NCBI RefSeq assembly: GCF_032878975.1
Contig: NZ_CP043875.1
Coordinates: forward strand, 2,224,370 to 2,288,369
Direction of reading: 5' to 3'
From: Methanoplanus sp. FWC-SCC4
Lineage (GTDB): Archaea; Halobacteriota; Methanomicrobia; Methanomicrobiales; Methanomicrobiaceae
Length of the DNA stretch: 64,000 nt
This document shows, in pieces, positions 1 to 64,000 of this stretch (its first letter is position 1; each line of letters begins with the position of its first letter). The notes under the pieces were generated by a model that made no database searches, was not told where the DNA came from, and saw only the letters and a list, made by a program, of their open reading frames with translations. The translations under genes were made by a program, and so were the position numbers.

Positions 1-335
1 TCTGTTTCCTGGTATTCCCTGCCTTCTCCAAGGTGGCTTATCTCATAATTCTGGCAGAAAAGACAGCTAAGGGTACAGCCGGTGAAAAAAATAGTTCCCG
101 AGCCTCTTGTTCCTGATATCACCTCTTCCTCTCCAAAATGAGAACCAAAAGCTGCTATCTTTGGAAGTTCCCCTCCTTTGCAGTACATCGCTTCACCTGA
201 AGTTCTGTCAACGCCGCATTTTCTGGGACAGAGACGACAGTTTTCAAGGCAGAGTTTTGCCTTCCATTCCCTCTCTTTAAGAGTTCCGTTTCTGTGAAGT
301 TCAATGTATGAAGCTTCCCGTTTATTATCTGACAA
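1..335 (-). CDS. Radical SAM protein, PflA-like (5' part, runs off window)
   Basis: The first 111 residues of a radical SAM enzyme are visible; the rest lies beyond the window edge. The cluster motif GCTLSCLFCQ places the three Fe-S cysteines at C87, C91 and C94 (CX3CX2C). Ahead of it is a cysteine-rich stretch (C29, C33, C36, C40, C52) typical of the proteins annotated as pyruvate formate-lyase activating enzyme homologues (COG1313-like), whose substrate is usually unknown. No ATG occurs in frame upstream of the cluster region. The start is taken as TTG at 335, which has a strong AGGGGGT ribosome-binding site 6 bases upstream. Family assignment is good; the exact substrate cannot be told. 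Confidence 0.75.
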   Translation of the reverse strand, partial: MSDNKREASYIELHRNGTLKEREWKAKLCLENCRLCPRKCGVDRTSGEAMYCKGGELPKIAAFGSHFGEEEVISGTRGSGTIFFTGCTLSCLFCQNYEISHLGEGREYQET

Positions 336-539
336 TTAATTACCCCCTGTTTTTTAATTGAGTCCGTGACTCTAAATAAGATTTAAATTTATGAATTGTA
401 CTGGAAATTCCCCGATCCCCGGTCATAATGTATGTCTTGAAAATTGCCTTTAGAGGATATAAAAGTTAAGTCTCAGGCAGAATAAAGTAGCCTTTCATAA
501 CCTTTTATGAATCCCTGAAAAAATATAATGTAGGCTTAT

Positions 540-1745
540 TTAATGTTTTAAACGCCTTTTTATTTCAAAATAAAATTTTACAAAAGGCACGATTAAAGCT
601 GTCAGGCGGCCTTCAAACTCTGCGCTGACTTCTTTGAGCTCCTTTGGAATATTGATATGCTGGGGGCAGTTTTTTAAGCACTTTCCACAATTTGTGCAAA
701 GTGAAGCACCAGCTTTGTCCCCGGCAACACCTGCGAGCCGTCCAAGGTACATGAACTGTGCGGATTTTCTGTCGCCTGAGAGATGGTATGAATTGTAGAT
801 ATCGAAGCATGACGGAATATCCACACCGGATGGACACGGCATACAGTAGCGGCATCCGGTGCAGGGGACTTTCATAAGCTCCATGTATTTTTTACGCACC
901 TCTTCCACGAGGAGAATATCTTTATTTGAGAGTATTCCCGGGTATGAACCGGACGCGGTATTCAGGTTTTCTTTTATGTGCTCCTCCTCATTCATGCCTG
1001 ATAAAACGACTGTAACCTCCTGGTGATTCCATATCCATCTGAGAGCACATTCAGCAGGAGTGTCGCCAAAATCCGCCCTCTCCCAGATCTCCTTTATGCC
1101 GGCAGGCACATTCCTGGTAAGAGCCCCTCCCCTGAGAGGCTCCATTATGATTACGCCGAGGTTTTTTTCTGCCGCGTACAAAAGGCCCTGTTTTCCTGCC
1201 TGGTTTTCGATATCCAGAAAATTATACTGAATCTGGCAAAACTCCCAGTCGTAAGAGTCGACAATCTCTCTGAATGTGTCGGGATCGCCATGAAAGGAGA
1301 AACCTGCATACCTGATTCTGCCGTCTCTCTTTGCGGTGTCGAGAAAATCCGTTAGTCCAAGTGCTTTTACCTTTTCCCAGCTGTTTTTGTCAAGATTGTG
1401 GAGGAGGTAGTAGTCAATCGTTTTGGTCTGAAGTTTTATGAGCTGTGCGTTTAAAAAAAAGTCTGCATCATCCCTGTTTTTTACAAGCCATACCGGAAGT
1501 TTGGTTGCAAGCCGGACTTTGTCACGGTAACCGTCTTTTAGGACTTCTCCCAAAAACGATTCACTCTCACCCATATGGTACGGCCAGGCAGTGTCTATGT
1601 AATTTACGCCGTTGTCAATTGCAGATCTGATCTGTTTTTTCGCTCTTTCCCAGTCGATCTTTTTGTTTTTCTCCGGAAGCCGCATACATCCGTATCCTAG
1701 GATGGAGAGTTCATCTCCGGTTTTTGGGATTTTACGATAAAGCAT
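540..1745 (-). CDS. Aldo/keto reductase with C-terminal 4Fe-4S domain
   Basis: A 401-residue protein of the COG1453 type: an NADPH-dependent aldo/keto reductase barrel followed by a ferredoxin-like tail. The barrel starts with GYGCMRLP and carries the usual catalytic set, D51, Y56 and K82, with a histidine in YYLLHNLD. The tail has CxxCxxCxxC at C295, C298, C301 and C304, and a second CxxCxxCxxxCP at C350 to C360, so it probably exchanges electrons through Fe-S centres. The substrate is unknown. It is transcribed divergently from the permease at 1874, with about 130 bases between the two starts, and a TATA-like element lies near 1788-1800 on this strand. Such proteins are common in methanogens. 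Confidence 0.85.
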   Translation of the reverse strand: MLYRKIPKTGDELSILGYGCMRLPEKNKKIDWERAKKQIRSAIDNGVNYIDTAWPYHMGESESFLGEVLKDGYRDKVRLATKLPVWLVKNRDDADFFLNAQLIKLQTKTIDYYLLHNLDKNSWEKVKALGLTDFLDTAKRDGRIRYAGFSFHGDPDTFREIVDSYDWEFCQIQYNFLDIENQAGKQGLLYAAEKNLGVIIMEPLRGGALTRNVPAGIKEIWERADFGDTPAECALRWIWNHQEVTVVLSGMNEEEHIKENLNTASGSYPGILSNKDILLVEEVRKKYMELMKVPCTGCRYCMPCPSGVDIPSCFDIYNSYHLSGDRKSAQFMYLGRLAGVAGDKAGASLCTNCGKCLKNCPQHINIPKELKEVSAEFEGRLTALIVPFVKFYFEIKRRLKH

Positions 1746-1787
1746 TTTAAAGAGCTAATTGCAACTCAATGTTATAAGAAATCTTTT

Positions 1788-1830
1788 GACAAATATATTG
1801 GAGACTGCAGATTGTCTAACATATAAACAG
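1788..1830. promoter_or_regulatory. Divergent TATA elements between reductase and permease
   Basis: Two TATA-like elements lie back to back between the divergent genes. On the minus strand CCAATATATTTG (about 1790-1800) would serve the reductase. On the plus strand ACATATAAACAG (about 1819-1830) would serve the permease. Neither promoter has been tested, and the assignment rests on spacing and AT content alone. Confidence 0.45.
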
Positions 1831-1873
1831 CGGGAATTTTTGCGACTGCCCGGGTTTATCCGGAATTACAATA

Positions 1874-3139
1874 ATGAGCGAAACTGAAAATGTAGAGGAT
1901 TATCCGCTCTCGGAAGTCCCTTATGATGCAAGACACGGCTTTTCGTCTATACTGAGTGTTCTTTTAGGTTTCACCTTTTTTTCTGCGACAATGTGGGCAG
2001 GGGGGACACTTGGTGTGTCCTTTAAAATATGGCCTGATCTGGTTTTGATAATTGTCGCAGGAAATATCCTGCTTTCGGCTTATGTTGCCATTCTTTCATA
2101 TATTGCCTCAAAGAGCGGCCTTAACACTGTTTTGATGGGCAGATTCTGTTTTGGAAGGCTCGGGAGCAAGTGGGCCGATCTTCTTCTCTCAGCAACCCAG
2201 GTGGGCTGGTATGCATGGGGGACAGCAACGATTGCAATAGTTCTCTCATCACTACTGGGCCTTGATGATTCATGGCAGATTCTGCTGATGATTTTTTTTG
2301 GCTTTGCCTTCTGCCAGACCGCATATATAGGGTACAGGGGACTTGAGTGGCTTTCTAAAATCTCTGTTCCGCTGATTGTCATTCTGCTGATTTTTAGTAT
2401 GTGGGTTGCAATATCAGATGCCGGAGGGATATCAGGTCTTTTTAAAATCATACCAATGGAGGCGATGGGAGTTGGACAGGCGATAACAATCGTTGTCGGG
2501 ACTTTCATTTCCGGAGGTACACAGGCGACCAACTGGACGAGGTTTGCAAGAACAGAAAAAGAGGCTGTATCTGCATCCGTTATCGCATTTTTTATAGGAA
2601 ATGGCCTGATGCTTTTCGGAGGTGCGATAGGCGCCCTTGTGTATCAGGAATCAGATATTGTTAATATTCTTGCAATTCAGGGGCTTTTATTATTTGGAAT
2701 TGTAATGCTTTTTGCAAACATCTGGACAACACAGGACAACACAATATACAACTTCTCTGTTGCCGGATGCAATCTTCTTAACACAAACCGCAGGCGTGCG
2801 ATTACACTTGCAGGTGCGGGGATAGGGACGGTTATTGCGATTCTCGGGATGTATGAATGGCTGATTCCCTATATGGAATGGCTTGGTCTCCTGATACCGC
2901 CAATCGGTGGAATAATTATGGCAGACTTCTTTTTTGTCAGAAAAGGGGCATATGAAAAGCTATCAGAGAAAAAAGATGGCCTATATCCTGATTTTAACTA
3001 TGCAGGTCTCATGGCCTACATTGCAGGATGTCTTGCTGCCCTTCCCGGATTTGGGATACCCCCTTTAAATGGGATAATCACTTCAGCCCTGGTCTATATT
3101 CTCCTGAACAGATTAACGAAAATCTTTTGCAAAAACTAA
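1874..3139 (+). CDS. codB: NCS1-family permease, cytosine permease-like
   Basis: A 421-residue membrane protein with about twelve hydrophobic segments. The N-terminal region RHGFSSILSVLLGFTFF leading into a glycine-rich first helix (ATMWAGGTLG) and the segment ISGGTQATNWTRFAR match the NCS1 nucleobase:cation symporter family, closest in pattern to cytosine permease CodB. It would bring cytosine or a related nucleobase into the cell with a cation. No cytosine deaminase is next to it, so the exact substrate is open. There is no clear Shine-Dalgarno site ahead of the ATG at 1874, and the TATA box is near 1820, so the leader is short. Confidence 0.82.
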   Translation: MSETENVEDYPLSEVPYDARHGFSSILSVLLGFTFFSATMWAGGTLGVSFKIWPDLVLIIVAGNILLSAYVAILSYIASKSGLNTVLMGRFCFGRLGSKWADLLLSATQVGWYAWGTATIAIVLSSLLGLDDSWQILLMIFFGFAFCQTAYIGYRGLEWLSKISVPLIVILLIFSMWVAISDAGGISGLFKIIPMEAMGVGQAITIVVGTFISGGTQATNWTRFARTEKEAVSASVIAFFIGNGLMLFGGAIGALVYQESDIVNILAIQGLLLFGIVMLFANIWTTQDNTIYNFSVAGCNLLNTNRRRAITLAGAGIGTVIAILGMYEWLIPYMEWLGLLIPPIGGIIMADFFFVRKGAYEKLSEKKDGLYPDFNYAGLMAYIAGCLAALPGFGIPPLNGIITSALVYILLNRLTKIFCKN

Positions 3140-3221
3140 AAAAAAGGTTCAAGCGAGAGTTTTCATATTTTATAGAGACGTTTTTCCGGTGGAATATATA
3201 TAATTAAAAAGGCTTTCAAAA

Positions 3222-4028
3222 ATGAAACCAATAATAAATCATTACGAAAAAGAGAGATTAAGAGAAGATAAAGGCAAAATACTTCCAAAGCACTTTGATG
3301 TTCTTGGGGATATTGCAGTTATTTCCCTGCCGTCTGATCAGTTGCACAATAAATATGAAACAGGCAGGGCAATTGCAAAGAGCAGGCGGAATATAAAGAC
3401 CGTTCTTTTAAAGAGGACAATGCTTGAGGGTGATTTCAGAACACCGGGTTTTGAGGTGATCTGGGGTGAAAACAAAACCGTTACGACACACAAAGAGTTT
3501 GGATTCATCTATAATATTGATCTTGCCCGGGTTTTTTTCAATCCCCGGCTTTTGTCTGAGAGGAGACGTGTTTCATCTATGGTTTCCCCGGGTGAAGATG
3601 TTATAGTCCCTTTTTCAGGTGCAGGCCCTTTTGCAGTTCCGGCGGCATCCTTTGGGGCATCTGTGGTTTGTCTCGAAAAGAATCCTGTTGCATGCCGCTA
3701 TTTAAGAAAAAATGCAGTGCTTAACAGAGTCAGTGGAAATATCGATGTTGTGAACGGGGATGCATGCGATCTGGCCCGTATTTTTGATTTTGAATTTGAC
3801 CGTGCGATAGTTCCGGCAGCGTACGGAATGGAAAATATTGTTGACACCGTTTTGGATGTTGTTAAAACCGGCGGAAAAATTCATTTATACACGTTTATAC
3901 CTGACAATGAAAAAGATGAAAAAATTTGCAGATTCAGGGGAGCAGGGCTTGAAACGGAGTTTTTCAAAAGATGCGGAAATGTTTGTCCGGGCATTTCACG
4001 ATATGTATTTGATCTCCTGAAATTATGA
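3222..4028 (+). CDS. Trm5/TYW2-family class I methyltransferase, divergent
   Basis: A 268-residue SAM-dependent protein with the layout of the Trm5/Taw2 tRNA position-37 family. It has the DVLGDIAVISLP strand near residue 26, a basic segment RAIAKSRRNIKTVLLK, FFNPRLLSERRR near 105-116, the SAM-binding loop near 128-140, the acidic-NP motif E152-N154-P155 and D180. It is shorter than most Trm5 proteins and lacks an N-terminal D1 domain. Two signature sites differ. The usual aspartate at the start of motif I is replaced (VIVPFSGAGPF), and the catalytic NLP-type motif reads IVPAAYG. The G37-methylation or wyosine role is therefore uncertain. It ends only 4 bases from the 3' end of the convergent DUF2202 remnant. 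Confidence 0.7.
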   Translation: MKPIINHYEKERLREDKGKILPKHFDVLGDIAVISLPSDQLHNKYETGRAIAKSRRNIKTVLLKRTMLEGDFRTPGFEVIWGENKTVTTHKEFGFIYNIDLARVFFNPRLLSERRRVSSMVSPGEDVIVPFSGAGPFAVPAASFGASVVCLEKNPVACRYLRKNAVLNRVSGNIDVVNGDACDLARIFDFEFDRAIVPAAYGMENIVDTVLDVVKTGGKIHLYTFIPDNEKDEKICRFRGAGLETEFFKRCGNVCPGISRYVFDLLKL

Positions 4029-4032
4029 GATT

Positions 4033-4410
4033 TCAACAGATGGTGAAAAAATAGAGGAAAAACGGATTTTTCATATGGGTCTGTTCGGATTCTGCAATGT
4101 TTGAAAAAACCTTATAGCCCCATTTTTCATAATAGTCAAGATAGCAGTCTCTGGCCAGTTTTTCTTCTTTTGCAATATAGAGAATATCACTTTCCTCCTC
4201 TTCGGTTAGTTCACCTGTCGGAAGAATACTTATTTCCTGGAGAATTTTCCCGGTTTCATCACCAAAACCGCCGCCCTTTTGACTTTCCGGACCTGCCCCG
4301 CTATAACTTGTGCCTTCCTTATCATTTCCTAAGCAACCCGAAGCTGAAAAAACAAGAATTATGACAATTCCCAAAATTATCAGGCTTATAATCTGCTTAA
4401 ATTCTTTCAT
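4033..4410 (-). pseudogene. Truncated DUF2202 ferritin-like lipoprotein
   Basis: A 125-residue frame starts with a clear lipoprotein signal: a hydrophobic stretch from residue 6 to 22, then SASGC with the lipid-modified cysteine at C26. After a low-complexity linker it enters a DUF2202 domain (LTEEEESDILYIAKEEKLARD to SEQTHM at 108-113), a ferritin-like four-helix family. The domain breaks off right after the first helix pair; the last 12 residues (KNPFFLYFFTIC) do not look like the family. What should be its second half is replaced by the 3' end of the convergent methyltransferase gene. It may still make a short anchored peptide, but the metal-binding core would be incomplete, so it is probably a gene remnant. 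Confidence 0.6.
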
Positions 4411-4659
4411 GTTCCCATCTCATTTTCTGGCATAAAGGACAATTGAGTATAATATATTTCTGATAATCTGGTAATCCAGGAAAAAGGCAGGTATTTACCC
4501 TGAAATTACGTTTAGGTATTATCGTTTACGTTTTTGGCAGAGCCAAATATCATACAACTTCAGGAGATATCCAATATATTTTGTTTATTTAATTCAGAGG
4601 GGTTTTTGCAGTTTTTCTTCTTTTTCTGAGGATTGAATATATGAAATTTTACAGAAATC

Positions 4660-5094
4660 TCATTCAACACTGATTTGTATTCTCTCTTCCCGGCAATAAT
4701 CTGTAAAAACTTTCATCATCGCAATTCTCTGTTTTTTTGGAAGAGTTGTGGGCATTGCAATCTTCGAGCCGTCTGTGGATGAGAGGATTACAAGAAGTTC
4801 GTCTTCCCCGTTTTTTAGCAGTGCAATTAAAAGTTCCTCAATGTCACTGAAAACCCCGTTTGAATCTTCAACATTGAATGATACTCCGGGAATTTGTAAT
4901 TTTTTATCAGAATATTTTTCTGTATATTTCCTCTTCTCGCCGGTCATCTCTCTTTTCGATTTGACAGCTCTGATCTTTTTCGCATCTATCATTTTTAGAT
5001 GATCCATTACATCATCCGGCGAAAATCCCTCCAGTTTTACTTCAAATGATTTAATTTTAAACCCCCCGGTTGTTCTTAAATTCCTTAAATACAA
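4660..5094 (-). CDS. Conserved-looking hypothetical protein
   Basis: A 144-residue soluble protein not recognised as a named family. It is rich in lysine and glutamate with alternating hydrophobics. A basic central segment (RAVKSKREMTGEKRKY) is followed by an acidic part with DGSKIAMPTTLPKKQRIAMM near the C-terminus. There is no signal peptide or membrane segment. Codon use looks like its neighbours. A TATA-like TTTATTATAC lies about 30 bases upstream on the minus strand. It stands alone between the DUF2202 remnant and the LysE-type gene, so context gives no functional hint. Confidence 0.6.
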   Translation of the reverse strand: MYLRNLRTTGGFKIKSFEVKLEGFSPDDVMDHLKMIDAKKIRAVKSKREMTGEKRKYTEKYSDKKLQIPGVSFNVEDSNGVFSDIEELLIALLKNGEDELLVILSSTDGSKIAMPTTLPKKQRIAMMKVFTDYCREERIQISVE

Positions 5095-5384
5095 TTAAAA
5101 GTATAATAAATTTTGTCAGGCAAAAATAAAATGAGATGTATATTATTTAAACGTGACCTGAAAAATTGTGTCGTGTGCAGGAACCTTCGGTTTTGAATTA
5201 TCATCGTAATTAGGGATATCAAAAAGTATTATAAAAGGTCAAATTTCTGAAAAATTATTTTCATATTATATTTATTCAGATTATCTTTAAGAAAAGTTCA
5301 TTTTAGGTGGATCTAAAATATTATCGTCACAATTTTTAAGGATTGAGGTATGAACAGGGATATCTGGTCGAAAGGTGGAAAATA

Positions 5385-6002
5385 ATGGAGTCATTAACGG
5401 GTTTTTTTGCATTGTCGTTTATAATCGGTCTTACCGGTGCAATTGCCCCCGGGCCCACACTGATTGCTACCATTAAGTCCTCTCTTGATACCGGATGGGT
5501 GGCAGGACCTAAAATCTCCGCAGGCCATATGCTAATAGAGGCATTTTTTGGATTAGTCATAATTTACGGATTTTCGATTTTCCTTTTGGAATATACAAAT
5601 ATAATCGGGTTTGCAGGCGGTGTGGCACTAATAGTCTTTGGAATATTAAACATAAAATGTGGGATTTCACCGGTTTTACCCGGAGAAGAGGCCGTTTCTG
5701 TTACAAATCCTTATCTGGCCGGCATTATAACTTCAGCCTCAAACCCTTACTTCTGGATATGGTGGCTTACGGTAGGCAGCGGTTTTCTCCTTGACGGATT
5801 AAAGGCAGGCACCATATTTGCGGCTGCATTTATAACAGGTCACTGGATGTCTGATCTATGCTGGTTTTCAGCTGTTTCAACATGTACGTCACGTGGGAAA
5901 AACATGATGAACACAAAAATATACGGATACATAATCATCTTATGCGGAGTTTTTCTGGTGATGTTCGGGTTATACTACATCATCTCATCATATGGAATAT
6001 AG
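5385..6002 (+). CDS. LysE-type translocator
   Basis: A 205-residue membrane protein with six hydrophobic segments. The N-terminal LTGAIAPGPTLIATIKSSL contains the glycine-rich APGPT motif that marks the LysE/RhtB amino-acid exporter superfamily. A second family trait is the ITSASNPYFWIWWLTVG segment in the middle. It would export an amino acid or similar small compound. The start is set at ATG 5385, which has GGTGG six bases upstream. A TTG frame opens 42 bases earlier but has no ribosome-binding site. Confidence 0.78.
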   Translation: MESLTGFFALSFIIGLTGAIAPGPTLIATIKSSLDTGWVAGPKISAGHMLIEAFFGLVIIYGFSIFLLEYTNIIGFAGGVALIVFGILNIKCGISPVLPGEEAVSVTNPYLAGIITSASNPYFWIWWLTVGSGFLLDGLKAGTIFAAAFITGHWMSDLCWFSAVSTCTSRGKNMMNTKIYGYIIILCGVFLVMFGLYYIISSYGI

Positions 6003-6114
6003 AAAAAATGCCATATGAAAACAGTTCAGTATTGTTTTCAGTCCGTGATTTCACAAATATTGTCGTGATATTTTAAAATCGAATATTTCGGCAGTGATCT
6101 GTTTGTTTCATGCA

Positions 6115-6407
6115 TTGAACCGTTTTGTTAAACCTGATAAACGGGAGTATTTATTTCATATATATAGTCCCGGATGAAACTTAGTTATCAGAGTGTTGCC
6201 GGGATTTGATAAAATATGGAAATATTCCGTTTTTTCAAATCGCCGGATGACACCGGAACAGACCAGCATTGTAAACCAGCATAATAAACTCCAAAAACCA
6301 GAAAATACCAGATTAGTGTAATAATAACAAACCAAAAAACCAGTTTTTTCAAACCAGTTAAAACTGAATTGGAGACTCCTGTTTTTCAGGAAAAATCCAT
6401 TCAGTTT
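6115..6407 (+). ncRNA. Candidate structured RNA, array unit 1
   Basis: First of three diverged copies of the same element. A conserved upstream block starts TTGAACCG at 6115 and runs into a TATA box (TTCATATATATAG, about 6157-6167). The transcript would start near 6187-6193. A strong hairpin follows (6193-6253): GTGT pairs with ACAC, CCGG with CCGG and GATTTGA with TCAAATC, with a small apical GGAA/TTCC helix. Next comes an A- and C-rich single-stranded linker holding many ACCAG words and the motif ATAAACTCCA. A second hairpin (6361-6407) pairs AAACTGAAT with ATTCAGTTT around an inner CCTG/CAGG. No open frame of useful length fits. Transcription is inferred only. Confidence 0.6.
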
Positions 6408-6487
6408 GTGGATTTAATACATTTGTTCTCTTTAAAAATTACGTTTTAATACTGGTATGATTCAGGGTTTAATTTTTGGTACATTAG

Positions 6488-6742
6488 TTGAACCGGTCTG
6501 TTAAATGTGATAAACGAAAGTATTTCCTTCATATATATAGTCCCGGATGAAACTTAGTTATCAGAGTGTTGCCGGGAGACTAAAATAAAAAAGGGATGTC
6601 CTTTTTTAAGTCCCCGGAGTGACACCGAAACAGACCAGCATTGTATAACCTCCATTATACGAAAATTACAATAATAACAAGTCAGTTTTAAAAAAAGGCC
6701 ATAAGGGATCATTTCTCCTTTTTTTAGGAGCTCCCTTTTTTT
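6488..6742 (+). ncRNA. Candidate structured RNA, array unit 2
   Basis: Second copy, 373 bases after the first. The block TTGAACCGGTCTGTTAAA, the TATA box (about 6529-6540) and the segment GAAACTTAGTTATCAGAG are kept. Hairpin I (6566-6625) keeps GTGT/ACAC and CCGG/CCGG, but its upper helix is GACT/AGTC, topped by an A-run/T-run helix around GGGATGTCC. The linker is shorter and contains ATAACCTCCA (6645-6654). Hairpin II (6703-6737) pairs AAGGGA with TCCCTT and CTCCT with AGGAG and is followed directly by a T-run, like an intrinsic terminator. Sequence outside the paired and promoter parts has drifted far from unit 1 while the fold is kept. Confidence 0.6.
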
Positions 6743-6806
6743 GTTTTTTCATTTAAAATCACAGATATCTAACCTGAATCATTCACGGTATATTTTAATA
6801 CATCAA

Positions 6807-7052
6807 TTGAACCCTGTTGTTATATGTGTTAAACCGGAGCATTTACTTCATATATATAGTCCGGGATGAAACTTAGTTATCAGAGTGTTATCAGGAAATT
6901 AGAAATTGGGAAAAAATTGTCTCAAAGCCTGCATAACACCCGATAGACCAGATAGTAACAAACCAGAATAATAACCTCCAAAAAAATACCAAAAACCAGA
7001 ACAATCCAAAAATACTCCAGTCCTGACCGGGTGGCATTATGTGTCATCCGGT
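6807..7052 (+). ncRNA. Candidate structured RNA, array unit 3
   Basis: Third copy, 319 bases after the second. It starts TTGAACCC with the TATA box at about 6847-6858, then the same GAAACTTAGTTATCAGAGTG. Hairpin I (6885-6939) has a changed but fully paired lower stem: GTGTTAT with ATAACAC, then CAGG with CCTG. The linker again has AGACCAG, repeated ACCAG words and ATAACCTCCA (6971-6980). Hairpin II (7026-7052) is an unbroken 11-pair stem, ACCGGGTGGCA with TGTCATCCGGT, loop TTATG. The base changes relative to units 1 and 2 preserve pairing, which argues for selection on RNA structure. Confidence 0.6.
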
Positions 7053-7140
7053 AAAAACCTCAGTGGTTATTTCCATGAAATATATGCACGGGCAGTGTGG
7101 CTTGTGTCTGTTTCTTACATTATCTTCTGTTAAAAATCAA

Positions 7141-7153
7141 ATAATATATATAA
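7141..7153 (+). promoter_or_regulatory. TATA box of the surface-protein gene
   Basis: AATATATATAATA lies about 35-45 bases ahead of the ATG at 7187, at the right distance for a short leader. It is separate from the three TATA boxes of the RNA array. Confidence 0.5.
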
Positions 7154-7186
7154 TAGGGTTTGTTAAATTTAAAAACGTGAAGAATA

Positions 7187-9532
7187 ATGGCTTTACGCTC
7201 TGATTGGTTTCTCATTTTACTGTTATTGTTTTTGATATTTCCTATAATGGTTCCATCTGTTTCATCGCTTCAGACCGGATGGAATTTTACGATAGTTGAT
7301 AATGGCAACTCGGGTTCATTATGCTCCCTTGCTTATAACCCAGTAACCAAAAATCCTGCAATTTTATATACCGATTCTGAAGGCAAACATCTTTATTACA
7401 GATATTATGATGAAGGCTGGCAGGAGCCTCTCGATACGGGAATTTTAGCGACCGGTTCGATCTCATTTGATTTTGATGAATCTGGAAATGGCCACTGTAT
7501 CGGTTATTCAGTTAACCAAACTCTCTCCAGGGGCAAAATATACTATAGCCTGATAAAAGACGGCAGAGTCGAAAGCACTGAAATGATTGACAATAATGTG
7601 GGCGTTCTTCAAAGCATCTCAATAAAGGCAGTTCAGGATCAAACCCCTTACATATCTTTTTCAAATATTTCAAACAAGCTCTCCTTATATAAAAGAGAAG
7701 ACGAAAACTGGTTCTCTTTCTTCTCCTCCAGCTATGGTGACAGCTCAGGTCAGTTTTCATCTCTATCGATAAACCCCGCAACAAAAATGCCCTCTATTGT
7801 ATATTCGTATTCTTTATACGGAATTAATAAAATAAAGCTCATATATGCGGAATTTGATGGTGAAAAATGGAGTGAGAAATCTGTAAAAAATTCGGAAGGT
7901 TATGGATTTTTTTGTTCTCTTGACCTAAACAGCAGCGGTAATCCTTCTATTAGTTATACACGCAGTTTTGACAAATCACTTTACTATGCCTTTAGGGCCG
8001 GCGGGGTATGGACAAATCAGATTGTTGACGGAAGCAGAAATATTGATATTCCCGGTTATACCTCCCTTGACTTTGACAGTTCGGACTGCCCGCATATCTC
8101 ATATTATAACACAACATCGCATGATCTGATGCTTGCCTCAAAAAACATATCAGATGAGGGTTCCCTCTGGAAAATCCTTCCTTTATATAGTGAGGGAGAT
8201 TCCGGGATGTGCAGTTCGCTAAAAATCAATCCGGAATCCGATCTGCCTTCAGTTGCATTTGTATCCGACAACAAACTTATGTTTGCAGAAGAAGGATTTG
8301 TTCCAAAAAGCAGTTTTGACGCATCACCTTTGAGTCCGGTTTTGGGAGAAGAAACTCACTTTTCAATTTCATCAGAAACAGAAGAAACGAAATACTCATG
8401 GGACTTTGGAGACGGTTCCGTTTCAGGTGAAGAAACGCCTTCCCATCTCTACAAAAATCCAGGAATTTATGATGTTTCAATGTCTGCAAAAAGCAGGTTT
8501 GGAGAGTCAGTAACGGAGAAAACCGGATATATAATCGTTAAACCTTATGCAAATTTTCATGCCGGCAAAACGACCGGAACAGGAAATCTTACAGTATCTT
8601 TCTTTGATGACTCAAAAGGTGCATCAGCGTGGAACTGGAGTTTTGGTGACGGCGAGTGGTTTAATACAACAGACGAAGGACTAAAAAATCCTGTTCATTC
8701 ATATGAAATCCCCGGGTTTTATGATGTAACTCTTATTGCATCGAACGGCAGTCTTAAGACTGAAATTATAAAAAACGGATATATTGTTGTTTCTTCTATA
8801 ACAGAGAAGGACCTTAATATTGAGGCACAGTCTCCTTTAGGGGATGCCGGGAACAGAGATACAAATGTCATGTCCGCCAAAAAGCTCAATGCAGGAGATT
8901 CTGTAAGCTTCAGCCTGAATAAAGGTTCCTTATCTGAATTTTCTTTTTTTACGCAGTCTGATCTTACCGAGATCCTGATTACGATAAAGGAAGAAAAGAA
9001 TCTCCCCGCCGGCATCCCGGATCCGAGAGTTCCGGTTTACAGGTATGAAACCCCGGAGGTTTTCAGGGCGGATAAGGATCAGGTCAGCAGTCCTGAATAT
9101 GAATTTAAAATTCCAAAGAGTTGGATGGATGAAAATGATCTTATACCTGCCGATATCCTATGCCTCTCCTATGAGTGTAAAACGAATGAGTGGAAGAGCT
9201 TTCAAACGGTTTACACCTGCTTTGACGGTGAAAACTGCATATTCAAAGCAAAAACATACGATTTAACAATGATTGCACTGGGCGGGAAAAAGACCTGTTC
9301 ACAAAATACTGACAAATCTTCTGATGAAAAGCCTGTTTTGGAAGATAATTCTGTTTTAGAGAAGCCTGCAGATAAGAGCGGCGGGGGAGAAATGCAGAGT
9401 ACGAGAAATCCTCCCGGATTAATGAACACTGATCTAAAAAAGATGCCCCTTCCATTGTTTTTAAATCTGGCTGCGATATTTGTGTTTTTAATATTCGGAT
9501 TTTTCAGTGCAAAAAGAAATAAAAAGCGGTGA
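7187..9532 (+). CDS. Surface protein: seven-repeat propeller, two PKD, PGF-pre-PGF, TM anchor
   Basis: A 781-residue exported protein. Residues 1-28 form a signal peptide. Residues about 30-370 hold seven degenerate repeats of the form SLxxNPxTxxPxIxY (for example SLAYNPVTKNPAILY, SLSINPATKMPSIVY, SLDLNSSGNPSISY, SLKINPESDLPSVAF), which suggests a seven-bladed beta-propeller. Two PKD domains follow (about 374-454 and 455-537), each with a WxFGDG core (YSWDFGDGS, WNWSFGDGE). Residues about 538-690 match the PGF-pre-PGF domain of archaeal surface proteins. A Ser/Lys-rich stretch leads to one TM helix near 753-773 and a basic end. It probably sits on the cell envelope in adhesion or S-layer assembly. 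It directly follows the RNA array. Confidence 0.78.
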   Translation: MALRSDWFLILLLLFLIFPIMVPSVSSLQTGWNFTIVDNGNSGSLCSLAYNPVTKNPAILYTDSEGKHLYYRYYDEGWQEPLDTGILATGSISFDFDESGNGHCIGYSVNQTLSRGKIYYSLIKDGRVESTEMIDNNVGVLQSISIKAVQDQTPYISFSNISNKLSLYKREDENWFSFFSSSYGDSSGQFSSLSINPATKMPSIVYSYSLYGINKIKLIYAEFDGEKWSEKSVKNSEGYGFFCSLDLNSSGNPSISYTRSFDKSLYYAFRAGGVWTNQIVDGSRNIDIPGYTSLDFDSSDCPHISYYNTTSHDLMLASKNISDEGSLWKILPLYSEGDSGMCSSLKINPESDLPSVAFVSDNKLMFAEEGFVPKSSFDASPLSPVLGEETHFSISSETEETKYSWDFGDGSVSGEETPSHLYKNPGIYDVSMSAKSRFGESVTEKTGYIIVKPYANFHAGKTTGTGNLTVSFFDDSKGASAWNWSFGDGEWFNTTDEGLKNPVHSYEIPGFYDVTLIASNGSLKTEIIKNGYIVVSSITEKDLNIEAQSPLGDAGNRDTNVMSAKKLNAGDSVSFSLNKGSLSEFSFFTQSDLTEILITIKEEKNLPAGIPDPRVPVYRYETPEVFRADKDQVSSPEYEFKIPKSWMDENDLIPADILCLSYECKTNEWKSFQTVYTCFDGENCIFKAKTYDLTMIALGGKKTCSQNTDKSSDEKPVLEDNSVLEKPADKSGGGEMQSTRNPPGLMNTDLKKMPLPLFLNLAAIFVFLIFGFFSAKRNKKR

Positions 9533-9657
9533 GAACGGGGTATCATTCTTCATAACGGCGATGAGTTTATACGTGATAAAATACACTTTAATAAATTAAT
9601 GTGTGGTGAATGTTTTTTTGCCGGTGAGGGTTTTTATCTCTGATAGCCACGGCACCG

Positions 9658-9724
9658 TATCCCGCACAAAAATCGCAGAAAAAAATCTTTTGAAACTTTT
9701 GTCCGGGATAGCGGACGCGTTTTT
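9658..9724 (+). terminator. Long inverted repeat with T-run, probable terminator
   Basis: TATCCCGCACAAAA (9658-9671) pairs with TTTTGTCCGGGATA (9697-9710) with one mismatch in 14 positions, and a T-run follows at 9719-9724. It lies downstream of the surface-protein gene and upstream of the TATA box of the aromatic operon, so a terminator for the former is the simplest reading. The rest of the 9533-9909 gap shows no convincing gene. Confidence 0.5.
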
Positions 9725-9827
9725 TGGTTATTATCGTTATTTTTTTGCGTATTTCTTTAGCTTTGGCTTTTGGTATAGATTCTGAAAGTCGTGCTGTCGG
9801 AAATTTTTCCAAAAACCTGTGAATAGG

Positions 9828-9837
9828 TTTATAAATT
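9828..9837 (+). promoter_or_regulatory. TATA box of the aromatic amino acid operon
   Basis: TTTATAAATT lies about 75 bases ahead of the first gene (ATG 9910). It is preceded by a short imperfect dyad (ACCTGTGAATAGGT), which could be part of an operator. GGAGAG at 9894-9899 is the ribosome-binding site. Confidence 0.55.
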
Positions 9838-9909
9838 TTTAAGGGAATTTTCCGTCAGCACTGTACAGGTTTTGTAAAAATTAAAAATTATCCAGGAGAG
9901 AATCGGAAA

Positions 9910-10704
9910 ATGAGAGGAAAAGACATCAGACTTGAAAGAATTATGAAAAGGGATACAGGAACAACCGTAATTGTTCCGATGGATCACGGGGTATCTTCAG
10001 GCCCGATACCGGGACTTATAGACCTTGAAAGAAGTGTGGATCTTGTGGCAAAAGGCGGTGCAAATGCTGTTATCGGGCATATGGGCCTTGCTCTGCACGG
10101 CCACAGAAAGGGCGGCCCTGATATCGGGCTGATACTTCACCTTTCTGCAAGCACAGACCTCGGGCCTGATCCCAATGACAAGGTTATGGTAAACACTGTC
10201 CAGAACGCTCTTAAGATGGGTGCCGACGGAGTATCCATGCATGTAAATGTCGGAGCAGAATCAGAGGCGAGAATGCTTTCAGACCTTGGGCGGACTGCTA
10301 TTGAGTGCATTGAATGGGGGATGCCTCTTCTGGCAATGATGTACCCGAGGGGCAAAAAAATAAATGACGACAATATGATCGATTCGATAAAAATTGCCGC
10401 ACGTGTAGCCTCTGAACTGGGTGCAGACATAGTAAAGACGGTATACACAGGAGACCCGGACACATTCAGGGAAGTTACAAAGGGCTGTCATGTCCCGGTT
10501 GTAATCGCCGGTGGATCAAAGACGGATGATTTATCGACCATGAAGCTTATAGAAGGGGCAATGCAGGGCGGTGCTGCCGGTGTTTCAATCGGAAGAAACG
10601 CTTTCCAGCACAAGAGTCCTGACAAATTCGTAAAGGCAGCGGCGATGATTGTTCATGAGGGGAGATCAGCTGAGGAAGCAGTTTTGATACTTAACAAAAA
10701 GTGA
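9910..10704 (+). CDS. aroA': 2-amino-3,7-dideoxy-D-threo-hept-6-ulosonate synthase (paralogue 1)
   Basis: A 264-residue DhnA/class I aldolase-type TIM barrel that makes the first committed compound of the archaeal shikimate route by joining 6-deoxy-5-ketofructose 1-phosphate with aspartate semialdehyde. Residues matching the known catalytic ones of the Methanocaldococcus enzyme are present: D25 in VPMDHG, Y145 in MMYPRG and the Schiff-base K176 in IVKTVYTGD. Length is normal for the family. It is the first gene of the operon, and a second, similar gene follows after 32 bases. One of the two could instead act as a fructose-bisphosphate or ketofructose-phosphate aldolase; sequence alone does not separate them. 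Confidence 0.85.
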
Positions 10705-10736
10705 AATACAGAATAAATACAGGAGGATTTTAGAAA

Positions 10737-11516
10737 ATGATTGGAAAAGCAATACGTCTTGAAAGAATAATGAACCGCAACACTGAAAGAACAGTCATAA
10801 TCCCGATGGATCACGGATTCACACTCGGCCAGATTGAGGGTCTCGGAGATATGGCAAAGGTAATCTCCGAGGTATCGGACGGAGGGGCAAATGCCATTGT
10901 TCTTCACAAGGGAATGGTCAAGGCAGGTCACAGAAAGCACGGCCGTGACATCGGATTAATAGTACACCTCTCAGCCAGTACCGCCCTGAATCCCGATCCC
11001 GATGACAAGGTAATAGTATGCACAGTAGAAGAGGCGATAGCCCTTGGTGCAGATGCGGTCTCGATTCACATCAATCTCGGTGCATCACACGAATCAAAGA
11101 TGATAGAAGAAGCCGGCAGAATCTCCAAGAAATGTGCAAAATGGGGAATGCCCCTTTTAATCATGATCTACCCGCGTGGAAAGGGAATTGACCCGACATC
11201 CCCTGTTGCAATCGGGCACTGTGTGAGGGTAGCAGAGGAGCTTGGTGCCGACCTTATAAAGACAAGCTACACAGGTGATCCCGAGTCATTCAGGAGAATT
11301 ACGTCATCATGCTCTGTTCCCGTACTGGTTGCGGGCGGGGAGAAGGCAGGCGATCTTGAGACATTAAAGACTGTATCGGAAGCAATATCTGCCGGATGTG
11401 CGGGTGTGGCTCTTGGCAGAAATTCATTCCAGCGTGAAAAACCATCTGAATTCATAAGGGCACTCTGTGCCGTTGTACATGAGGAAAAAACTCCTGAAGA
11501 GGCGCTTAATTCCTGA
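10737..11516 (+). CDS. aroA': 2-amino-3,7-dideoxy-D-threo-hept-6-ulosonate synthase (paralogue 2)
   Basis: A 259-residue relative of the preceding gene with the same start (GKxIRLERIM) and the same catalytic set: D25 in IPMDHG, Y145 in MIYPRG and K175 in LIKTSYTGD. It is preceded by a good AGGAGG site. Differences cluster in the loop after the first strand (FTLGQIEG against VSSGPIPG) and in the PRGKGIDPTSP segment, near the substrate end of the barrel. That fits a split of function, for example one enzyme making the 6-deoxy-5-ketofructose phosphate precursor and the other performing the transaldolase step. It precedes the dehydroquinate synthase gene, whose start lies 10 bases after its stop. 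Confidence 0.83.
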   Translation: MIGKAIRLERIMNRNTERTVIIPMDHGFTLGQIEGLGDMAKVISEVSDGGANAIVLHKGMVKAGHRKHGRDIGLIVHLSASTALNPDPDDKVIVCTVEEAIALGADAVSIHINLGASHESKMIEEAGRISKKCAKWGMPLLIMIYPRGKGIDPTSPVAIGHCVRVAEELGADLIKTSYTGDPESFRRITSSCSVPVLVAGGEKAGDLETLKTVSEAISAGCAGVALGRNSFQREKPSEFIRALCAVVHEEKTPEEALNS

Positions 11517-11526
11517 GGTAAATGCA

Positions 11527-12516
11527 ATGGCAAAGGAATTCTGGATTGACCTAAGGGACTGGGACAAGGATGCCGCAACTACTGCAATTGAGCAGGGTGC
11601 TGATGCAATAATGGCAGAAGACGCATCCCTTGTACGTCAGCTCGGGAGGATTAAGACAATAGCGCCAGACGGTGACTTAAAGCCCGGTGAGGATATCTTT
11701 GAAGTTGAGATAAGGGATCAGGAGAGCGAAGCCGAAGCGGTATCAAAATCAAAACAGGGCTTTGTAATTGTTTCAACAACAGACTGGACTGTGATCCCTC
11801 TTGAAAACCTTGTGGCACAGTCTGACCGTATCATTGCCGCCGTAAATAATCAGGAAGAGGCTGAAATGGCTCTTGGTGTCCTTGAAAAAGGAGTGGCTGG
11901 GATACTTCTGAAAAATAATAATCCGGCCGTAATAATGTCTGTTGCAAAAGTTGTTCTGGAGAAAACAGCTCTGGTTGATCTGGAGGCTTTCACTGTAAAA
12001 TCCGTTTCTCCTGTCGGCATGGGGGACCGTGTATGTGTTGATACATGTACAATAATGAAGGACGGTGAGGGAATGCTTGTCGGGAATACATCCTCCTCAT
12101 TTCTTCTCGTTCATGCAGAAACGCTTGAAAACCCCTATGTGGCACCCCGTCCTTTCCGGGTCAATGCAGGTGCCGTTCATGCCTACGCCATGATGGAGAA
12201 CGGAAAAACATCTTATCTGGCCGAGATAAAAGCCGGAGACCGCGTCCTTGTTGCAGACAAAGACGGGAAGACTTACGGTGCAACGGTCGGCCGGGTAAAA
12301 ATTGAAAAGCGTCCCCTCCTCCTTGTTGAAGCTGAAAATGAAGGGAAGGTCATTTCACTGGTTCTCCAGAATGCCGAGACCATCCGTCTTGTCGGAGAGG
12401 ACAAAAAACCGGTATCGGTCGTTGATTTAAAACCCGGAGACAGAATCCTCGGTCATCCGGAATCGGGCGGAAGGCATTTCGGGCATGCCGTATCCGAGAG
12501 CATACTGGAAAAGTAG
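11527..12516 (+). CDS. aroB': 3-dehydroquinate synthase II
   Basis: A 329-residue protein of the archaeal DHQ synthase II family, which converts the ulosonate product of the upstream genes to 3-dehydroquinate using NAD by oxidative deamination and cyclisation. The N-terminus KEFWIDLRDWDKD and the segments CVDTCTIMKDGEGMLVG and RPFRVNAGAVHAY are family hallmarks. The start is ATG 11527, with GAGGT 9 bases upstream. A longer frame opens at 11467, but that would overlap the previous gene by 50 bases and add a non-homologous leader. This enzyme replaces the classical AroB, so the operon uses the alternative entry into the shikimate pathway. Confidence 0.92.
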   Translation: MAKEFWIDLRDWDKDAATTAIEQGADAIMAEDASLVRQLGRIKTIAPDGDLKPGEDIFEVEIRDQESEAEAVSKSKQGFVIVSTTDWTVIPLENLVAQSDRIIAAVNNQEEAEMALGVLEKGVAGILLKNNNPAVIMSVAKVVLEKTALVDLEAFTVKSVSPVGMGDRVCVDTCTIMKDGEGMLVGNTSSSFLLVHAETLENPYVAPRPFRVNAGAVHAYAMMENGKTSYLAEIKAGDRVLVADKDGKTYGATVGRVKIEKRPLLLVEAENEGKVISLVLQNAETIRLVGEDKKPVSVVDLKPGDRILGHPESGGRHFGHAVSESILEK

Positions 12517-12520
12517 TCTT

Positions 12521-13354
12521 ATGTCTGATGTACTGGTTGTAGGAATAATCGGGGGTTTTGGCGGGATGGGCCGTCTGTTTGCCGGAGTATTTGAGCGTGC
12601 CGGACATAAGGTTCTGATATCCGGCAGAAATACCTGCCCCTCAAACAGTGATCTTGCAGGGGTATGTGACGTGGTGATAGTTTCAGTCCCCATTCATGAA
12701 ACCGTGAAGGTGATTGAGGAGATCGCACCCCTGATGAACAGTGATCAGATCCTCTGCGATTTCACTTCTGTAAAGTTGGAACCTGTAAAGGCAATGCTCA
12801 AATCAGAAGCGAAAGTCATTGGTCTTCATCCGATGTTCGGACCCTCTGTCTCCGGGATTAAGGGACAGACCATAGTTGCCACTCCTGTAAGATGTGACCG
12901 GAAATCAGAGGAGATGCTTTATCAGATCTTCAGAAATGAGGGTGCGGATGTCTGTATAATGACTCCTGAGGAGCATGACAGGATAACAGGAATTGTACAG
13001 GGTCTTGTCCATTTTGCCACACTTTCTGTTGCAGACACTATCAGAAACAGCGGTATTTCCCCTGAAGCGATACTTCCGGTAATGAGTCCTGTATACAGGA
13101 TTGAGATGGGGCTTATAGGGAGAATTCTGGGTCAGGATGCAGCCCTTTATGGGGACATTCTCCAGATGAATCCTGCATCCGAAACCGTAATAGAAAACTT
13201 CTGCAAATCCGCCGGAAAACTAAAGGATATAGTTAAATCAAAGGACAGAAAGCTTTTTGAATCTTTTTTTAATGAGAACGAAAAGGCGTTTCATGACTAT
13301 ATCCCGCAGGCCACAAAGGATACCGATACTGTAATTGAGGCTCTGGTGAAGTAA
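12521..13354 (+). CDS. tyrA: Prephenate dehydrogenase
   Basis: A 277-residue NAD-dependent prephenate dehydrogenase that oxidatively decarboxylates prephenate to 4-hydroxyphenylpyruvate for tyrosine. The Rossmann motif GIIGGFGGMGRLFAGVF is at the N-terminus. The family motif IGLHPMFGPS, with the histidine that contacts substrate, is near residue 105, and the helical domain has HDRITGIVQGLVHF. There is no ACT or chorismate mutase domain, so feedback control, if any, lies elsewhere. The ATG at 12521 is 4 bases after the previous stop, with only a weak ribosome-binding site, which points to translational coupling. Confidence 0.9.
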   Translation: MSDVLVVGIIGGFGGMGRLFAGVFERAGHKVLISGRNTCPSNSDLAGVCDVVIVSVPIHETVKVIEEIAPLMNSDQILCDFTSVKLEPVKAMLKSEAKVIGLHPMFGPSVSGIKGQTIVATPVRCDRKSEEMLYQIFRNEGADVCIMTPEEHDRITGIVQGLVHFATLSVADTIRNSGISPEAILPVMSPVYRIEMGLIGRILGQDAALYGDILQMNPASETVIENFCKSAGKLKDIVKSKDRKLFESFFNENEKAFHDYIPQATKDTDTVIEALVK

Positions 13355-13357
13355 GAG

Positions 13358-14191
13358 ATGGTAATAGCAGCTCTGGGTCCGGAGGGGACTTTCAGTTATG
13401 AAATGGCGGAAAAGATCAGGAAGAGAGGGGAGGATATTCTTTTGTTCCCTACCATCAGCTCTGTTTTTGCCGCTGTTGAAAAATCGGATGCAAGGGGAAT
13501 TGTTCCGGTTGAAAACAGCGAGGCAGGCGGTGTCGGTGAGACAATGGACGGTCTTTTACTCTCAGAATGCCTGATTGTTGCCGAGTATTTAATGCCGGTC
13601 AGGCATCATCTGGCATCCATGCACCGGGCAGAAAAGATAACTGTAATATATGCACATCCGCAGTCCCATGCACAGTGCAGCAGGTACATTGAATCACTGG
13701 GTGTTCCCGTGATACACACAAGCAGCAACTCAAAAAGTGCAAAGGAAGCGGCAGCGGTTGTCGGTGGTGCAGCGATTACAACTGAATCAGCAGCAAAAAT
13801 ATACAGTCTGCCGGTTTTGATCAGGAACATCCAGAACTCCCCTGACAATACGACAAGATTTGTTGAGATTATAAAAAAACCGGACTCTCAAAAAACCGCA
13901 GGAGAAGGAGTATCTGTCACAGGCAGGTTGATCCGAAGATCAGAGAAATGTAGTTTAATTGTTGATCCTATGGAAAATCGCCCCGGTCTTTTATATGATA
14001 TTCTTGGAATTTTTGCAAAATACAAACTGAATCTTACAAAAATCGAGTCAAGGCCGTCAAAGAGGGGTATCGGGAACTATATATTTTTCATAGACTGCGA
14101 AACTGATGCCGGATATGGGGAGGTTTTATCAGAGTTAAAGGATATTTCTCTGATAAAAGAGCTTGGATGTTATCAAAAAGCGGAGGTATGA
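13358..14191 (+). CDS. pheA: Prephenate dehydratase with ACT domain
   Basis: A 277-residue enzyme that dehydrates and decarboxylates prephenate to phenylpyruvate. The catalytic domain (about 1-175) begins ALGPEGTFSYEMA and ends with NTTRFVEI, whose TRF contains the conserved catalytic threonine. An ACT domain (about 195-275, RPGLLYDILGIFAKY and a following ESRPSK, matching the Phe-binding ESRP motif) predicts feedback inhibition by phenylalanine. There is no chorismate mutase domain, and none is encoded elsewhere in the window, so that step must be supplied by another locus. It starts 3 bases after tyrA. Confidence 0.92.
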   Translation: MVIAALGPEGTFSYEMAEKIRKRGEDILLFPTISSVFAAVEKSDARGIVPVENSEAGGVGETMDGLLLSECLIVAEYLMPVRHHLASMHRAEKITVIYAHPQSHAQCSRYIESLGVPVIHTSSNSKSAKEAAAVVGGAAITTESAAKIYSLPVLIRNIQNSPDNTTRFVEIIKKPDSQKTAGEGVSVTGRLIRRSEKCSLIVDPMENRPGLLYDILGIFAKYKLNLTKIESRPSKRGIGNYIFFIDCETDAGYGEVLSELKDISLIKELGCYQKAEV

Positions 14192-14194
14192 CCG

Positions 14195-15475
14195 ATGGAT
14201 GTAAAACTTTACAAAAAAACCGGGGTGGATCTCAGTTTTACCGCACCGCCCTCGAAGAGCTACTCGCACAGGGCACTAATTTGTGCTGCTCTTGCAGACG
14301 GGCCGTCTGAAATTTTATCACCGCTTTTTTCGGATGACATAAGCATAACATGCAGAGGTCTGTCCGCCCTTGGTGTTGAGCTCTCGCGTTCGGATGGTAG
14401 TATTCTGGTTGAGGGAACAGGCGGGGTCTTCCCGGACATGGGGGAGGTTACAATCGACTGTGGAAATTCCGGGACTTCTCTTCGGTTTCTGACAACCCTC
14501 TCCCTTCTATCACCTTCAGATGTCCTTCTCACAGGAAGCAGGAGGATGATGGAAAGACCAATAGGCGGTCTTGCGGATGCCATTATGCAGAGCGGCGGAG
14601 TCATCAGATACTTTGGAGAAGAGGGATGTCCGCCTCTTAGAATATCGGGAGAATTTATCGGTGGAAAGGTCGTTGTGGATGCGTCCAAAAGCAGCCAGTT
14701 CATATCGTCGTTAATGCTCTGCGGGCCGTACTCCGATATTCCTCTCGAGATTATGCCGAAAGGGAGTGTTGCATCACGGTCATACATTGACATAACGGCA
14801 GATGTGATGAAGAGCTTTGGAGCAGATGTGGTTTTGAACACCGACGGGTGCTGGGAGATTAAACAGGGGACTTACAGTTCCGGAAAATATCATGTTGAAG
14901 GGGACTATTCATCCGCATCGTATCTGTTTGCAACAGCAGCAGTCTGCGGCGGGAGTGTGACTGTCAATAACCTTAATCCTGCTTCCGTTCAGGGAGATTT
15001 CAGGTTTCTTGAAGCACTCCTTTGTATGGGATGCAGTATTTCATATGGTGAATCCTCGGTCAGGGTAGTCTCGGAAGGCATTTTAAAAGGGATTGAGATT
15101 GACATGTCATCATGCCCGGATGTTGTGCAGACTCTCGCGGCAGTGTGCGTTTTTGCAAAGACCAGGAGCATAATATCGGGTATTTCACATCTGAAGTACA
15201 AGGAAAGCGACCGGATTGATGCGGTCAGACGTATGGTCGAAGGCTGCGGTGCAGGATTTGAAGAGGCGGGAGATGACACAATCATCATTACCCCGGGAGA
15301 TCTGCACGGATTTGAACTGCATCCCGAGGACGATCACAGGACTGCAATGTCGGGTGCAGTGATCGGTCTTGGAACCGGTGATGTTACAATTAAGGACGCA
15401 GAGTGCGTTTCAAAGTCTTACCCGGGATTCTGGGATGATTTAATGGAGGCGGGATTATTAGAAGAGTGGTTTTAA
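14195..15475 (+). CDS. aroA: 3-phosphoshikimate 1-carboxyvinyltransferase (EPSP synthase)
   Basis: A 426-residue EPSP synthase joining shikimate 3-phosphate and phosphoenolpyruvate. All landmark motifs are present: PPSKSYSHRALICAALA at the N-terminus, DCGNSGTSLRFL, GSRRMMERPIGGL, SSQFISSLMLCGP, the KESDRIDA motif and DDHRTAMSGAV near the C-terminus. Length is standard. It starts 3 bases after pheA, and its 3' end overlaps the start of the shikimate kinase-dehydrogenase gene. Confidence 0.94.
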   Translation: MDVKLYKKTGVDLSFTAPPSKSYSHRALICAALADGPSEILSPLFSDDISITCRGLSALGVELSRSDGSILVEGTGGVFPDMGEVTIDCGNSGTSLRFLTTLSLLSPSDVLLTGSRRMMERPIGGLADAIMQSGGVIRYFGEEGCPPLRISGEFIGGKVVVDASKSSQFISSLMLCGPYSDIPLEIMPKGSVASRSYIDITADVMKSFGADVVLNTDGCWEIKQGTYSSGKYHVEGDYSSASYLFATAAVCGGSVTVNNLNPASVQGDFRFLEALLCMGCSISYGESSVRVVSEGILKGIEIDMSSCPDVVQTLAAVCVFAKTRSIISGISHLKYKESDRIDAVRRMVEGCGAGFEEAGDDTIIITPGDLHGFELHPEDDHRTAMSGAVIGLGTGDVTIKDAECVSKSYPGFWDDLMEAGLLEEWF

Positions 15476-16845
15476 CAGGATTTCGGGGTGCGGGAAAGAC
15501 GGCGGTCGGGAAGATGCTTTCCGAAGCACTGGAAGTTCCGTTTATCGATACCGATTCCGAGATAGAGGAGAGGACGGGGAGAAAAATCCCTGCCATCTTT
15601 GAAGAGAGTGGAGAGGAGGCATTCAGGGAGATAGAAAGCCGGGTGATAGCCTCCCTTCCAAAGAGCGATCTGGTTGTCGCAACAGGCGGAGGTGCGGTTC
15701 TTTTTGATGAAAATGTCCGAAATATGAAGGAAAATTCAATTGTTGTATTTCTTGACGTTTCTGCCGATGTATCCTATGAGCGAACCTGCAGGGGCAACCG
15801 CCCTCCCCTGACCAATAAAGATCCAAAAGATGAGATTGAATTTTTAATATCAAAAAGAAGGCCGGCATACATTAGATCGTCTGATTTCTGCACTGATGCA
15901 TCAGGCAGTCCGGCGGAAGTCTCCGGAAGAGTTCTTGAAATTGTCCGTCCGGGTGAGGAGAAGGCGGTTTCAAGGGCACAGGCTGCGGAAAAGATTGTAT
16001 CCTCCGGCGGAGGCATTCCTGACTATTATGTATGTTCGGCATCGGGCTTTCTGCTTGAAAACCCGAACGGAATTTTATGTGCAATTGCCGGAAATCCCTG
16101 CCTTCACAGCAAGAGTCCGGTTATTTACAACAGTCTTTTTGAAAAGTGCGGTATCTGCGGGCATTACACATATCTCTGGAAGGATAATGCGGATGATGTG
16201 ATAAAAGCGATAAATTCGCTTGGTATGAGAGGAGTTTCTGTGACAATTCCATTTAAGGAGGATGTCCTTCCTAATCTTGACTATGTGGATGGCCATGCAG
16301 AATCAATAGGTGCGGTGAACACTATTGTCAGTTCATGCGGCGGCCTTTACGGATACAACACCGACTGGCTTGGCGTTAAAAGACCTCTTGAGAATATGGG
16401 TGATTTTGGGAAAAAGGCTGTTGTGCTTGGCACGGGGGGGGCTTCAAGGGCCTGTATCTACGCACTAATTTCACTTGGGATGGAGGTTTATGTCCTTGGC
16501 AGAGATGCATCAAAGGCCAGGGCCCTTTCAGAGAATTTTGGCTGCCTTTATGGCTCATTTGATGATTTCGATTCGATATGTCCGGATGTTTTGGTAAATG
16601 CAACTCCTGTGGGGATGGAGGAGTTTAAAGGAACGATTATTAAAAAAGAGCAGCTGAAAGAGGATATGATTGTGTTTGACCTGGTTTACACACCTGCTGA
16701 GACCGAACTTTTAGTTAATGCAGGGTCTCTGGGCTGCCGGACTATTGCGGGAACAGAGATGTTTGTCTATCAGGCAGTGGAGCAGTTTTACCTTATAACA
16801 GGAGTAAGGGTTGATGCGGATTTGGTAAGGGAGCTGGTTTTGTGA
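15466..16845 (+). CDS. aroKE: Shikimate kinase-shikimate dehydrogenase fusion
   Basis: A 459-residue fusion. Residues 1-165 are a bacterial-type shikimate kinase: P-loop GFRGAGKT (K11), DTDSEIEERTGR, TGGGAVL and the lid arginine in GNRPPL. Residues about 200-459 are AroE, reducing 3-dehydroshikimate with NADPH: HSKSPVIYNSLF, VTIPFKED with the catalytic lysine, GYNTDWLG and the nucleotide loop GTGGASRA. Most archaea use an unrelated GHMP-type shikimate kinase, so this points to a bacterial origin of the kinase part. The start is unclear. GTG at 15466 overlaps aroA by 10 bases but lies 16 bases from GGAGG (15445-15449), while ATT at 15457 would be 7 bases away and give IRRVVLTGF. Confidence 0.9.
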   Translation: MVLTGFRGAGKTAVGKMLSEALEVPFIDTDSEIEERTGRKIPAIFEESGEEAFREIESRVIASLPKSDLVVATGGGAVLFDENVRNMKENSIVVFLDVSADVSYERTCRGNRPPLTNKDPKDEIEFLISKRRPAYIRSSDFCTDASGSPAEVSGRVLEIVRPGEEKAVSRAQAAEKIVSSGGGIPDYYVCSASGFLLENPNGILCAIAGNPCLHSKSPVIYNSLFEKCGICGHYTYLWKDNADDVIKAINSLGMRGVSVTIPFKEDVLPNLDYVDGHAESIGAVNTIVSSCGGLYGYNTDWLGVKRPLENMGDFGKKAVVLGTGGASRACIYALISLGMEVYVLGRDASKARALSENFGCLYGSFDDFDSICPDVLVNATPVGMEEFKGTIIKKEQLKEDMIVFDLVYTPAETELLVNAGSLGCRTIAGTEMFVYQAVEQFYLITGVRVDADLVRELVL

Positions 16846-17840
16846 ATACTTTTGGAAGATATTTCAGGTGCACTTCGTTTGGTGAGAGTCACGGAAAGGC
16901 ACTTGGTGTTGTTATAGACGGGTGTCCTCCCGGTATTGAACTTTCAGAGTCAGATCTGATGCCTTTTATTGAGAGGAGAAGGCCGGGGAAGAGTGCTCTT
17001 TCAACGCCGCGGATTGAAAGTGATATTCCTGAGATTTTATCAGGAGTGTTTGAAGGCAGGACAACCGGAATGCCGGTTGCTGTTTTGGTTTATAACAGGG
17101 GGCACATAAGCGGGGATTACGATTCCCTGAAGGATTTATTCCGGCCCGGACATGCTGATTTTACTTATCAGCACAGATACGGACGGCGTGATTTCAGGGG
17201 GGGAGGCAGGAGTTCGGGCAGGGAGACAGTTTCGAGGGTCCTTGCAGGAGGGGTTGCCATGAAATTTCTCGAAAAGTACGGGATCTTTGTTTCGGCTGAA
17301 ATTATTGAGATTCACGGAGAAAGGGATCCGGTGAGGTTTGAGGATGAGATTCTTTCTGCAAAGGCAGCGGGGGATTCAGTCGGGGGAATTGTTGAAATCC
17401 GTGCCTCCGGCTGTCCCGTTGGTCTTGGAAGTCCGGTTTTTGGGAAACTTGATTCTGAGATTGCGTCTGCAATGATGTCTGTCGGATCTGTTAAGGGAGT
17501 TGAGATTGGGGACGGTTTTGAGGCATCGAAGAAGTTTGGAAGTGAAAACAATGACGAAATGGACAGTTCGGGATTTTTAAGCAACCATGCCGGTGGAATA
17601 CTCGGTGGAATATCGACAGGTGAGGATATTGTTGTGAGAATTGCTGTAAAACCGACTCCTTCGGTTGAAAAAGAGCAGAAAACTGTTGATACTGCCGGTG
17701 ATGAGAGAGTAATTTCAGTAGGCGGCAGGCATGACCCCTGTATTGTGCCGAGGGTTGTTGTTGTTGCGGAGTGTATGCTTGCGCTTGTTCTTGCAGATGC
17801 GCTGATTGGATCGCGGTGTCTGATGCGTGATTGTGAGTAA
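16842..17840 (+). CDS. aroC: Chorismate synthase
   Basis: A 332-residue chorismate synthase, the FMN-dependent last step of the shikimate pathway. Diagnostic segments are FRCTSFGESHGKALG at the N-terminus, PGHADFTYQHRYGRRDFRGGGR in the middle (GHADFTYQ with the conserved histidine) and the C-terminal RHDPCIVPR. It begins with GTG at 16842, overlapping the stop of the previous gene by 4 bases, and is the last gene of the operon. An AT-rich run follows the stop. Confidence 0.94.
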   Translation: MNTFGRYFRCTSFGESHGKALGVVIDGCPPGIELSESDLMPFIERRRPGKSALSTPRIESDIPEILSGVFEGRTTGMPVAVLVYNRGHISGDYDSLKDLFRPGHADFTYQHRYGRRDFRGGGRSSGRETVSRVLAGGVAMKFLEKYGIFVSAEIIEIHGERDPVRFEDEILSAKAAGDSVGGIVEIRASGCPVGLGSPVFGKLDSEIASAMMSVGSVKGVEIGDGFEASKKFGSENNDEMDSSGFLSNHAGGILGGISTGEDIVVRIAVKPTPSVEKEQKTVDTAGDERVISVGGRHDPCIVPRVVVVAECMLALVLADALIGSRCLMRDCE

Positions 17841-17995
17841 AAAAATAATTTTTTAATTTTGAAATCTGTTCTATGAGTGTCTCTCCCCGCATCATGTTTT
17901 GCGCGTATGATCAATCTCCATCAAAATACCGGCAATATGACGTTATTTTTTCAGCGACCCCCCTTTTGTTGAACCCATGAGCCCTGTTTTTTGCC

Positions 17996-18007
17996 AACCT
18001 TTATATG
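17996..18007 (+). promoter_or_regulatory. TATA box of the rRNA operon
   Basis: AACCTTTATATG precedes the 16S gene by about 350 bases. Transcription would start near 18027, giving a leader of roughly 330 bases that holds a small CACGC/GCGTG hairpin (18053-18068) and the 5' arm of the 16S processing stem. No other feature was seen between 17841 and 18359. Confidence 0.5.
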
Positions 18008-18252
18008 TCACGGAAGACCACTTTGTAAGGCCGAAGTATTCCGGATACAAAGCACGCAACGAAGCGTGATTTGAAATCGCGGGGAATATCTACGGAGAAA
18101 AAAGATGTGTGGATTAATATGCTAAGCATGTTTGTTCCCGTCTTTCTCTGAGAACGAAACAACAGGGTTTATATGTGAATAAATCCCATGTTGTTATCTC
18201 GATTCTTTAATGGAGAGCCAAAACCACTCGGATGGGAGTGTTGGTTCTGACG

Positions 18253-18291
18253 TTGGCATTGGCAATGCGGAAATTTGTTTAATAACCGCTA
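18253..18291 (+). other. 16S pre-rRNA processing stem, 5' arm
   Basis: TTTGTTTAATAACCGCTA (18274-18291) is perfectly complementary to 19851-19868 downstream of 16S. TTGGCATTGGCAAT (18253-18266) pairs with 19876-19889 with one mismatch. The unpaired bases between the two helices form the bulges expected of an archaeal bulge-helix-bulge site cut by the tRNA splicing endonuclease. Confidence 0.8.
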
Positions 18292-18359
18292 ATTCCTTTT
18301 GTGAATGAAATTACAAAAATAACGATAGTGTGCCGAAGTGAAACGTATCTTCAAAATTA

Positions 18360-19827
<1,468 letters not shown>

Positions 19828-19850
19828 AATGAAATCCAAAAGGATGTGAA

Positions 19851-19889
19851 TAGCGGTTATTAAACAAACTGTAAAATTGCCAATGTCAA
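19851..19889 (+). other. 16S pre-rRNA processing stem, 3' arm
   Basis: This is the complement of the 5' arm at 18253-18291: TAGCGGTTATTAAACAAA at 19851-19868 and ATTGCCAATGTCAA at 19876-19889. It closes the 16S stem between the 16S 3' end and the spacer tRNA. Confidence 0.8.
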
Positions 19890-19909
19890 TACGAATATAA
19901 GAGAAAGTC

Positions 19910-19982
19910 GGGCTCATAGCTCAGCTGGAAGAGCGCGGCGTTTGCAACGCCGAGGCCAGGGGTTCAAATCCCCTTGGGTCCA
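19910..19982 (+). tRNA. tRNA-Ala (TGC)
   Basis: A 73-base cloverleaf in the 16S-23S spacer. The acceptor GGGCTCA pairs with TGGGTCC, the D loop contains AGCTGGAAGAGC, the anticodon loop TTTGCAA between CGGCG and CGCCG gives anticodon TGC, and the T arm is AGGGG/CCCCT around TTCAAAT. The discriminator is A and CCA is not encoded. Spacer tRNA-Ala is the usual arrangement in Euryarchaeota. Confidence 0.96.
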
Positions 19983-20124
19983 CTTAAAAACGAGTTACTT
20001 TCGGTAACTGGTTTTTACCGATGCACCCGGAAATGTGAATTACCGGGGAAGGACTGAGAGTCATTTACGGCGACGCAAGTGACTCTGTGATGTCATGTAT
20101 AGGACGTATACACAAGACGTTAAA

Positions 20125-20140
20125 TGGATTTTAGCGGTTA
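20125..20140 (+). other. 23S pre-rRNA processing stem, 5' arm
   Basis: TGGATTTTAGCGGTTA pairs with TAACCGTTAAAGTCCA at 23075-23090, allowing two G-T wobbles. It forms the stem that brackets 23S. Confidence 0.7.
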
Positions 20141-20150
20141 AACCGATAAT

Positions 20151-23067
<2,917 letters not shown>

Positions 23068-23074
23068 AAAGGAA

Positions 23075-23090
23075 TAACCGTTAAAGTCCA
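23075..23090 (+). other. 23S pre-rRNA processing stem, 3' arm
   Basis: TAACCGTTAAAGTCCA is complementary to the 5' arm at 20125-20140 and closes the 23S stem just before the tRNA-Cys gene. Confidence 0.7.
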
Positions 23091-23119
23091 GACGAAATCT
23101 TGTGTATACAGTCCTTATG

Positions 23120-23191
23120 GCCAAGGTGGCGGAGCGGCCACGCGGTCGCCTGCAGAGCGACTACACCCCGGTTCAAGTCCGGGCCTTGGCT
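23120..23191 (+). tRNA. tRNA-Cys (GCA)
   Basis: A 72-base cloverleaf between 23S and 5S. The acceptor GCCAAGG pairs with CCTTGGC, the anticodon stem GTCGC/GCGAC encloses CTGCAGA with anticodon GCA, and the discriminator is T, as expected for cysteine tRNA. CCA is not encoded. A distal tRNA-Cys is known from many euryarchaeal rRNA operons. Confidence 0.96.
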
Positions 23192-23285
23192 TCGCGAAAT
23201 TGTTTCGTAAGAAACTATGAGCGTGCAGGAAATTTTCTCCGGAAAATTTCCGAACCCGAAATTCCCTTTGGGAATGAGGGATTCA

Positions 23286-23405
23286 ATTGCGGCCATAGCA
23301 GTGGGGCAACACCCGGACTCATTTCGAACCCGGCAGTTAAGCCCACTTACGTAGGACGTTGTACTGAGATACGAGAGTTCTCGGGAACCGTCCAACGCTG
23401 CAATT
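23286..23405 (+). rRNA. rrf: 5S ribosomal RNA
   Basis: About 120 bases. The terminal stem pairs AATTGCGGC with GCTGCAATT. The internal sequence CCCGGACTCATTTCGAACCC with AAGCCCACTTACGT is typical of 5S. T-rich sequence from about 23427 probably ends the operon. The remaining gap to 23727 is AT-rich with no recognisable gene. Confidence 0.93.
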
Positions 23406-23726
23406 GTTCTGCTAGAAGATTTGAGTCTTTTTTGTTAAGTTTTTTTAATTGTAGTGCAAACTTTTGTAAAATTAGTCTTGGTTTTTAATTTTGTAGTGTG
23501 AGCTATGTTAAATAAATGTGATCGCACATTGCTTAAAATTTAGTTTAACAAAGATTTTGATTTTAAAAATTGTATCCGAACAGAATAAATTTTTATTCAG
23601 CATTTATTTAATGACTATTTAAAAAAAATAAAATGAACCGGTCAGGATATAAGATGATATAAAAAAAAGGAATAATCGACTAATATTAAATTATACCTTT
23701 AATATGTGGCGCAATTAAAATCCTAA

Positions 23727-23740
23727 CTTATATATATGCT
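23727..23740 (+). promoter_or_regulatory. TATA box of the carbonic anhydrase gene
   Basis: ACTTATATATATGC lies about 36-49 bases ahead of the ATG at 23776. GAGGT at 23763-23767 is the ribosome-binding site. Confidence 0.55.
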
Positions 23741-23775
23741 TCTTTTAGAGTATTCAACAGTAGAGGTTAGGTATA

Positions 23776-24357
23776 ATGGTAGAGAAACTACTGGAAGGAA
23801 ACGAATATTTTTTAAAAGAAGATTTTGAAAAGAACAGAGATCATTATGGCAACCTTGCAGAGGGACAGAGTCCTTATGCACTTGTGATCGGTTGTTCGGA
23901 TTCACGTGTAAATATCGAAAGGATATTTGGTGCAGAGATGGGTGAAATATTTGTCCACAGAAATATTGGGAACATAGTTGCAGAAGATGATCCCAATCTG
24001 GGGACAGTCCTTGAATATGCAATCGGTCACCTTGGTGTAGGATATGTAATAGTATGTGGTCATTCCGAATGTGGTGCAATGAAGGCATTAATGGGAGAAG
24101 GTCATGGAGATTATATTCCCGGATGGCTTGAACATGCAAAGGAAGCAAAACAATATGTTGACAGCCTGAATCTCCCCGAGGATACCGAGGAAGATAAAAA
24201 AGGAAAGTTGACAGAACTTGAAAAAGCAAATATCAAACTTCAGGTTAGAAACCTTCGTTCATATGCCTTTGTAAAAGATGCCGAGGAGAAGGGCGATATT
24301 GTAATTAAAGGTCTTTATTATTATCTTGAAAACGGAAACGTGGAAGAGATTGAATAA
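23776..24357 (+). CDS. Beta-class carbonic anhydrase
   Basis: A 193-residue enzyme for reversible hydration of CO2. The zinc ligands of the plant-type beta class are visible: C40 in GCSDSR with its D42-R44 dyad, then H96 and C99 in CGHSECG. The length and the order of motifs (GCSDSR, then HRNIGN, then CGHSECGA) are standard. In a methanogen it would supply CO2/bicarbonate for methanogenesis and carboxylation. It is monocistronic and convergent with a permease gene, with a shared terminator hairpin between. Confidence 0.93.
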   Translation: MVEKLLEGNEYFLKEDFEKNRDHYGNLAEGQSPYALVIGCSDSRVNIERIFGAEMGEIFVHRNIGNIVAEDDPNLGTVLEYAIGHLGVGYVIVCGHSECGAMKALMGEGHGDYIPGWLEHAKEAKQYVDSLNLPEDTEEDKKGKLTELEKANIKLQVRNLRSYAFVKDAEEKGDIVIKGLYYYLENGNVEEIE

Positions 24358-24384
24358 AATTATTTTTGATTTTTTTTATTTTGG

Positions 24385-24408
24385 GATAATGCCTGCAATG
24401 GCATTATC
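24385..24408. terminator. Bidirectional terminator hairpin
   Basis: GATAATGCC and GGCATTATC form a perfect 9-pair stem with loop TGCAAT, centred between the convergent carbonic anhydrase and NCS2 permease genes. AT-rich runs on both sides fit termination in either direction. Confidence 0.65.
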
Positions 24409-24413
24409 AATAA

Positions 24414-25712
24414 TTAATTTTTATCTCCTTTTTTGCTGTATATCAGATGTTCCATAAGAATAACTGCAATAACACCGATTACAAAACCGTTTGATATTAC
24501 AGGCTGAAGTATTCCTGGGAAAGAAGCCGTTATTTCATGTGGTATTGTCGATGTGATTGCACCGAGTATTACCGGAAGACCTACAATAATCCCTGAATCA
24601 AAGTCAAAAACCGGTTTATTTTCACTTTTGAAAAATACATGCATTGAAGCTGAAAACATGGCAGCCATAACATAAATCAAAAGACACCCGATGACAGGAG
24701 TGGGTATCTGGGCCATCAGTGAAGTTATTTGCGGGACAAGTCCGGCGACTACAAGAAATCCGGCAGCTGGAATTAGTGTCCATTTTGAAGCACATTTGCT
24801 GTCTAAAATAATACCGGCACTTGTTGAATAATTAACCCCCCCGATCACTCCTGAAATACCTGAAATAATGTTTACAACACCGGTTGCAACGACCCCTCTC
24901 CTGAACCGTCCCTCCATATTTGTATCGCCGAGAACTTCACCGATTCCTTTTATAGACCCTATATCGTTAATCAGCAGAGCGAAGTAGCATATTATAAAGG
25001 ATATCAAAACACCGGGCTCAATAACGATTGCTTTTGTAAAACCTGTCAGAATACCCGTATCAGGCAGTCCTGAGACAAGAGTGAACTCAAATGGAAAAAT
25101 GAGTGCATATATTATTGTTCCAAAAACAATCACCCAGAGGAGCAAAGTTGTCTGGAAAAAACCCTTTAAAAATCTGTTTGCAGCAAATATGCTCATTATC
25201 AGAATCAATGAAAAAATAAAGGATTCAAGAGGCCCTGCACCAGTACCGGAATTCACACCTGTTAACAGGTCCGTTATGGTCGGTATCATTGTAAATACCA
25301 CAAGAAGCAAAACGACAGTGACTACCCTTTCTGTAAAAAGTCTGCTTATGTGGATTAAAAGACCGGTTGAACCGGCAATTACACCCAGAATTCCGCCAAT
25401 AAGGATTGAGGAATATATGGCATCGGTTGAAAAAGCCTGGGAAGAAAGAATACCAATTAAAAGAACAGTAGCAGGCCCGAAAATTACCGGAAGCCTGTGT
25501 CCGGCAATGACCTGAAGAACAACTGCAAAGGCTGTTACCAAAAGAAGCTTCTGAATATAATATACCTCCTCAGAAGGAGTTGAGTAGTGAAGTGTGGAGA
25601 CAACGACACCAAGAATAATCACATATGATATCAACACTGCTGCCCATTGCATTCCTGATGACAGAGAGTATCCAAGAGGAGGCTTTTCTTCCGGTCCGTA
25701 TATAAAGTCCAT
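24414..25712 (-). CDS. NCS2-family nucleobase permease (uracil/xanthine type)
   Basis: A 432-residue membrane protein with about twelve to fourteen hydrophobic segments. The family pattern includes QVIAGHRLPVIFGPATVLL near residues 68-86 and, in the second half, FALLINDIGSIKGIGEVLGD followed by GGVNYSTSAGIILDSK, which correspond to the substrate-binding repeats of UraA/xanthine permeases. It would import a nucleobase with a proton or sodium ion. The substrate cannot be set from sequence. Together with the CodB-like gene at 1874, it is the second nucleobase permease in the window. A TATA-like CTAATATAATTC lies upstream on the minus strand (about 25740-25752). Confidence 0.82.
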   Translation of the reverse strand: MDFIYGPEEKPPLGYSLSSGMQWAAVLISYVIILGVVVSTLHYSTPSEEVYYIQKLLLVTAFAVVLQVIAGHRLPVIFGPATVLLIGILSSQAFSTDAIYSSILIGGILGVIAGSTGLLIHISRLFTERVVTVVLLLVVFTMIPTITDLLTGVNSGTGAGPLESFIFSLILIMSIFAANRFLKGFFQTTLLLWVIVFGTIIYALIFPFEFTLVSGLPDTGILTGFTKAIVIEPGVLISFIICYFALLINDIGSIKGIGEVLGDTNMEGRFRRGVVATGVVNIISGISGVIGGVNYSTSAGIILDSKCASKWTLIPAAGFLVVAGLVPQITSLMAQIPTPVIGCLLIYVMAAMFSASMHVFFKSENKPVFDFDSGIIVGLPVILGAITSTIPHEITASFPGILQPVISNGFVIGVIAVILMEHLIYSKKGDKN

Positions 25713-25822
25713 GCTTTTCCGGCTTAGAGTTTCAACCCTGAATTATATTAGGGTGACTAAAAAGTATTATTTCCGGTTTCGGATTTAAATTTGAAAAAAA
25801 AATTTTAGGTTTATGAAATTCT

Positions 25823-26548
25823 TTAGTTCTCTTTTGTATCTTTTTCTTCGGTTTCTTTTGTATCGGGCTCTGAAGATTCTTCATTTGCCTCTGCTTTGGG
25901 CGCACTCTCTTTTGTGGATTCCTCTTCTGCCACTATCTCTTCAGGTATCAGATTCATTCTCTCAGCAATCTCTTCTGAGGTTTTCCCTCTTAGAGAAATA
26001 CCGGTTGCAACAAGGAATATTCCCCATACCATACTGAAAATGGAGAAAACCTGAATTATAATAATTGTACCGACGAGGGGGTACATCATAACATAAATTC
26101 CAAGAAGTACTGAGATAATTCCGGCAAAAATCAGCAGAATCTTATATCCTGTACCTGCCTTTCCGGAAAATGCCATTACAAGATTTGAAAATCCGTTCAT
26201 AAATGCCCATATGGCTATCAGGTACGTAACAAGAAGCCATGTGGAAAGAAGGCTTGTAACAATGAAAAATCCTATTATTATTCCCAAAATTCCAAGAATT
26301 ATAAGAGCTGCCGATGCACCTGCCCCTTCCCTGCTGGTAATTCCCTGGATAATGTTAATGATACTGTAAATTATTACCGCAATTCCAATGAGATATCCGG
26401 AAAATGCTACAAAATACGGCGTAAATGCATATGCAACAGCACCAATAAGGACTGCAAATAGTCCCAGAAGGACGAAAGTCCACCAGTCAGGAGTAAAATT
26501 TTTTTGAATATCAATAATTCCCTGTTCTTTATTTTCTTCAGTCATCAT
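25823..26548 (-). CDS. HdeD/DUF308-type membrane protein
   Basis: A 241-residue protein with six transmembrane helices in three pairs, containing the short repeats typical of HdeD/DUF308 (GLFAVLIGAVAYAF, ILGILGIIIGFF, IISVLLGIYVMMYP). The last 45 residues are a charged, glutamate- and lysine-rich cytoplasmic tail (EEESTKESAPKAEANEES and onward), which is unusual in length for this family. HdeD in bacteria is linked to acid resistance, but the archaeal role is unknown. It is divergent from the DUF6884-AAA operon. Its TATA box is probably GATATATACATTG near 26583-26594. Confidence 0.75.
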   Translation of the reverse strand: MMTEENKEQGIIDIQKNFTPDWWTFVLLGLFAVLIGAVAYAFTPYFVAFSGYLIGIAVIIYSIINIIQGITSREGAGASAALIILGILGIIIGFFIVTSLLSTWLLVTYLIAIWAFMNGFSNLVMAFSGKAGTGYKILLIFAGIISVLLGIYVMMYPLVGTIIIIQVFSIFSMVWGIFLVATGISLRGKTSEEIAERMNLIPEEIVAEEESTKESAPKAEANEESSEPDTKETEEKDTKEN

Positions 26549-26610
26549 TGTTCACCAAATATATGTTGCTTATTCATAATACAATGTATATATCGGTTTT
26601 CACAATTAAT

Positions 26611-26640
26611 AAGTCCTTATTTTATAAGTCCTCATTTTAT
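26611..26640 (+). repeat. Tandem 15-base repeat carrying two TATA-like boxes
   Basis: AAGTCCTTATTTTAT (26611-26625) is followed immediately by AAGTCCTCATTTTAT (26626-26640). Each copy ends in TTTTAT and continues into ATAAG or ATAAATGG, so the duplication yields two TATA-like boxes about 100-115 bases ahead of the DUF6884-AAA gene. It could form a double promoter or a regulator site. Confidence 0.6.
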
Positions 26641-26738
26641 AAATGGTCAAAATACGGTATCTTAGGCAGGATCATTCATACCGGGGAGGTTTCAGGTTCG
26701 CTACATTAATTGGGGATAAGGTCGCAAAAATATCATAA

Positions 26739-28547
26739 ATGGCGCTAAAGACCCTGCTGATCACACCTTCGGGAGATGAGAAGTTATGGGATAATGACAA
26801 GACCCTTGACAAAAACCGGTATATTAAGGCAAAGGATGCCTTTTGCGGACGCTTTGCCGGAAGAAGCCGTGAATATTCCGAGAGATTCTATAAAGGGGAC
26901 TGGGTAATTTTATCGCCCCGTTATGGGTTTGTCCTCCCAGATGAAGAGATTCAGGATTACAGTGCGAAAACATTTGCAGAATCCGGCATTGAGTACGACA
27001 CAATTCAAATAAATGCTGAATCTGACGCTCTTTTGAATTATGAAAGAGTAATTTTTCTCGGAAGCAGAAATCTTCACAGCGAGTACATTGATATCGTTTC
27101 AAAGGTTTTTTCAGACAAATGGGTTGAATATCCCCTGCTGGAATCAGAAAACAATGAGGCGATGCTTGGCCGTCTTATCGATTCACTCACCAGAAATTCA
27201 CCACTAAGATGCAACCGCACAAAAATTCAGGATATCGAAATACGCGGTCTTTTCTCAAAATATGATCACAAAATACCATTTGAAACCGAAGAAAACCTCT
27301 CAATAATAACGGCCCCGAACGGTTATGGAAAAACCACCATTCTTCGTCTTATAAGAGCGGTTTTTTCCGGAAACCTCCGTGAAATAAAGGATATTCCTTT
27401 TAATAGCGTCAAAATTACTTTTGATCTCTGTAACTGTGAAGGAACATGCAGTAAAAGAACCCTTGAGGTGGTAAAAAACGCCGGGAAGACGATTGGATCC
27501 AAACTTCCCACAGGGGATTTCTGGTCGCTCATCTTCAGAACGGTTAAAGGGAATGGTGAGGTTCTTGAATATACAGTCAATCCTGACAACTTTGATGAGG
27601 ATGAAACATCATGGGAGCTTTCAAGAATAATTCCTCCTGTTCCGGTAAAGTTTGTCTCTGCACAAAGGCTCTGGCAGAATGCGGACTCTGAGAACAGACA
27701 GGGTGATCTTCTGGCAGGGCACGGCGGCGGTGTCAGGCGAACGTACGAACTTACAATTTTAAACTATTCCGAAGACATCAGGCAGAGGATTCAGGCGATG
27801 CTTGCCGACTACGCCGCAAGCACACAGCAGCTTGACTCAACATATCCGTACAGGTATATGGATCTCTGCTATGAACTGGAATCCGGTATTTTGCCGTCTG
27901 CGGGTTCAGTCACGACCAGGCTCTCTTCTCTTCGGCTTGAGCAGAAAAAACTAAAAGATCTCGGATTTCTCTCGTACTATCCGCAGGATGCCGAAACAGG
28001 AAATATTTGTGAAGAGGATATATCAGGCGAAATCGGGGTGCTGGCCGCACTCATCCTTTATCTTGACGATGCAGAGAAGAAGTATCTCATATTCGATGAT
28101 CTGAAAAAGAAGATCGATCTTCTGCTTCAGATAATTAATTCCCTGTTTTTGACCCTTTCTTTTGAGATAAGGGCAGAAAAGGGATTTTATTTCCTGGCAA
28201 GCCCGCATGGGGCATCTTTTACGGATTTTGGGGAAGAGTTCCGGAAGGGTTATTCCTATCAGCCTGACAGTGAGCCTGTCTCTCCTGAAAGGCTCTCTTC
28301 CGGTGAACAGAATCAGCTTGTTATGTATTATGATCTGATCTTCTTTACAGATCCGGGCACTCTTGTACTGATTGACGAGCCTGAGATATCACTACATATT
28401 GTCTGGCAGAGGCAGTACCTTGACTTTATCAGGAGGATTACAAATCTCACCGGCTCAAATTTCATAATTGCGACTCACTCCCCCCAGCTAATCCACAACA
28501 ACTGGGATCTGACAACCGATCTCTCCGGAGGGGAGATTGATGGCTAA
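26739..28547 (+). CDS. DUF6884 (YaaA-like)-AAA ATPase, PARIS AriA-like
   Basis: A 602-residue two-part protein. Residues 1-135 resemble the DUF6884/YaaA-like domain: LLITPSGDEK at the start, then WVILSPRYGFVLPDEEI with a following Y, matching the W-ILS-x-x-YG-x-x-x-P pattern. Residues about 165-602 are an ABC-type AAA_15/AAA_21 ATPase with Walker A at 191-199 (APNGYGKTT, K198), LSSGEQNQ as signature near 524, Walker B LVLIDEPEISLH (D546, E547) and an H-loop IATHSPQ near 579. It overlaps the DUF4435 gene by 8 bases. ATPase plus DUF4435 is the AriA/AriB make-up of PARIS defence. AriA does not usually carry the N-terminal domain, which could be the toxic or sensing part. The defence role is inferred. 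Confidence 0.78.
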   Translation: MALKTLLITPSGDEKLWDNDKTLDKNRYIKAKDAFCGRFAGRSREYSERFYKGDWVILSPRYGFVLPDEEIQDYSAKTFAESGIEYDTIQINAESDALLNYERVIFLGSRNLHSEYIDIVSKVFSDKWVEYPLLESENNEAMLGRLIDSLTRNSPLRCNRTKIQDIEIRGLFSKYDHKIPFETEENLSIITAPNGYGKTTILRLIRAVFSGNLREIKDIPFNSVKITFDLCNCEGTCSKRTLEVVKNAGKTIGSKLPTGDFWSLIFRTVKGNGEVLEYTVNPDNFDEDETSWELSRIIPPVPVKFVSAQRLWQNADSENRQGDLLAGHGGGVRRTYELTILNYSEDIRQRIQAMLADYAASTQQLDSTYPYRYMDLCYELESGILPSAGSVTTRLSSLRLEQKKLKDLGFLSYYPQDAETGNICEEDISGEIGVLAALILYLDDAEKKYLIFDDLKKKIDLLLQIINSLFLTLSFEIRAEKGFYFLASPHGASFTDFGEEFRKGYSYQPDSEPVSPERLSSGEQNQLVMYYDLIFFTDPGTLVLIDEPEISLHIVWQRQYLDFIRRITNLTGSNFIIATHSPQLIHNNWDLTTDLSGGEIDG

Positions 28548-29532
28548 GGGAAGGCCCCGGTTTGGGAAATGCGGGAAAAGCTACAATCTGGAAGAAATCT
28601 GGGCCGATCCTGAAGAAATCGGGGGGGCAATCCGTAAAATTGAGAAAAATTACCCCGCTCTGAATAAGAAGCTCTTCATCATCACCGAAGGTCCTTATGA
28701 CTATGAGTTTTACTCGCGTTTTTTCAATCCCAGGCTGTGCGAGATAAGGATTGCAAACTCAAAGAAGAATGTCATATCCATCATTGGTGAGATGTGCAAA
28801 AGCCCCGGCGGGAAAGCGTCTGAATCCGTTATAGGTATAATTGACAGGGACTTTTCAGCTTTGGTTGACGAGGATATCCCTGATTTTGAAAATCTCTTCA
28901 TGACAGATACACATGATATTGAGACGATGATCCTCTCAGAAGATCTTGTGGAAAGTGTTGTCAGGCATTATGAGAGGTTTAGTGCAGGCGGGGCTTTTCA
29001 GAGAAAATATCTCTCGGGTATTAGAAACAGGTCTCTTTTTGAGTCATTGATAAACTGTTCGCTGCCGCTAGGGCTTTCGCTTTTAATTAATGAGAAGTAC
29101 GGGCTCAACATGTCTTTTAAGCACATAAGCTGCAAGAAGAGGAACAGATTTCTCGACTTCATTGACCCCCAGACGCTTTCATGCGATGAGGAGGCTGTAT
29201 ATTCCTATGTTATTGAAAAAAATCCTGAAAAGTCAGAGCTATTCAGGGATGCACTTTTAAAGGAAAAAATGAATTCCGGTTACTCTGATGTTCCGATGCA
29301 GATATGCCGTGGCCACGATCTGATGTGTGTTCTTCTGCTTGAGTTAAATACCCACTATCCCGGGATGAACAATGAGAGGATTCGTTCAAGGGATCTGGAG
29401 AGGGCTTTTAGAAATATGTATGATGCAGATAGATTTTTCAGAACAAATCTATGTTCGTCAATAAAAAAGTGGGCCGGAGATAAGCATCCTGAAATTTTCC
29501 CTGCCCTTTTTACTTTAAACAGAAATTTATAG
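28540..29532 (+). CDS. DUF4435 TOPRIM protein, PARIS AriB-like
   Basis: A 330-residue protein of the DUF4435 family. The TOPRIM acidic residues are visible: E50 in FIITEGPYD, the DxD pair D102 and D104 in IGIIDRDF, and a further acidic set in DTHDIE (123-128). In PARIS systems the DUF4435 protein AriB is a nuclease effector held inactive by the AAA partner until a phage trigger appears. The start is ATG 28540, with GGAGGGGAG just upstream; a TTG codon precedes it directly. It overlaps the ATPase gene by 8 bases, so both are likely made from one transcript and coupled. The C-terminal 200 residues are not recognised. Confidence 0.78.
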   Translation: MAKGRPRFGKCGKSYNLEEIWADPEEIGGAIRKIEKNYPALNKKLFIITEGPYDYEFYSRFFNPRLCEIRIANSKKNVISIIGEMCKSPGGKASESVIGIIDRDFSALVDEDIPDFENLFMTDTHDIETMILSEDLVESVVRHYERFSAGGAFQRKYLSGIRNRSLFESLINCSLPLGLSLLINEKYGLNMSFKHISCKKRNRFLDFIDPQTLSCDEEAVYSYVIEKNPEKSELFRDALLKEKMNSGYSDVPMQICRGHDLMCVLLLELNTHYPGMNNERIRSRDLERAFRNMYDADRFFRTNLCSSIKKWAGDKHPEIFPALFTLNRNL

Positions 29533-29589
29533 GGTCTTATTTAAGGAAAGGCAGATAACCGTTGTGTAATTTTTTAATGGAGTAAGATT

Positions 29590-30048
29590 ATGGATACAAC
29601 AATCAGGGAATACTGTGACGGGGATTTTGATTCTGTTCACAATATTCGTATGGAAGTCGTGAAAGAACCATATTCGCAGGCTGTTTTTTTAAGGCAGAGT
29701 CATGAGGTATCGCCCGATCTTTTTTTGGTTGCCGAGTGTGAAAGCAGGATTCTGGGGTTTATAATCGGTGCATGCGTCCTTAATAACAGCAAAAAAGGGT
29801 GGATATTATCTTTTGCAGTTGAAGGAGGATGCAGGAGGACGGGTGTCGGGAGAAAACTGTTAAGGGGAATTTTGTCGAAATTTGATTCTCTTGGTGCAAA
29901 TGAGGTATATCTGACGGTGAGCCCTGAAAACAGACCTGCAATGAATCTCTACGAGAGTGAGGGGTTTAGAAAAACTGATTTTGTTCCGGATTATTTCGGG
30001 CCTGGTGAAGACAGGAATATGATGAGGCTCGTATTTTCCCGGTTATAA
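29590..30048 (+). CDS. GNAT-family N-acetyltransferase
   Basis: A 152-residue GNAT protein. The acetyl-CoA binding loop lies in RRTGVGRKLLRGIL (R/Q-x-x-G-x-G/A pattern), and the C-terminal part has NRPAMNLYESEGF, the RimI-like signature, before a short end. The resemblance to RimI suggests acetylation of protein N-termini or a small metabolite, but the target is unknown. It starts 57 bases after the DUF4435 gene on the same strand and could be cotranscribed with it, though it looks like an ordinary housekeeping gene. Confidence 0.8.
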   Translation: MDTTIREYCDGDFDSVHNIRMEVVKEPYSQAVFLRQSHEVSPDLFLVAECESRILGFIIGACVLNNSKKGWILSFAVEGGCRRTGVGRKLLRGILSKFDSLGANEVYLTVSPENRPAMNLYESEGFRKTDFVPDYFGPGEDRNMMRLVFSRL

Positions 30049-30133
30049 TCCCTATGATCGATATCATTTTTTCAGAGCTTCCCTGTGCCAATCAATTTAT
30101 GTTGTAAAACCCTGTATTTTTATCTGGGTTTAT

Positions 30134-30958
30134 ATGGGTGTTATTGAGATTGATCCCGGAATGTGTACAAACTGCAAGATATGCTCTAAGATATGCCCGG
30201 TCGGTATAATTCTTCCCGGAAGTGATAGTGAAATTCCGTTTCTTCCGGCCGCACTTGAGGATAGCTGTGCAAAGTGCGGGCACTGTTCTTCCGTGTGTCC
30301 TGTTGGTGCAATAACCCCGCTTTATGAAAACCATCCGCCAATAAACAATGTTGCGTATGAGAAGAGAATTGATCCGGGTGTTCTTGCAAACTATATGCAG
30401 AGCAGAAGATCTGTCCGGAACTTCCTGTGTAAACCGGTTGAAAAGGAAAAAATCAGTGCAATTCTGGAGATTGCAAGGTTTGCACCCTCAGGCATGAATG
30501 CACAGCCTGTCAGGTGGCTTGTCGTAAACGATCCTCTAAAGGTTCGTAACCTTTCAGCCCTCACAATTGAATGGATGCTGGAGATAAAGGAGGAGGACGG
30601 GCATCATCCGCTGAAAAACGCGATTCCGGGTTTTCTCTCTTCATGGGATAACGGAGGGGATCCTGTGTGCAGAAATGCACCCTGCCTTGTCATTGCGTAC
30701 ACCTATTCATATTATAATATGGGATTTGCAGACAGCATCATTTCCCTCTCACATATTGATATTGCGGCACCGGCTTTCGGGCTCGGAACGTGCTGGGCGG
30801 GAATTTTGCAGATTGCAATGTCATCCTATCAGCCTTTGAAAGAGGAACTTAAAATTCCTGAAAAATTTATGGCCCAGTATTCGATGATGCTTGGATACCC
30901 TGAGTATGAATTCCAAAAAATTCCGGGGAGGGAGAAGGCGGATATTCTATGGAGATGA
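30134..30958 (+). CDS. Nitroreductase with N-terminal 2x[4Fe-4S] ferredoxin domain
   Basis: A 274-residue fusion. The N-terminal ferredoxin has two CxxCxxCxxxCP motifs (C11, C14, C17, C21 and C45, C48, C51, C55). From about residue 85 a nitroreductase fold follows, with the FMN-binding RRSVRNF and PSGMNAQPVRWLVV, and a C-terminal GLGTCWAGIL. Ferredoxin would pass electrons to FMN for reduction of an unknown substrate. This architecture is frequent in methanogens and other strict anaerobes. The transcript is probably its own, with no close partner downstream. Confidence 0.86.
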   Translation: MGVIEIDPGMCTNCKICSKICPVGIILPGSDSEIPFLPAALEDSCAKCGHCSSVCPVGAITPLYENHPPINNVAYEKRIDPGVLANYMQSRRSVRNFLCKPVEKEKISAILEIARFAPSGMNAQPVRWLVVNDPLKVRNLSALTIEWMLEIKEEDGHHPLKNAIPGFLSSWDNGGDPVCRNAPCLVIAYTYSYYNMGFADSIISLSHIDIAAPAFGLGTCWAGILQIAMSSYQPLKEELKIPEKFMAQYSMMLGYPEYEFQKIPGREKADILWR

Positions 30959-31143
30959 TCCCCTTTGGTTTAACAATTGGGCCTATACGATGGGCCTATT
31001 TTTTGATTTTTTTTGAATCTCTCTGATAAGATCAAAAAAGGAGGGGGATTTCAAGATAATATTTTTCCAAACTCTTTGCATCATGGCGCATTGGTTTGCT
31101 GCTTATTGATGTCTCTTGAATATCAGACTCCACATTGCTCTGC

Positions 31144-31402
31144 AATTTATAAAATCCTTAACTTAAAATGACCATTACTTCATCGTTTTATACCAACAGG
31201 TACAAACATAAAGACCCGAATCTGCAGACAATATTATTGTGTAATTTAATTATTCAAAAGTAATAATCTGTATAAATCTGCCCTAAAAGGCAGCAGGAAC
31301 AGCGTAAAGGGAAGTTTAATTTTATATCTGTTAGTATGAAAAACGCCTGGTGATTTTTCATTAAAAAAGTGCCTGAAAAATTATTTTCATGCACCTTTTT
31401 TT
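31144..31402 (+). ncRNA. Possible small RNA ahead of nrdJ
   Basis: The 534-base gap 30959-31492 has no credible protein gene but shows a layout like a small RNA. A TATA-like AATTTATAAAAT is at 31144-31155, a hairpin CTGCC/GGCAG with loop CTAAAA at 31278-31293 and a strong terminator-like hairpin at 31363-31402. Expression is inferred only. Alternatively the hairpins belong to an nrdJ leader, although the terminator argues against read-through. The first part (30959-31080) holds a direct repeat GGGCCTAT and T-runs, probably terminating the nitroreductase gene. Confidence 0.3.
31363..31402 (+). terminator. Terminator-like hairpin upstream of nrdJ
   Basis: An A-run plus GTGC (31363-31372) pairs with GCAC and a following T-run (31391-31402), and the inner part CTGAAAA/TTTTCA extends the stem. 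The inner 17 bases recur in the terminator after the first S-layer-like gene (42586) and near 5247. Confidence 0.6.
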
Positions 31403-31492
31403 CAGAATTTGGCTTCTTTAGAGTATGGACTGGTGCGTTTACCGCATCCATGGTTATTAATATAGGCAATCTTATTCAATGGTGATAATAAT

Positions 31493-33670
31493 ATGACGGA
31501 TTCTGTTGTTGACAGCATATTAAAAGCCCGGTATCTTCGTGAGGGCGAAAAGGATTATGATGATATATGCAGGCGTGTGGCAGAAGCGCTTGGTGAAAAC
31601 GAAGACGAAATCCGGGATTATTATAGCGAAATGCTCTCTTTAAGATTTCTTCCGAATTCTCCCACTTTAATGAACGCAGGAACGGAACTCGGACAGCTCT
31701 CCGCCTGCTTTACTCTCTATGTCGGAGACTCGATAAGTGAGATATTTGACGCAGTATCGTGGGGAGCACAGATCCACAAAACCGGCGGTGGAACCGGGTA
31801 CAATTTCTCAAACATCAGACCCGAAGGATCACCGGTATGCTCAACAGATGGTGTCGCATCAGGTCCCGTTTCATTCATGAAAGTCTTCAATGCCGCAACA
31901 GAGGTCATAAAGCAGGGCGGCAGGAGAAGAGGCGCCAACATGGGTATATTAAATGTCTGGCACCCCGACATCCTGAATTTCATAGAATCCAAAAAGAACG
32001 AAGGTGACATTGCAAATTTCAACATATCAGTCATGGTCAATGACGAGTTTATGGAACTTGTTGAAGCAGGTGAATTTGACAAGGTATGGATTCATCATCC
32101 AAACACCGGTGAGGACATAACAGTCGGAGCCGTATGGGAAGGAATAATCAACGGTATCTGGAGAAACGGAGAGCCGGGCGTTCTGTTTTACGATGAAATA
32201 AACCGGAAAAACATGACCCCGAACCTCGGATCGATTGACACAACAAATCCGTGCGGTGAACAGCCGCTTTTGCACTTTGAGTCCTGCGTTCTCGGCTCGC
32301 TTAACCTTTCAAAATTTATATACAAGGATGTTTTAGACAGAAAAGCGCTTGAGAGAAGCACAAGAATAGCAGTCAGGTTCCTTGACTCTGTAATTGAAAA
32401 AAATGTGTTTCCTATACCACAGATTAGGATTGCAACAAGAAGAACAAGGAAGATTGGTCTTGGTCTGATGGGAGTCCATGACGCTCTTTTAATGCTCAAA
32501 CTTGCCTATGACTCCCCTGAAGGCAGGGATTTCTGTGAAGAGACGATGGCGTTTGTAAATGAAATTTCCGCAGATGAATCGCACAGGCTTGCAGCCGAAA
32601 AGGGTGCGTTTCCGGCCTTCAAAGGCAGTGTCTGGGGAGATTATGAGGTTCGAAATGCCGCAATGACAACGATTGCGCCGACAGGCACCATATCCCTTCT
32701 TGCAGGATGTTCAAGCGGAATCGAGCCGGTGTTCTCGTATGCATATACCAGAAAGGACACTGTTCAGAAGACTTTCGAGATGATTCATCCGCTCTTTGAA
32801 TCAGAACTTGAAAAGACCCTTTCAGGTATTGGAAAGAGCCCTTCAGAAGTAAAGGATCTTAAAAGAAAAGCAATTAATCACGTTCACGAAACAGGAACGA
32901 TACAGGATCTTTTGTGGCTGCCGGAGAGCTTCAGGAGAATATTCAAGACCGCTCTTGATATCGACTGGCGTTCACATGTGCTGATGCAGGCAGCTTTCCA
33001 GAGAAATGTTCATGCATCCATATCAAAGACAATAAATATGCCTGAATCAGCCACAAAAAAGGACATTGCTGACGTCCTCCTCCTCTCATGGCATGAAAAG
33101 ATCAAGGGGCTGACAATATACAGGACCGGAAGCCGCCAGAGTGTTGTCCTTGAGCTTTCAAAGAGGGAAGAGGAAAAGCCGGCTGAGATATCCACCCCAA
33201 GACCAAAGGAACTCTCAGGTAAGACCTACCTCTGCCAGTCGGGATGCTGCCGTCTCTATGTAACGGTAAACCTCCGTGACGGGAAACCCTGGGAAGTGTT
33301 CATAAGAACGGTCGGAATAGGCGGCTGCGAGGCAAACTCAAACGCACTTGGCCGATCCATATCAACCGGTCTTCAAAACGGCGTTCCTTACCAGAAATTT
33401 GTCAGGCAGTTTGCAAAGGTAAACTGTGTGTCAGCAATAAGAAACCCGGGCTCGGAAGGGCTTTCATGTGCTGATGTAGTTGGCAAGTGCATAGATCTTG
33501 CGGCATCAAAAAAGCAGATAACAACACTGGACAACTGGGATATTACAGAGGTTTCAGCCACTTCTAAACCTTCGAAAAATCTCTGCCCCGAGTGCGGCGA
33601 GGAGCTTGACTTCGGTGAGGGCTGCAACCAGGGAATCTGCAAAAACTGCGGATGGAGCGGCTGCTCCTGA
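31493..33670 (+). CDS. nrdJ: Ribonucleotide reductase, adenosylcobalamin-dependent (class II)
   Basis: A 725-residue class II reductase that makes deoxyribonucleotides with adenosylcobalamin. The catalytic domain has LMNAGTELGQLSACF near residue 60, KTGGGTGYNFSNIRP, GANMGILNVWHPDI and the NPCGEQPL motif near 251-258 with the radical-site cysteine. A TSCPD-type domain occupies about 560-680 and the C-terminus ends in a zinc-ribbon (CPECGEELDF, CKNCGWSGC). The protein is shorter than many bacterial NrdJ, with a reduced N-terminal ATP-cone region. A TATA-like ATTAATATAGG is near 31455, GGTGAT is the ribosome-binding site, and no cobalamin riboswitch was seen. Confidence 0.93.
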   Translation: MTDSVVDSILKARYLREGEKDYDDICRRVAEALGENEDEIRDYYSEMLSLRFLPNSPTLMNAGTELGQLSACFTLYVGDSISEIFDAVSWGAQIHKTGGGTGYNFSNIRPEGSPVCSTDGVASGPVSFMKVFNAATEVIKQGGRRRGANMGILNVWHPDILNFIESKKNEGDIANFNISVMVNDEFMELVEAGEFDKVWIHHPNTGEDITVGAVWEGIINGIWRNGEPGVLFYDEINRKNMTPNLGSIDTTNPCGEQPLLHFESCVLGSLNLSKFIYKDVLDRKALERSTRIAVRFLDSVIEKNVFPIPQIRIATRRTRKIGLGLMGVHDALLMLKLAYDSPEGRDFCEETMAFVNEISADESHRLAAEKGAFPAFKGSVWGDYEVRNAAMTTIAPTGTISLLAGCSSGIEPVFSYAYTRKDTVQKTFEMIHPLFESELEKTLSGIGKSPSEVKDLKRKAINHVHETGTIQDLLWLPESFRRIFKTALDIDWRSHVLMQAAFQRNVHASISKTINMPESATKKDIADVLLLSWHEKIKGLTIYRTGSRQSVVLELSKREEEKPAEISTPRPKELSGKTYLCQSGCCRLYVTVNLRDGKPWEVFIRTVGIGGCEANSNALGRSISTGLQNGVPYQKFVRQFAKVNCVSAIRNPGSEGLSCADVVGKCIDLAASKKQITTLDNWDITEVSATSKPSKNLCPECGEELDFGEGCNQGICKNCGWSGCS

Positions 33671-33768
33671 TTAAAAAAGCAGTTTAATAAATTTTTTCAG
33701 ACATTTTTTTCAGACAAAAGGTGTATCAGACCTAAATCTTAAGTAGAGGCAATTGTTGTCAGAGCAAC

Positions 33769-33784
33769 AGTTGTCACGACAACT
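33769..33784. promoter_or_regulatory. Palindromic operator ahead of marR
   Basis: AGTTGTC-AC-GACAACT is a perfect 7+7 inverted repeat ending 5 bases before the ATG of the MarR-type gene. A weaker related dyad, GTTG-TCAGAG-CAAC, lies immediately upstream (about 33756-33769). The position at the likely transcription start fits autorepression by the MarR protein. Confidence 0.6.
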
Positions 33785-33789
33785 ATATC

Positions 33790-34293
33790 ATGTCCTGTCT
33801 TCAGACATTAATAGTGGAAAAAGAGATACCCTTTCCGGCGCTTGTGTCGATTATACACAGGACCCATCATATAATGCTCAATTCTGTGATGAAGAGTTTC
33901 GGCCTCTCAGCCGGTCAGTTTTTAATCATGGTTCATCTTTCAAAAGAGCAGGGCATAACCCAGGATTCACTTGCACGCCACTTTCACATTGACAAAGCCT
34001 CTATTGCAAGGCATGTGAAAAAGCTGGAGGATTCAGGGTATATAAAAAGGATCACTGATCCTGAAAACCGCAGGGCCTTTTCTCTCTATTTAACCCAAAA
34101 AGGCGAGGATATCGTCCCGTCCCTTATCGGCGCTGATAAAAAAATCGAAGAAGCCGCATGTCTTGGTCTCTCCAAAGAGGAGACAGACAGCCTTTACTCA
34201 ATGCTTTTGCGCATCGCAAAAAACAGCCTGAACATTGTCACTGATTCCGGGGAAGAATATTATGCAGAAAAATGGATCAAAAAATTTGAGTGA
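33790..34293 (+). CDS. MarR-family transcriptional regulator
   Basis: A 167-residue MarR-type winged-helix protein. The HTH lies at LARHFHIDKASIARHVKKLEDSGYI followed by the wing ITDPENRRAFSLYLT; the dimerisation helices are N- and C-terminal. MarR proteins usually bind a small ligand and release a short palindrome, and such a palindrome sits just upstream (33769-33784). The gene overlaps the start of the MATE exporter gene, so the likely circuit is repression of its own operon, relieved by a compound that the exporter removes. No ribosome-binding site is evident ahead of the ATG, so the mRNA may have a very short leader. Confidence 0.86.
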   Translation: MSCLQTLIVEKEIPFPALVSIIHRTHHIMLNSVMKSFGLSAGQFLIMVHLSKEQGITQDSLARHFHIDKASIARHVKKLEDSGYIKRITDPENRRAFSLYLTQKGEDIVPSLIGADKKIEEAACLGLSKEETDSLYSMLLRIAKNSLNIVTDSGEEYYAEKWIKKFE

Positions 34294-35695
34294 AAAAACG
34301 GAGGGTTCCGACATATTAAGAACAAAAGGGGTTGACATCATGACGGGTGATCCGAAAACTGCCATACGCAAGCTTTCATTGCCGATGTTTATTGCAATGG
34401 TTCTGTTTTCTGTTTACAACCTGGTCGATGCGATATGGGTTGCAGGACTTGGTAACGACGCACTTGCGGCTGTCGGGTTTATAACGCCCCTTTTCATGAT
34501 CCTGATTGGGTTTGGAAACGGTCTCGGAGCCGGTGCAACATCTGCAATTGCAAGGAAAATAGGGGCTAAGGATAAAGCAGGTGCTGACAGTTCTGCTGTT
34601 CACTCGCTTATTTTGTGTCTGATAGTTTCTGTTTTGATTACAGGCCCTCTTGTCCTCCTTGCAGAACCTCTTGCCCTTCTGCTCGGAGCAGGGGATATTG
34701 CACCTATGGCGGCCGAGTACGGCGTATATATATTTGCGGGAACGATCTTCGTACTTTTTACAAACATATCCTATGCAGTCCTCAGAGCAGAAGGCGACAT
34801 GAAAAGGGCGATGTATGCAATGATGCTCTCTTCAGTCCTGAACATGATCCTTGATCCGATATTCATCTACACTCTCGGGATGGGGGTTGCCGGTGCGGCG
34901 ATTGCAACCGTTGTCTCGGTTGCGGCGGTATCGCTTGTAATTGCATACTGGTTCTTCATCAAAAAGGACACTTATGTCAGTATTTCATTCAAAGACTTCA
35001 GGTTTGAGAAGAATATATTAAAGGATATTTTGGGTGTCGGAATACCGGCAAGTGCAGAATTCTTCCTGATGGCCATTTTGTCGATGATACTCAACATAAT
35101 ACTCGTAATTGTCTCCGGAACCGATGCCGTTGCGGTTTATACAACAGGCTGGAGGGTTGTGATGTTTGGAATAATGTCAAATGTTGCCATTGCAACTTCG
35201 TCGGTCACAGTCGGCGGTGCTGCGTTTGGAAGCCGCAATTATGAGAATCTGAAGGTTGTTCACAGGTATTCCGTATTTCTGGGAATTGTTATGGCCGCAG
35301 TTACAAGTATCATTGTATATGTTTTTGCACCTTTTATTGCGGCAGTCTTTACATATTCTGAGGCGGCTGCACACCTTGCACCTTCGATTGTGGCATTTTT
35401 AAAAGTCATGTGCCTGTTTTTCCTGTTTGTCCCCCCGGGAATAATGTCAGTCTCGGTATTTCAGGCGGTTGGAAAAGGTTCAGTATCCTTTGTGCTAAAT
35501 CTGCTCAGGAATCTTGTATTCATAGCCCTTATATCGTATATCCTTGCTATTGTCCTCGGCTTTGGTGAGGAGGGTGTTTGGTGGGGAATTGTCCTTGGTG
35601 ATATTCTCGGCGGAATTGTCGGTTATGCATTTGCCGATGTGTACATCAGAGCCTTAATAAGAAACAAAAAACGTGCCGATGAAATTTCAGTATGA
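34262..35695 (+). CDS. MATE-family efflux transporter
   Basis: A 477-residue protein with twelve transmembrane helices of the MATE multidrug/cation exporter family. Typical segments are GDPKTAIRKLSLPM at the N-terminus, NLVDAIWVAGLGNDALAAVG in helix 2 and the second-half counterpart SAEFFLMAILSMILN. It would use a sodium or proton gradient to expel drugs or metabolites. The start at ATG 34262 overlaps marR by 32 bases and has GGGGAAG upstream. ATG 34340 with AAAGGGG is an alternative but would cut into the conserved TKGVDIMTGDP stretch. It is controlled together with marR by inference. Confidence 0.87.
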   Translation: MQKNGSKNLSEKTEGSDILRTKGVDIMTGDPKTAIRKLSLPMFIAMVLFSVYNLVDAIWVAGLGNDALAAVGFITPLFMILIGFGNGLGAGATSAIARKIGAKDKAGADSSAVHSLILCLIVSVLITGPLVLLAEPLALLLGAGDIAPMAAEYGVYIFAGTIFVLFTNISYAVLRAEGDMKRAMYAMMLSSVLNMILDPIFIYTLGMGVAGAAIATVVSVAAVSLVIAYWFFIKKDTYVSISFKDFRFEKNILKDILGVGIPASAEFFLMAILSMILNIILVIVSGTDAVAVYTTGWRVVMFGIMSNVAIATSSVTVGGAAFGSRNYENLKVVHRYSVFLGIVMAAVTSIIVYVFAPFIAAVFTYSEAAAHLAPSIVAFLKVMCLFFLFVPPGIMSVSVFQAVGKGSVSFVLNLLRNLVFIALISYILAIVLGFGEEGVWWGIVLGDILGGIVGYAFADVYIRALIRNKKRADEISV

Positions 35696-35764
35696 AATTT
35701 ACGGCTTTATTATTTTATTTTGAAATTTAGTTTACCTGAATATCATTTTGTTTTTTGCACAGGT

Positions 35765-36868
35765 TCATGCCTTATCGTGCCTGTGCCTGTGGTGGATATC
35801 AGGTCTGTGCGGGTGAGTGTGTGAGAGATCAGAATGCGTGTGCGGGTGCGAATGGTATCCGTGTTTGTCAGCATCCGGGTCTGCCGGGAAATGTCCGTGG
35901 TCGTGGTGCAGGTCGTCATGGCAGTGCCGGTGTTCATGTGTTTCTGCCGGATGTGTATGCAGGTGTGAGTGCTTCTCTGTTGCAAGAAGGTAGAGTCCGC
36001 CTGCCATTAAGGGAAGGGCGATGAAGAACATCCCGCTTGTTATATCCCTGAATATCATAAAGGAAATTACGACACCGAATATCGGACTCATTCCGAATAT
36101 TGAGCTTGCCCTTGCCGCACCAAGACCTCTTAGTCCCAGGAAGTAGAGCATCATCATAAGCCCCCCGAATGACATGAAGCCGATAAACAATGCGGGAAGA
36201 ACTATTTCAAAGGGCGGAAATTCGTTTTCAAAAATCCTTGATATCAGGAATATCACTATCCCCGCCCCCCAGCCTTTTGCAAGAACTATCAGGAGGGGAT
36301 CTTTTGATGAAATTTTTCTGCCGAGATTGCAGTCAATTCCCCAGCATATGCATGTAAGTATTACTCCGGCAGCGCCGAGTGAGAGGCCGAACTCACTTCC
36401 CGGAGAGTAGGTCAGGCCAAGGCATGCAAGGGTGATAAGCCCGAGTGCCGCCCAGACTCTTCTTCCGACAGGTTCGTGAAATATTGTCGCCGCAATCGTT
36501 GTTGATGCAACGGCCTCAAAGCAGAGCAGCATTGATGCCGTAACGGCTGGTGTGTACTGAAGACTCACCATCAGAATTATCGTGGAAAGTATGGAGCCGA
36601 AAAAAACCGATCCCATAAGCCAGGGAACATCAGATTTTGTAAGCGGTGCCTCTACTCCGTTTCTCTCAGTTCCGTTTAATTTTTTCAAAAATACCCTTGA
36701 TATAATGAAGCAGACCGATAGCCCGATCGCACTTCCCGAATATAGGATGGCTGCAAGTGTGAGGGGGGAGATGCTTTCGAGGAGAACTTTGGCAAGGGGT
36801 GCACCGGCGGCAAAAAGTGCGGCTGCACAGAGTACGTATAGTACGGGAAAGAGGCTTTTTTTGATCAT
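35765..36868 (-). CDS. EamA/DMT-type transporter with histidine-rich tail
   Basis: A 367-residue protein with ten transmembrane helices forming two EamA repeats (PLTLAAILYSGSAIGL in the first and AALGLITLACLGLTYSPG leading into the second). The last 69 residues are extraordinary: 24 are histidines, many in HxH or HTHPH patterns with aspartates between. Such tails bind Ni, Co, Zn or Cu and occur on metal transporters and chaperones. The tail follows a last membrane helix ending GLYLLATEK and would face the cytoplasm if the topology is the usual even-helix one. Drug/metabolite transport is the family default; the tail suggests a metal or metal-chelate substrate. It is convergent with the MATE gene. 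Confidence 0.82.
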   Translation of the reverse strand: MIKKSLFPVLYVLCAAALFAAGAPLAKVLLESISPLTLAAILYSGSAIGLSVCFIISRVFLKKLNGTERNGVEAPLTKSDVPWLMGSVFFGSILSTIILMVSLQYTPAVTASMLLCFEAVASTTIAATIFHEPVGRRVWAALGLITLACLGLTYSPGSEFGLSLGAAGVILTCICWGIDCNLGRKISSKDPLLIVLAKGWGAGIVIFLISRIFENEFPPFEIVLPALFIGFMSFGGLMMMLYFLGLRGLGAARASSIFGMSPIFGVVISFMIFRDITSGMFFIALPLMAGGLYLLATEKHSHLHTHPAETHEHRHCHDDLHHDHGHFPADPDADKHGYHSHPHTHSDLSHTHPHRPDIHHRHRHDKA

Positions 36869-37053
36869 CAGAGTGGCTTAAATGTGTGATTTTGTCCGGC
36901 ATATATGTTTTTGAAAGGCCTCTTGGAAACGGCCGTAATGAAGAGTATTTGTTTATTAAAATAATCCATGCCTGTTATCCTGAAAGCTCACAAGCCCTTT
37001 GATTTTGGCCCCTGAAAGCTGTTATAAATTATCCGCGGTATAAAGAATTTCAA

Positions 37054-37446
37054 ATGGCAGAAGATGAGTCCCCTGAAAAATTAAGATTCGTAGTTCATGA
37101 TCACCACTCAAAAAACCACCACTATGATCTCCGACTTGAAAAAGACGGTATTCTAAAGTGCTGGGCTGTCCCGAAAGGAGTACCGGAAATACCTGGTGAG
37201 AAGCATCTTTCAATAGATTCCGGTGACCATGAACTCTCCGCCCTTACATTCTCCGGAATAATCCCCGCAGGTGAATACGGTGCCGGGGAGATTCTGATAG
37301 ATGATTCCGGAACTTATGAATCACTCTCGTGGGACGAGAAAAAGATCGAGTTTTTCCTCCATGGTGAAAAATACCGCGGGAAATATGTTCTTGTCAGGTT
37401 TAAGCGTGCAGGTGAGGGTAACTGGCTTCTTATGAAGGCAAAGTGA
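37054..37446 (+). CDS. Stand-alone LigD-type 3'-phosphoesterase
   Basis: A 130-residue protein equal to the phosphoesterase (PE) domain of bacterial LigD. The metal and catalytic cluster is visible as VVHDHHSKNHHYDLRLE (H15, H17, H22, D25, R27), followed by WAVPKG and IPAGEYGAG. PE domains trim 3'-phosphates and 3'-ribonucleotides from DNA ends before ligation. Here no ligase or polymerase domain is attached and none is adjacent, so the protein probably works with partners encoded elsewhere, as in other archaeal end-joining sets. A small gap of 56 bases separates it from the tRNA-modifying gene. Confidence 0.88.
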   Translation: MAEDESPEKLRFVVHDHHSKNHHYDLRLEKDGILKCWAVPKGVPEIPGEKHLSIDSGDHELSALTFSGIIPAGEYGAGEILIDDSGTYESLSWDEKKIEFFLHGEKYRGKYVLVRFKRAGEGNWLLMKAK

Positions 37447-37502
37447 ACATTTCCCATAACTCACCTTTTTTTGCCGGTTGAAAACAACTATTAAGAACAA
37501 AC

Positions 37503-38717
37503 ATGGACACCCTCAAAAACAAAAAAGTACATTTTGAAACATACGGCTGTACATTCAATTTTGCAGACACTGAAAAACTAAAGGAGATTGCGACTGCAAA
37601 CGGCTGTGAAATAGTAACGGCAGAGGAAGCTGATGCGGTTTGTATAAACTCCTGCACTGTCGTTGCACAGACACAAAGGGCGATGCTTCGCGCCGTAAAC
37701 GACTATCAGGGAAAGGAGGTTTACATAACCGGATGCATGCCGGTTGTTCAGGCGGATGAATTAAGGGATGCACGACCCGACATTCACATAATACTCCCTG
37801 AGGACATCTACCTTCATACCGAAAGGGTTGGTGCAATAACGGATGAAGGCGTCGGAGTTGTCCAGATTGGAACCGGGTGCCTTGGAGGCTGTGCCTACTG
37901 TATAACAAGGCTTGCAAGGGGAAGACTCCGGAGCTTTTCAGAGAAGAGCATAATAAATGAGACAAAAAGACTTGTTTCTGAGGGTGCATCCGAAATCCAG
38001 CTTACAGGGCAGGATGTAAGTGCATATGGACGTGATAAGGGAACAGATCTTTCCAGACTGCTTCATTTAATGAATGAGATCGAGGGCGATTTTGCAGTAC
38101 GTGTCGGGATGATGAACCCTGCAACCGTTCTTCCGATACTAAAAAGGCTTGTTCCGGCCTTTTCGCTTGAAAAAGTGTTCTCGTTTGTCCACCTGCCTGT
38201 GCAGTCGGGATCGGATCATGTGCTGTCAACCATGAACCGTGGCTATAAGGGCTCTGATTTTGTAAAGATCGTTGATACATTCAGGACTGAGATCCCTGAT
38301 GTGAGGATATCAACCGACTTTATTGTCGGATACCCGACCGAGACCGATAAGGAGTTTGAAGAGACCCTTGACATCTTAAATATAACAAAGCCCACCAAGG
38401 TCAACATCACAAGATTTTCTGTGCGTGAAGGGACAGCTGCTGCAGAATACAAAGACTTTCCCGACTGGGTGAAAAAGGAAAGATCAAGGGAGATGACGAT
38501 TGCCGCCAACAAAATCTATGATGAAAACAATGAAAAGATGATTGGCAGGGTCATCCCCGTAGCAGTTACAGAGGAGAAAAAGGCCGGCAGCGTAATTGCA
38601 AGGGACAAGTCATACAACAATATTGTGATAAAAGAGTCGCTTCCAATCGGAATGAAGCTTGATGTAAAAATTGTATCTCACAACAGACACTATCTGATAG
38701 GTGAAAAAACCGGCTGA
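37503..38717 (+). CDS. tRNA t6A37 methylthiotransferase (MtaB/CDKAL1 type)
   Basis: A 404-residue radical SAM methylthiotransferase converting t6A to ms2t6A at position 37 of ANN-decoding tRNAs. The N-terminal UPF0004 domain supplies three cluster cysteines (C16 in FETYGCTFN, C51, C78), and the radical SAM cluster is C126, C130, C133 in GCLGGCAYC. Further landmarks are QLTGQDVSAYGRD and HLPVQSGSD. A TRAM domain closes the C-terminus (SVIARDKSYNNIVIK region). Length and motif order match archaeal family members. It stands apart from other tRNA-modifying genes here. Confidence 0.93.
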   Translation: MDTLKNKKVHFETYGCTFNFADTEKLKEIATANGCEIVTAEEADAVCINSCTVVAQTQRAMLRAVNDYQGKEVYITGCMPVVQADELRDARPDIHIILPEDIYLHTERVGAITDEGVGVVQIGTGCLGGCAYCITRLARGRLRSFSEKSIINETKRLVSEGASEIQLTGQDVSAYGRDKGTDLSRLLHLMNEIEGDFAVRVGMMNPATVLPILKRLVPAFSLEKVFSFVHLPVQSGSDHVLSTMNRGYKGSDFVKIVDTFRTEIPDVRISTDFIVGYPTETDKEFEETLDILNITKPTKVNITRFSVREGTAAAEYKDFPDWVKKERSREMTIAANKIYDENNEKMIGRVIPVAVTEEKKAGSVIARDKSYNNIVIKESLPIGMKLDVKIVSHNRHYLIGEKTG

Positions 38718-38756
38718 AATGCTGAATTTCTAAAAAATAAATATATTTTCTTTTTT

Positions 38757-40991
38757 TCAGACCGTATGTTCTCTTTTCGAAATTTTGTCCTCTGCGGATG
38801 CTATCAGTGTTAAAACGGCGGGCATTATAACGACAGCACCAATCAGTGAAAATACCACTGCGATAACGGTTGAGAGTCCGAAACTTGATACAATCGGAAA
38901 TGCCGAGAGCATGAGGGCTGAAAAACCGCTTGCTGTGACAAGGCCGGAAACTGTGACCGCTGATCCAATCTTCTTAACCGAGGTTTTTATCGCATCTGTA
39001 CGGCTATTAGCCGTCTCTTTTTCTTCAATGTACCGCTCCATTACAAGAATCGTGTACTCTGATGCAACACCTATTGTCATTGAGCCGAGGCATGCACTGA
39101 TAGGATTGTAGTGAAGACCTATCAGGATCATTGCAACTGCATTCCACCCGACAATGTATATGATCGGGACAATCGGGGTGATAGCCTCGATTTTTCTGTA
39201 TGCAAGGGCGAGGAAGAGGAAAATCAGGATATATCCGATATTTGTCATCTTCTCCTTTGAAGCCGCAATCTGGTCCATCAGGTTTGTGTATAAATCAAAG
39301 TCACCTGTCGGATAGATTGAGATCTGTGCAGGCGGCTCGGACCATTCAAAGTCTTTAACCGCCTGTTTTTTAAGTTCGTTCTGTTCATCGATTGTAAGTA
39401 TCTTCGTTGAGAACGAGATGACCGCCTCGTTATCGCCTCTTATGTATTCCTCTTTTTTGTCATCCGGTATCATTGAGAGAATCCGGTTAAGGCTTCCCTG
39501 GTCATCGGGGATCTCTCCGCCGTTATACTGCTTAATAAGAGTGGCAATGCTTGAAACCCCTGTTATCTCATCGTAGTTTTCAAGCTCGGTTGTGCCGTAT
39601 GAATCAATCCACTTTACAACTTCAGGTGTCTGAAGACTGTCCCCTCTTATGTACATCGGAAACGGAGTTACCGAGCCGCTTACGTCCTGAACCTTGTCAA
39701 GTGCTATCTGTGCCGGAAGTCCTGCCGGCGCCATTGATTTTGTATCAGTATCTATAGGGATTGAAGGGTCGGCTGATATTCCTATAAATGCAAAGACTGC
39801 GGCTATTATCAGGATTGGAACCGCGAAGCGTGAGACTTTTCCAACCATTCCCTCAAGCAGCATATTGTATTTGTTCATTAAGATGACGGATTTAGCCTGT
39901 TCGGTGTCTTTGGGTTTGTAGTCCAGAATTATTGCAAGGGCCGGGAATCCGAACAGTGATGTCAGGTAACAGCATGAAACGCCGATTATTGAGACTATGG
40001 CAAAGGTCTCGATCATCGGGACGGGGGATATGAACATTGCGATAAAACCCATCATCGTTGCCAGCATTGCAAGAAGAACGGCCGGGCCTGTGTTTGAGAG
40101 GGTCCTTTCGTTTGCCTTCTCAATTGAGAGGCCCTCTCTTCTTTCCTCGTCAAATCTTGCCTGAAACTGGACGGCGTAATCGATTCCGAGACCTAAGAGA
40201 ATAGGAAATGATGCAATCGCACCGTTGTTTATTTTAACTCCCAGAATGCTCAGTAAGGCAAATGTGTACATAAGGCCGAAGAGCAGAAGAACAATCGGCA
40301 GGTACCAGTGCCTCATGTTTGAGAAAAGGATAAAGAGGACAATGAGCATCAGAATAAAAGCGCCGGCGATCAGTATGACTCCCGACATAACCATCTCTGA
40401 CTGAAGTTCAACACTGTAGGGTGTGCTGCCGGTAATCTCAATTGACACTCCCGGAGGAAGATTTGCCTCTGCAACGAGGGTTTTTAGGTTTGGAAGAATC
40501 GAAGATGATGTATCTGTTGATATTCCCTGTTTAATTTTAACGTATGCAAGACCTGTCTGGCTGTCGGGAACAAATTTGTTTTTAACGTCATTGGGGAGCT
40601 TTGAGAGGAGTATGTCGGTTTGTTTCTGGTTTTCAGGAAGCATTCCGTCATTTATCATCATCAGGCCGTCTGCCGCCGAAATTGTTTCAGTTACATATTC
40701 GAGCCGTTTTATCTCTTCCTCAAGGACTAAAAGATCCTGCAGTAATGTATAATCAGTCGGGTTTGCAGTCTGTATAAGCAGGATGAAGGTGTCTGATACA
40801 AACTGTTCACTATACTGGTCGTATCTGAGACCTTCGGGTGTTGATTTGTCCAGATACTGATCGGACGAGGACTGAAACTGAATCTGCGGAAGAGTCAATA
40901 GTGCTGCTGCAAATAAAACAAGCATTGCAGCGAGAACAATTTTGTGATGCCTGAAAATAAAGCAGGCTGTATGTGCATATATTGTGTTCAT
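38757..40991 (-). CDS. RND-superfamily exporter (MMPL/HAE3 type)
   Basis: A 744-residue RND-type transporter with twelve membrane segments in two halves and large extracytoplasmic loops after helix 1 and helix 7. The helix-4 region LGLGIDYAVQFQARFDEER matches the GxDY motif of MMPL/HAE3 proteins, and its second-half counterpart is GVASEYTILVMERYIEEK. Archaeal relatives are implicated in lipid or hopanoid-like export, but the substrate here is unknown. The start is put at the ATG at 40991, right ahead of NTIYAHTACFIFRHHK. A GTG 21 bases earlier (41012) sits directly against AGAGGT, too close for a ribosome-binding site. Confidence 0.83.
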   Translation of the reverse strand: MNTIYAHTACFIFRHHKIVLAAMLVLFAAALLTLPQIQFQSSSDQYLDKSTPEGLRYDQYSEQFVSDTFILLIQTANPTDYTLLQDLLVLEEEIKRLEYVTETISAADGLMMINDGMLPENQKQTDILLSKLPNDVKNKFVPDSQTGLAYVKIKQGISTDTSSSILPNLKTLVAEANLPPGVSIEITGSTPYSVELQSEMVMSGVILIAGAFILMLIVLFILFSNMRHWYLPIVLLLFGLMYTFALLSILGVKINNGAIASFPILLGLGIDYAVQFQARFDEERREGLSIEKANERTLSNTGPAVLLAMLATMMGFIAMFISPVPMIETFAIVSIIGVSCCYLTSLFGFPALAIILDYKPKDTEQAKSVILMNKYNMLLEGMVGKVSRFAVPILIIAAVFAFIGISADPSIPIDTDTKSMAPAGLPAQIALDKVQDVSGSVTPFPMYIRGDSLQTPEVVKWIDSYGTTELENYDEITGVSSIATLIKQYNGGEIPDDQGSLNRILSMIPDDKKEEYIRGDNEAVISFSTKILTIDEQNELKKQAVKDFEWSEPPAQISIYPTGDFDLYTNLMDQIAASKEKMTNIGYILIFLFLALAYRKIEAITPIVPIIYIVGWNAVAMILIGLHYNPISACLGSMTIGVASEYTILVMERYIEEKETANSRTDAIKTSVKKIGSAVTVSGLVTASGFSALMLSAFPIVSSFGLSTVIAVVFSLIGAVVIMPAVLTLIASAEDKISKREHTV

Positions 40992-41284
40992 ACTGACAGT
41001 GATGGGACACACCTCTGTTTTATCCGTAAATTTTTGAAATAACCGGATGAGACTCTGATGAAATTCGGATTTGGTATTCCGGAATATAGACCTGAATAAT
41101 TATATGTGCAAAATACCGGATAAATTGATTGGCATTTTTACATTAAACATCAGTTATTTAATGGATTTGAGAGAACAATATTTAGTATCGATTAAAAGAG
41201 CCGTTCTTTGACCGACAGTAACACCGATACGATAAGGGACAAAATGTGCCCTTTTTCATTAATTGTCTTACATGGAGAAATAAC

Positions 41285-42565
41285 ATGAGAAAAATAATAA
41301 CACTGACGGCATTAGTGCTTGTTTTTTTGTCTGCGGCTGTCACGCCCTGCCTTGCGGGTGATAAATATTATACTGACGGACCCGTGATCACCGTTTCCGT
41401 ATCCGGAAGCAATGAACTTTTGGCCGGTGCGGATTCCAGACTGAACCTTCTTGTTCAGAACAAGGGCCTCATTGACATGAAACTTGTGCAGAACCGGTAC
41501 ATGACACCTGATTATCTTCCAAACAGTGCAAAATCGGTTGTTGTGACACTGAAGCCCGGTGATTCCCCGGCTGTTGTCAAATCAGACCCGCAGGTTATCG
41601 GGGATCTTTCATCAGGACTGACAAAAACCGGAACTTTCGATGTTTATATCCCTGAAGGCGCAAAATCCGGACGTTATTCAATGACTGCTGTTGTTGAGTA
41701 TGAATATATGGAAAACTCCGAACAGGTCGGGACTGATGCAATATCATATTATTTTAAAACTGTCAGAAGGGAATACCCTGTAAGCATTGTCATCAGGCCG
41801 TCTGTTGTTCTGGAGATATCAGATGTGGTGTCGGATTCCCTTAATGCAGGAGGAGAAGGCTACATTGAGATGACAATCAAAAACACCGGAACGGATGATG
41901 GCAGAAATACTGCCATATATATCAGTCCTACCGGATACAGCCCGATAACTCCTATTGAGGACAGCATATATGCGGGGGATTTCAAAAAAGGGGATGTAAT
42001 AACCCCGAGGTTTAAGGTTTCAGTGTCAAAGGATGCCGATCCACAACAGGAATACCCACTTAGGGTCTTTGCAGTTTACAAGGACTACGAGGGTAAGAGC
42101 GCAAAGTCAGCACCGGTGACTGTCGGTGTCTCTTTTGGCGGCAGGATAAAGTTTGAAGCGGTAAGCGGGGCGGCAGTTGCTTATCCGGGCAGGGAAAACC
42201 TGATTCATGTAACATACAAAAACACAGGGGATGCAACCGCATATCAGGCTCTTGGAAGAATAAGTGTCATTGATCCTTTCTCAAGCGGTGACAGCAATGT
42301 TTACCTTGGCGACATGTTGCCCGGAGAGACAAAGGAGGCTGTTTACAAGATCAGTGCTGATTCCGGTGCAACCATCAAGGAATATTCACTCGAGTCCGAG
42401 ATAAGATACAATGACATTGAAGGCAACAATTATGTTTCAGATACTGTCAAGGTCATAATTTCCGTGCAGCCGGACAGTGCAGGATATCTGTATATTGGAA
42501 TACCTGTTATTGCCGTAATCCTCGGAGCAGGGTTTTTTGTGTACAGAAGGAAAAACAGCGCCTGA
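41285..42565 (+). CDS. S-layer-like exported protein with CARDB/NEW3-type domains (1)
   Basis: A 426-residue exported protein of the COG1361 type. It has a signal peptide (residues 1-25, ending CLAGDKYY), three immunoglobulin-like beta domains with repeated patterns (LNLLVQNKGLIDMK, IEMTIKNTGTDDGR, IHVTYKNTGDATAY) and a C-terminal membrane helix (IGIPVIAVILGAGFFVYRR). It is probably anchored in the membrane with the domains outside. The start is ATG 41285 with GGAG upstream; a frame opening at 41246 adds an implausible leader. The next gene is a paralogue. The archaeal protein may form part of the envelope or a secretion complex. Confidence 0.8.
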   Translation: MRKIITLTALVLVFLSAAVTPCLAGDKYYTDGPVITVSVSGSNELLAGADSRLNLLVQNKGLIDMKLVQNRYMTPDYLPNSAKSVVVTLKPGDSPAVVKSDPQVIGDLSSGLTKTGTFDVYIPEGAKSGRYSMTAVVEYEYMENSEQVGTDAISYYFKTVRREYPVSIVIRPSVVLEISDVVSDSLNAGGEGYIEMTIKNTGTDDGRNTAIYISPTGYSPITPIEDSIYAGDFKKGDVITPRFKVSVSKDADPQQEYPLRVFAVYKDYEGKSAKSAPVTVGVSFGGRIKFEAVSGAAVAYPGRENLIHVTYKNTGDATAYQALGRISVIDPFSSGDSNVYLGDMLPGETKEAVYKISADSGATIKEYSLESEIRYNDIEGNNYVSDTVKVIISVQPDSAGYLYIGIPVIAVILGAGFFVYRRKNSA

Positions 42566-42573
42566 TTCCCGTT

Positions 42574-42613
42574 AAAAAAGATTCCCTGAAAAATTATTTC
42601 AGCAATCTTTTTT
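42574..42613 (+). terminator. Terminator hairpin between the two S-layer-like genes
   Basis: AAAAAAGATT (42574-42583) pairs with AATCTTTTTT (42604-42613), and the inner CTGAAA/TTTCAG (42586-42602) extends the stem. It lies 8 bases after the stop of the first gene, which suggests that the two paralogues are at least partly separate transcripts. Confidence 0.65.
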
Positions 42614-42631
42614 GAAAGTTGAGGAAAAAAA

Positions 42632-43936
42632 ATGAATGAATTATTCAGACGGTATTTTGGTCTGCTTCTTGTCGTGCTTTTGATCTCAGGCATTTTTACA
42701 TCGCCTGCAGCAGCTGCCGGCAAGCAGTTTACCGGAAGTGAGCCAAAGCTATATGCAACACTTTCAGGGCAAAATGAGTTTGATCCGGGAACTGATGCGG
42801 TTTTGGAAATTGTCCTGGAAAACCAGGGGACTGACAACGAGGCACTTGTTGGTTCTTTATATGCTCCCTATCAGATAAATCCGACAACAGCGCTTAAAAC
42901 GACTGTGAATCTTTTAAGCGGTGATGTTCCTGCAACAGTTAAGACAGCTTCCTATATGCTCGGAGATCTGCCTGCCGGATATAGTGCTCCTGCAAGGTTT
43001 TATGTTCACATTGATGAGAACGCTCCTGCCGGGGATTATGAACTAAATCTCAGGACTGAATACAGCTACACTTTTGCAGAGACAATGATAGAGCCGGGCC
43101 GCCGGGACTATATCTACAGGGACAAAACGGTTGATTTGAATATCCCTGTCAGGATAAAGGGGGTTGTAAAGCCTGAGGTGATCTCGGTTGAGACGCGAAA
43201 TATGTATCCCGGGCATACCGGCGATATTATTCTTAAGATCAGAAATGCAGGATATGGCGTTGGTTTAAAGTCTTCCGCTGTTCTGAGCGGAGTTTCCGGT
43301 CACATAAAGCCTGTCGGCGGAAGTGTCTGTATCGGTGATTTCAATCCCGGGGATGTTTCAACTCTCAGCTTCAAGGTTTATGTGGACGATTCAATAGACA
43401 GCGGCGTCTACCCTGAAGAGTTCAGAATTGTCTACACTGATGAGTTCGGTGCTGAAAAAGAGTCAGTTTCTGAGAAGATTGGTGTTTCTGTCGGAAAGGG
43501 TGCAAAATTTAGAATAGTTTCGGGCAAAAGTCTGATGAGGCCCGGTGAAACCGTTACAGTTCAGGTTGAGTTTAAAAACACCGGAGATTCGACGGCTTAC
43601 GGTGCAAAGGCAAGGATTATCCCGGTGAAGCCTTTTTCGGCAGCTACTGACAGTGCACTCCTTGGGGATGTAAAGCCGGGGGAAACCGCCTCTGCAATGT
43701 TCACACTCAGCCTTGCTTCTGACGCACTGCAAATCCCTTACGGGCTTGATACGGGAATAAAGTTCCGTGATGAATATGACAATCTGGTCCTTTCTGATCA
43801 GATGATGCTTGAAATAGATGGTGTTTCCGGAAACGAGATTGTTTCCCTTGTAACCAACCCTGTTTCAATTGCGGTGATTTTCGGAATAATTGCCTGTGCA
43901 GGCTATTATGTTTTCACCCGGAGAAAAGTTCCCTGA
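42632..43936 (+). CDS. S-layer-like exported protein with CARDB/NEW3-type domains (2)
   Basis: A 434-residue paralogue of the preceding protein. It has a signal peptide (LLLVVLLISGIFTSPAAAAG), three repeats of the same beta domain (LEIVLENQGTDNEA, IILKIRNAGYGVGL, VQVEFKNTGDSTAY) and a C-terminal helix IAVIFGIIACAGYYVFTRR with a basic end. The domains are ordered exactly as in the first gene, so this is a whole-gene duplication that has diverged. Ribosome-binding site GAGG lies 9 bases ahead of the ATG. Confidence 0.8.
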   Translation: MNELFRRYFGLLLVVLLISGIFTSPAAAAGKQFTGSEPKLYATLSGQNEFDPGTDAVLEIVLENQGTDNEALVGSLYAPYQINPTTALKTTVNLLSGDVPATVKTASYMLGDLPAGYSAPARFYVHIDENAPAGDYELNLRTEYSYTFAETMIEPGRRDYIYRDKTVDLNIPVRIKGVVKPEVISVETRNMYPGHTGDIILKIRNAGYGVGLKSSAVLSGVSGHIKPVGGSVCIGDFNPGDVSTLSFKVYVDDSIDSGVYPEEFRIVYTDEFGAEKESVSEKIGVSVGKGAKFRIVSGKSLMRPGETVTVQVEFKNTGDSTAYGAKARIIPVKPFSAATDSALLGDVKPGETASAMFTLSLASDALQIPYGLDTGIKFRDEYDNLVLSDQMMLEIDGVSGNEIVSLVTNPVSIAVIFGIIACAGYYVFTRRKVP

Positions 43937-43992
43937 AATAAATAATTTTTAATTGGTTTCTTTTTTTAGGTTTGAGAGACAATTATTTCTCA

Positions 43993-44535
43993 ATGGACAT
44001 TATTGAAGAGGGTTTTTTAGAGATTGTGCGGCAGATTGATGAGCTAAAATCAAAGGAAGAGTCCGCATCCTCCAGAATTTTAGAGGGAAAGGATGTTCTG
44101 CTTGAAAGAATGGGAAAGCTTTCCGTTCCTGTTGCAAAATCAGCCGGAATAAATTTACTTGTCCGTGCGAAAATTGACTCCATGGGGGGTCTTTACGACA
44201 AGGTTTACACGGAAGAGAAGATGCTTGTTCTTGGCAAAACCGAGCCTTTGCCTTACAGGCCGGATGATGCATCAAAACCTGTCACAAACCAGTTCTGTGT
44301 TCTCTCGGAAGACGGAATGTTTTACGAGTTCATGTACTCGGCAGATGAGCACATAACTGACTCATATAAGCAGGAATTAACCGCAGACGAGGCTGTATCC
44401 ATTTACGGTCTTGACATTATGTATATGCTTTACAAGGCTCTCGAGCAGTATCTGACTGAAGAAAAAGAGCTTGTAATGGCGCTTGAAAGAACCATTGCCT
44501 TTGTCTTTGAAGATATAGGTATGAAAGAGCAATAA
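43993..44535 (+). CDS. Hypothetical protein downstream of S-layer-like genes
   Basis: A soluble protein of 180 residues not recognised as a named family. It is mostly helical, with a coiled-coil-like start (EEGFLEIVRQIDELKSKEESASSRI), a central basic strand region (GLYDKVYTEEKMLVLGKTEPLPYRP) and an acidic C-terminal helix. There is no signal peptide, membrane segment or metal motif. ATG 43993 is chosen; a TTG at 43972, close behind AGG, would add seven residues. It follows the S-layer pair by 57 bases on the same strand and may share their transcript. Confidence 0.6.
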   Translation: MDIIEEGFLEIVRQIDELKSKEESASSRILEGKDVLLERMGKLSVPVAKSAGINLLVRAKIDSMGGLYDKVYTEEKMLVLGKTEPLPYRPDDASKPVTNQFCVLSEDGMFYEFMYSADEHITDSYKQELTADEAVSIYGLDIMYMLYKALEQYLTEEKELVMALERTIAFVFEDIGMKEQ

Positions 44536-44537
44536 AT

Positions 44538-44560
44538 CCCTACCCGGGGACTTTTTTTTA
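44538..44560 (+). terminator. Short terminator hairpin
   Basis: TCCC-TACC-CGGGGA followed by a T-run forms a small GC-rich stem directly after the hypothetical gene. Confidence 0.45.
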
Positions 44561-44617
44561 AAAACAAAGACAGAAAAAAAATGTTATTCGTGATTTGGTT
44601 TGCCCTGTAGGAATTTT

Positions 44618-45139
44618 TCAGCAGTTTGCATCTGAAGCCGCTTTTGCGTTTTCATAAATTTCTTTATTATCCGGTATGATGCAGTTTCGTATTATTTTTT
44701 CAAGGTCTATCCAGATTATGATTTTATTTGTTCCTTTTGGGCCGGCTTGTGAGATACTTTCCTGTTTTATAATTCCTTTAACAAAGGCCTCTCCTGATAT
44801 GGCATTGTCCATCTTTTCGATGTCATCTTCGGATACCCGGATTACGCTGTGAACATCGTCAACTATTATTCCTGTTTTTGAGCCGCCTGCGGCCTCGGGC
44901 ATCAGGACAATAATCTTCTGATTTATTATCTCATCTTTCTCTGAAAGGCCCATTATTTTTCTGAGATTGAGGATGTTTGTGATCTCTCCACGGAGATTAA
45001 TTATGCCTTCTATAAACGGGGGTGTGCAGGGAATGGGTGTGATTGGGAGGATTTCTATAATCTCCCTTGTCAGCTGTATATCAAGTGCATACAGGGTGCC
45101 GCTGATCTCAAATTCAACGACGTCAGTTATTTCTGTCAT
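44618..45139 (-). CDS. cheW: CheW-like chemotaxis coupling protein
   Basis: A 173-residue single-domain CheW homologue. Family features are EFEISGTLYALDI at the N-terminus, the LPITPIPCTPPFIEGIINLRGEI segment (short motif GIINLRG) and GIIVDDVHSVIRV. CheW links a methyl-accepting protein to the CheA kinase; no CheA is in the window. It lies 12 bases after the soluble MCP gene on the same strand, so the two form an operon and presumably one signalling unit. Confidence 0.9.
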   Translation of the reverse strand: MTEITDVVEFEISGTLYALDIQLTREIIEILPITPIPCTPPFIEGIINLRGEITNILNLRKIMGLSEKDEIINQKIIVLMPEAAGGSKTGIIVDDVHSVIRVSEDDIEKMDNAISGEAFVKGIIKQESISQAGPKGTNKIIIWIDLEKIIRNCIIPDNKEIYENAKAASDANC

Positions 45140-45151
45140 GGGCTTTTCACT

Positions 45152-47104
45152 TCACTCGATTTTAAAAACTTTCATATCTTCTTCGAGCTGTAATGCCATT
45201 TCATTGACTTCATGCATTGCACTTGCAATCTCTTCCGAGGATGCGCTTGATTCTTCGGCAAGTGCGGCAAGCTCTTCGATTCTGCCCTGTGTGTCATGGG
45301 TGAGGTCTGCACCTTCTTTTGCATCCTGAGCAACATTTGTTGCAATCTGGGCCTGGTCCTCAATTGCCTTTGTTATCTCCTCAACTGCGTTTGTGGCGGC
45401 GGTTGCCTCCTTTACAATCTGGTTGAGTGCATCTATTGTCCTGTTTACGCCGGCCACGCCTTCATTGAGCTCGGAGTTTGCAGTTTTTATGCCGTTTGTT
45501 GTCTTTTCACTGCTCATCCTCACTTTCTCAATCACTTTTTCAATGTGATCAGTTGCACTTCTTGCCTCTGCGGCAAGATTTTTGACCTCTCCTGCAACGA
45601 CTGCAAATCCCCTTCCGTGTTCTCCTGCACGGGCGGCTTCAATTGCAGCGTTTAATGCCAGGAGATTAATCTGGTTTGCGATGTCTGTGATCATCTTTAC
45701 AATATTAGTGATCTCATGCATCTCCTGGTTTAATTGTTCGATCTCGGACACACTGTTGTGGGTGATCTCGACAACTGACTCCATCTGGCTGTGAGTCTGT
45801 TCTCCTATTTTCTGTGCCTCAATACCTGTTTTTGTAGCTTCCCTGACTGCTCCTAAAACCTCTTCGGAACTGCCTGCAATTTCCTCATTACCTGCCGACA
45901 TATCAGCCATCTGTCTTGAAACATCCTCTATTTTGTCCATCAGTTTTTTGCTGATTTCTGCGGTCTTCTGGCTTGTAAGTGCAACCTGTTCAACAGCCTT
46001 TGTGACCTCGTCTGATCCCTTGCTTGCATCCTCCATTGCCATGTCGATTTTTGAAACGGCTTTTTTTACGTTTAAAACCGAGTTTTTAAGCTGATCCCCA
46101 AGGTTGTCAAGTGCATCCCTGAAGATGACGAGTTTTCCGCTGACTTTTACTTTAGTGTCAAATCTGGCATTATAGTTGCAGTCTGCAAACTCTGATGTAA
46201 CCCTTATAGCCTCTTTCATAGGTGTTACAAGGACGTCCATTGTCTCATTCACTCCCTGTATCACCTCTTTATATGCTCCGGAGTGGGCCGAGTCATCGGC
46301 ACGGTAGTTGATCTCTCCCGAGGTTGCATTCTCAACAAGTGTGCCTATCTCGTTTATGACTTCAATCAGATTTTTGCGGATACCGTTGATTGTTTCTGTC
46401 ATAATAATCTGTTTTCCGGCGAGTTCTCTCATCTCTTGTGAAAAGTCACCTTTGGAATACAGGTCAAGTATTTCAAAAGCCTCAAAAACCGGATTGCTTA
46501 TTTCATCAATAGTATCGTTAATACCCTGTGCAATTTTTGAATAAACCCCACTCAGCTTTTCAGGATGGCATCTTGCCTCTATGTCCCCTTCTTTGTGTCT
46601 TTTTGCCAGGCCTGAAAGGTCACTTTCAAGAATGTTTATCTCCTCAATTAGCAAATTGAGGTCATTTTTGATAGTATTGAAATAGCCCTTCCTTTCGTGT
46701 GTGATTTTTTGAGGGATTTCTCCTCTGCCTATCTTTTCTATGAATGTGGCAGTTGAGGTTAAGGGTTCTGCGACATCTTCAAAGGTATCGTTGAAGCTTT
46801 TTAGAATGTCTGTCCAAATGCCCTTTAACTCGGACATGTCTGCACGAATGTCAAAATTGCCTTCATCTGCAGCTTTTTTCATCTGTTTTGCTGAATCGTG
46901 CACAAGAGCAATAGTGTCCGAGCAGTTTTCGATATTTTTGACAATCTCCCAATTGTTATTGTGAAATTCCTGCGAGAGTGACCTGGGGTTTTCTCCCGCT
47001 GCAATTGCCTTTATAAAATCATTTGCAAGTTTCAGCTGAATTCTCAGCTCTTCGTTGTTATCCTGCGTATTATCGTTAAATTTATTGTCACTTTTTGATT
47101 TCAC
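45152..47104 (-). CDS. Soluble methyl-accepting chemotaxis protein with HAMP array
   Basis: A 650-residue chemoreceptor without any membrane segment. Residues about 70-350 hold several HAMP-like repeats, recognisable by PLTS, PVFEA and PMKEA motifs each followed by a heptad helix and a G[DE]-rich loop (SGDI, KGDFS). Residues about 390-640 are the signalling domain, with the conserved tip [16 protein letters not shown] and [15 protein letters not shown]. It would sense a cytoplasmic or HAMP-relayed signal and act through CheW. The start is GTG 47104 with GGAAGTGA as ribosome-binding site. It is divergent from the HTH-PAS sensor at 47297. Confidence 0.87.
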
Positions 47105-47296
47105 TTGGAATCACTTCCTGATTGTCACTGTAATGTCGAATATTTTTCCAACCTTTTTCAAGAAATGTTTCTGAAAACGGCTGGTAAGGGATCGTTGTGG
47201 TATAATAGGATATGAACATTTCATGGAGGGAGTCAAAATCCGTATTATAAGATGCATATATGCGACGTATAATGTATTTTTAAAATCAACTTCATA

Positions 47297-49552
47297 ATGC
47301 AAATGGTTGTAAATTACGAGGATATTTTTAGGATAAGGGATATTCTGCTCGAAAATCAGGGCGGTCTCTGTATCAGGGAGGTCTCTGAACTTTTGGAGAT
47401 GAACAGGGATTCTGTCGCAAAAAACCTGAAAATTTTACAGCTTAAAGGGGATGTGGACGTAAAAAAAGCCGGGACTTCCAGCATTTATTCGAAAACCTCA
47501 AGAGTGCCTGAATCCGTTGTGTCAGTATTTTTTAAGGATCCTTATATTATGATCAACAGATGGATGAGAATCTGTCGTGCAAATGAGGAATGGAATAAAT
47601 TTTTTGGAAATCAGGGCGGGTATCCTGAGGGAAAAAAGATATCTGAAGTTTCTTTTTTGGATGATGTTGCTCTAAACACGTCATGCAGGGATGCACTTGG
47701 CGGTAAAATGAGCTCTAAATACATTCATAAAATGATTAACGGCAGGGAATATTATCTTCTGATCAGTTTTTTTCCGCTGGTTTTTGACGACGGGATGCCC
47801 GGTGTCTGCATTCTTTTAAGTGATGAGTCCAGTAGAAAGGAAAAAGCGGTTGAGAGCAGTTTTGCTGAGAAGAGGATGGATGACATTCTCGAAAATATTC
47901 CCGATTATGTCTGTCGTTTTATGCCCGACGGGACGGTTACATATGCAAACGAAGCATACTGCCGCATGATAGGTAAGGAAAAGAATGAAATTCTGGGTCA
48001 TAAATACCTGCCCGTTTCATCAGATGGCGATCTCCTTTACATGGTAGATTCATTCGGGGATCAAAATCTGATAAAGCCTTTTGAATTCAGATCAATTTCT
48101 CCTGAGGGTCGGTCGGCATGGCATTTGTGGAAGATATCGGGTTTGTTTGATGAAAAAGAAAATCTGGTCGCCTATCAGGGTCTTGGTTGTGATATTACAT
48201 GGTACAAAATAAGGGAAGATGAGTTTTTACAGTACTATGAGAATCTGAAATCCCTTGCCAGCAGGCGTACTGATGATCTGGATCAGCTGAACAAAAAGTA
48301 TGCCGGAGCGGTTTTGGAGGGGCTGGGTGTCAAAGAAAGGCTGACACTTGCTGTTGAGGCCTCGGGTCTTGGTTTCTGGGACTGGAATATTAATGAGGAT
48401 ACCATTACTCTTAGTAAAAGGGCTGCTGAAATCCTTGGTTTTCATGGGGAAAATGTTGAGGTAAATTCAGATCTTGTTTTTGACATGATTAACGAAGGCG
48501 ACAGGGCAAGGATGAGTTCTGTCCTGAATGACTGCCTTGAGGGAAGGACTGATTTCTGGAGCGGTTCTTTTAAAGTCATGAAAAGGAACGCTGATATCCT
48601 ATGGATATACGGGTTTGGAAAAATCAGTTCCGTGGATGAAAATAAAAAGGCGATTAATATTTCCGGATTTTTTGGTGATATAACCGAGGAAAAAATGAAT
48701 TCCGATGAGATAAAACTCCAGAGGGATTTAATTCATGAACTGTCGGGAGCAGATGATCCTGAATATGTGATCTCTTCTTTTCTTTACAGGATACTTGATT
48801 TCACACATGCTGATGGCGGGATGTTTTATCTTGCCGATGAGAAAACAAATGATTTATTCTTAAAAGCCCAGAGAGGTTTTTCATCTGAATATGTCTCTAA
48901 ATACAGGCATCTTAAAAGTGATACGGGGCGTTGGGAAATGGTTTTTAAAAAAGGTTTTTCTTCAGAGGTATTTACTTTCGGGGGGCTTTTACTCTCGTCA
49001 GATGAGATGAAGGAGGGAATAAAATCCGTTGCTGTTATACCTGTCTCTTTCTGCAACGAACCGTTTGGATTCATGGTTTTATTCTCGAAGGTTTTTGATG
49101 AATTCCCTGGTGCAGTCTGCAGATCTGCGGAAAACCTGGCCTCCTGTGCTGCAAATTCAATAAAAAGAGTATTGGCGGAAAAGACACTCGTGGATGCGAA
49201 TAAGAAGATGGCCGCTGTTCTTGATTTATTTCCCGGAGCTATATTTATAATCTCGGATGGGATGGAAATTATTGATGTGAATGATTCCGCTTTGGAGAAA
49301 CTTCGGTGTGAATATGGAATGGTAACAGGAAAAAAATGTTATCAGCTATTTTGGAAGCGTAATGAACGCTGTCCGGAATGCTGTCTTGATTCTGTTTTTG
49401 ATAAAGGGGAGGATGTTTCAGTCAAAAAAGCGTTTTGCATGAACGGGCAGCACTTTGATATTGAAATGACTGCAAAACCGATTTTATCTGAAACCGGTGA
49501 GGTTCAGGCTGTATGTTATATCCCGGATTTAAAGAATCTCCCTGATTATTAA
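47297..49552 (+). CDS. HTH-PAS-GAF sensor protein without kinase domain
   Basis: A 751-residue protein. Residues about 10-65 form a winged-helix DNA-binding domain (CIREVSELLEMNRDSVAKNL as recognition region). Then come PAS domains at about 75-180, 190-315 and 340-470, a GAF domain at about 480-610 (HADGGMFYLAD) and a last PAS at about 625-745 containing a CPECC cysteine cluster. There is no histidine kinase or other output domain, so it probably acts as a one-component transcription regulator. Its target is perhaps the divergent MCP-CheW pair, whose start is 192 bases away. The ligand is unknown. A TATA-like GTATAATGT lies near 47267, and the leader is very short. Confidence 0.8.
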   Translation: MQMVVNYEDIFRIRDILLENQGGLCIREVSELLEMNRDSVAKNLKILQLKGDVDVKKAGTSSIYSKTSRVPESVVSVFFKDPYIMINRWMRICRANEEWNKFFGNQGGYPEGKKISEVSFLDDVALNTSCRDALGGKMSSKYIHKMINGREYYLLISFFPLVFDDGMPGVCILLSDESSRKEKAVESSFAEKRMDDILENIPDYVCRFMPDGTVTYANEAYCRMIGKEKNEILGHKYLPVSSDGDLLYMVDSFGDQNLIKPFEFRSISPEGRSAWHLWKISGLFDEKENLVAYQGLGCDITWYKIREDEFLQYYENLKSLASRRTDDLDQLNKKYAGAVLEGLGVKERLTLAVEASGLGFWDWNINEDTITLSKRAAEILGFHGENVEVNSDLVFDMINEGDRARMSSVLNDCLEGRTDFWSGSFKVMKRNADILWIYGFGKISSVDENKKAINISGFFGDITEEKMNSDEIKLQRDLIHELSGADDPEYVISSFLYRILDFTHADGGMFYLADEKTNDLFLKAQRGFSSEYVSKYRHLKSDTGRWEMVFKKGFSSEVFTFGGLLLSSDEMKEGIKSVAVIPVSFCNEPFGFMVLFSKVFDEFPGAVCRSAENLASCAANSIKRVLAEKTLVDANKKMAAVLDLFPGAIFIISDGMEIIDVNDSALEKLRCEYGMVTGKKCYQLFWKRNERCPECCLDSVFDKGEDVSVKKAFCMNGQHFDIEMTAKPILSETGEVQAVCYIPDLKNLPDY

Positions 49553-49628
49553 AGAATTTTAAAATAAAAACAACCGGTAAATATTTTTGAAGGGTTTTGG
49601 AGTAAATTTTTAAAATTATTTGTTATTT

Positions 49629-50087
49629 CTATTTGAACATTGGTATCATGGGTTTGAAGGGGTCATATTCGGTATCTTCCGCAAATGTCAGATTTTCCTT
49701 TACAGTGAATTTCTCCCCTGATTTGTCATAATATTCTATGTTAATCTTATTTTTGCCGACCAGCTCTTTTGTCTCAATTTTTATTTCGGAATCCGCATCT
49801 ATCGATTTAAATGAATACTCCAGATTCGAGGGCACTATTGTGATTTCGACGGAGAGTGCATCCGTTTCTCCTGTGTTTGTAATTATGACTGACCGTCCGT
49901 CGTCGCCGAGTATCGGAAAGAGGCGTGGTTTATTCAGGACGGTTTTGCCGTGTTCATTCATTACAAATACCATTGCAAGTGTTCCTGAAATTATCAGTCC
50001 TATTGCTGTCAGGTAATACGAAACTAAGAAAAGTCCGAGGGAAATGATCACCGTTGCGGCAAGTAATATCTTATAATTATTTTTCAT
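49629..50087 (-). CDS. Two-helix membrane protein, function unknown
   Basis: A 152-residue protein with two hydrophobic helices in the first 45 residues (ILLAATVIISLGLFLVSYYL and IGLIISGTLAMVFVM) and a C-terminal beta-rich domain (about 55-150) resembling an extracytoplasmic immunoglobulin-like fold (SVIITNTGETDALSVEI resembles the CARDB pattern of the S-layer-like proteins). No named family was recognised. It is monocistronic, lying between the PAS sensor and tRNA-Ile. Confidence 0.65.
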   Translation of the reverse strand: MKNNYKILLAATVIISLGLFLVSYYLTAIGLIISGTLAMVFVMNEHGKTVLNKPRLFPILGDDGRSVIITNTGETDALSVEITIVPSNLEYSFKSIDADSEIKIETKELVGKNKINIEYYDKSGEKFTVKENLTFAEDTEYDPFKPMIPMFK

Positions 50088-50163
50088 TATCTTATTGGAT
50101 AATTGACACTACAAAATAAATCTGTTGAAACTGAACGAATGAAACATTAAAAGAAAAGTCGAG

Positions 50164-50236
50164 TGGGCCCGGTGCGACTCGAACGCACGACCTCCCGGTT
50201 ATCAGCCGGGTGCACCACCGACTATGCTACGGGCCC
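50164..50236 (-). tRNA. tRNA-Ile (GAT)
   Basis: A 73-base cloverleaf on the minus strand. The acceptor GGGCCCG pairs with CGGGCCC, the anticodon stem CCGGC/ACCGG-side encloses CTGATAA with anticodon GAT, the T arm contains GTTCGAGTC and the discriminator is A. No intron is present and CCA is not encoded. A TATA-like CTTATTTAG lies about 12-20 bases upstream on this strand. The gap from here to the SbcD gene (50237-50483) shows nothing else. Confidence 0.95.
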
Positions 50237-50483
50237 TTGGTGTTGCCTAAATAAGTTGACTTTGGTTGTTATTATAGCTTCCGAATTTGTCCTGATGTTT
50301 CGGGGGGAAATTTTCGATATCACTTTCACACCGCATGGAATCGGTTAATATGTGGTAATGATATAAATGTCTTTTAACAGGGGTTTTGGGACGTCTTTGG
50401 GCATTATTTTCATGAAAATGAAACTTCCTGTAGAATCAGCACCCTGATCATAATGCGATCATCATGTTGAGAGGCGCAAATCA

Positions 50484-51734
50484 ATGAGGATACTTCACAC
50501 ATCAGACTGGCACCTTGGAAATTCTCTTTACGGCAGGAGAAGATATGAGGAATTTGAAAGATTTCTCGAATGGCTTTTGGATACGATTAAAAAAGAGGAG
50601 ATCGATGTCCTGTTAATATCGGGGGATGTTTTTGACAGCCCTGTTCCCGGAAACAGGGCTCTTGAACTGTATTACGGGTTCCTGTGCAGCGTTGCCCGTT
50701 CTGTATGCAGGCATGTCGTGGTGACCGGGGGAAACCATGATTCGCCTTCGCTTTTAAACGCTCCAAAAGAACTTCTCGGGTTTCTGGATGTTCATGTTTT
50801 TGGGTCATTGCCGGAAAACCCGGACGAATGTGTAATTCTGCTTGGCAAAGATGAGGGTGACGGAGTTTATCCGCCCGAAGATCAGGGTGTCATTGTCTGC
50901 GCAGTCCCTTACCTCCGTGACCGTGACATCAGGAGGGCTGAGGCAAACGAGAGCATGGAGGACAAAAACCGGAGATTCTCTGAAGGTATCTATCAGAAAT
51001 ATGATCTCGTATGTAAAAGGGCACTTGAGATCAGGGAAAAATCCGGAATTAATTATCCGGTTATTGCAACCGGACATCTGTTTGCGACCGGGGGAAAGAC
51101 AACTGAGGGTGACGGTGTCCGCGAGCTGTACGTGGGAACACTCTGCCGTGTTGATGCCTCACATTTTCCTGAATGCATAGACTATCTTGCCCTTGGTCAT
51201 CTGCATATTCCGCAGACTGTCGGGGGAAATGAGAAGCACCGTTACTCGGGTTCCCCTCTCCCTATGGGTTTTGGGGAGGCAAAACAGCAGAAAAAAGTAA
51301 TTGTGGCAGAATTAAGCCCCGGTGTGTGTGACACCTGGGATATTTCGGTCCCTGTCCTTCAGAGGCTTGAAACAGTCAGGGGAGATTTGGATGACATCAG
51401 TGGCCGGATAAACGGGATAATAAAATCAGAAACTCCTGTCTGGGCAGAGGTCATTTATGAGGGGCAGGATATAGTAACAGATCTTTCCGGGATTGTGGAA
51501 GGTCTGGTTAAAAATTCCTGTGTAGAGATTTTAAGGATTAAAAACAACCGTTTTGCCGATAGTGTCCTCAGAGGAATGGAAGAGGGGGAAACGCTTGATG
51601 ATTTGTCGGAGATGGATGTATTCAGGCGGTGTCTTTCGTATAACCAGGTGCCTTCAAATCAGCATGAGTCGCTTATAGCAACCTACTCGGAGGTTTTAAA
51701 CAGCCTCTTTGAGGAAGATACGCTTGCGGAGTAG
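50484..51734 (+). CDS. sbcD: Exonuclease subunit SbcD (Mre11-type nuclease)
   Basis: A 416-residue metallophosphoesterase of the bacterial-type SbcD branch. The five phosphoesterase motifs are present in order: HTSDWHLG near residue 5, ISGDVFDSP, TGGNHDSP, ATGHLF and ALGHLHIP. With SbcC it forms the SbcCD/Mre11-Rad50 complex that opens hairpins and processes double-strand ends. Most Euryarchaeota have the archaeal Mre11-Rad50-HerA-NurA cluster; here no herA or nurA gene is adjacent. It precedes sbcC by 15 bases. Confidence 0.92.
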   Translation: MRILHTSDWHLGNSLYGRRRYEEFERFLEWLLDTIKKEEIDVLLISGDVFDSPVPGNRALELYYGFLCSVARSVCRHVVVTGGNHDSPSLLNAPKELLGFLDVHVFGSLPENPDECVILLGKDEGDGVYPPEDQGVIVCAVPYLRDRDIRRAEANESMEDKNRRFSEGIYQKYDLVCKRALEIREKSGINYPVIATGHLFATGGKTTEGDGVRELYVGTLCRVDASHFPECIDYLALGHLHIPQTVGGNEKHRYSGSPLPMGFGEAKQQKKVIVAELSPGVCDTWDISVPVLQRLETVRGDLDDISGRINGIIKSETPVWAEVIYEGQDIVTDLSGIVEGLVKNSCVEILRIKNNRFADSVLRGMEEGETLDDLSEMDVFRRCLSYNQVPSNQHESLIATYSEVLNSLFEEDTLAE

Positions 51735-51749
51735 AGGGGGGCGGATATT

Positions 51750-54700
51750 TTGAGAATTTTAAAATTAAGGTTTAGGAATTTAAACTCCCTTTGCGGTGAG
51801 TGGGCGATTGATTTTACCGCCCCTGATTATGCTTCATCAGGAATATTTGCAATAACAGGGCCGACCGGTTCTGGAAAGACAACCATTCTCGACGGGATAT
51901 GTCTTGCATTATATGGCGAGACACCACGTCTTGGAAAGATAACAAAAAGCACAAACGAGATTATGAGCAGGCAGAAGTGGGATTGCTTCTCAGAAGTCGA
52001 GTTTGAGGCGAAGGACAGAATTTACAGGTGTTACTGGGGACAGAAAAGGGCAAACAAAAAACCAGACGGAAATCTCCAGCAACCTGTCCATGAGATCTGC
52101 GATGCGGATATCTGTGAGATACTTGAATCGAAAACAACGGCGGTCGTAAGGCTTGTTGAAGAGATTACCGGGATGGACTTTGAAAGGTTTACAAGATCGG
52201 TAATGCTTGCACAGGGGGGTTTTGCGGCGTTTTTAAACGCATCACCGACTGAACGTGCACCTATTCTGGAACAGATTACAGGAACGGGTATTTACAGCGA
52301 CATATCAAAAAAGGTTCATGAGAGAACTTCTGCCGAACGGAAAAAGCTTGATATCTTAAATGAGGGTTTAAAGGCTTTCAATCTTCTTTCTGACGAGATA
52401 AAAAAAGAGCTTTCTGATGCCATGTCGGAGAGGACAATTGAAGCGGAAGAGGTTTGGGCAGAGCTTTTGAAAATCCGGCAGTGCATCAGCTGGGTTTTGA
52501 GAAAGGAAGAGCTGGAAAAAGATATTAAAGAGCTTGAATCCGCACTGGCATCTGTTCTTAGGGAAAAAGAGGAGCATAAGGAAGAGCTGGAAAAACTCTC
52601 ACTTGCAAGAAAGGCTGAAAGGTGTGAAAGCGCTTTTTGTGAGCTTGAAATGCTTTTAGAACAGCAGAAGGGGGAGAATGTAAAATATGAAAAGCTCTCT
52701 GATGAAATTCCGGCTGCTGAAGCTGAATTAAAGAATAGCCGGAAAATTCTCGAAGAGTCCAAAGAGGAGCTTTCACATCTTAAAGAGGACTCCGAAAAGC
52801 AGTTTTCTCTTATTGGGGATGTCAGGGCCCTTGATATTAAAATTGAAGAAATATCGTCCCGGATTCCCGAGAAGGAGAATCAGCTTCGGAAGCTTGAAGA
52901 TCAGATGAAGGATTATTCCGCCGGACTGGACACCTGTAATTTAAACCTTCAGAAATCCCGGGAAAATCTTGGTCTTCTCAATACCTGGCTTCTCGAAAAC
53001 AGTTCCTGCAGCGATCTGAATGCCCGGTATCCGGTACTTGAAGAAAAAATTGCATCTCTCTGCATCCTCTTTGAAGAGTTATCCAAAAAAAGAGATGAAC
53101 TCGATTCTGCGGTGATATCTGAGAAAAAATCAGTTGAAGACCTCGGTCTGATTCAAGAAAAACTAAAAGAAGCCCGTTGCCTTACAGGCGAAAGGGAGTC
53201 TGTTATATCAGAACTCAAAGAGAGCCTTTCTAAAGTTCTCGAAGGAGAGGATCTCCCATACTGGAGGACAAGCGAAAGAAAGCTGATAACAGAATCAGAA
53301 AAACTTGAAAGGATATTGTACAGAATTGAGGGTATGGATAAGAAATCCTCTGAAATAAAGCGTATAACAAAGGAGGTCTTTGAGTCCAAAGCAGAACTTG
53401 CGAAAAAAACCCCGGATCTCCAAAATCTCGAGTCGCGGTATTCTGAGAGGAAAAGGATGTATGAGCTTTGCGAAGAAAAGGCGTTTTTAAAAGCCCGTGT
53501 GGAGAGCCTTGAGGCTGAAAGAAAAAAACTGGCTGACAACAAACCATGTCCACTCTGTGGATCGCTCCATCATCCTTACGCCTCTTTTGTTCCTTTTGCA
53601 GAAGGGGCTGATTCTGAAATGGCATCCCTTGGCGCCGAAATTACAGATTTGCAGAATAAAATAGCAACAATCAAAACGGATATTGCAGTCCTTGAGCAGG
53701 AGATTGGGCGGAATAATGACAGGATAACGGAGCTTAAGGATGAAGTCTCAAATATTTGGGAGGAACTCTCTCCCTTTGTCAACGAAAAGGAAGACAATTT
53801 ACCGGAATTTTCCGCTGCTCTGATACTGGAAAAGATCTCTGCGATAAAATGTGAAAGAGAGAGGATTTCCCTGATAATTGAAGAGGCTGAAAAGACCGGG
53901 GGTTCGCTCTCTGCGGCAGAGGCGGAGATGAAAAGTTATCAGAATATGATTCATTCTCTTGAAAGAGAGGAGATTCTGGCATTAAATGCCCGTAACAATG
54001 CCGCTCTTGAAATAAATCGGCTCAAAGAGGAATCGGGTTCTCTTGAGTCGTCCCAAAATTTTGCATGTATGTCATTATCCTCGGAATTATCCGGATTTAA
54101 AATACCCGCCGTCACTCCGGAAAATACAGATATTGTTCTTGAAACTCTCCAAAAACTCCGCGGCGAGTATATTGAATATGAGCGGAAAAAATCCGCTGAG
54201 GAGTCGTTTATCTCAGCGGAAGAGACCAAAGTCCGTGAATATTCTCATTTTATAAAACGTGTCTTGGAGGAAATGAAATCAGAATCTGATCTCCTGAGCC
54301 GGTACAATGAGGATCTGGATGCCAAAAAGGGAGAAAGATTTTCCCTTTTTAAAGATAAAAATCCTGATTTCGAGGATAAATCACTCCGTGAGAGGATATC
54401 ATCTGCGGAAAATCTTGTAAATGAATGCCTCCAAAAGTGCTCACGTGATTCTTTCCTGACAGAGGGTATGAAAAAAGAGGCTGAAAATCTGTTAAATTCC
54501 ATTAATTTGAGAAACATCAGCATTGATGCATCAGGGGAGAAGTTCCGCAAAAAGTTGAGTGAATCCGGATTTTCTTCAGAAAAGGAATATCTTGATGCAC
54601 GTATTTTAAAAGAAAAACTTGAAGCCCTGACTGAGCTTGAGGAAAGCATTTCAAATCGGGAAACTGAGTTTTTGACAAAGATACTCGCAAAATCCTCAGA

Positions 54701-55418
54701 ATTAAAAGCAGAAGAAAACAAAAGACTCACTGACAAAAATCACTCTGTTTTGGTCGCAGATGAGGAAAATAAATCAAAGATTCACAAGGATCTTCAAAAG
54801 GAGATAGGTGCAATTGAGGAGAGGTTTTCGGCTGATCAAAAGGAAAGAGAGAAGATGCAAGACCGTCTTGAAGAGATCAGCCTTCAGAAATCCGAACTTG
54901 AAAGGTTTTTGTGCCTCCATGCCCTGATCGGCTCTGCCGACGGGAAAAAATTCAGGAATTTTGCACAGGGACTTACGTTTGAGATAATGATCTCGCATGC
55001 AAATAAACAGCTTACGAAGATGAGCGACAGGTACATCCTCCTCAAAAATCCCGATGAACCCCTTGATCTCTGTGTGCTCGACAACTATCAGGCAGGTGAG
55101 ATCAGGCCTACCAAAAACCTCTCGGGCGGGGAGAGTTTCATTGTAAGTCTTGCCCTTGCTCTCGGTCTCTCGGCGATGGCAGGCAGGAAGGTAAGGGTTG
55201 ACTCGCTGTTTCTTGACGAAGGGTTTGGGACACTTGATGAAAAATCCCTTGACACAGCACTTGAAACCCTTGCAGGCCTCAATGATGACGGGAAGCTTAT
55301 CGGAATAATTTCACATGTGGGTGCGATAAAAGAGAGAATCCCTGCAAGAATTTCCGTTCTGAAAGGATCAGCCGGAAAAAGCCGGATATCAGGCCCCGGA
55401 TGCACCGAAAATCCCTGA
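51750..55418 (+). CDS. sbcC: Exonuclease subunit SbcC (Rad50-type ATPase)
   Basis: A 1,222-residue SMC-like ATPase. The head has Walker A GPTGSGKTT near residues 38-46, a signature LSGGESF near 1124 and Walker B LFLDEGFGTLD near 1152. Between lie two long coiled coils joined by a zinc hook, CPLCG, near residue 599. The N-terminal RFRNLNSLCGEW and the long hook region match bacterial SbcC rather than archaeal Rad50. Start codon TTG at 51750 follows the GAGGGGGGCGG ribosome-binding site. It forms one operon with sbcD and would handle double-strand break ends and hairpins. Confidence 0.93.
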   Translation: MRILKLRFRNLNSLCGEWAIDFTAPDYASSGIFAITGPTGSGKTTILDGICLALYGETPRLGKITKSTNEIMSRQKWDCFSEVEFEAKDRIYRCYWGQKRANKKPDGNLQQPVHEICDADICEILESKTTAVVRLVEEITGMDFERFTRSVMLAQGGFAAFLNASPTERAPILEQITGTGIYSDISKKVHERTSAERKKLDILNEGLKAFNLLSDEIKKELSDAMSERTIEAEEVWAELLKIRQCISWVLRKEELEKDIKELESALASVLREKEEHKEELEKLSLARKAERCESAFCELEMLLEQQKGENVKYEKLSDEIPAAEAELKNSRKILEESKEELSHLKEDSEKQFSLIGDVRALDIKIEEISSRIPEKENQLRKLEDQMKDYSAGLDTCNLNLQKSRENLGLLNTWLLENSSCSDLNARYPVLEEKIASLCILFEELSKKRDELDSAVISEKKSVEDLGLIQEKLKEARCLTGERESVISELKESLSKVLEGEDLPYWRTSERKLITESEKLERILYRIEGMDKKSSEIKRITKEVFESKAELAKKTPDLQNLESRYSERKRMYELCEEKAFLKARVESLEAERKKLADNKPCPLCGSLHHPYASFVPFAEGADSEMASLGAEITDLQNKIATIKTDIAVLEQEIGRNNDRITELKDEVSNIWEELSPFVNEKEDNLPEFSAALILEKISAIKCERERISLIIEEAEKTGGSLSAAEAEMKSYQNMIHSLEREEILALNARNNAALEINRLKEESGSLESSQNFACMSLSSELSGFKIPAVTPENTDIVLETLQKLRGEYIEYERKKSAEESFISAEETKVREYSHFIKRVLEEMKSESDLLSRYNEDLDAKKGERFSLFKDKNPDFEDKSLRERISSAENLVNECLQKCSRDSFLTEGMKKEAENLLNSINLRNISIDASGEKFRKKLSESGFSSEKEYLDARILKEKLEALTELEESISNRETEFLTKILAKSSELKAEENKRLTDKNHSVLVADEENKSKIHKDLQKEIGAIEERFSADQKEREKMQDRLEEISLQKSELERFLCLHALIGSADGKKFRNFAQGLTFEIMISHANKQLTKMSDRYILLKNPDEPLDLCVLDNYQAGEIRPTKNLSGGESFIVSLALALGLSAMAGRKVRVDSLFLDEGFGTLDEKSLDTALETLAGLNDDGKLIGIISHVGAIKERIPARISVLKGSAGKSRISGPGCTENP

Positions 55419-55494
55419 TCTTTTTTATTTTTTAATATTATGGTTGTGGATCTTTTTCATCCGGCGACTGCTGTGGCATTCATTAAATAATAAA

Positions 55495-57591
55495 ATGCAG
55501 AATATCTGCAACATGCCGGGGAGGATTATTTCAGAAGCTGAAGGGTATGAGATTCTGAAAGATGCAGGGATTAATGTACCAAAATTCGGGTTTGCAAAAT
55601 CAGAAGATGAAGCGGTAAGGGCTGCCGGATATACCGGTTATCCGATTGTGATTAAGATATCGTCGCCTGATATCTCACACAAAAGTGATGTGGGGGGTGT
55701 TGTGACCGGAATACCTGATCAGGAATCGTTAATCCGGGAATATAATTCACTTTTGTCAAGGGTGTCTGAGAAAATGCCCGATGCACAGGTTACGGGTGTT
55801 TTAATTGCAGAGCAGGTCAGCCCCGGAACCGAACTTTTTGCTGGGGGAACTATTGATCCGTCTTTTGGGAGGGTTCTTTCGTTTGGGACGGGAGGGACGC
55901 TTGTTGAGCTCTGGAAGGATATATCATTTCGGCTTTTCCCGCTCACGCCTGAAAAAATATCGGGGATGATTGATGAGACCAGGGCCTCCTCTGTTATAGG
56001 CGGTTTTCGGGGTGCCCCCCCGCTTGACAGGGAGGCCCTTTTGGATATGCTTGGAAAACTGGGGGATCTTTTTGAAAAAAGGGATGATATTGTATCATTC
56101 GATATCAACCCGCTGATACTGACGGAATCGGGCGTTGTTGCGGTTGATGCAAGGTTTATAATTGATGATGATGTGCCTGAGCCAAAAGTCGAAATGCCTG
56201 AAAAATTCTGCACCAGTGAAGCTTTTCTCTCTCCAAAATCAATTGCAGTTGCGGGAGCGTCTGCAACACCCGGGAAGATCGGCTATTTTGTATTCCAGAA
56301 TCTTCTGGAATTTGAAGGGAGGCTTTACCCTGTAAACCCAAAAAGAAGTGAGATTCTTGGTGTAAAAGCGTATGATTCTGTTTCAGAACTACCTGAGGTT
56401 CCCGACTGGCTTGTCATCTGTGTACCTGCAAAGGCCGTACCTGCTGTTCTTGAGGATGCCGGAAAGTCGGGAGTCAGGTTTGCAGTAATAATATCAGCAG
56501 GATTCAGGGAGTCGGGAGAAGAGGGCAGGCTTCTTGAAGAGGAGATCCTGAATATTGCCCGAAAGTATGATCTCTGTTTCGCAGGCCCGAACTGCCTTGG
56601 AATTATGATCCCCGGACTCCGTTTAAACGCCACCTTCGGCCCGAAACTTCCACAACCGGGTCCTGTGGCATTTCTCTCACAAAGCGGTGCAATAATATCT
56701 GCCATAACCGATTCAGGGCTTGTTGCTGACACGGGTGTGTCTGCGGTGATATCGCTTGGAAATCAGGCAGACCTGAAATTTATAGACTACATGAGAGCCA
56801 TGGAGAGAGATCCGCAGACAAAGGCTGTTGTATTGTATATTGAAGAACTCAAAAACGGCAGAAAGTTTGTCGAATCAGTTAAAAAAATAATTAAACGACT
56901 TCCTGTGGTTGCGATAAAGGCGGGGCGGTCTAAAAAGGGGAAGATTGCCGCACGTTCACATACGGGCTCTCTTGCAGGAAGCTGGGAAATTTATCATGAG
57001 GCATTCAGGGAATCGGGGATAATTCCTGCAATGTCGCTGACAGAGGCGTTTGAGACGGGGGGACTTTTAGCATCCGAGGGGTGGCCGAAAGGAAACCGTG
57101 CCGTTGTCGTATCAAGTGCGGGAGGTTTTGCAGTCCTTTCTGCTGATTATGCTGAGGATTACGGCATCTGCCTTATCGATCTTGATGATGATATGAAAGA
57201 AGAGCTTGACTCCTTCATGCCTTCGGGGTGGAGCATGAAAAATCCGATAGACATGATCGGTGATGCAGGGGTTGAAAGGTATGCCAAAACGCTTGACATG
57301 CTGATACGCTATCAGGACAGATGGGATATTGCATATGTTGCGGCAGCCCCGGTTACGTCGATAGACCCGGTGAGGCTTGCAAAAGAGACTGTCGTATTCT
57401 CACGGCAGACTGACAAGATGGTTGTCGGATGCCTTATCGGCGGTGAAGGTATGGCTCCGGGGGTAAAAGTGCTCAATGACAATCATATCCCGAATTTTTC
57501 AGAGCTTGAGAGTGCTTTTCGTGCAACAGGGCTGGCCTTAAGGGCGGCAGAAGAGATCATGTCATTTGAAAATGCGGGAGAAACAAAATAA
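55495..57591 (+). CDS. Acyl-CoA synthetase (ADP-forming), fused beta-alpha subunits
   Basis: A 698-residue NDP-forming acyl-CoA synthetase. Residues about 10-225 are the ATP-grasp (beta) part with YPIVIKISSPDISHKSD and GVLIAEQV. Residues about 245-700 are the alpha part, with the CoA-binding IAVAGASATPGKIG, the central GPNCLGI and AFLSQSGAI, and the conserved SHTGSLAG. The order beta then alpha is a known archaeal arrangement. It converts acyl-CoA, ADP and phosphate to acid, CoA and ATP, or the reverse. With IorAB just downstream, aryl-acetyl-CoA is a plausible substrate. ATG 55495 is chosen; ATG 55513 is possible, and neither has a clear ribosome-binding site. Confidence 0.87.
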   Translation: MQNICNMPGRIISEAEGYEILKDAGINVPKFGFAKSEDEAVRAAGYTGYPIVIKISSPDISHKSDVGGVVTGIPDQESLIREYNSLLSRVSEKMPDAQVTGVLIAEQVSPGTELFAGGTIDPSFGRVLSFGTGGTLVELWKDISFRLFPLTPEKISGMIDETRASSVIGGFRGAPPLDREALLDMLGKLGDLFEKRDDIVSFDINPLILTESGVVAVDARFIIDDDVPEPKVEMPEKFCTSEAFLSPKSIAVAGASATPGKIGYFVFQNLLEFEGRLYPVNPKRSEILGVKAYDSVSELPEVPDWLVICVPAKAVPAVLEDAGKSGVRFAVIISAGFRESGEEGRLLEEEILNIARKYDLCFAGPNCLGIMIPGLRLNATFGPKLPQPGPVAFLSQSGAIISAITDSGLVADTGVSAVISLGNQADLKFIDYMRAMERDPQTKAVVLYIEELKNGRKFVESVKKIIKRLPVVAIKAGRSKKGKIAARSHTGSLAGSWEIYHEAFRESGIIPAMSLTEAFETGGLLASEGWPKGNRAVVVSSAGGFAVLSADYAEDYGICLIDLDDDMKEELDSFMPSGWSMKNPIDMIGDAGVERYAKTLDMLIRYQDRWDIAYVAAAPVTSIDPVRLAKETVVFSRQTDKMVVGCLIGGEGMAPGVKVLNDNHIPNFSELESAFRATGLALRAAEEIMSFENAGETK

Positions 57592-57665
57592 TTTATCTTT
57601 TATTTATCATTTATTTTTCAATTTTTTTAACAAATATTATATGCTCTGCACTGTTATTTGATTTC

Positions 57666-58214
57666 ATGAAAGCGGGGGCACTGGCAGGGTTGCTTAACCT
57701 TCTGCCTGTGATTATAATCATTCTGGCTTTTGGAGCGGCGTTCGCCCAGAGCGGATATGATCTCCAGAAGATTATCTTTTATGATGATTCGGGGGATTTT
57801 GGGAGTTCTTTAGGGCTGTTGTCCGCCACAAAGGCTGATGAAGGGACATTCGTTTTTCAGGAGTACAGGCTCTCGGAAGACGGAACAAAACTGATTCTTC
57901 CGGGAACTATGAAGAACAGTTTTGACACGGAGCTGGATGTCAGGATGATAAAGACATCAGTAAATCTCGGGAATGAAAAGATACATCTTGAACTTGAAAA
58001 GCCTTTTTTGATAAGTCCCGGCCTGACAGCTGATTTCGTTCTTTTTGGTGCCATACCCGAAGATCAGATGGACAATTTTTTAAAATCAGGTTTTTCCGGG
58101 TTATCCGGATCATACGGGTTTTCAATGACAGCTAAGGCAAAGGGAGTGTGGATTTATTCAGGCAGCATCGATCCGGGGGTGATTGAGGATGAGAGAAGAA
58201 GATATGTCATCTGA
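57666..58214 (+). CDS. Membrane-anchored protein, function unknown
   Basis: A 182-residue protein with one N-terminal hydrophobic segment (LLNLLPVIIIILAFGAAFA) that acts as signal peptide or anchor, then a beta-strand-rich extracytoplasmic domain. The pattern GTMKNSFDTELDVRMIKTS resembles domains of late-embryogenesis-type or NEW3-like folds, but no family is recognised. Its 3' end overlaps the next gene, another membrane protein, so the two are probably coupled and act together. Confidence 0.65.
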   Translation: MKAGALAGLLNLLPVIIIILAFGAAFAQSGYDLQKIIFYDDSGDFGSSLGLLSATKADEGTFVFQEYRLSEDGTKLILPGTMKNSFDTELDVRMIKTSVNLGNEKIHLELEKPFLISPGLTADFVLFGAIPEDQMDNFLKSGFSGLSGSYGFSMTAKAKGVWIYSGSIDPGVIEDERRRYVI

Positions 58215-58854
58215 AGAGGGATTTTCAAAAAATGAGGCTTGGGCTGTCCATGAAGATCATTCCTGGAATTATCGGGGTGTGAACTGGCCGGGTGTGCTTG
58301 GAGGACTGCTTCTGCTTGCCCTTCCGTTCCTCGGACCGTGGTGGTTTTTAAAATTCGGGAGTGATGCATTTCATGTCTCCGTCTCGCCCTTCATGGCAGA
58401 GATAAGGAATATGGGCGTACCGGTCTTCTCCCCCCTTTTATACTGGCTAAACATTGCGTTTTTAATTCTTATACTCATATTCGGAATGGAGATGCTTTTG
58501 GGATCACTTGTGAGCGGCTTACACAGATACCGTGATATATCTGGTGTTCTTGTCTGTTCTGCTGCAAAAAAGCCCCTTATTCTTGTGATTGTTTTCTTTG
58601 CGGCTGTTCTGGCTGTGAGCCTTACAATGGACAGGGTTGTTGCACTTTTTGGTATAACCGGTTTTTCAGGAAATATCCCGCTGATTGCCGGCGGGTCGGT
58701 TGTAACAATAAGCAATCCGGGTCTTGTTCTTCTGGTGCCTGTGGCGGTTGAGCTCTCGCCTGTATTTTTTCTGTCCATTGCAATATCATTTATCTGTCTT
58801 TTTGCAGGTTACTGGCAGGAAAAGGGAGTTTCAGACGATCCTGACGGTCCCTGA
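58204..58854 (+). CDS. Four- to five-helix membrane protein, function unknown
   Basis: A 216-residue integral membrane protein with four or five hydrophobic segments (GVLGGLLLLALPFLGPWWFL, LLYWLNIAFLILILIFGM, LILVIVFFAAVLAVS and a last FFLSIAISFICLFAG). No named family was recognised. ATG 58204 is chosen because GAGAG lies 8 bases upstream. An ATG at 58189 would add five residues, and its GAGG is too close. It overlaps the preceding gene by 11 bases, indicating a two-gene unit of an exported domain and a membrane partner. Confidence 0.68.
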   Translation: MSSEEGFSKNEAWAVHEDHSWNYRGVNWPGVLGGLLLLALPFLGPWWFLKFGSDAFHVSVSPFMAEIRNMGVPVFSPLLYWLNIAFLILILIFGMEMLLGSLVSGLHRYRDISGVLVCSAAKKPLILVIVFFAAVLAVSLTMDRVVALFGITGFSGNIPLIAGGSVVTISNPGLVLLVPVAVELSPVFFLSIAISFICLFAGYWQEKGVSDDPDGP

Positions 58855-58931
58855 GAGAAAATTTCCCATTATTTTTAAAGAATATATCAGTCACCTTAAA
58901 AACAATCAACATACAAATTATCAAACAAGTT

Positions 58932-60704
58932 ATGGTTAAGAAATACATGCTTGGAAACGAGGCAATAGCATATGCCTGCTGCGAGGCTGACCTCGATTTC
59001 GCAAGCGGATATCCGGGAACACCGTCTTCTGAGGTCGTAGATGCCCTGCGCCACCAGAAGATGCGTGAATTTTACATTGAGTGGTCCGTAAACGAGAAGA
59101 TTGCGTTTGAAAATGCACTGGGTGCGGCATGGACAGGCGTCCGCTCACTTGTGACAATGAAGCATGTGGGGCTGAATGTTGCAGCAGACCCTCTTATGAC
59201 AAGTTCATACACGGGAGTTCGGGGGGGGTTTGTAATCCTCTCGGCAGACGATCCGTATGCTCACAGTTCACAAAACGAGCAGGATTCAAGGGTTTATGCA
59301 AAGTTTGCGAGGATTCCGTGTTTTGATCCTTCAAACCTGCAGGAAGCCCACGATATGATGAAGGGTGCATATGAGCTATCGGAAGAGTTTTCGCTTCCTG
59401 TTTTGTTCAGGCCGACGACGAGGATCTGCCACTCAAAAAGCGATGTGGAGCTCGGGGACATTGGGGAAAATCACAGAACCGGCAAATTCACCAAAAATCC
59501 AAAGCAGTATGTCGTAATCCCTGTTCACACAAGGGAGCTTCACAAGGAACTCAATAAAAAACAGGGTCCTCTCGCAAGGCGCCTTGTCGAACTCGGACTC
59601 AACCACTATGAGATAAAAGGGGATAGTGCTGTTATCGCAAGCGGAATTGCCGCAGAATATGTGCAGGAAATAATTCCTGAAGATGTCTCGTTTGCAAAAA
59701 TAGGTGCATATCCGATAGATACAGAATGGCTCTCCGGATTTATCTCAAAGCACAAAAAAGTCCTTGTTATCGAGGAGCTCTCACCATTGGTTGAGGAAGA
59801 GGTCAGGCAGGCTGCATGCGAAACAGAGGTGTTTGGTAAAAAGAACGGATGCGTTCCTTACGAAGGTGAACTTGATCCCGCATCGGTTGCACTTGCGTTT
59901 GAAAAGGCGGGTTTTGCCCACAAAAACAAATACCCGGAGCCGGTGGCTGCCGGAGGTCTTCCTCCAAGACCCCCTCTTCTGTGTGCCGGTTGTGGACACC
60001 GTGCCACGTTTTATGCGATGAAGAAGGTCTTTGGCAAAAATGCAATTTATCCGTCCGATATCGGCTGTTACACACTCGGGCTTCAGATGGGTGCGGTTGA
60101 CACAACAATATGCATGGGTGCCTCAATAACAGTCGGAAGCGGTATGACACATACGGGTGAGGAGAACGATGTTGTCTGCACAATCGGTGATTCAACCTTC
60201 CTTCACACAGGAATCCCGGGCCTTTTGAATGCCGCATATAACGGTGCAAACATGACAGTGGTAATCCTTGACAACAGGATTACGGCAATGACAGGCCACC
60301 AGCCGAACCCGAACACCGGAAAGACGGCTCTCGGACAGGAGAGCCCGCTGATATCTCTTGAATCTCTCTGTCGTTCATGCGGTGTTGAGCTTGTCGACAC
60401 TATTGACCCTTACGATCTTACAGGGACCCTTGAGGCATTTAAGCGTGCAAAGGGACACAAAGGCGTAAAGGTCATTATTGCCCGTCAGCCGTGTGTTATT
60501 GCAGCACGCCGTGCGGGAATTAAGAGAAGAAAGTATGAGGTTGATCCGGAAACCTGCACAGGATGCGGCCTGTGTGTAAAATACGGATGTCCTGCAATTG
60601 AGTTCTACGATAATAAGGCCTCAATAAACGAGCTTTGCAGCGGATGCGGGGTATGTGCGGATATCTGTCCTGCAGGTGCGATAAAAACGGAGGGTAAGAG
60701 ATGA
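58932..60704 (+). CDS. iorA: Indolepyruvate:ferredoxin oxidoreductase, alpha subunit
   Basis: A 590-residue subunit with thiamine diphosphate and two [4Fe-4S] clusters. The N-terminal pyrimidine-binding domain begins GNEAIAYACCEADLDFASGY, and the ThDP-binding motif is GDSTFLHTGIPGLLNA with N near 440-460. The C-terminus has CTGCGLCVKYGCP and CSGCGVCADICP as a ferredoxin domain. It oxidatively decarboxylates aryl-pyruvates to aryl-acetyl-CoA with ferredoxin; in methanogens it often runs in reverse to make aromatic amino acids from aryl acids. A TATA-like AAGAATATATCAG lies near 58878, and no ribosome-binding site is apparent, so the leader is short. It overlaps iorB by 4 bases. Confidence 0.94.
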   Translation: MVKKYMLGNEAIAYACCEADLDFASGYPGTPSSEVVDALRHQKMREFYIEWSVNEKIAFENALGAAWTGVRSLVTMKHVGLNVAADPLMTSSYTGVRGGFVILSADDPYAHSSQNEQDSRVYAKFARIPCFDPSNLQEAHDMMKGAYELSEEFSLPVLFRPTTRICHSKSDVELGDIGENHRTGKFTKNPKQYVVIPVHTRELHKELNKKQGPLARRLVELGLNHYEIKGDSAVIASGIAAEYVQEIIPEDVSFAKIGAYPIDTEWLSGFISKHKKVLVIEELSPLVEEEVRQAACETEVFGKKNGCVPYEGELDPASVALAFEKAGFAHKNKYPEPVAAGGLPPRPPLLCAGCGHRATFYAMKKVFGKNAIYPSDIGCYTLGLQMGAVDTTICMGASITVGSGMTHTGEENDVVCTIGDSTFLHTGIPGLLNAAYNGANMTVVILDNRITAMTGHQPNPNTGKTALGQESPLISLESLCRSCGVELVDTIDPYDLTGTLEAFKRAKGHKGVKVIIARQPCVIAARRAGIKRRKYEVDPETCTGCGLCVKYGCPAIEFYDNKASINELCSGCGVCADICPAGAIKTEGKR

Positions 60705-61279
60705 AAGAGAGTTTTGATCTGCTGATAGTCGGTGTCGGCGGTCAGGGAACAGTGCTTGCATCAAATGTCATCGGAGATGCCTGTCTGATTGAAGGCAGGA
60801 CTGTAAGATCAGCCGAGACACACGGAATGGCACAAAGGGGCGGTTCTGTTGAGAGTCACATCCGGATTGACGGGAAATACGGGCCTTTAATCTCAAAGGG
60901 AACAGCGGATCTTATCATTTCATTTGATCTTTTAGAGGCGCTCAGGTACAGGCATTTCCTAAAGGACGGAGGTGTAATCATTTCAAGTGAGAGTATGGTA
61001 ATGCCGACATCGGCATTTACACAAGGTCTTGCAGTACCTTCTGCGGACGACATAAAGGCAGGGCTCTCTGACGTTAAGCTGATAACAATTGACGCTGCGG
61101 AAATTGCAAAAGAGGCCGGAAGCATCCTCTCACAAAATATTGTGATGATAGGCTGTGCAGCCCACCATCTTCCGCTTTCAAAGGAGTCTTTGTTAAAGGC
61201 TGTGAGGGATCTTGTTCCCCCAAAGACTATTGAAGTCAATGAAAAAGCCTTTGAACTCGGATTTTTGAAAGGTATCTGA
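60701..61279 (+). CDS. iorB: Indolepyruvate:ferredoxin oxidoreductase, beta subunit
   Basis: A 192-residue gamma-type domain subunit completing the IorAB heterodimer. The opening VGVGGQGTVLASNVIGDA and the middle THGMAQRGGSVESHIRI are the family markers. It supplies the CoA-interacting side of the oxidoreductase. It starts at ATG 60701, which overlaps the iorA stop (ATGA), so the two are translationally coupled. Confidence 0.93.
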   Translation: MKESFDLLIVGVGGQGTVLASNVIGDACLIEGRTVRSAETHGMAQRGGSVESHIRIDGKYGPLISKGTADLIISFDLLEALRYRHFLKDGGVIISSESMVMPTSAFTQGLAVPSADDIKAGLSDVKLITIDAAEIAKEAGSILSQNIVMIGCAAHHLPLSKESLLKAVRDLVPPKTIEVNEKAFELGFLKGI

Positions 61280-61490
61280 AAATATTAAATATCCCCAAAA
61301 CCAATAAAAATTTTTTCAGCCCCTGGCTTTTAAAAATGTTTTCTGTTGAATTGCGGCTATAAAATTTCTGTCAGGGCAGTCTGCTGAATATTTTTTCACA
61401 ATCCAGGCATTTATGAAATATATTTCCCTCCTCCGCGGCTAATGCAATTGGTTAAAAAGAGTTGGGGGATAATATAAATTGTATTAAGAT

Positions 61491-61709
61491 ATGTCTGAAA
61501 ATATGGTCTATGGAGGGGCAATATTATCTGCGGCAAGTCTTATTGTCGGCGGAATACTTATTGCAGCAATAATCTATGCAGAGAACAGCGGCCTTACCCC
61601 CGGAAGCCTCATATATATTCTTCCTGTCATGGCAGTTCTGGTAGTGGCAGGTGTTTTTGCCATGCTTTACGGCTCAAAAGACAAAGACGATAATGCCGGC
61701 CCTGAATAA
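61491..61709 (+). CDS. Small two-helix membrane protein
   Basis: A 72-residue protein with two hydrophobic helices (ILSAASLIVGGILIAAIIYA and YILPVMAVLVVAGVFAMLYG) and a short charged end KDKDDNAGPE. No family was recognised. It is preceded by TATA-like GATAATATAAATTG (about 61467-61481) only about ten bases ahead of the ATG, so it is probably a leaderless message. The gap before it (61280-61490) is AT-rich and shows no other feature. Confidence 0.6.
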   Translation: MSENMVYGGAILSAASLIVGGILIAAIIYAENSGLTPGSLIYILPVMAVLVVAGVFAMLYGSKDKDDNAGPE

Positions 61710-61732
61710 ACAGATTTTTTTGGTCTTTTATA

Positions 61733-62530
61733 ATGCCTGAACTGAAGTTCTGCATCGCCCAGATGGAGGCAGTCCCCGGAAATCCTGGTGAGAGTCTTTT
61801 AAAGGCTGAAAAGCTTGCAGAACTTGCGGCAGGGCGTGGTGCTGATATAATCTCTTTTTCAGAGCAGTTCGCAACAGGGTGGGACCCTGACTCTGTCGGA
61901 TTTTCAGAAGGGGAGAGGGGTCCTGTAAATAGTTTTATCCGGAATACCGCCCGCAGATACGGAATAGGGATTCTGGGTTCGTTTCGTGAAAAAACCGAAT
62001 CGGGAATAAGAAACACTGCTGTTTTTGCAGACAAATCCGGTGAGGTTGTCTGCCGGTACTCAAAAATACATCTTTTTTCACCCGGGGGAGAGGACAGACA
62101 TTACATTGCGGGTGATACGCCTGCATCATTTGAGTTCATGGGTGTTCGTTTTGGTCTTGCCATATGTTATGACTTAAGATTCCCTGAACTTTTCAGCCAT
62201 TACCAGAGGGCCGGGTGTGACTGTGTGATTGTTCAGGCTGCATGGCCGAAAGCGAGAATTAAGCACTGGGATATCCTCACACATGCACGTGCCATCGAAA
62301 ACCAGTATTATATCGCCGGTGTAAATGCCACAGGAAAGACTTCTGCCGGTGAATATAACGGTAATTCGCTGGTGGTCTCTCCCAAAGGGGAGACAGTTAT
62401 CAGGGCAGATGATTCAGAGGGAATTTTTTGCACAACCATATCCTTAAATGAAGTAAAAAGAGCCCGTCAGGATTTGCGAATACTTTCAGACCGCAGGGAG
62501 TATTTATACATAGGATGGCGTAATATTTAG
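61733..62530 (+). CDS. Nitrilase-superfamily amidohydrolase (omega-amidase-like)
   Basis: A 265-residue carbon-nitrogen hydrolase. The catalytic triad is visible: E44 in SFSEQF, K111 in RYSKIHLF and C145 in AICYDLRFPEL. The overall pattern (GEVVCRYSKIHLFSPGGED, AWPKARIKHWDIL) fits omega-amidase/NIT2-like enzymes, which would hydrolyse an amide such as 2-oxoglutaramate. The substrate is not fixed by sequence. It is 23 bases after the small membrane protein and 14 bases before the next gene, so it sits in a compact cluster. Confidence 0.87.
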   Translation: MPELKFCIAQMEAVPGNPGESLLKAEKLAELAAGRGADIISFSEQFATGWDPDSVGFSEGERGPVNSFIRNTARRYGIGILGSFREKTESGIRNTAVFADKSGEVVCRYSKIHLFSPGGEDRHYIAGDTPASFEFMGVRFGLAICYDLRFPELFSHYQRAGCDCVIVQAAWPKARIKHWDILTHARAIENQYYIAGVNATGKTSAGEYNGNSLVVSPKGETVIRADDSEGIFCTTISLNEVKRARQDLRILSDRREYLYIGWRNI

Positions 62531-62544
62531 TTGCCTGATTTAAG

Positions 62545-63273
62545 ATGCGAGGCGACCAACATGCTTATTTTAGCCTGCTTTCAGGGGTGATTGTATTTTC
62601 ACCGATGATTCTGGCACCAGACGCAGGGGTTATAGCGCTGTTGTTTGCAGGTATCTTCATAGGTTCGCTTGCACCGGATGCTGATGCTGCCGACTCGGCA
62701 ATAATGCACGGGCTTTCAGGAGGCAGGGGTGCCGGAAGGATGATTCGCAGACCTACCGTACTGTTCCTTCCGCTGTTTGGATACACGATTCGTTATCTGA
62801 TATACTACCCGGTATCTGCGGTTACATGGGTCCTGACACTCGGGAGGGTAAAACCCCGCCACAGAGGGCTTTTGCACTCTTTTTTCGGAGTGATTATAAC
62901 CACCTTACTTGTAATTTCATATCTCTGGGCATTGTTCAGTTTTGGCTTCGGGATGAATCTCATAAACCATATATTGATTTTGGCCTTCGGGTTTTTCTGC
63001 GGGTGTGTTATGCACCTTGTCGAAGACTCGTGCACACACAGTGGTGTATTCTGGCTCTATCCGTTCTCTAAGAGGAAGGTTTCCGGAACAGTCGTTCCAA
63101 AGAGCAAAAGAAATCACATGTTTGGACTGATCCTTTGCGCAGGTGTGATACTTTCTCTCTCATGGGACACTATCATATATGCGGGATATCAGATCTCAAA
63201 GGCGGCGCCATTTTTGATATTTCTGGTTTCCTGGACTTTAATTTTGTCTTTATCGGGTGCTCATACCGATTAG
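62545..63273 (+). CDS. YdjM-like (DUF457) membrane-bound metal-dependent hydrolase family protein
   Basis: A 242-residue membrane protein with about five hydrophobic helices. It carries the family hallmarks: an N-terminal histidine (DQHAYFSLLSG), GSLAPDADA with conserved aspartates, RHRGLLHSFFG and a C-terminal GCVMHLVEDSCTHSGV. The histidines and aspartates are placed as in the YdjM/DUF457 family, proposed to be metal-dependent membrane hydrolases. The physiological substrate is unknown. Confidence 0.82.
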   Translation: MRGDQHAYFSLLSGVIVFSPMILAPDAGVIALLFAGIFIGSLAPDADAADSAIMHGLSGGRGAGRMIRRPTVLFLPLFGYTIRYLIYYPVSAVTWVLTLGRVKPRHRGLLHSFFGVIITTLLVISYLWALFSFGFGMNLINHILILAFGFFCGCVMHLVEDSCTHSGVFWLYPFSKRKVSGTVVPKSKRNHMFGLILCAGVILSLSWDTIIYAGYQISKAAPFLIFLVSWTLILSLSGAHTD

Positions 63274-63338
63274 GACTTTTCTTTTACCGGTGCTTCATCC
63301 ACTATCTATAACTTCTTACGGCACAGAAATTGTTAATC

Positions 63339-64000
63339 ATGTTTCGTCTTGTCTGTGTAAACTGCGGTGCAGACTATAACCAGAATGAGATAATATACCA
63401 TTGTCCCAAATGCGGTCATCTGCTCACTGTAGAGTATGATATGGATACAATAGACATCTCCCGTGCCGAGTGGGACAAACGTCCCCTGAGGCTCTGGAGA
63501 TACAAAGAGCTTTTGCCTGTCGCAGGCGAGCCCGTTTCACTTCAGGAGGGAGGAACACCTCTTTATCACCTGAAAACGATTGGAAAGGAGCTCGGTCTAA
63601 AGGAGCTTTATGCAAAGCACGAGGGTATGAATCCTTCAGGTTCCTTTAAGGACAGGGGAATGACTGTCGGTGTCTCCATGGCTATTCAGCTTGGAATGAA
63701 GACAGTCGCCTGTGCAAGCACAGGAAACACCTCCGCAAGTCTTGCCGTATATGCGGCAAAGGCAGGAATCCCCGCTGTTGTTCTGCTTCCGGCAGGCAAG
63801 GTTGCACTTGGAAAGGTTGCCCAGGCACTTATGCACGGTGCAAAGGTAATAGCAATTCGCGGCAACTTTGACAAGGCGCTTGAGATGGTGCATGACCTCT
63901 GTATTAATGAGGGTCTGTATCTGTTAAACTCAGTCAACCCGTACCGCCTTGAAGGTCAGAAGACAATCGGTTTTGAAGCCGTGGATCAGCTCGGCGGAGT
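63339..64000 (+). CDS. thrC: Threonine synthase (5' part, runs off window)
   Basis: The first 220 residues of a PLP-dependent threonine synthase are visible. The N-terminus carries a zinc-ribbon (C6, C9, C22, C25) typical of archaeal ThrC. The PLP lysine is K104 in NPSGSFKDRG, and the phosphate-binding STGNTSAS follows. It converts O-phosphohomoserine to threonine. The start ATG 63339 has no strong ribosome-binding site, and the gene continues beyond position 64000. Confidence 0.93.
   Translation, partial: MFRLVCVNCGADYNQNEIIYHCPKCGHLLTVEYDMDTIDISRAEWDKRPLRLWRYKELLPVAGEPVSLQEGGTPLYHLKTIGKELGLKELYAKHEGMNPSGSFKDRGMTVGVSMAIQLGMKTVACASTGNTSASLAVYAAKAGIPAVVLLPAGKVALGKVAQALMHGAKVIAIRGNFDKALEMVHDLCINEGLYLLNSVNPYRLEGQKTIGFEAVDQLGG

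Follow-up and report, generated by a model that had tools for sequence, protein, structure and literature searches.

A family of putative small-RNA genes behind a shared operator, with a candidate anti-Shine-Dalgarno motif, in Methanomicrobiaceae

How do described small RNAs act on the ribosome-binding sites (RBSs) of their targets, and how are they controlled? Staphylococcal C-rich-motif sRNAs (e.g., IsrR) use single-stranded C-rich seeds against Shine-Dalgarno (SD) regions, and the bacterial sigma-E-dependent sRNAs MicA and RybB are inducible and co-regulated with envelope-related genes. The RNA units reported here lie in a 64,000-nt stretch of DNA from Methanoplanus sp. FWC-SCC4 (the window). 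They share a C-rich, putatively SD-directed seed with the staphylococcal RNAs, although those are bacterial; with MicA and RybB they would share inducible co-regulation with envelope genes, but their candidate regulator is an archaeal winged-helix/FHA protein associated with a receptor kinase. In Methanosarcina mazei, an anti-RBS sequence in sRNA154 and sRNA41 masks the RBSs of target mRNAs (PMC5867862); thus, an anti-RBS mechanism has archaeal precedent. Those RNAs and the present family are intergenic methanogen small RNAs with an anti-RBS sequence, putative in the present case. However, sRNA154 and sRNA41 belong to the nitrogen-limitation response of Methanosarcina, whereas the present family has another operator, is built from a 5' hairpin, an A/C-rich linker, and a 3' hairpin, and occurs in tandem copies linked to a LysE gene; the two loops described for sRNA154 (PMC5867862) also set the family apart from it. 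The Sulfolobus archaellum network (ArnA, ArnR, and ArnC/ArnD) is archaeal phospho-signalling in which FHA proteins occur with a phosphatase and with kinases of the eukaryotic type (PMC5300886), a combination shared by the cassette discussed below. That network, which acts on the archaellum, keeps FHA and DNA-binding functions in different proteins; here, a single protein has both, and small RNAs are among the candidate targets. Our literature search found no description of this sRNA family or regulator system. It is rare for an archaeal small RNA to come with known promoter logic, a defined seed, and a candidate regulator. In this case the sequence offers all of them, and they would tie an FHA/receptor-kinase system of so far obscure purpose to translational control by RNA in Methanomicrobiaceae.

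The initial annotation proposed three tandem, diverged copies of a structured RNA gene, each transcribed independently from its own TATA box. A repeat finder recovered the copies as one family (D1) at 6102-6226, 6475-6599, and 6794-6918, which are 77-78% identical over 125 nt and spaced by 373 and 319. Each unit has the layout that had been reported, in which the upstream block is followed by the TATA box and start region, then by the 5' hairpin, the A/C-rich linker, and the 3' hairpin. TTGAACC, TTCATATATATAG, and GATGAAACTTAGTTATCAGAG are unchanged across the alignment of all three. TTGAACC had been read as an element in itself; it is present but forms the left half of a palindrome. This operator, TTTAACC-N4-GGTTAAA in its full form, typically starts 40 bp before the TATA box, and the thirteen promoters that carry it align without gaps save for one base. 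All features here are on the forward strand. In unit 1 the operator (TTGAACC-N4..-GTTAAA; 6115..6132) is identified by alignment with the 12 other promoters, by the regulon-wide palindrome, and by its fixed distance from the TATA box (6157..6166); the same promoter alignment places operator and TATA box at 6488..6505 and 6530..6539 in unit 2 and at 6807..6824 (an imperfect palindrome) and 6849..6858 in unit 3. Because a conserved promoter, operator, and start block precede every copy, each unit is probably transcribed on its own. The predicted start lies within CAGAGUGUU, and the predicted transcripts, drawn from the conserved start block CAGAGTGTT and the hairpins, span 6190..6425 (3' end approximate), 6563..6750, and 6882..7065 (3' end uncertain). 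The three starts lie 3 nt ahead of the first base pair of hairpin I, which agrees with the initial placement of the start at the hairpin base. Directly upstream is a LysE-family exporter gene (5343..6002; Pfam LysE, E 9.6e-31), a conserved neighbor.

How widespread are these RNAs? A DNA search of the family returned the first relatives, in three genomes belonging to a single other genus and in one more genus; sensitivity came from this search and from a sequence-only promoter model (R1), since an exact-core search across the order matched only our genome plus one site with two mismatches. In total, the family comprises 22 RNAs in 10 genomes that we take to be Methanomicrobiaceae (this name and the labels Methanoregulaceae-type and Methanolacinia for relatives' genomes are provisional), and pairing is kept among them. 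It is LysE-linked in seven genomes including the present one, the same exporter gene lying directly upstream of the RNA in the six others, with two tandem copies in G037, G060, G019, and G007 and a single copy in G091 and G071. Three further genomes (G083, G087, and G123) have one copy each, adjoining an XRE/DUF2178 pair, and G037, G060, and G007 have two dispersed extra copies each. In another family of the order, five genomes have a leader-type version that keeps the promoter, the start block, and the hairpin. A scan of a genome-contig collection matched two Methanomicrobiaceae metagenome-assembled genomes; five bacterial matches were judged to be chance. R1 matches in other families at E 0.01-0.1 were excluded from membership, and one candidate (G007:C1:691136) was rejected because it sits in apparent coding sequence.

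The family could not be assigned to a known one, in keeping with the initial annotation, which could not name it. Rfam 15 gave no match to the locus at the gathering threshold, Rfam over 14 homologous loci returned only a tRNA, and a permissive search gave chance-level matches only; a known Rfam family was therefore rejected. The two CrcZ (RF01675) matches, with 10.3 and 11.1 bits against a gathering score of 95 (E 2-4), are also at chance level. Homologues with kept pairing support the original reading of three independently transcribed small RNAs of one family, although that reading had overlooked the regulon role of the operator and the ACCUCC motif described below. The units are almost certainly real small-RNA genes of a family absent from Rfam.

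Does selection act on the RNA or on the promoter alone? Hairpin I, reported as strong, folds far better than shuffled sequence in units 1 (6193..6253; z -4.45) and 2 (6566..6624; z -5.34) and moderately better in unit 3, where it is closed by GUGUUAU/AUAACAC (6885..6938; z -2.51). Across genera, compensatory changes keep this hairpin from the predicted transcript start onward. Positions 4-12 are paired in nearly all of 23 RNAs while the letters vary on both sides, with exchanges of A-U/G-C, U-A/A-U, and U-G/C-G/G-C. In a hand-made alignment, 93.9% of outer-stem cells are paired and four of the seven pairs have double changes; the covariation score of this stem was reached by 2 of 500 shuffles, with arms picked from predicted folds, which favors pairing. 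The first 110 nt of 15 representatives also fold better than shuffles (combined p ~1e-13). Compensatory change and fold excess together indicate selection on the RNA and not on the promoter alone. Duplicated promoters in decay, with no function as RNA, would fit the promoter block being the best conserved part while the linkers diverge fast; since the hairpin covaries through compensatory changes and ACCUCC is kept across genera, we consider such a decaying array highly improbable. The second hairpin, claimed for every unit, is more uneven: weaker in unit 1 (6365..6403; z -1.6) and strong in unit 3 but lacking a T-run (7026..7052; z -3.71). The reported terminator-like end of unit 2 is present as a hairpin with a T-run (6703..6750; hairpin z -1.3).

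What do the linkers contain? They vary in length and sequence between relatives. The ACCAG-rich linker of the initial description is found in unit 1 (six words) and unit 3 (three), but unit 2 has one such word only. Among non-redundant linkers, ACCTCC occurs in 13 of 19 against 1.35 expected from dinucleotide shuffles; ACCAG (17 seen, 3.1 expected), AACC (68 against 35.6), and ACC (97 against 68.8) also exceed expectation. The remaining top words belong to the 3' hairpin seen in the G037/G060 type, and, leaving these aside, ACCUCC is the most widely kept linker word. The 16S rRNA in the window ends in GGATCACCTCCT; ACCUCC is therefore the anti-Shine-Dalgarno core. It lies at 6648..6653 in unit 2, where a perfect 6-bp stem presents CCUCCA in its loop (GUAUAA-CCUCCA-UUAUAC) and CCUCC has an unpaired probability of 0.99, and at 6974..6979 in unit 3 (unpaired probability 0.96). 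ACCUCC was not found in unit 1, whose linker (6262..6360) has the ACCAG words, which are not anti-SD. As in anti-RBS sRNAs, each unit has an intergenic promoter of its own (conserved TATA box, operator, and start block), and an unpaired SD-complementary sequence is found in units 2 and 3 and is absent from unit 1. From these sequence features, the chance that ACCUCC masks SD sequences seems to us somewhat below even. GGAGGU stands at the assigned start of only 2 of 48 window ORFs of at least 120 aa, so candidate targets would be a subset of genes. Another operator-driven RNA, conserved between two genomes of one genus, has a 5' hairpin and the 7-mer CACCUCC.

The main rival to SD masking is that the RNAs are protein decoys with CsrB/CrcZ-like logic, in which AACC, ACCAG, and ACCUCC words between A-runs titrate an RNA-binding protein. 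Several copies per genome, the many spaced ACC-type words above expectation, and unit 1, with six ACCAG words and no ACCUCC, would fit a decoy. Yet the top kept linker word, G037/G060 3'-hairpin words aside, is the exact anti-SD hexamer, which unit 2 carries as a single loop copy, and the number of words is very variable, falling to one ACCAG in that unit. GGA, the CsrB/RsmZ-type signal, is not clearly enriched (GGAGG, 2 against 0.85 expected in non-redundant linkers), and the CrcZ matches are no better than chance. We consider a decoy role unlikely.

Could the transcripts instead be mRNAs, or dual-function RNAs, for very small proteins, with the hairpin as a 5' untranslated element? In five genomes of the Methanoregulaceae type, this promoter and hairpin are followed, ~200 nt into the transcript, by a conserved ORF of 66-69 aa, so a noncoding RNA is not the only possible output of the module; moreover, hairpin I of units 1 and 2 and of some relatives has an ATG or GTG at its 3' base. 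In Methanomicrobiaceae, however, the ORFs differ in frame and in length (18-61 codons between near copies) and mostly lack an SD, unit 3 has no such ORF, and the 66-69 aa protein is unmatched in our genome. No ORF of at least 60 aa overlaps the units, in line with the initial annotation, which saw no convincing protein frame, and a conserved small protein in the window copies was rejected because no ORF is conserved among Methanomicrobiaceae members. A coding role is improbable, more so than a decoy. The Methanoregulaceae-type protein has the core MPxxGWIREIAxSENWRTTTIVxRHRD (four loci; transcript +198 to +430), and a two-codon ORF (ATGCCATGA or similar) precedes and overlaps its own.

Is the operator confined to these RNAs? 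R1 finds further sites in our genome, down to E 1e-13: ahead of a second RNA type (46646), a leader with a 30-aa membrane peptide (47273), a lipoprotein (47707), an 88-aa orphan (1060852), an operon of an orphan and an XRE gene (1901438), a secreted Ig-like protein (1964733), and an ABC-transporter operon (2005865). The Ig-like and XRE sites are found again at the corresponding genes of a second genus. Searching 2.31 Mb for strict palindromes gave six sites, against none in a reversed control; four are at promoters, and the other two, inside genes, were set aside. Because the same operator stands ahead of other RNAs and of envelope/stress genes, these form a regulon. Sites upstream of an archaeal basal promoter suit an activator, and the position of the operator points to one here. 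The second RNA type (L067 2226-2330 and five further loci) has a 5' hairpin and then a strong SD (GGAGGUGAUG or a close variant), with a stop codon after 2-8 codons; it could pair with the ACCUCC of the sRNA family or trap ribosomes. The thirty-residue membrane peptide MKQIELKTAVIIHMIALMVLLGTIAMAGAA (L067 2980-3072) lies behind a 150-nt leader and the same operator.

Which protein might bind this operator? Just upstream of the 46646 site are genes for a PP2C phosphatase, an ArsR-like winged-helix protein with an FHA domain (HTH_5 + FHA; 43260-44039), and an 811-aa NosD beta-helix protein with a kinase domain (NosD + Pkinase). Orthologs of the winged-helix/FHA protein with at least 70% identity occur in exactly the 12 family genomes with strong sites (R1 matches that reach 1e-10 or better), and six of the seven genomes without a match to the protein also lack an R1 match at E 0.1. 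Genera with 50-57% identical homologs have a weaker site ~2.4 kb beyond the regulator gene. This protein probably controls the sRNA genes; co-occurrence and linkage make the assignment a strong lead, not proof, and shared ancestry could account for part of the co-occurrence. An XRE regulator with a site at its own operon (L071, L085, and L123) was also considered as the activator, and the winged-helix/FHA protein does better on both linkage and co-occurrence. The three genes stand in a row (L145:4432-8596; 42431-46595 in our genome), the last encoding a receptor Ser/Thr kinase; conserved in several genera, they are apparently an undescribed archaeal phospho-signalling cassette.

How might these parts work together? 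Each unit would encode a trans-acting small RNA about 185-235 nt long. The winged-helix/FHA protein, as the likeliest activator, would bind TTTAACC-N4-GGTTAAA upstream of the TATA box and turn the sRNA genes on, together with further RNAs and envelope/stress genes. Transcription would begin at CAGAG, the 5' hairpin would guard the 5' end of the RNA, and the 3' hairpin, with a U-run in some copies, would end it. The unpaired A/C-rich linker would expose ACCUCC and the lineage-specific ACCAG words as seeds, and pairing of ACCUCC with the SD of target mRNAs would block their translation. Inducible, trans-acting sRNAs that mask RBSs are the likeliest mechanism and, as a whole model, close to an even prospect in our judgment. 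A broader, eukaryote-like signalling scheme, in which the extracellular beta-helix receptor kinase acts through PP2C and the FHA activator to drive multicopy anti-SD sRNAs and SD-bearing RNAs with 2-8-codon ORFs, as an envelope/redox stress response at translation initiation, is more doubtful.

The genes around the RNAs give hints of the inducing signal. Rubrerythrin and glutaredoxin/thioredoxin reductase genes lie nearby in several genomes and msrA adjoins four of the five Methanoregulaceae-type copies, hinting at redox or envelope stress. In several genomes (e.g., L132 6397-7012), a gene for a DUF2178 membrane protein, in most cases accompanied by an XRE regulator gene, lies a short way upstream of the LysE/RNA locus. 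Surface-protein genes lie downstream of the window copies (window 7187-9532) and upstream of the dispersed copies in G037 (L032 and L034), and the surface proteins of the window and of L034 both contain PGF-pre-PGF domains.
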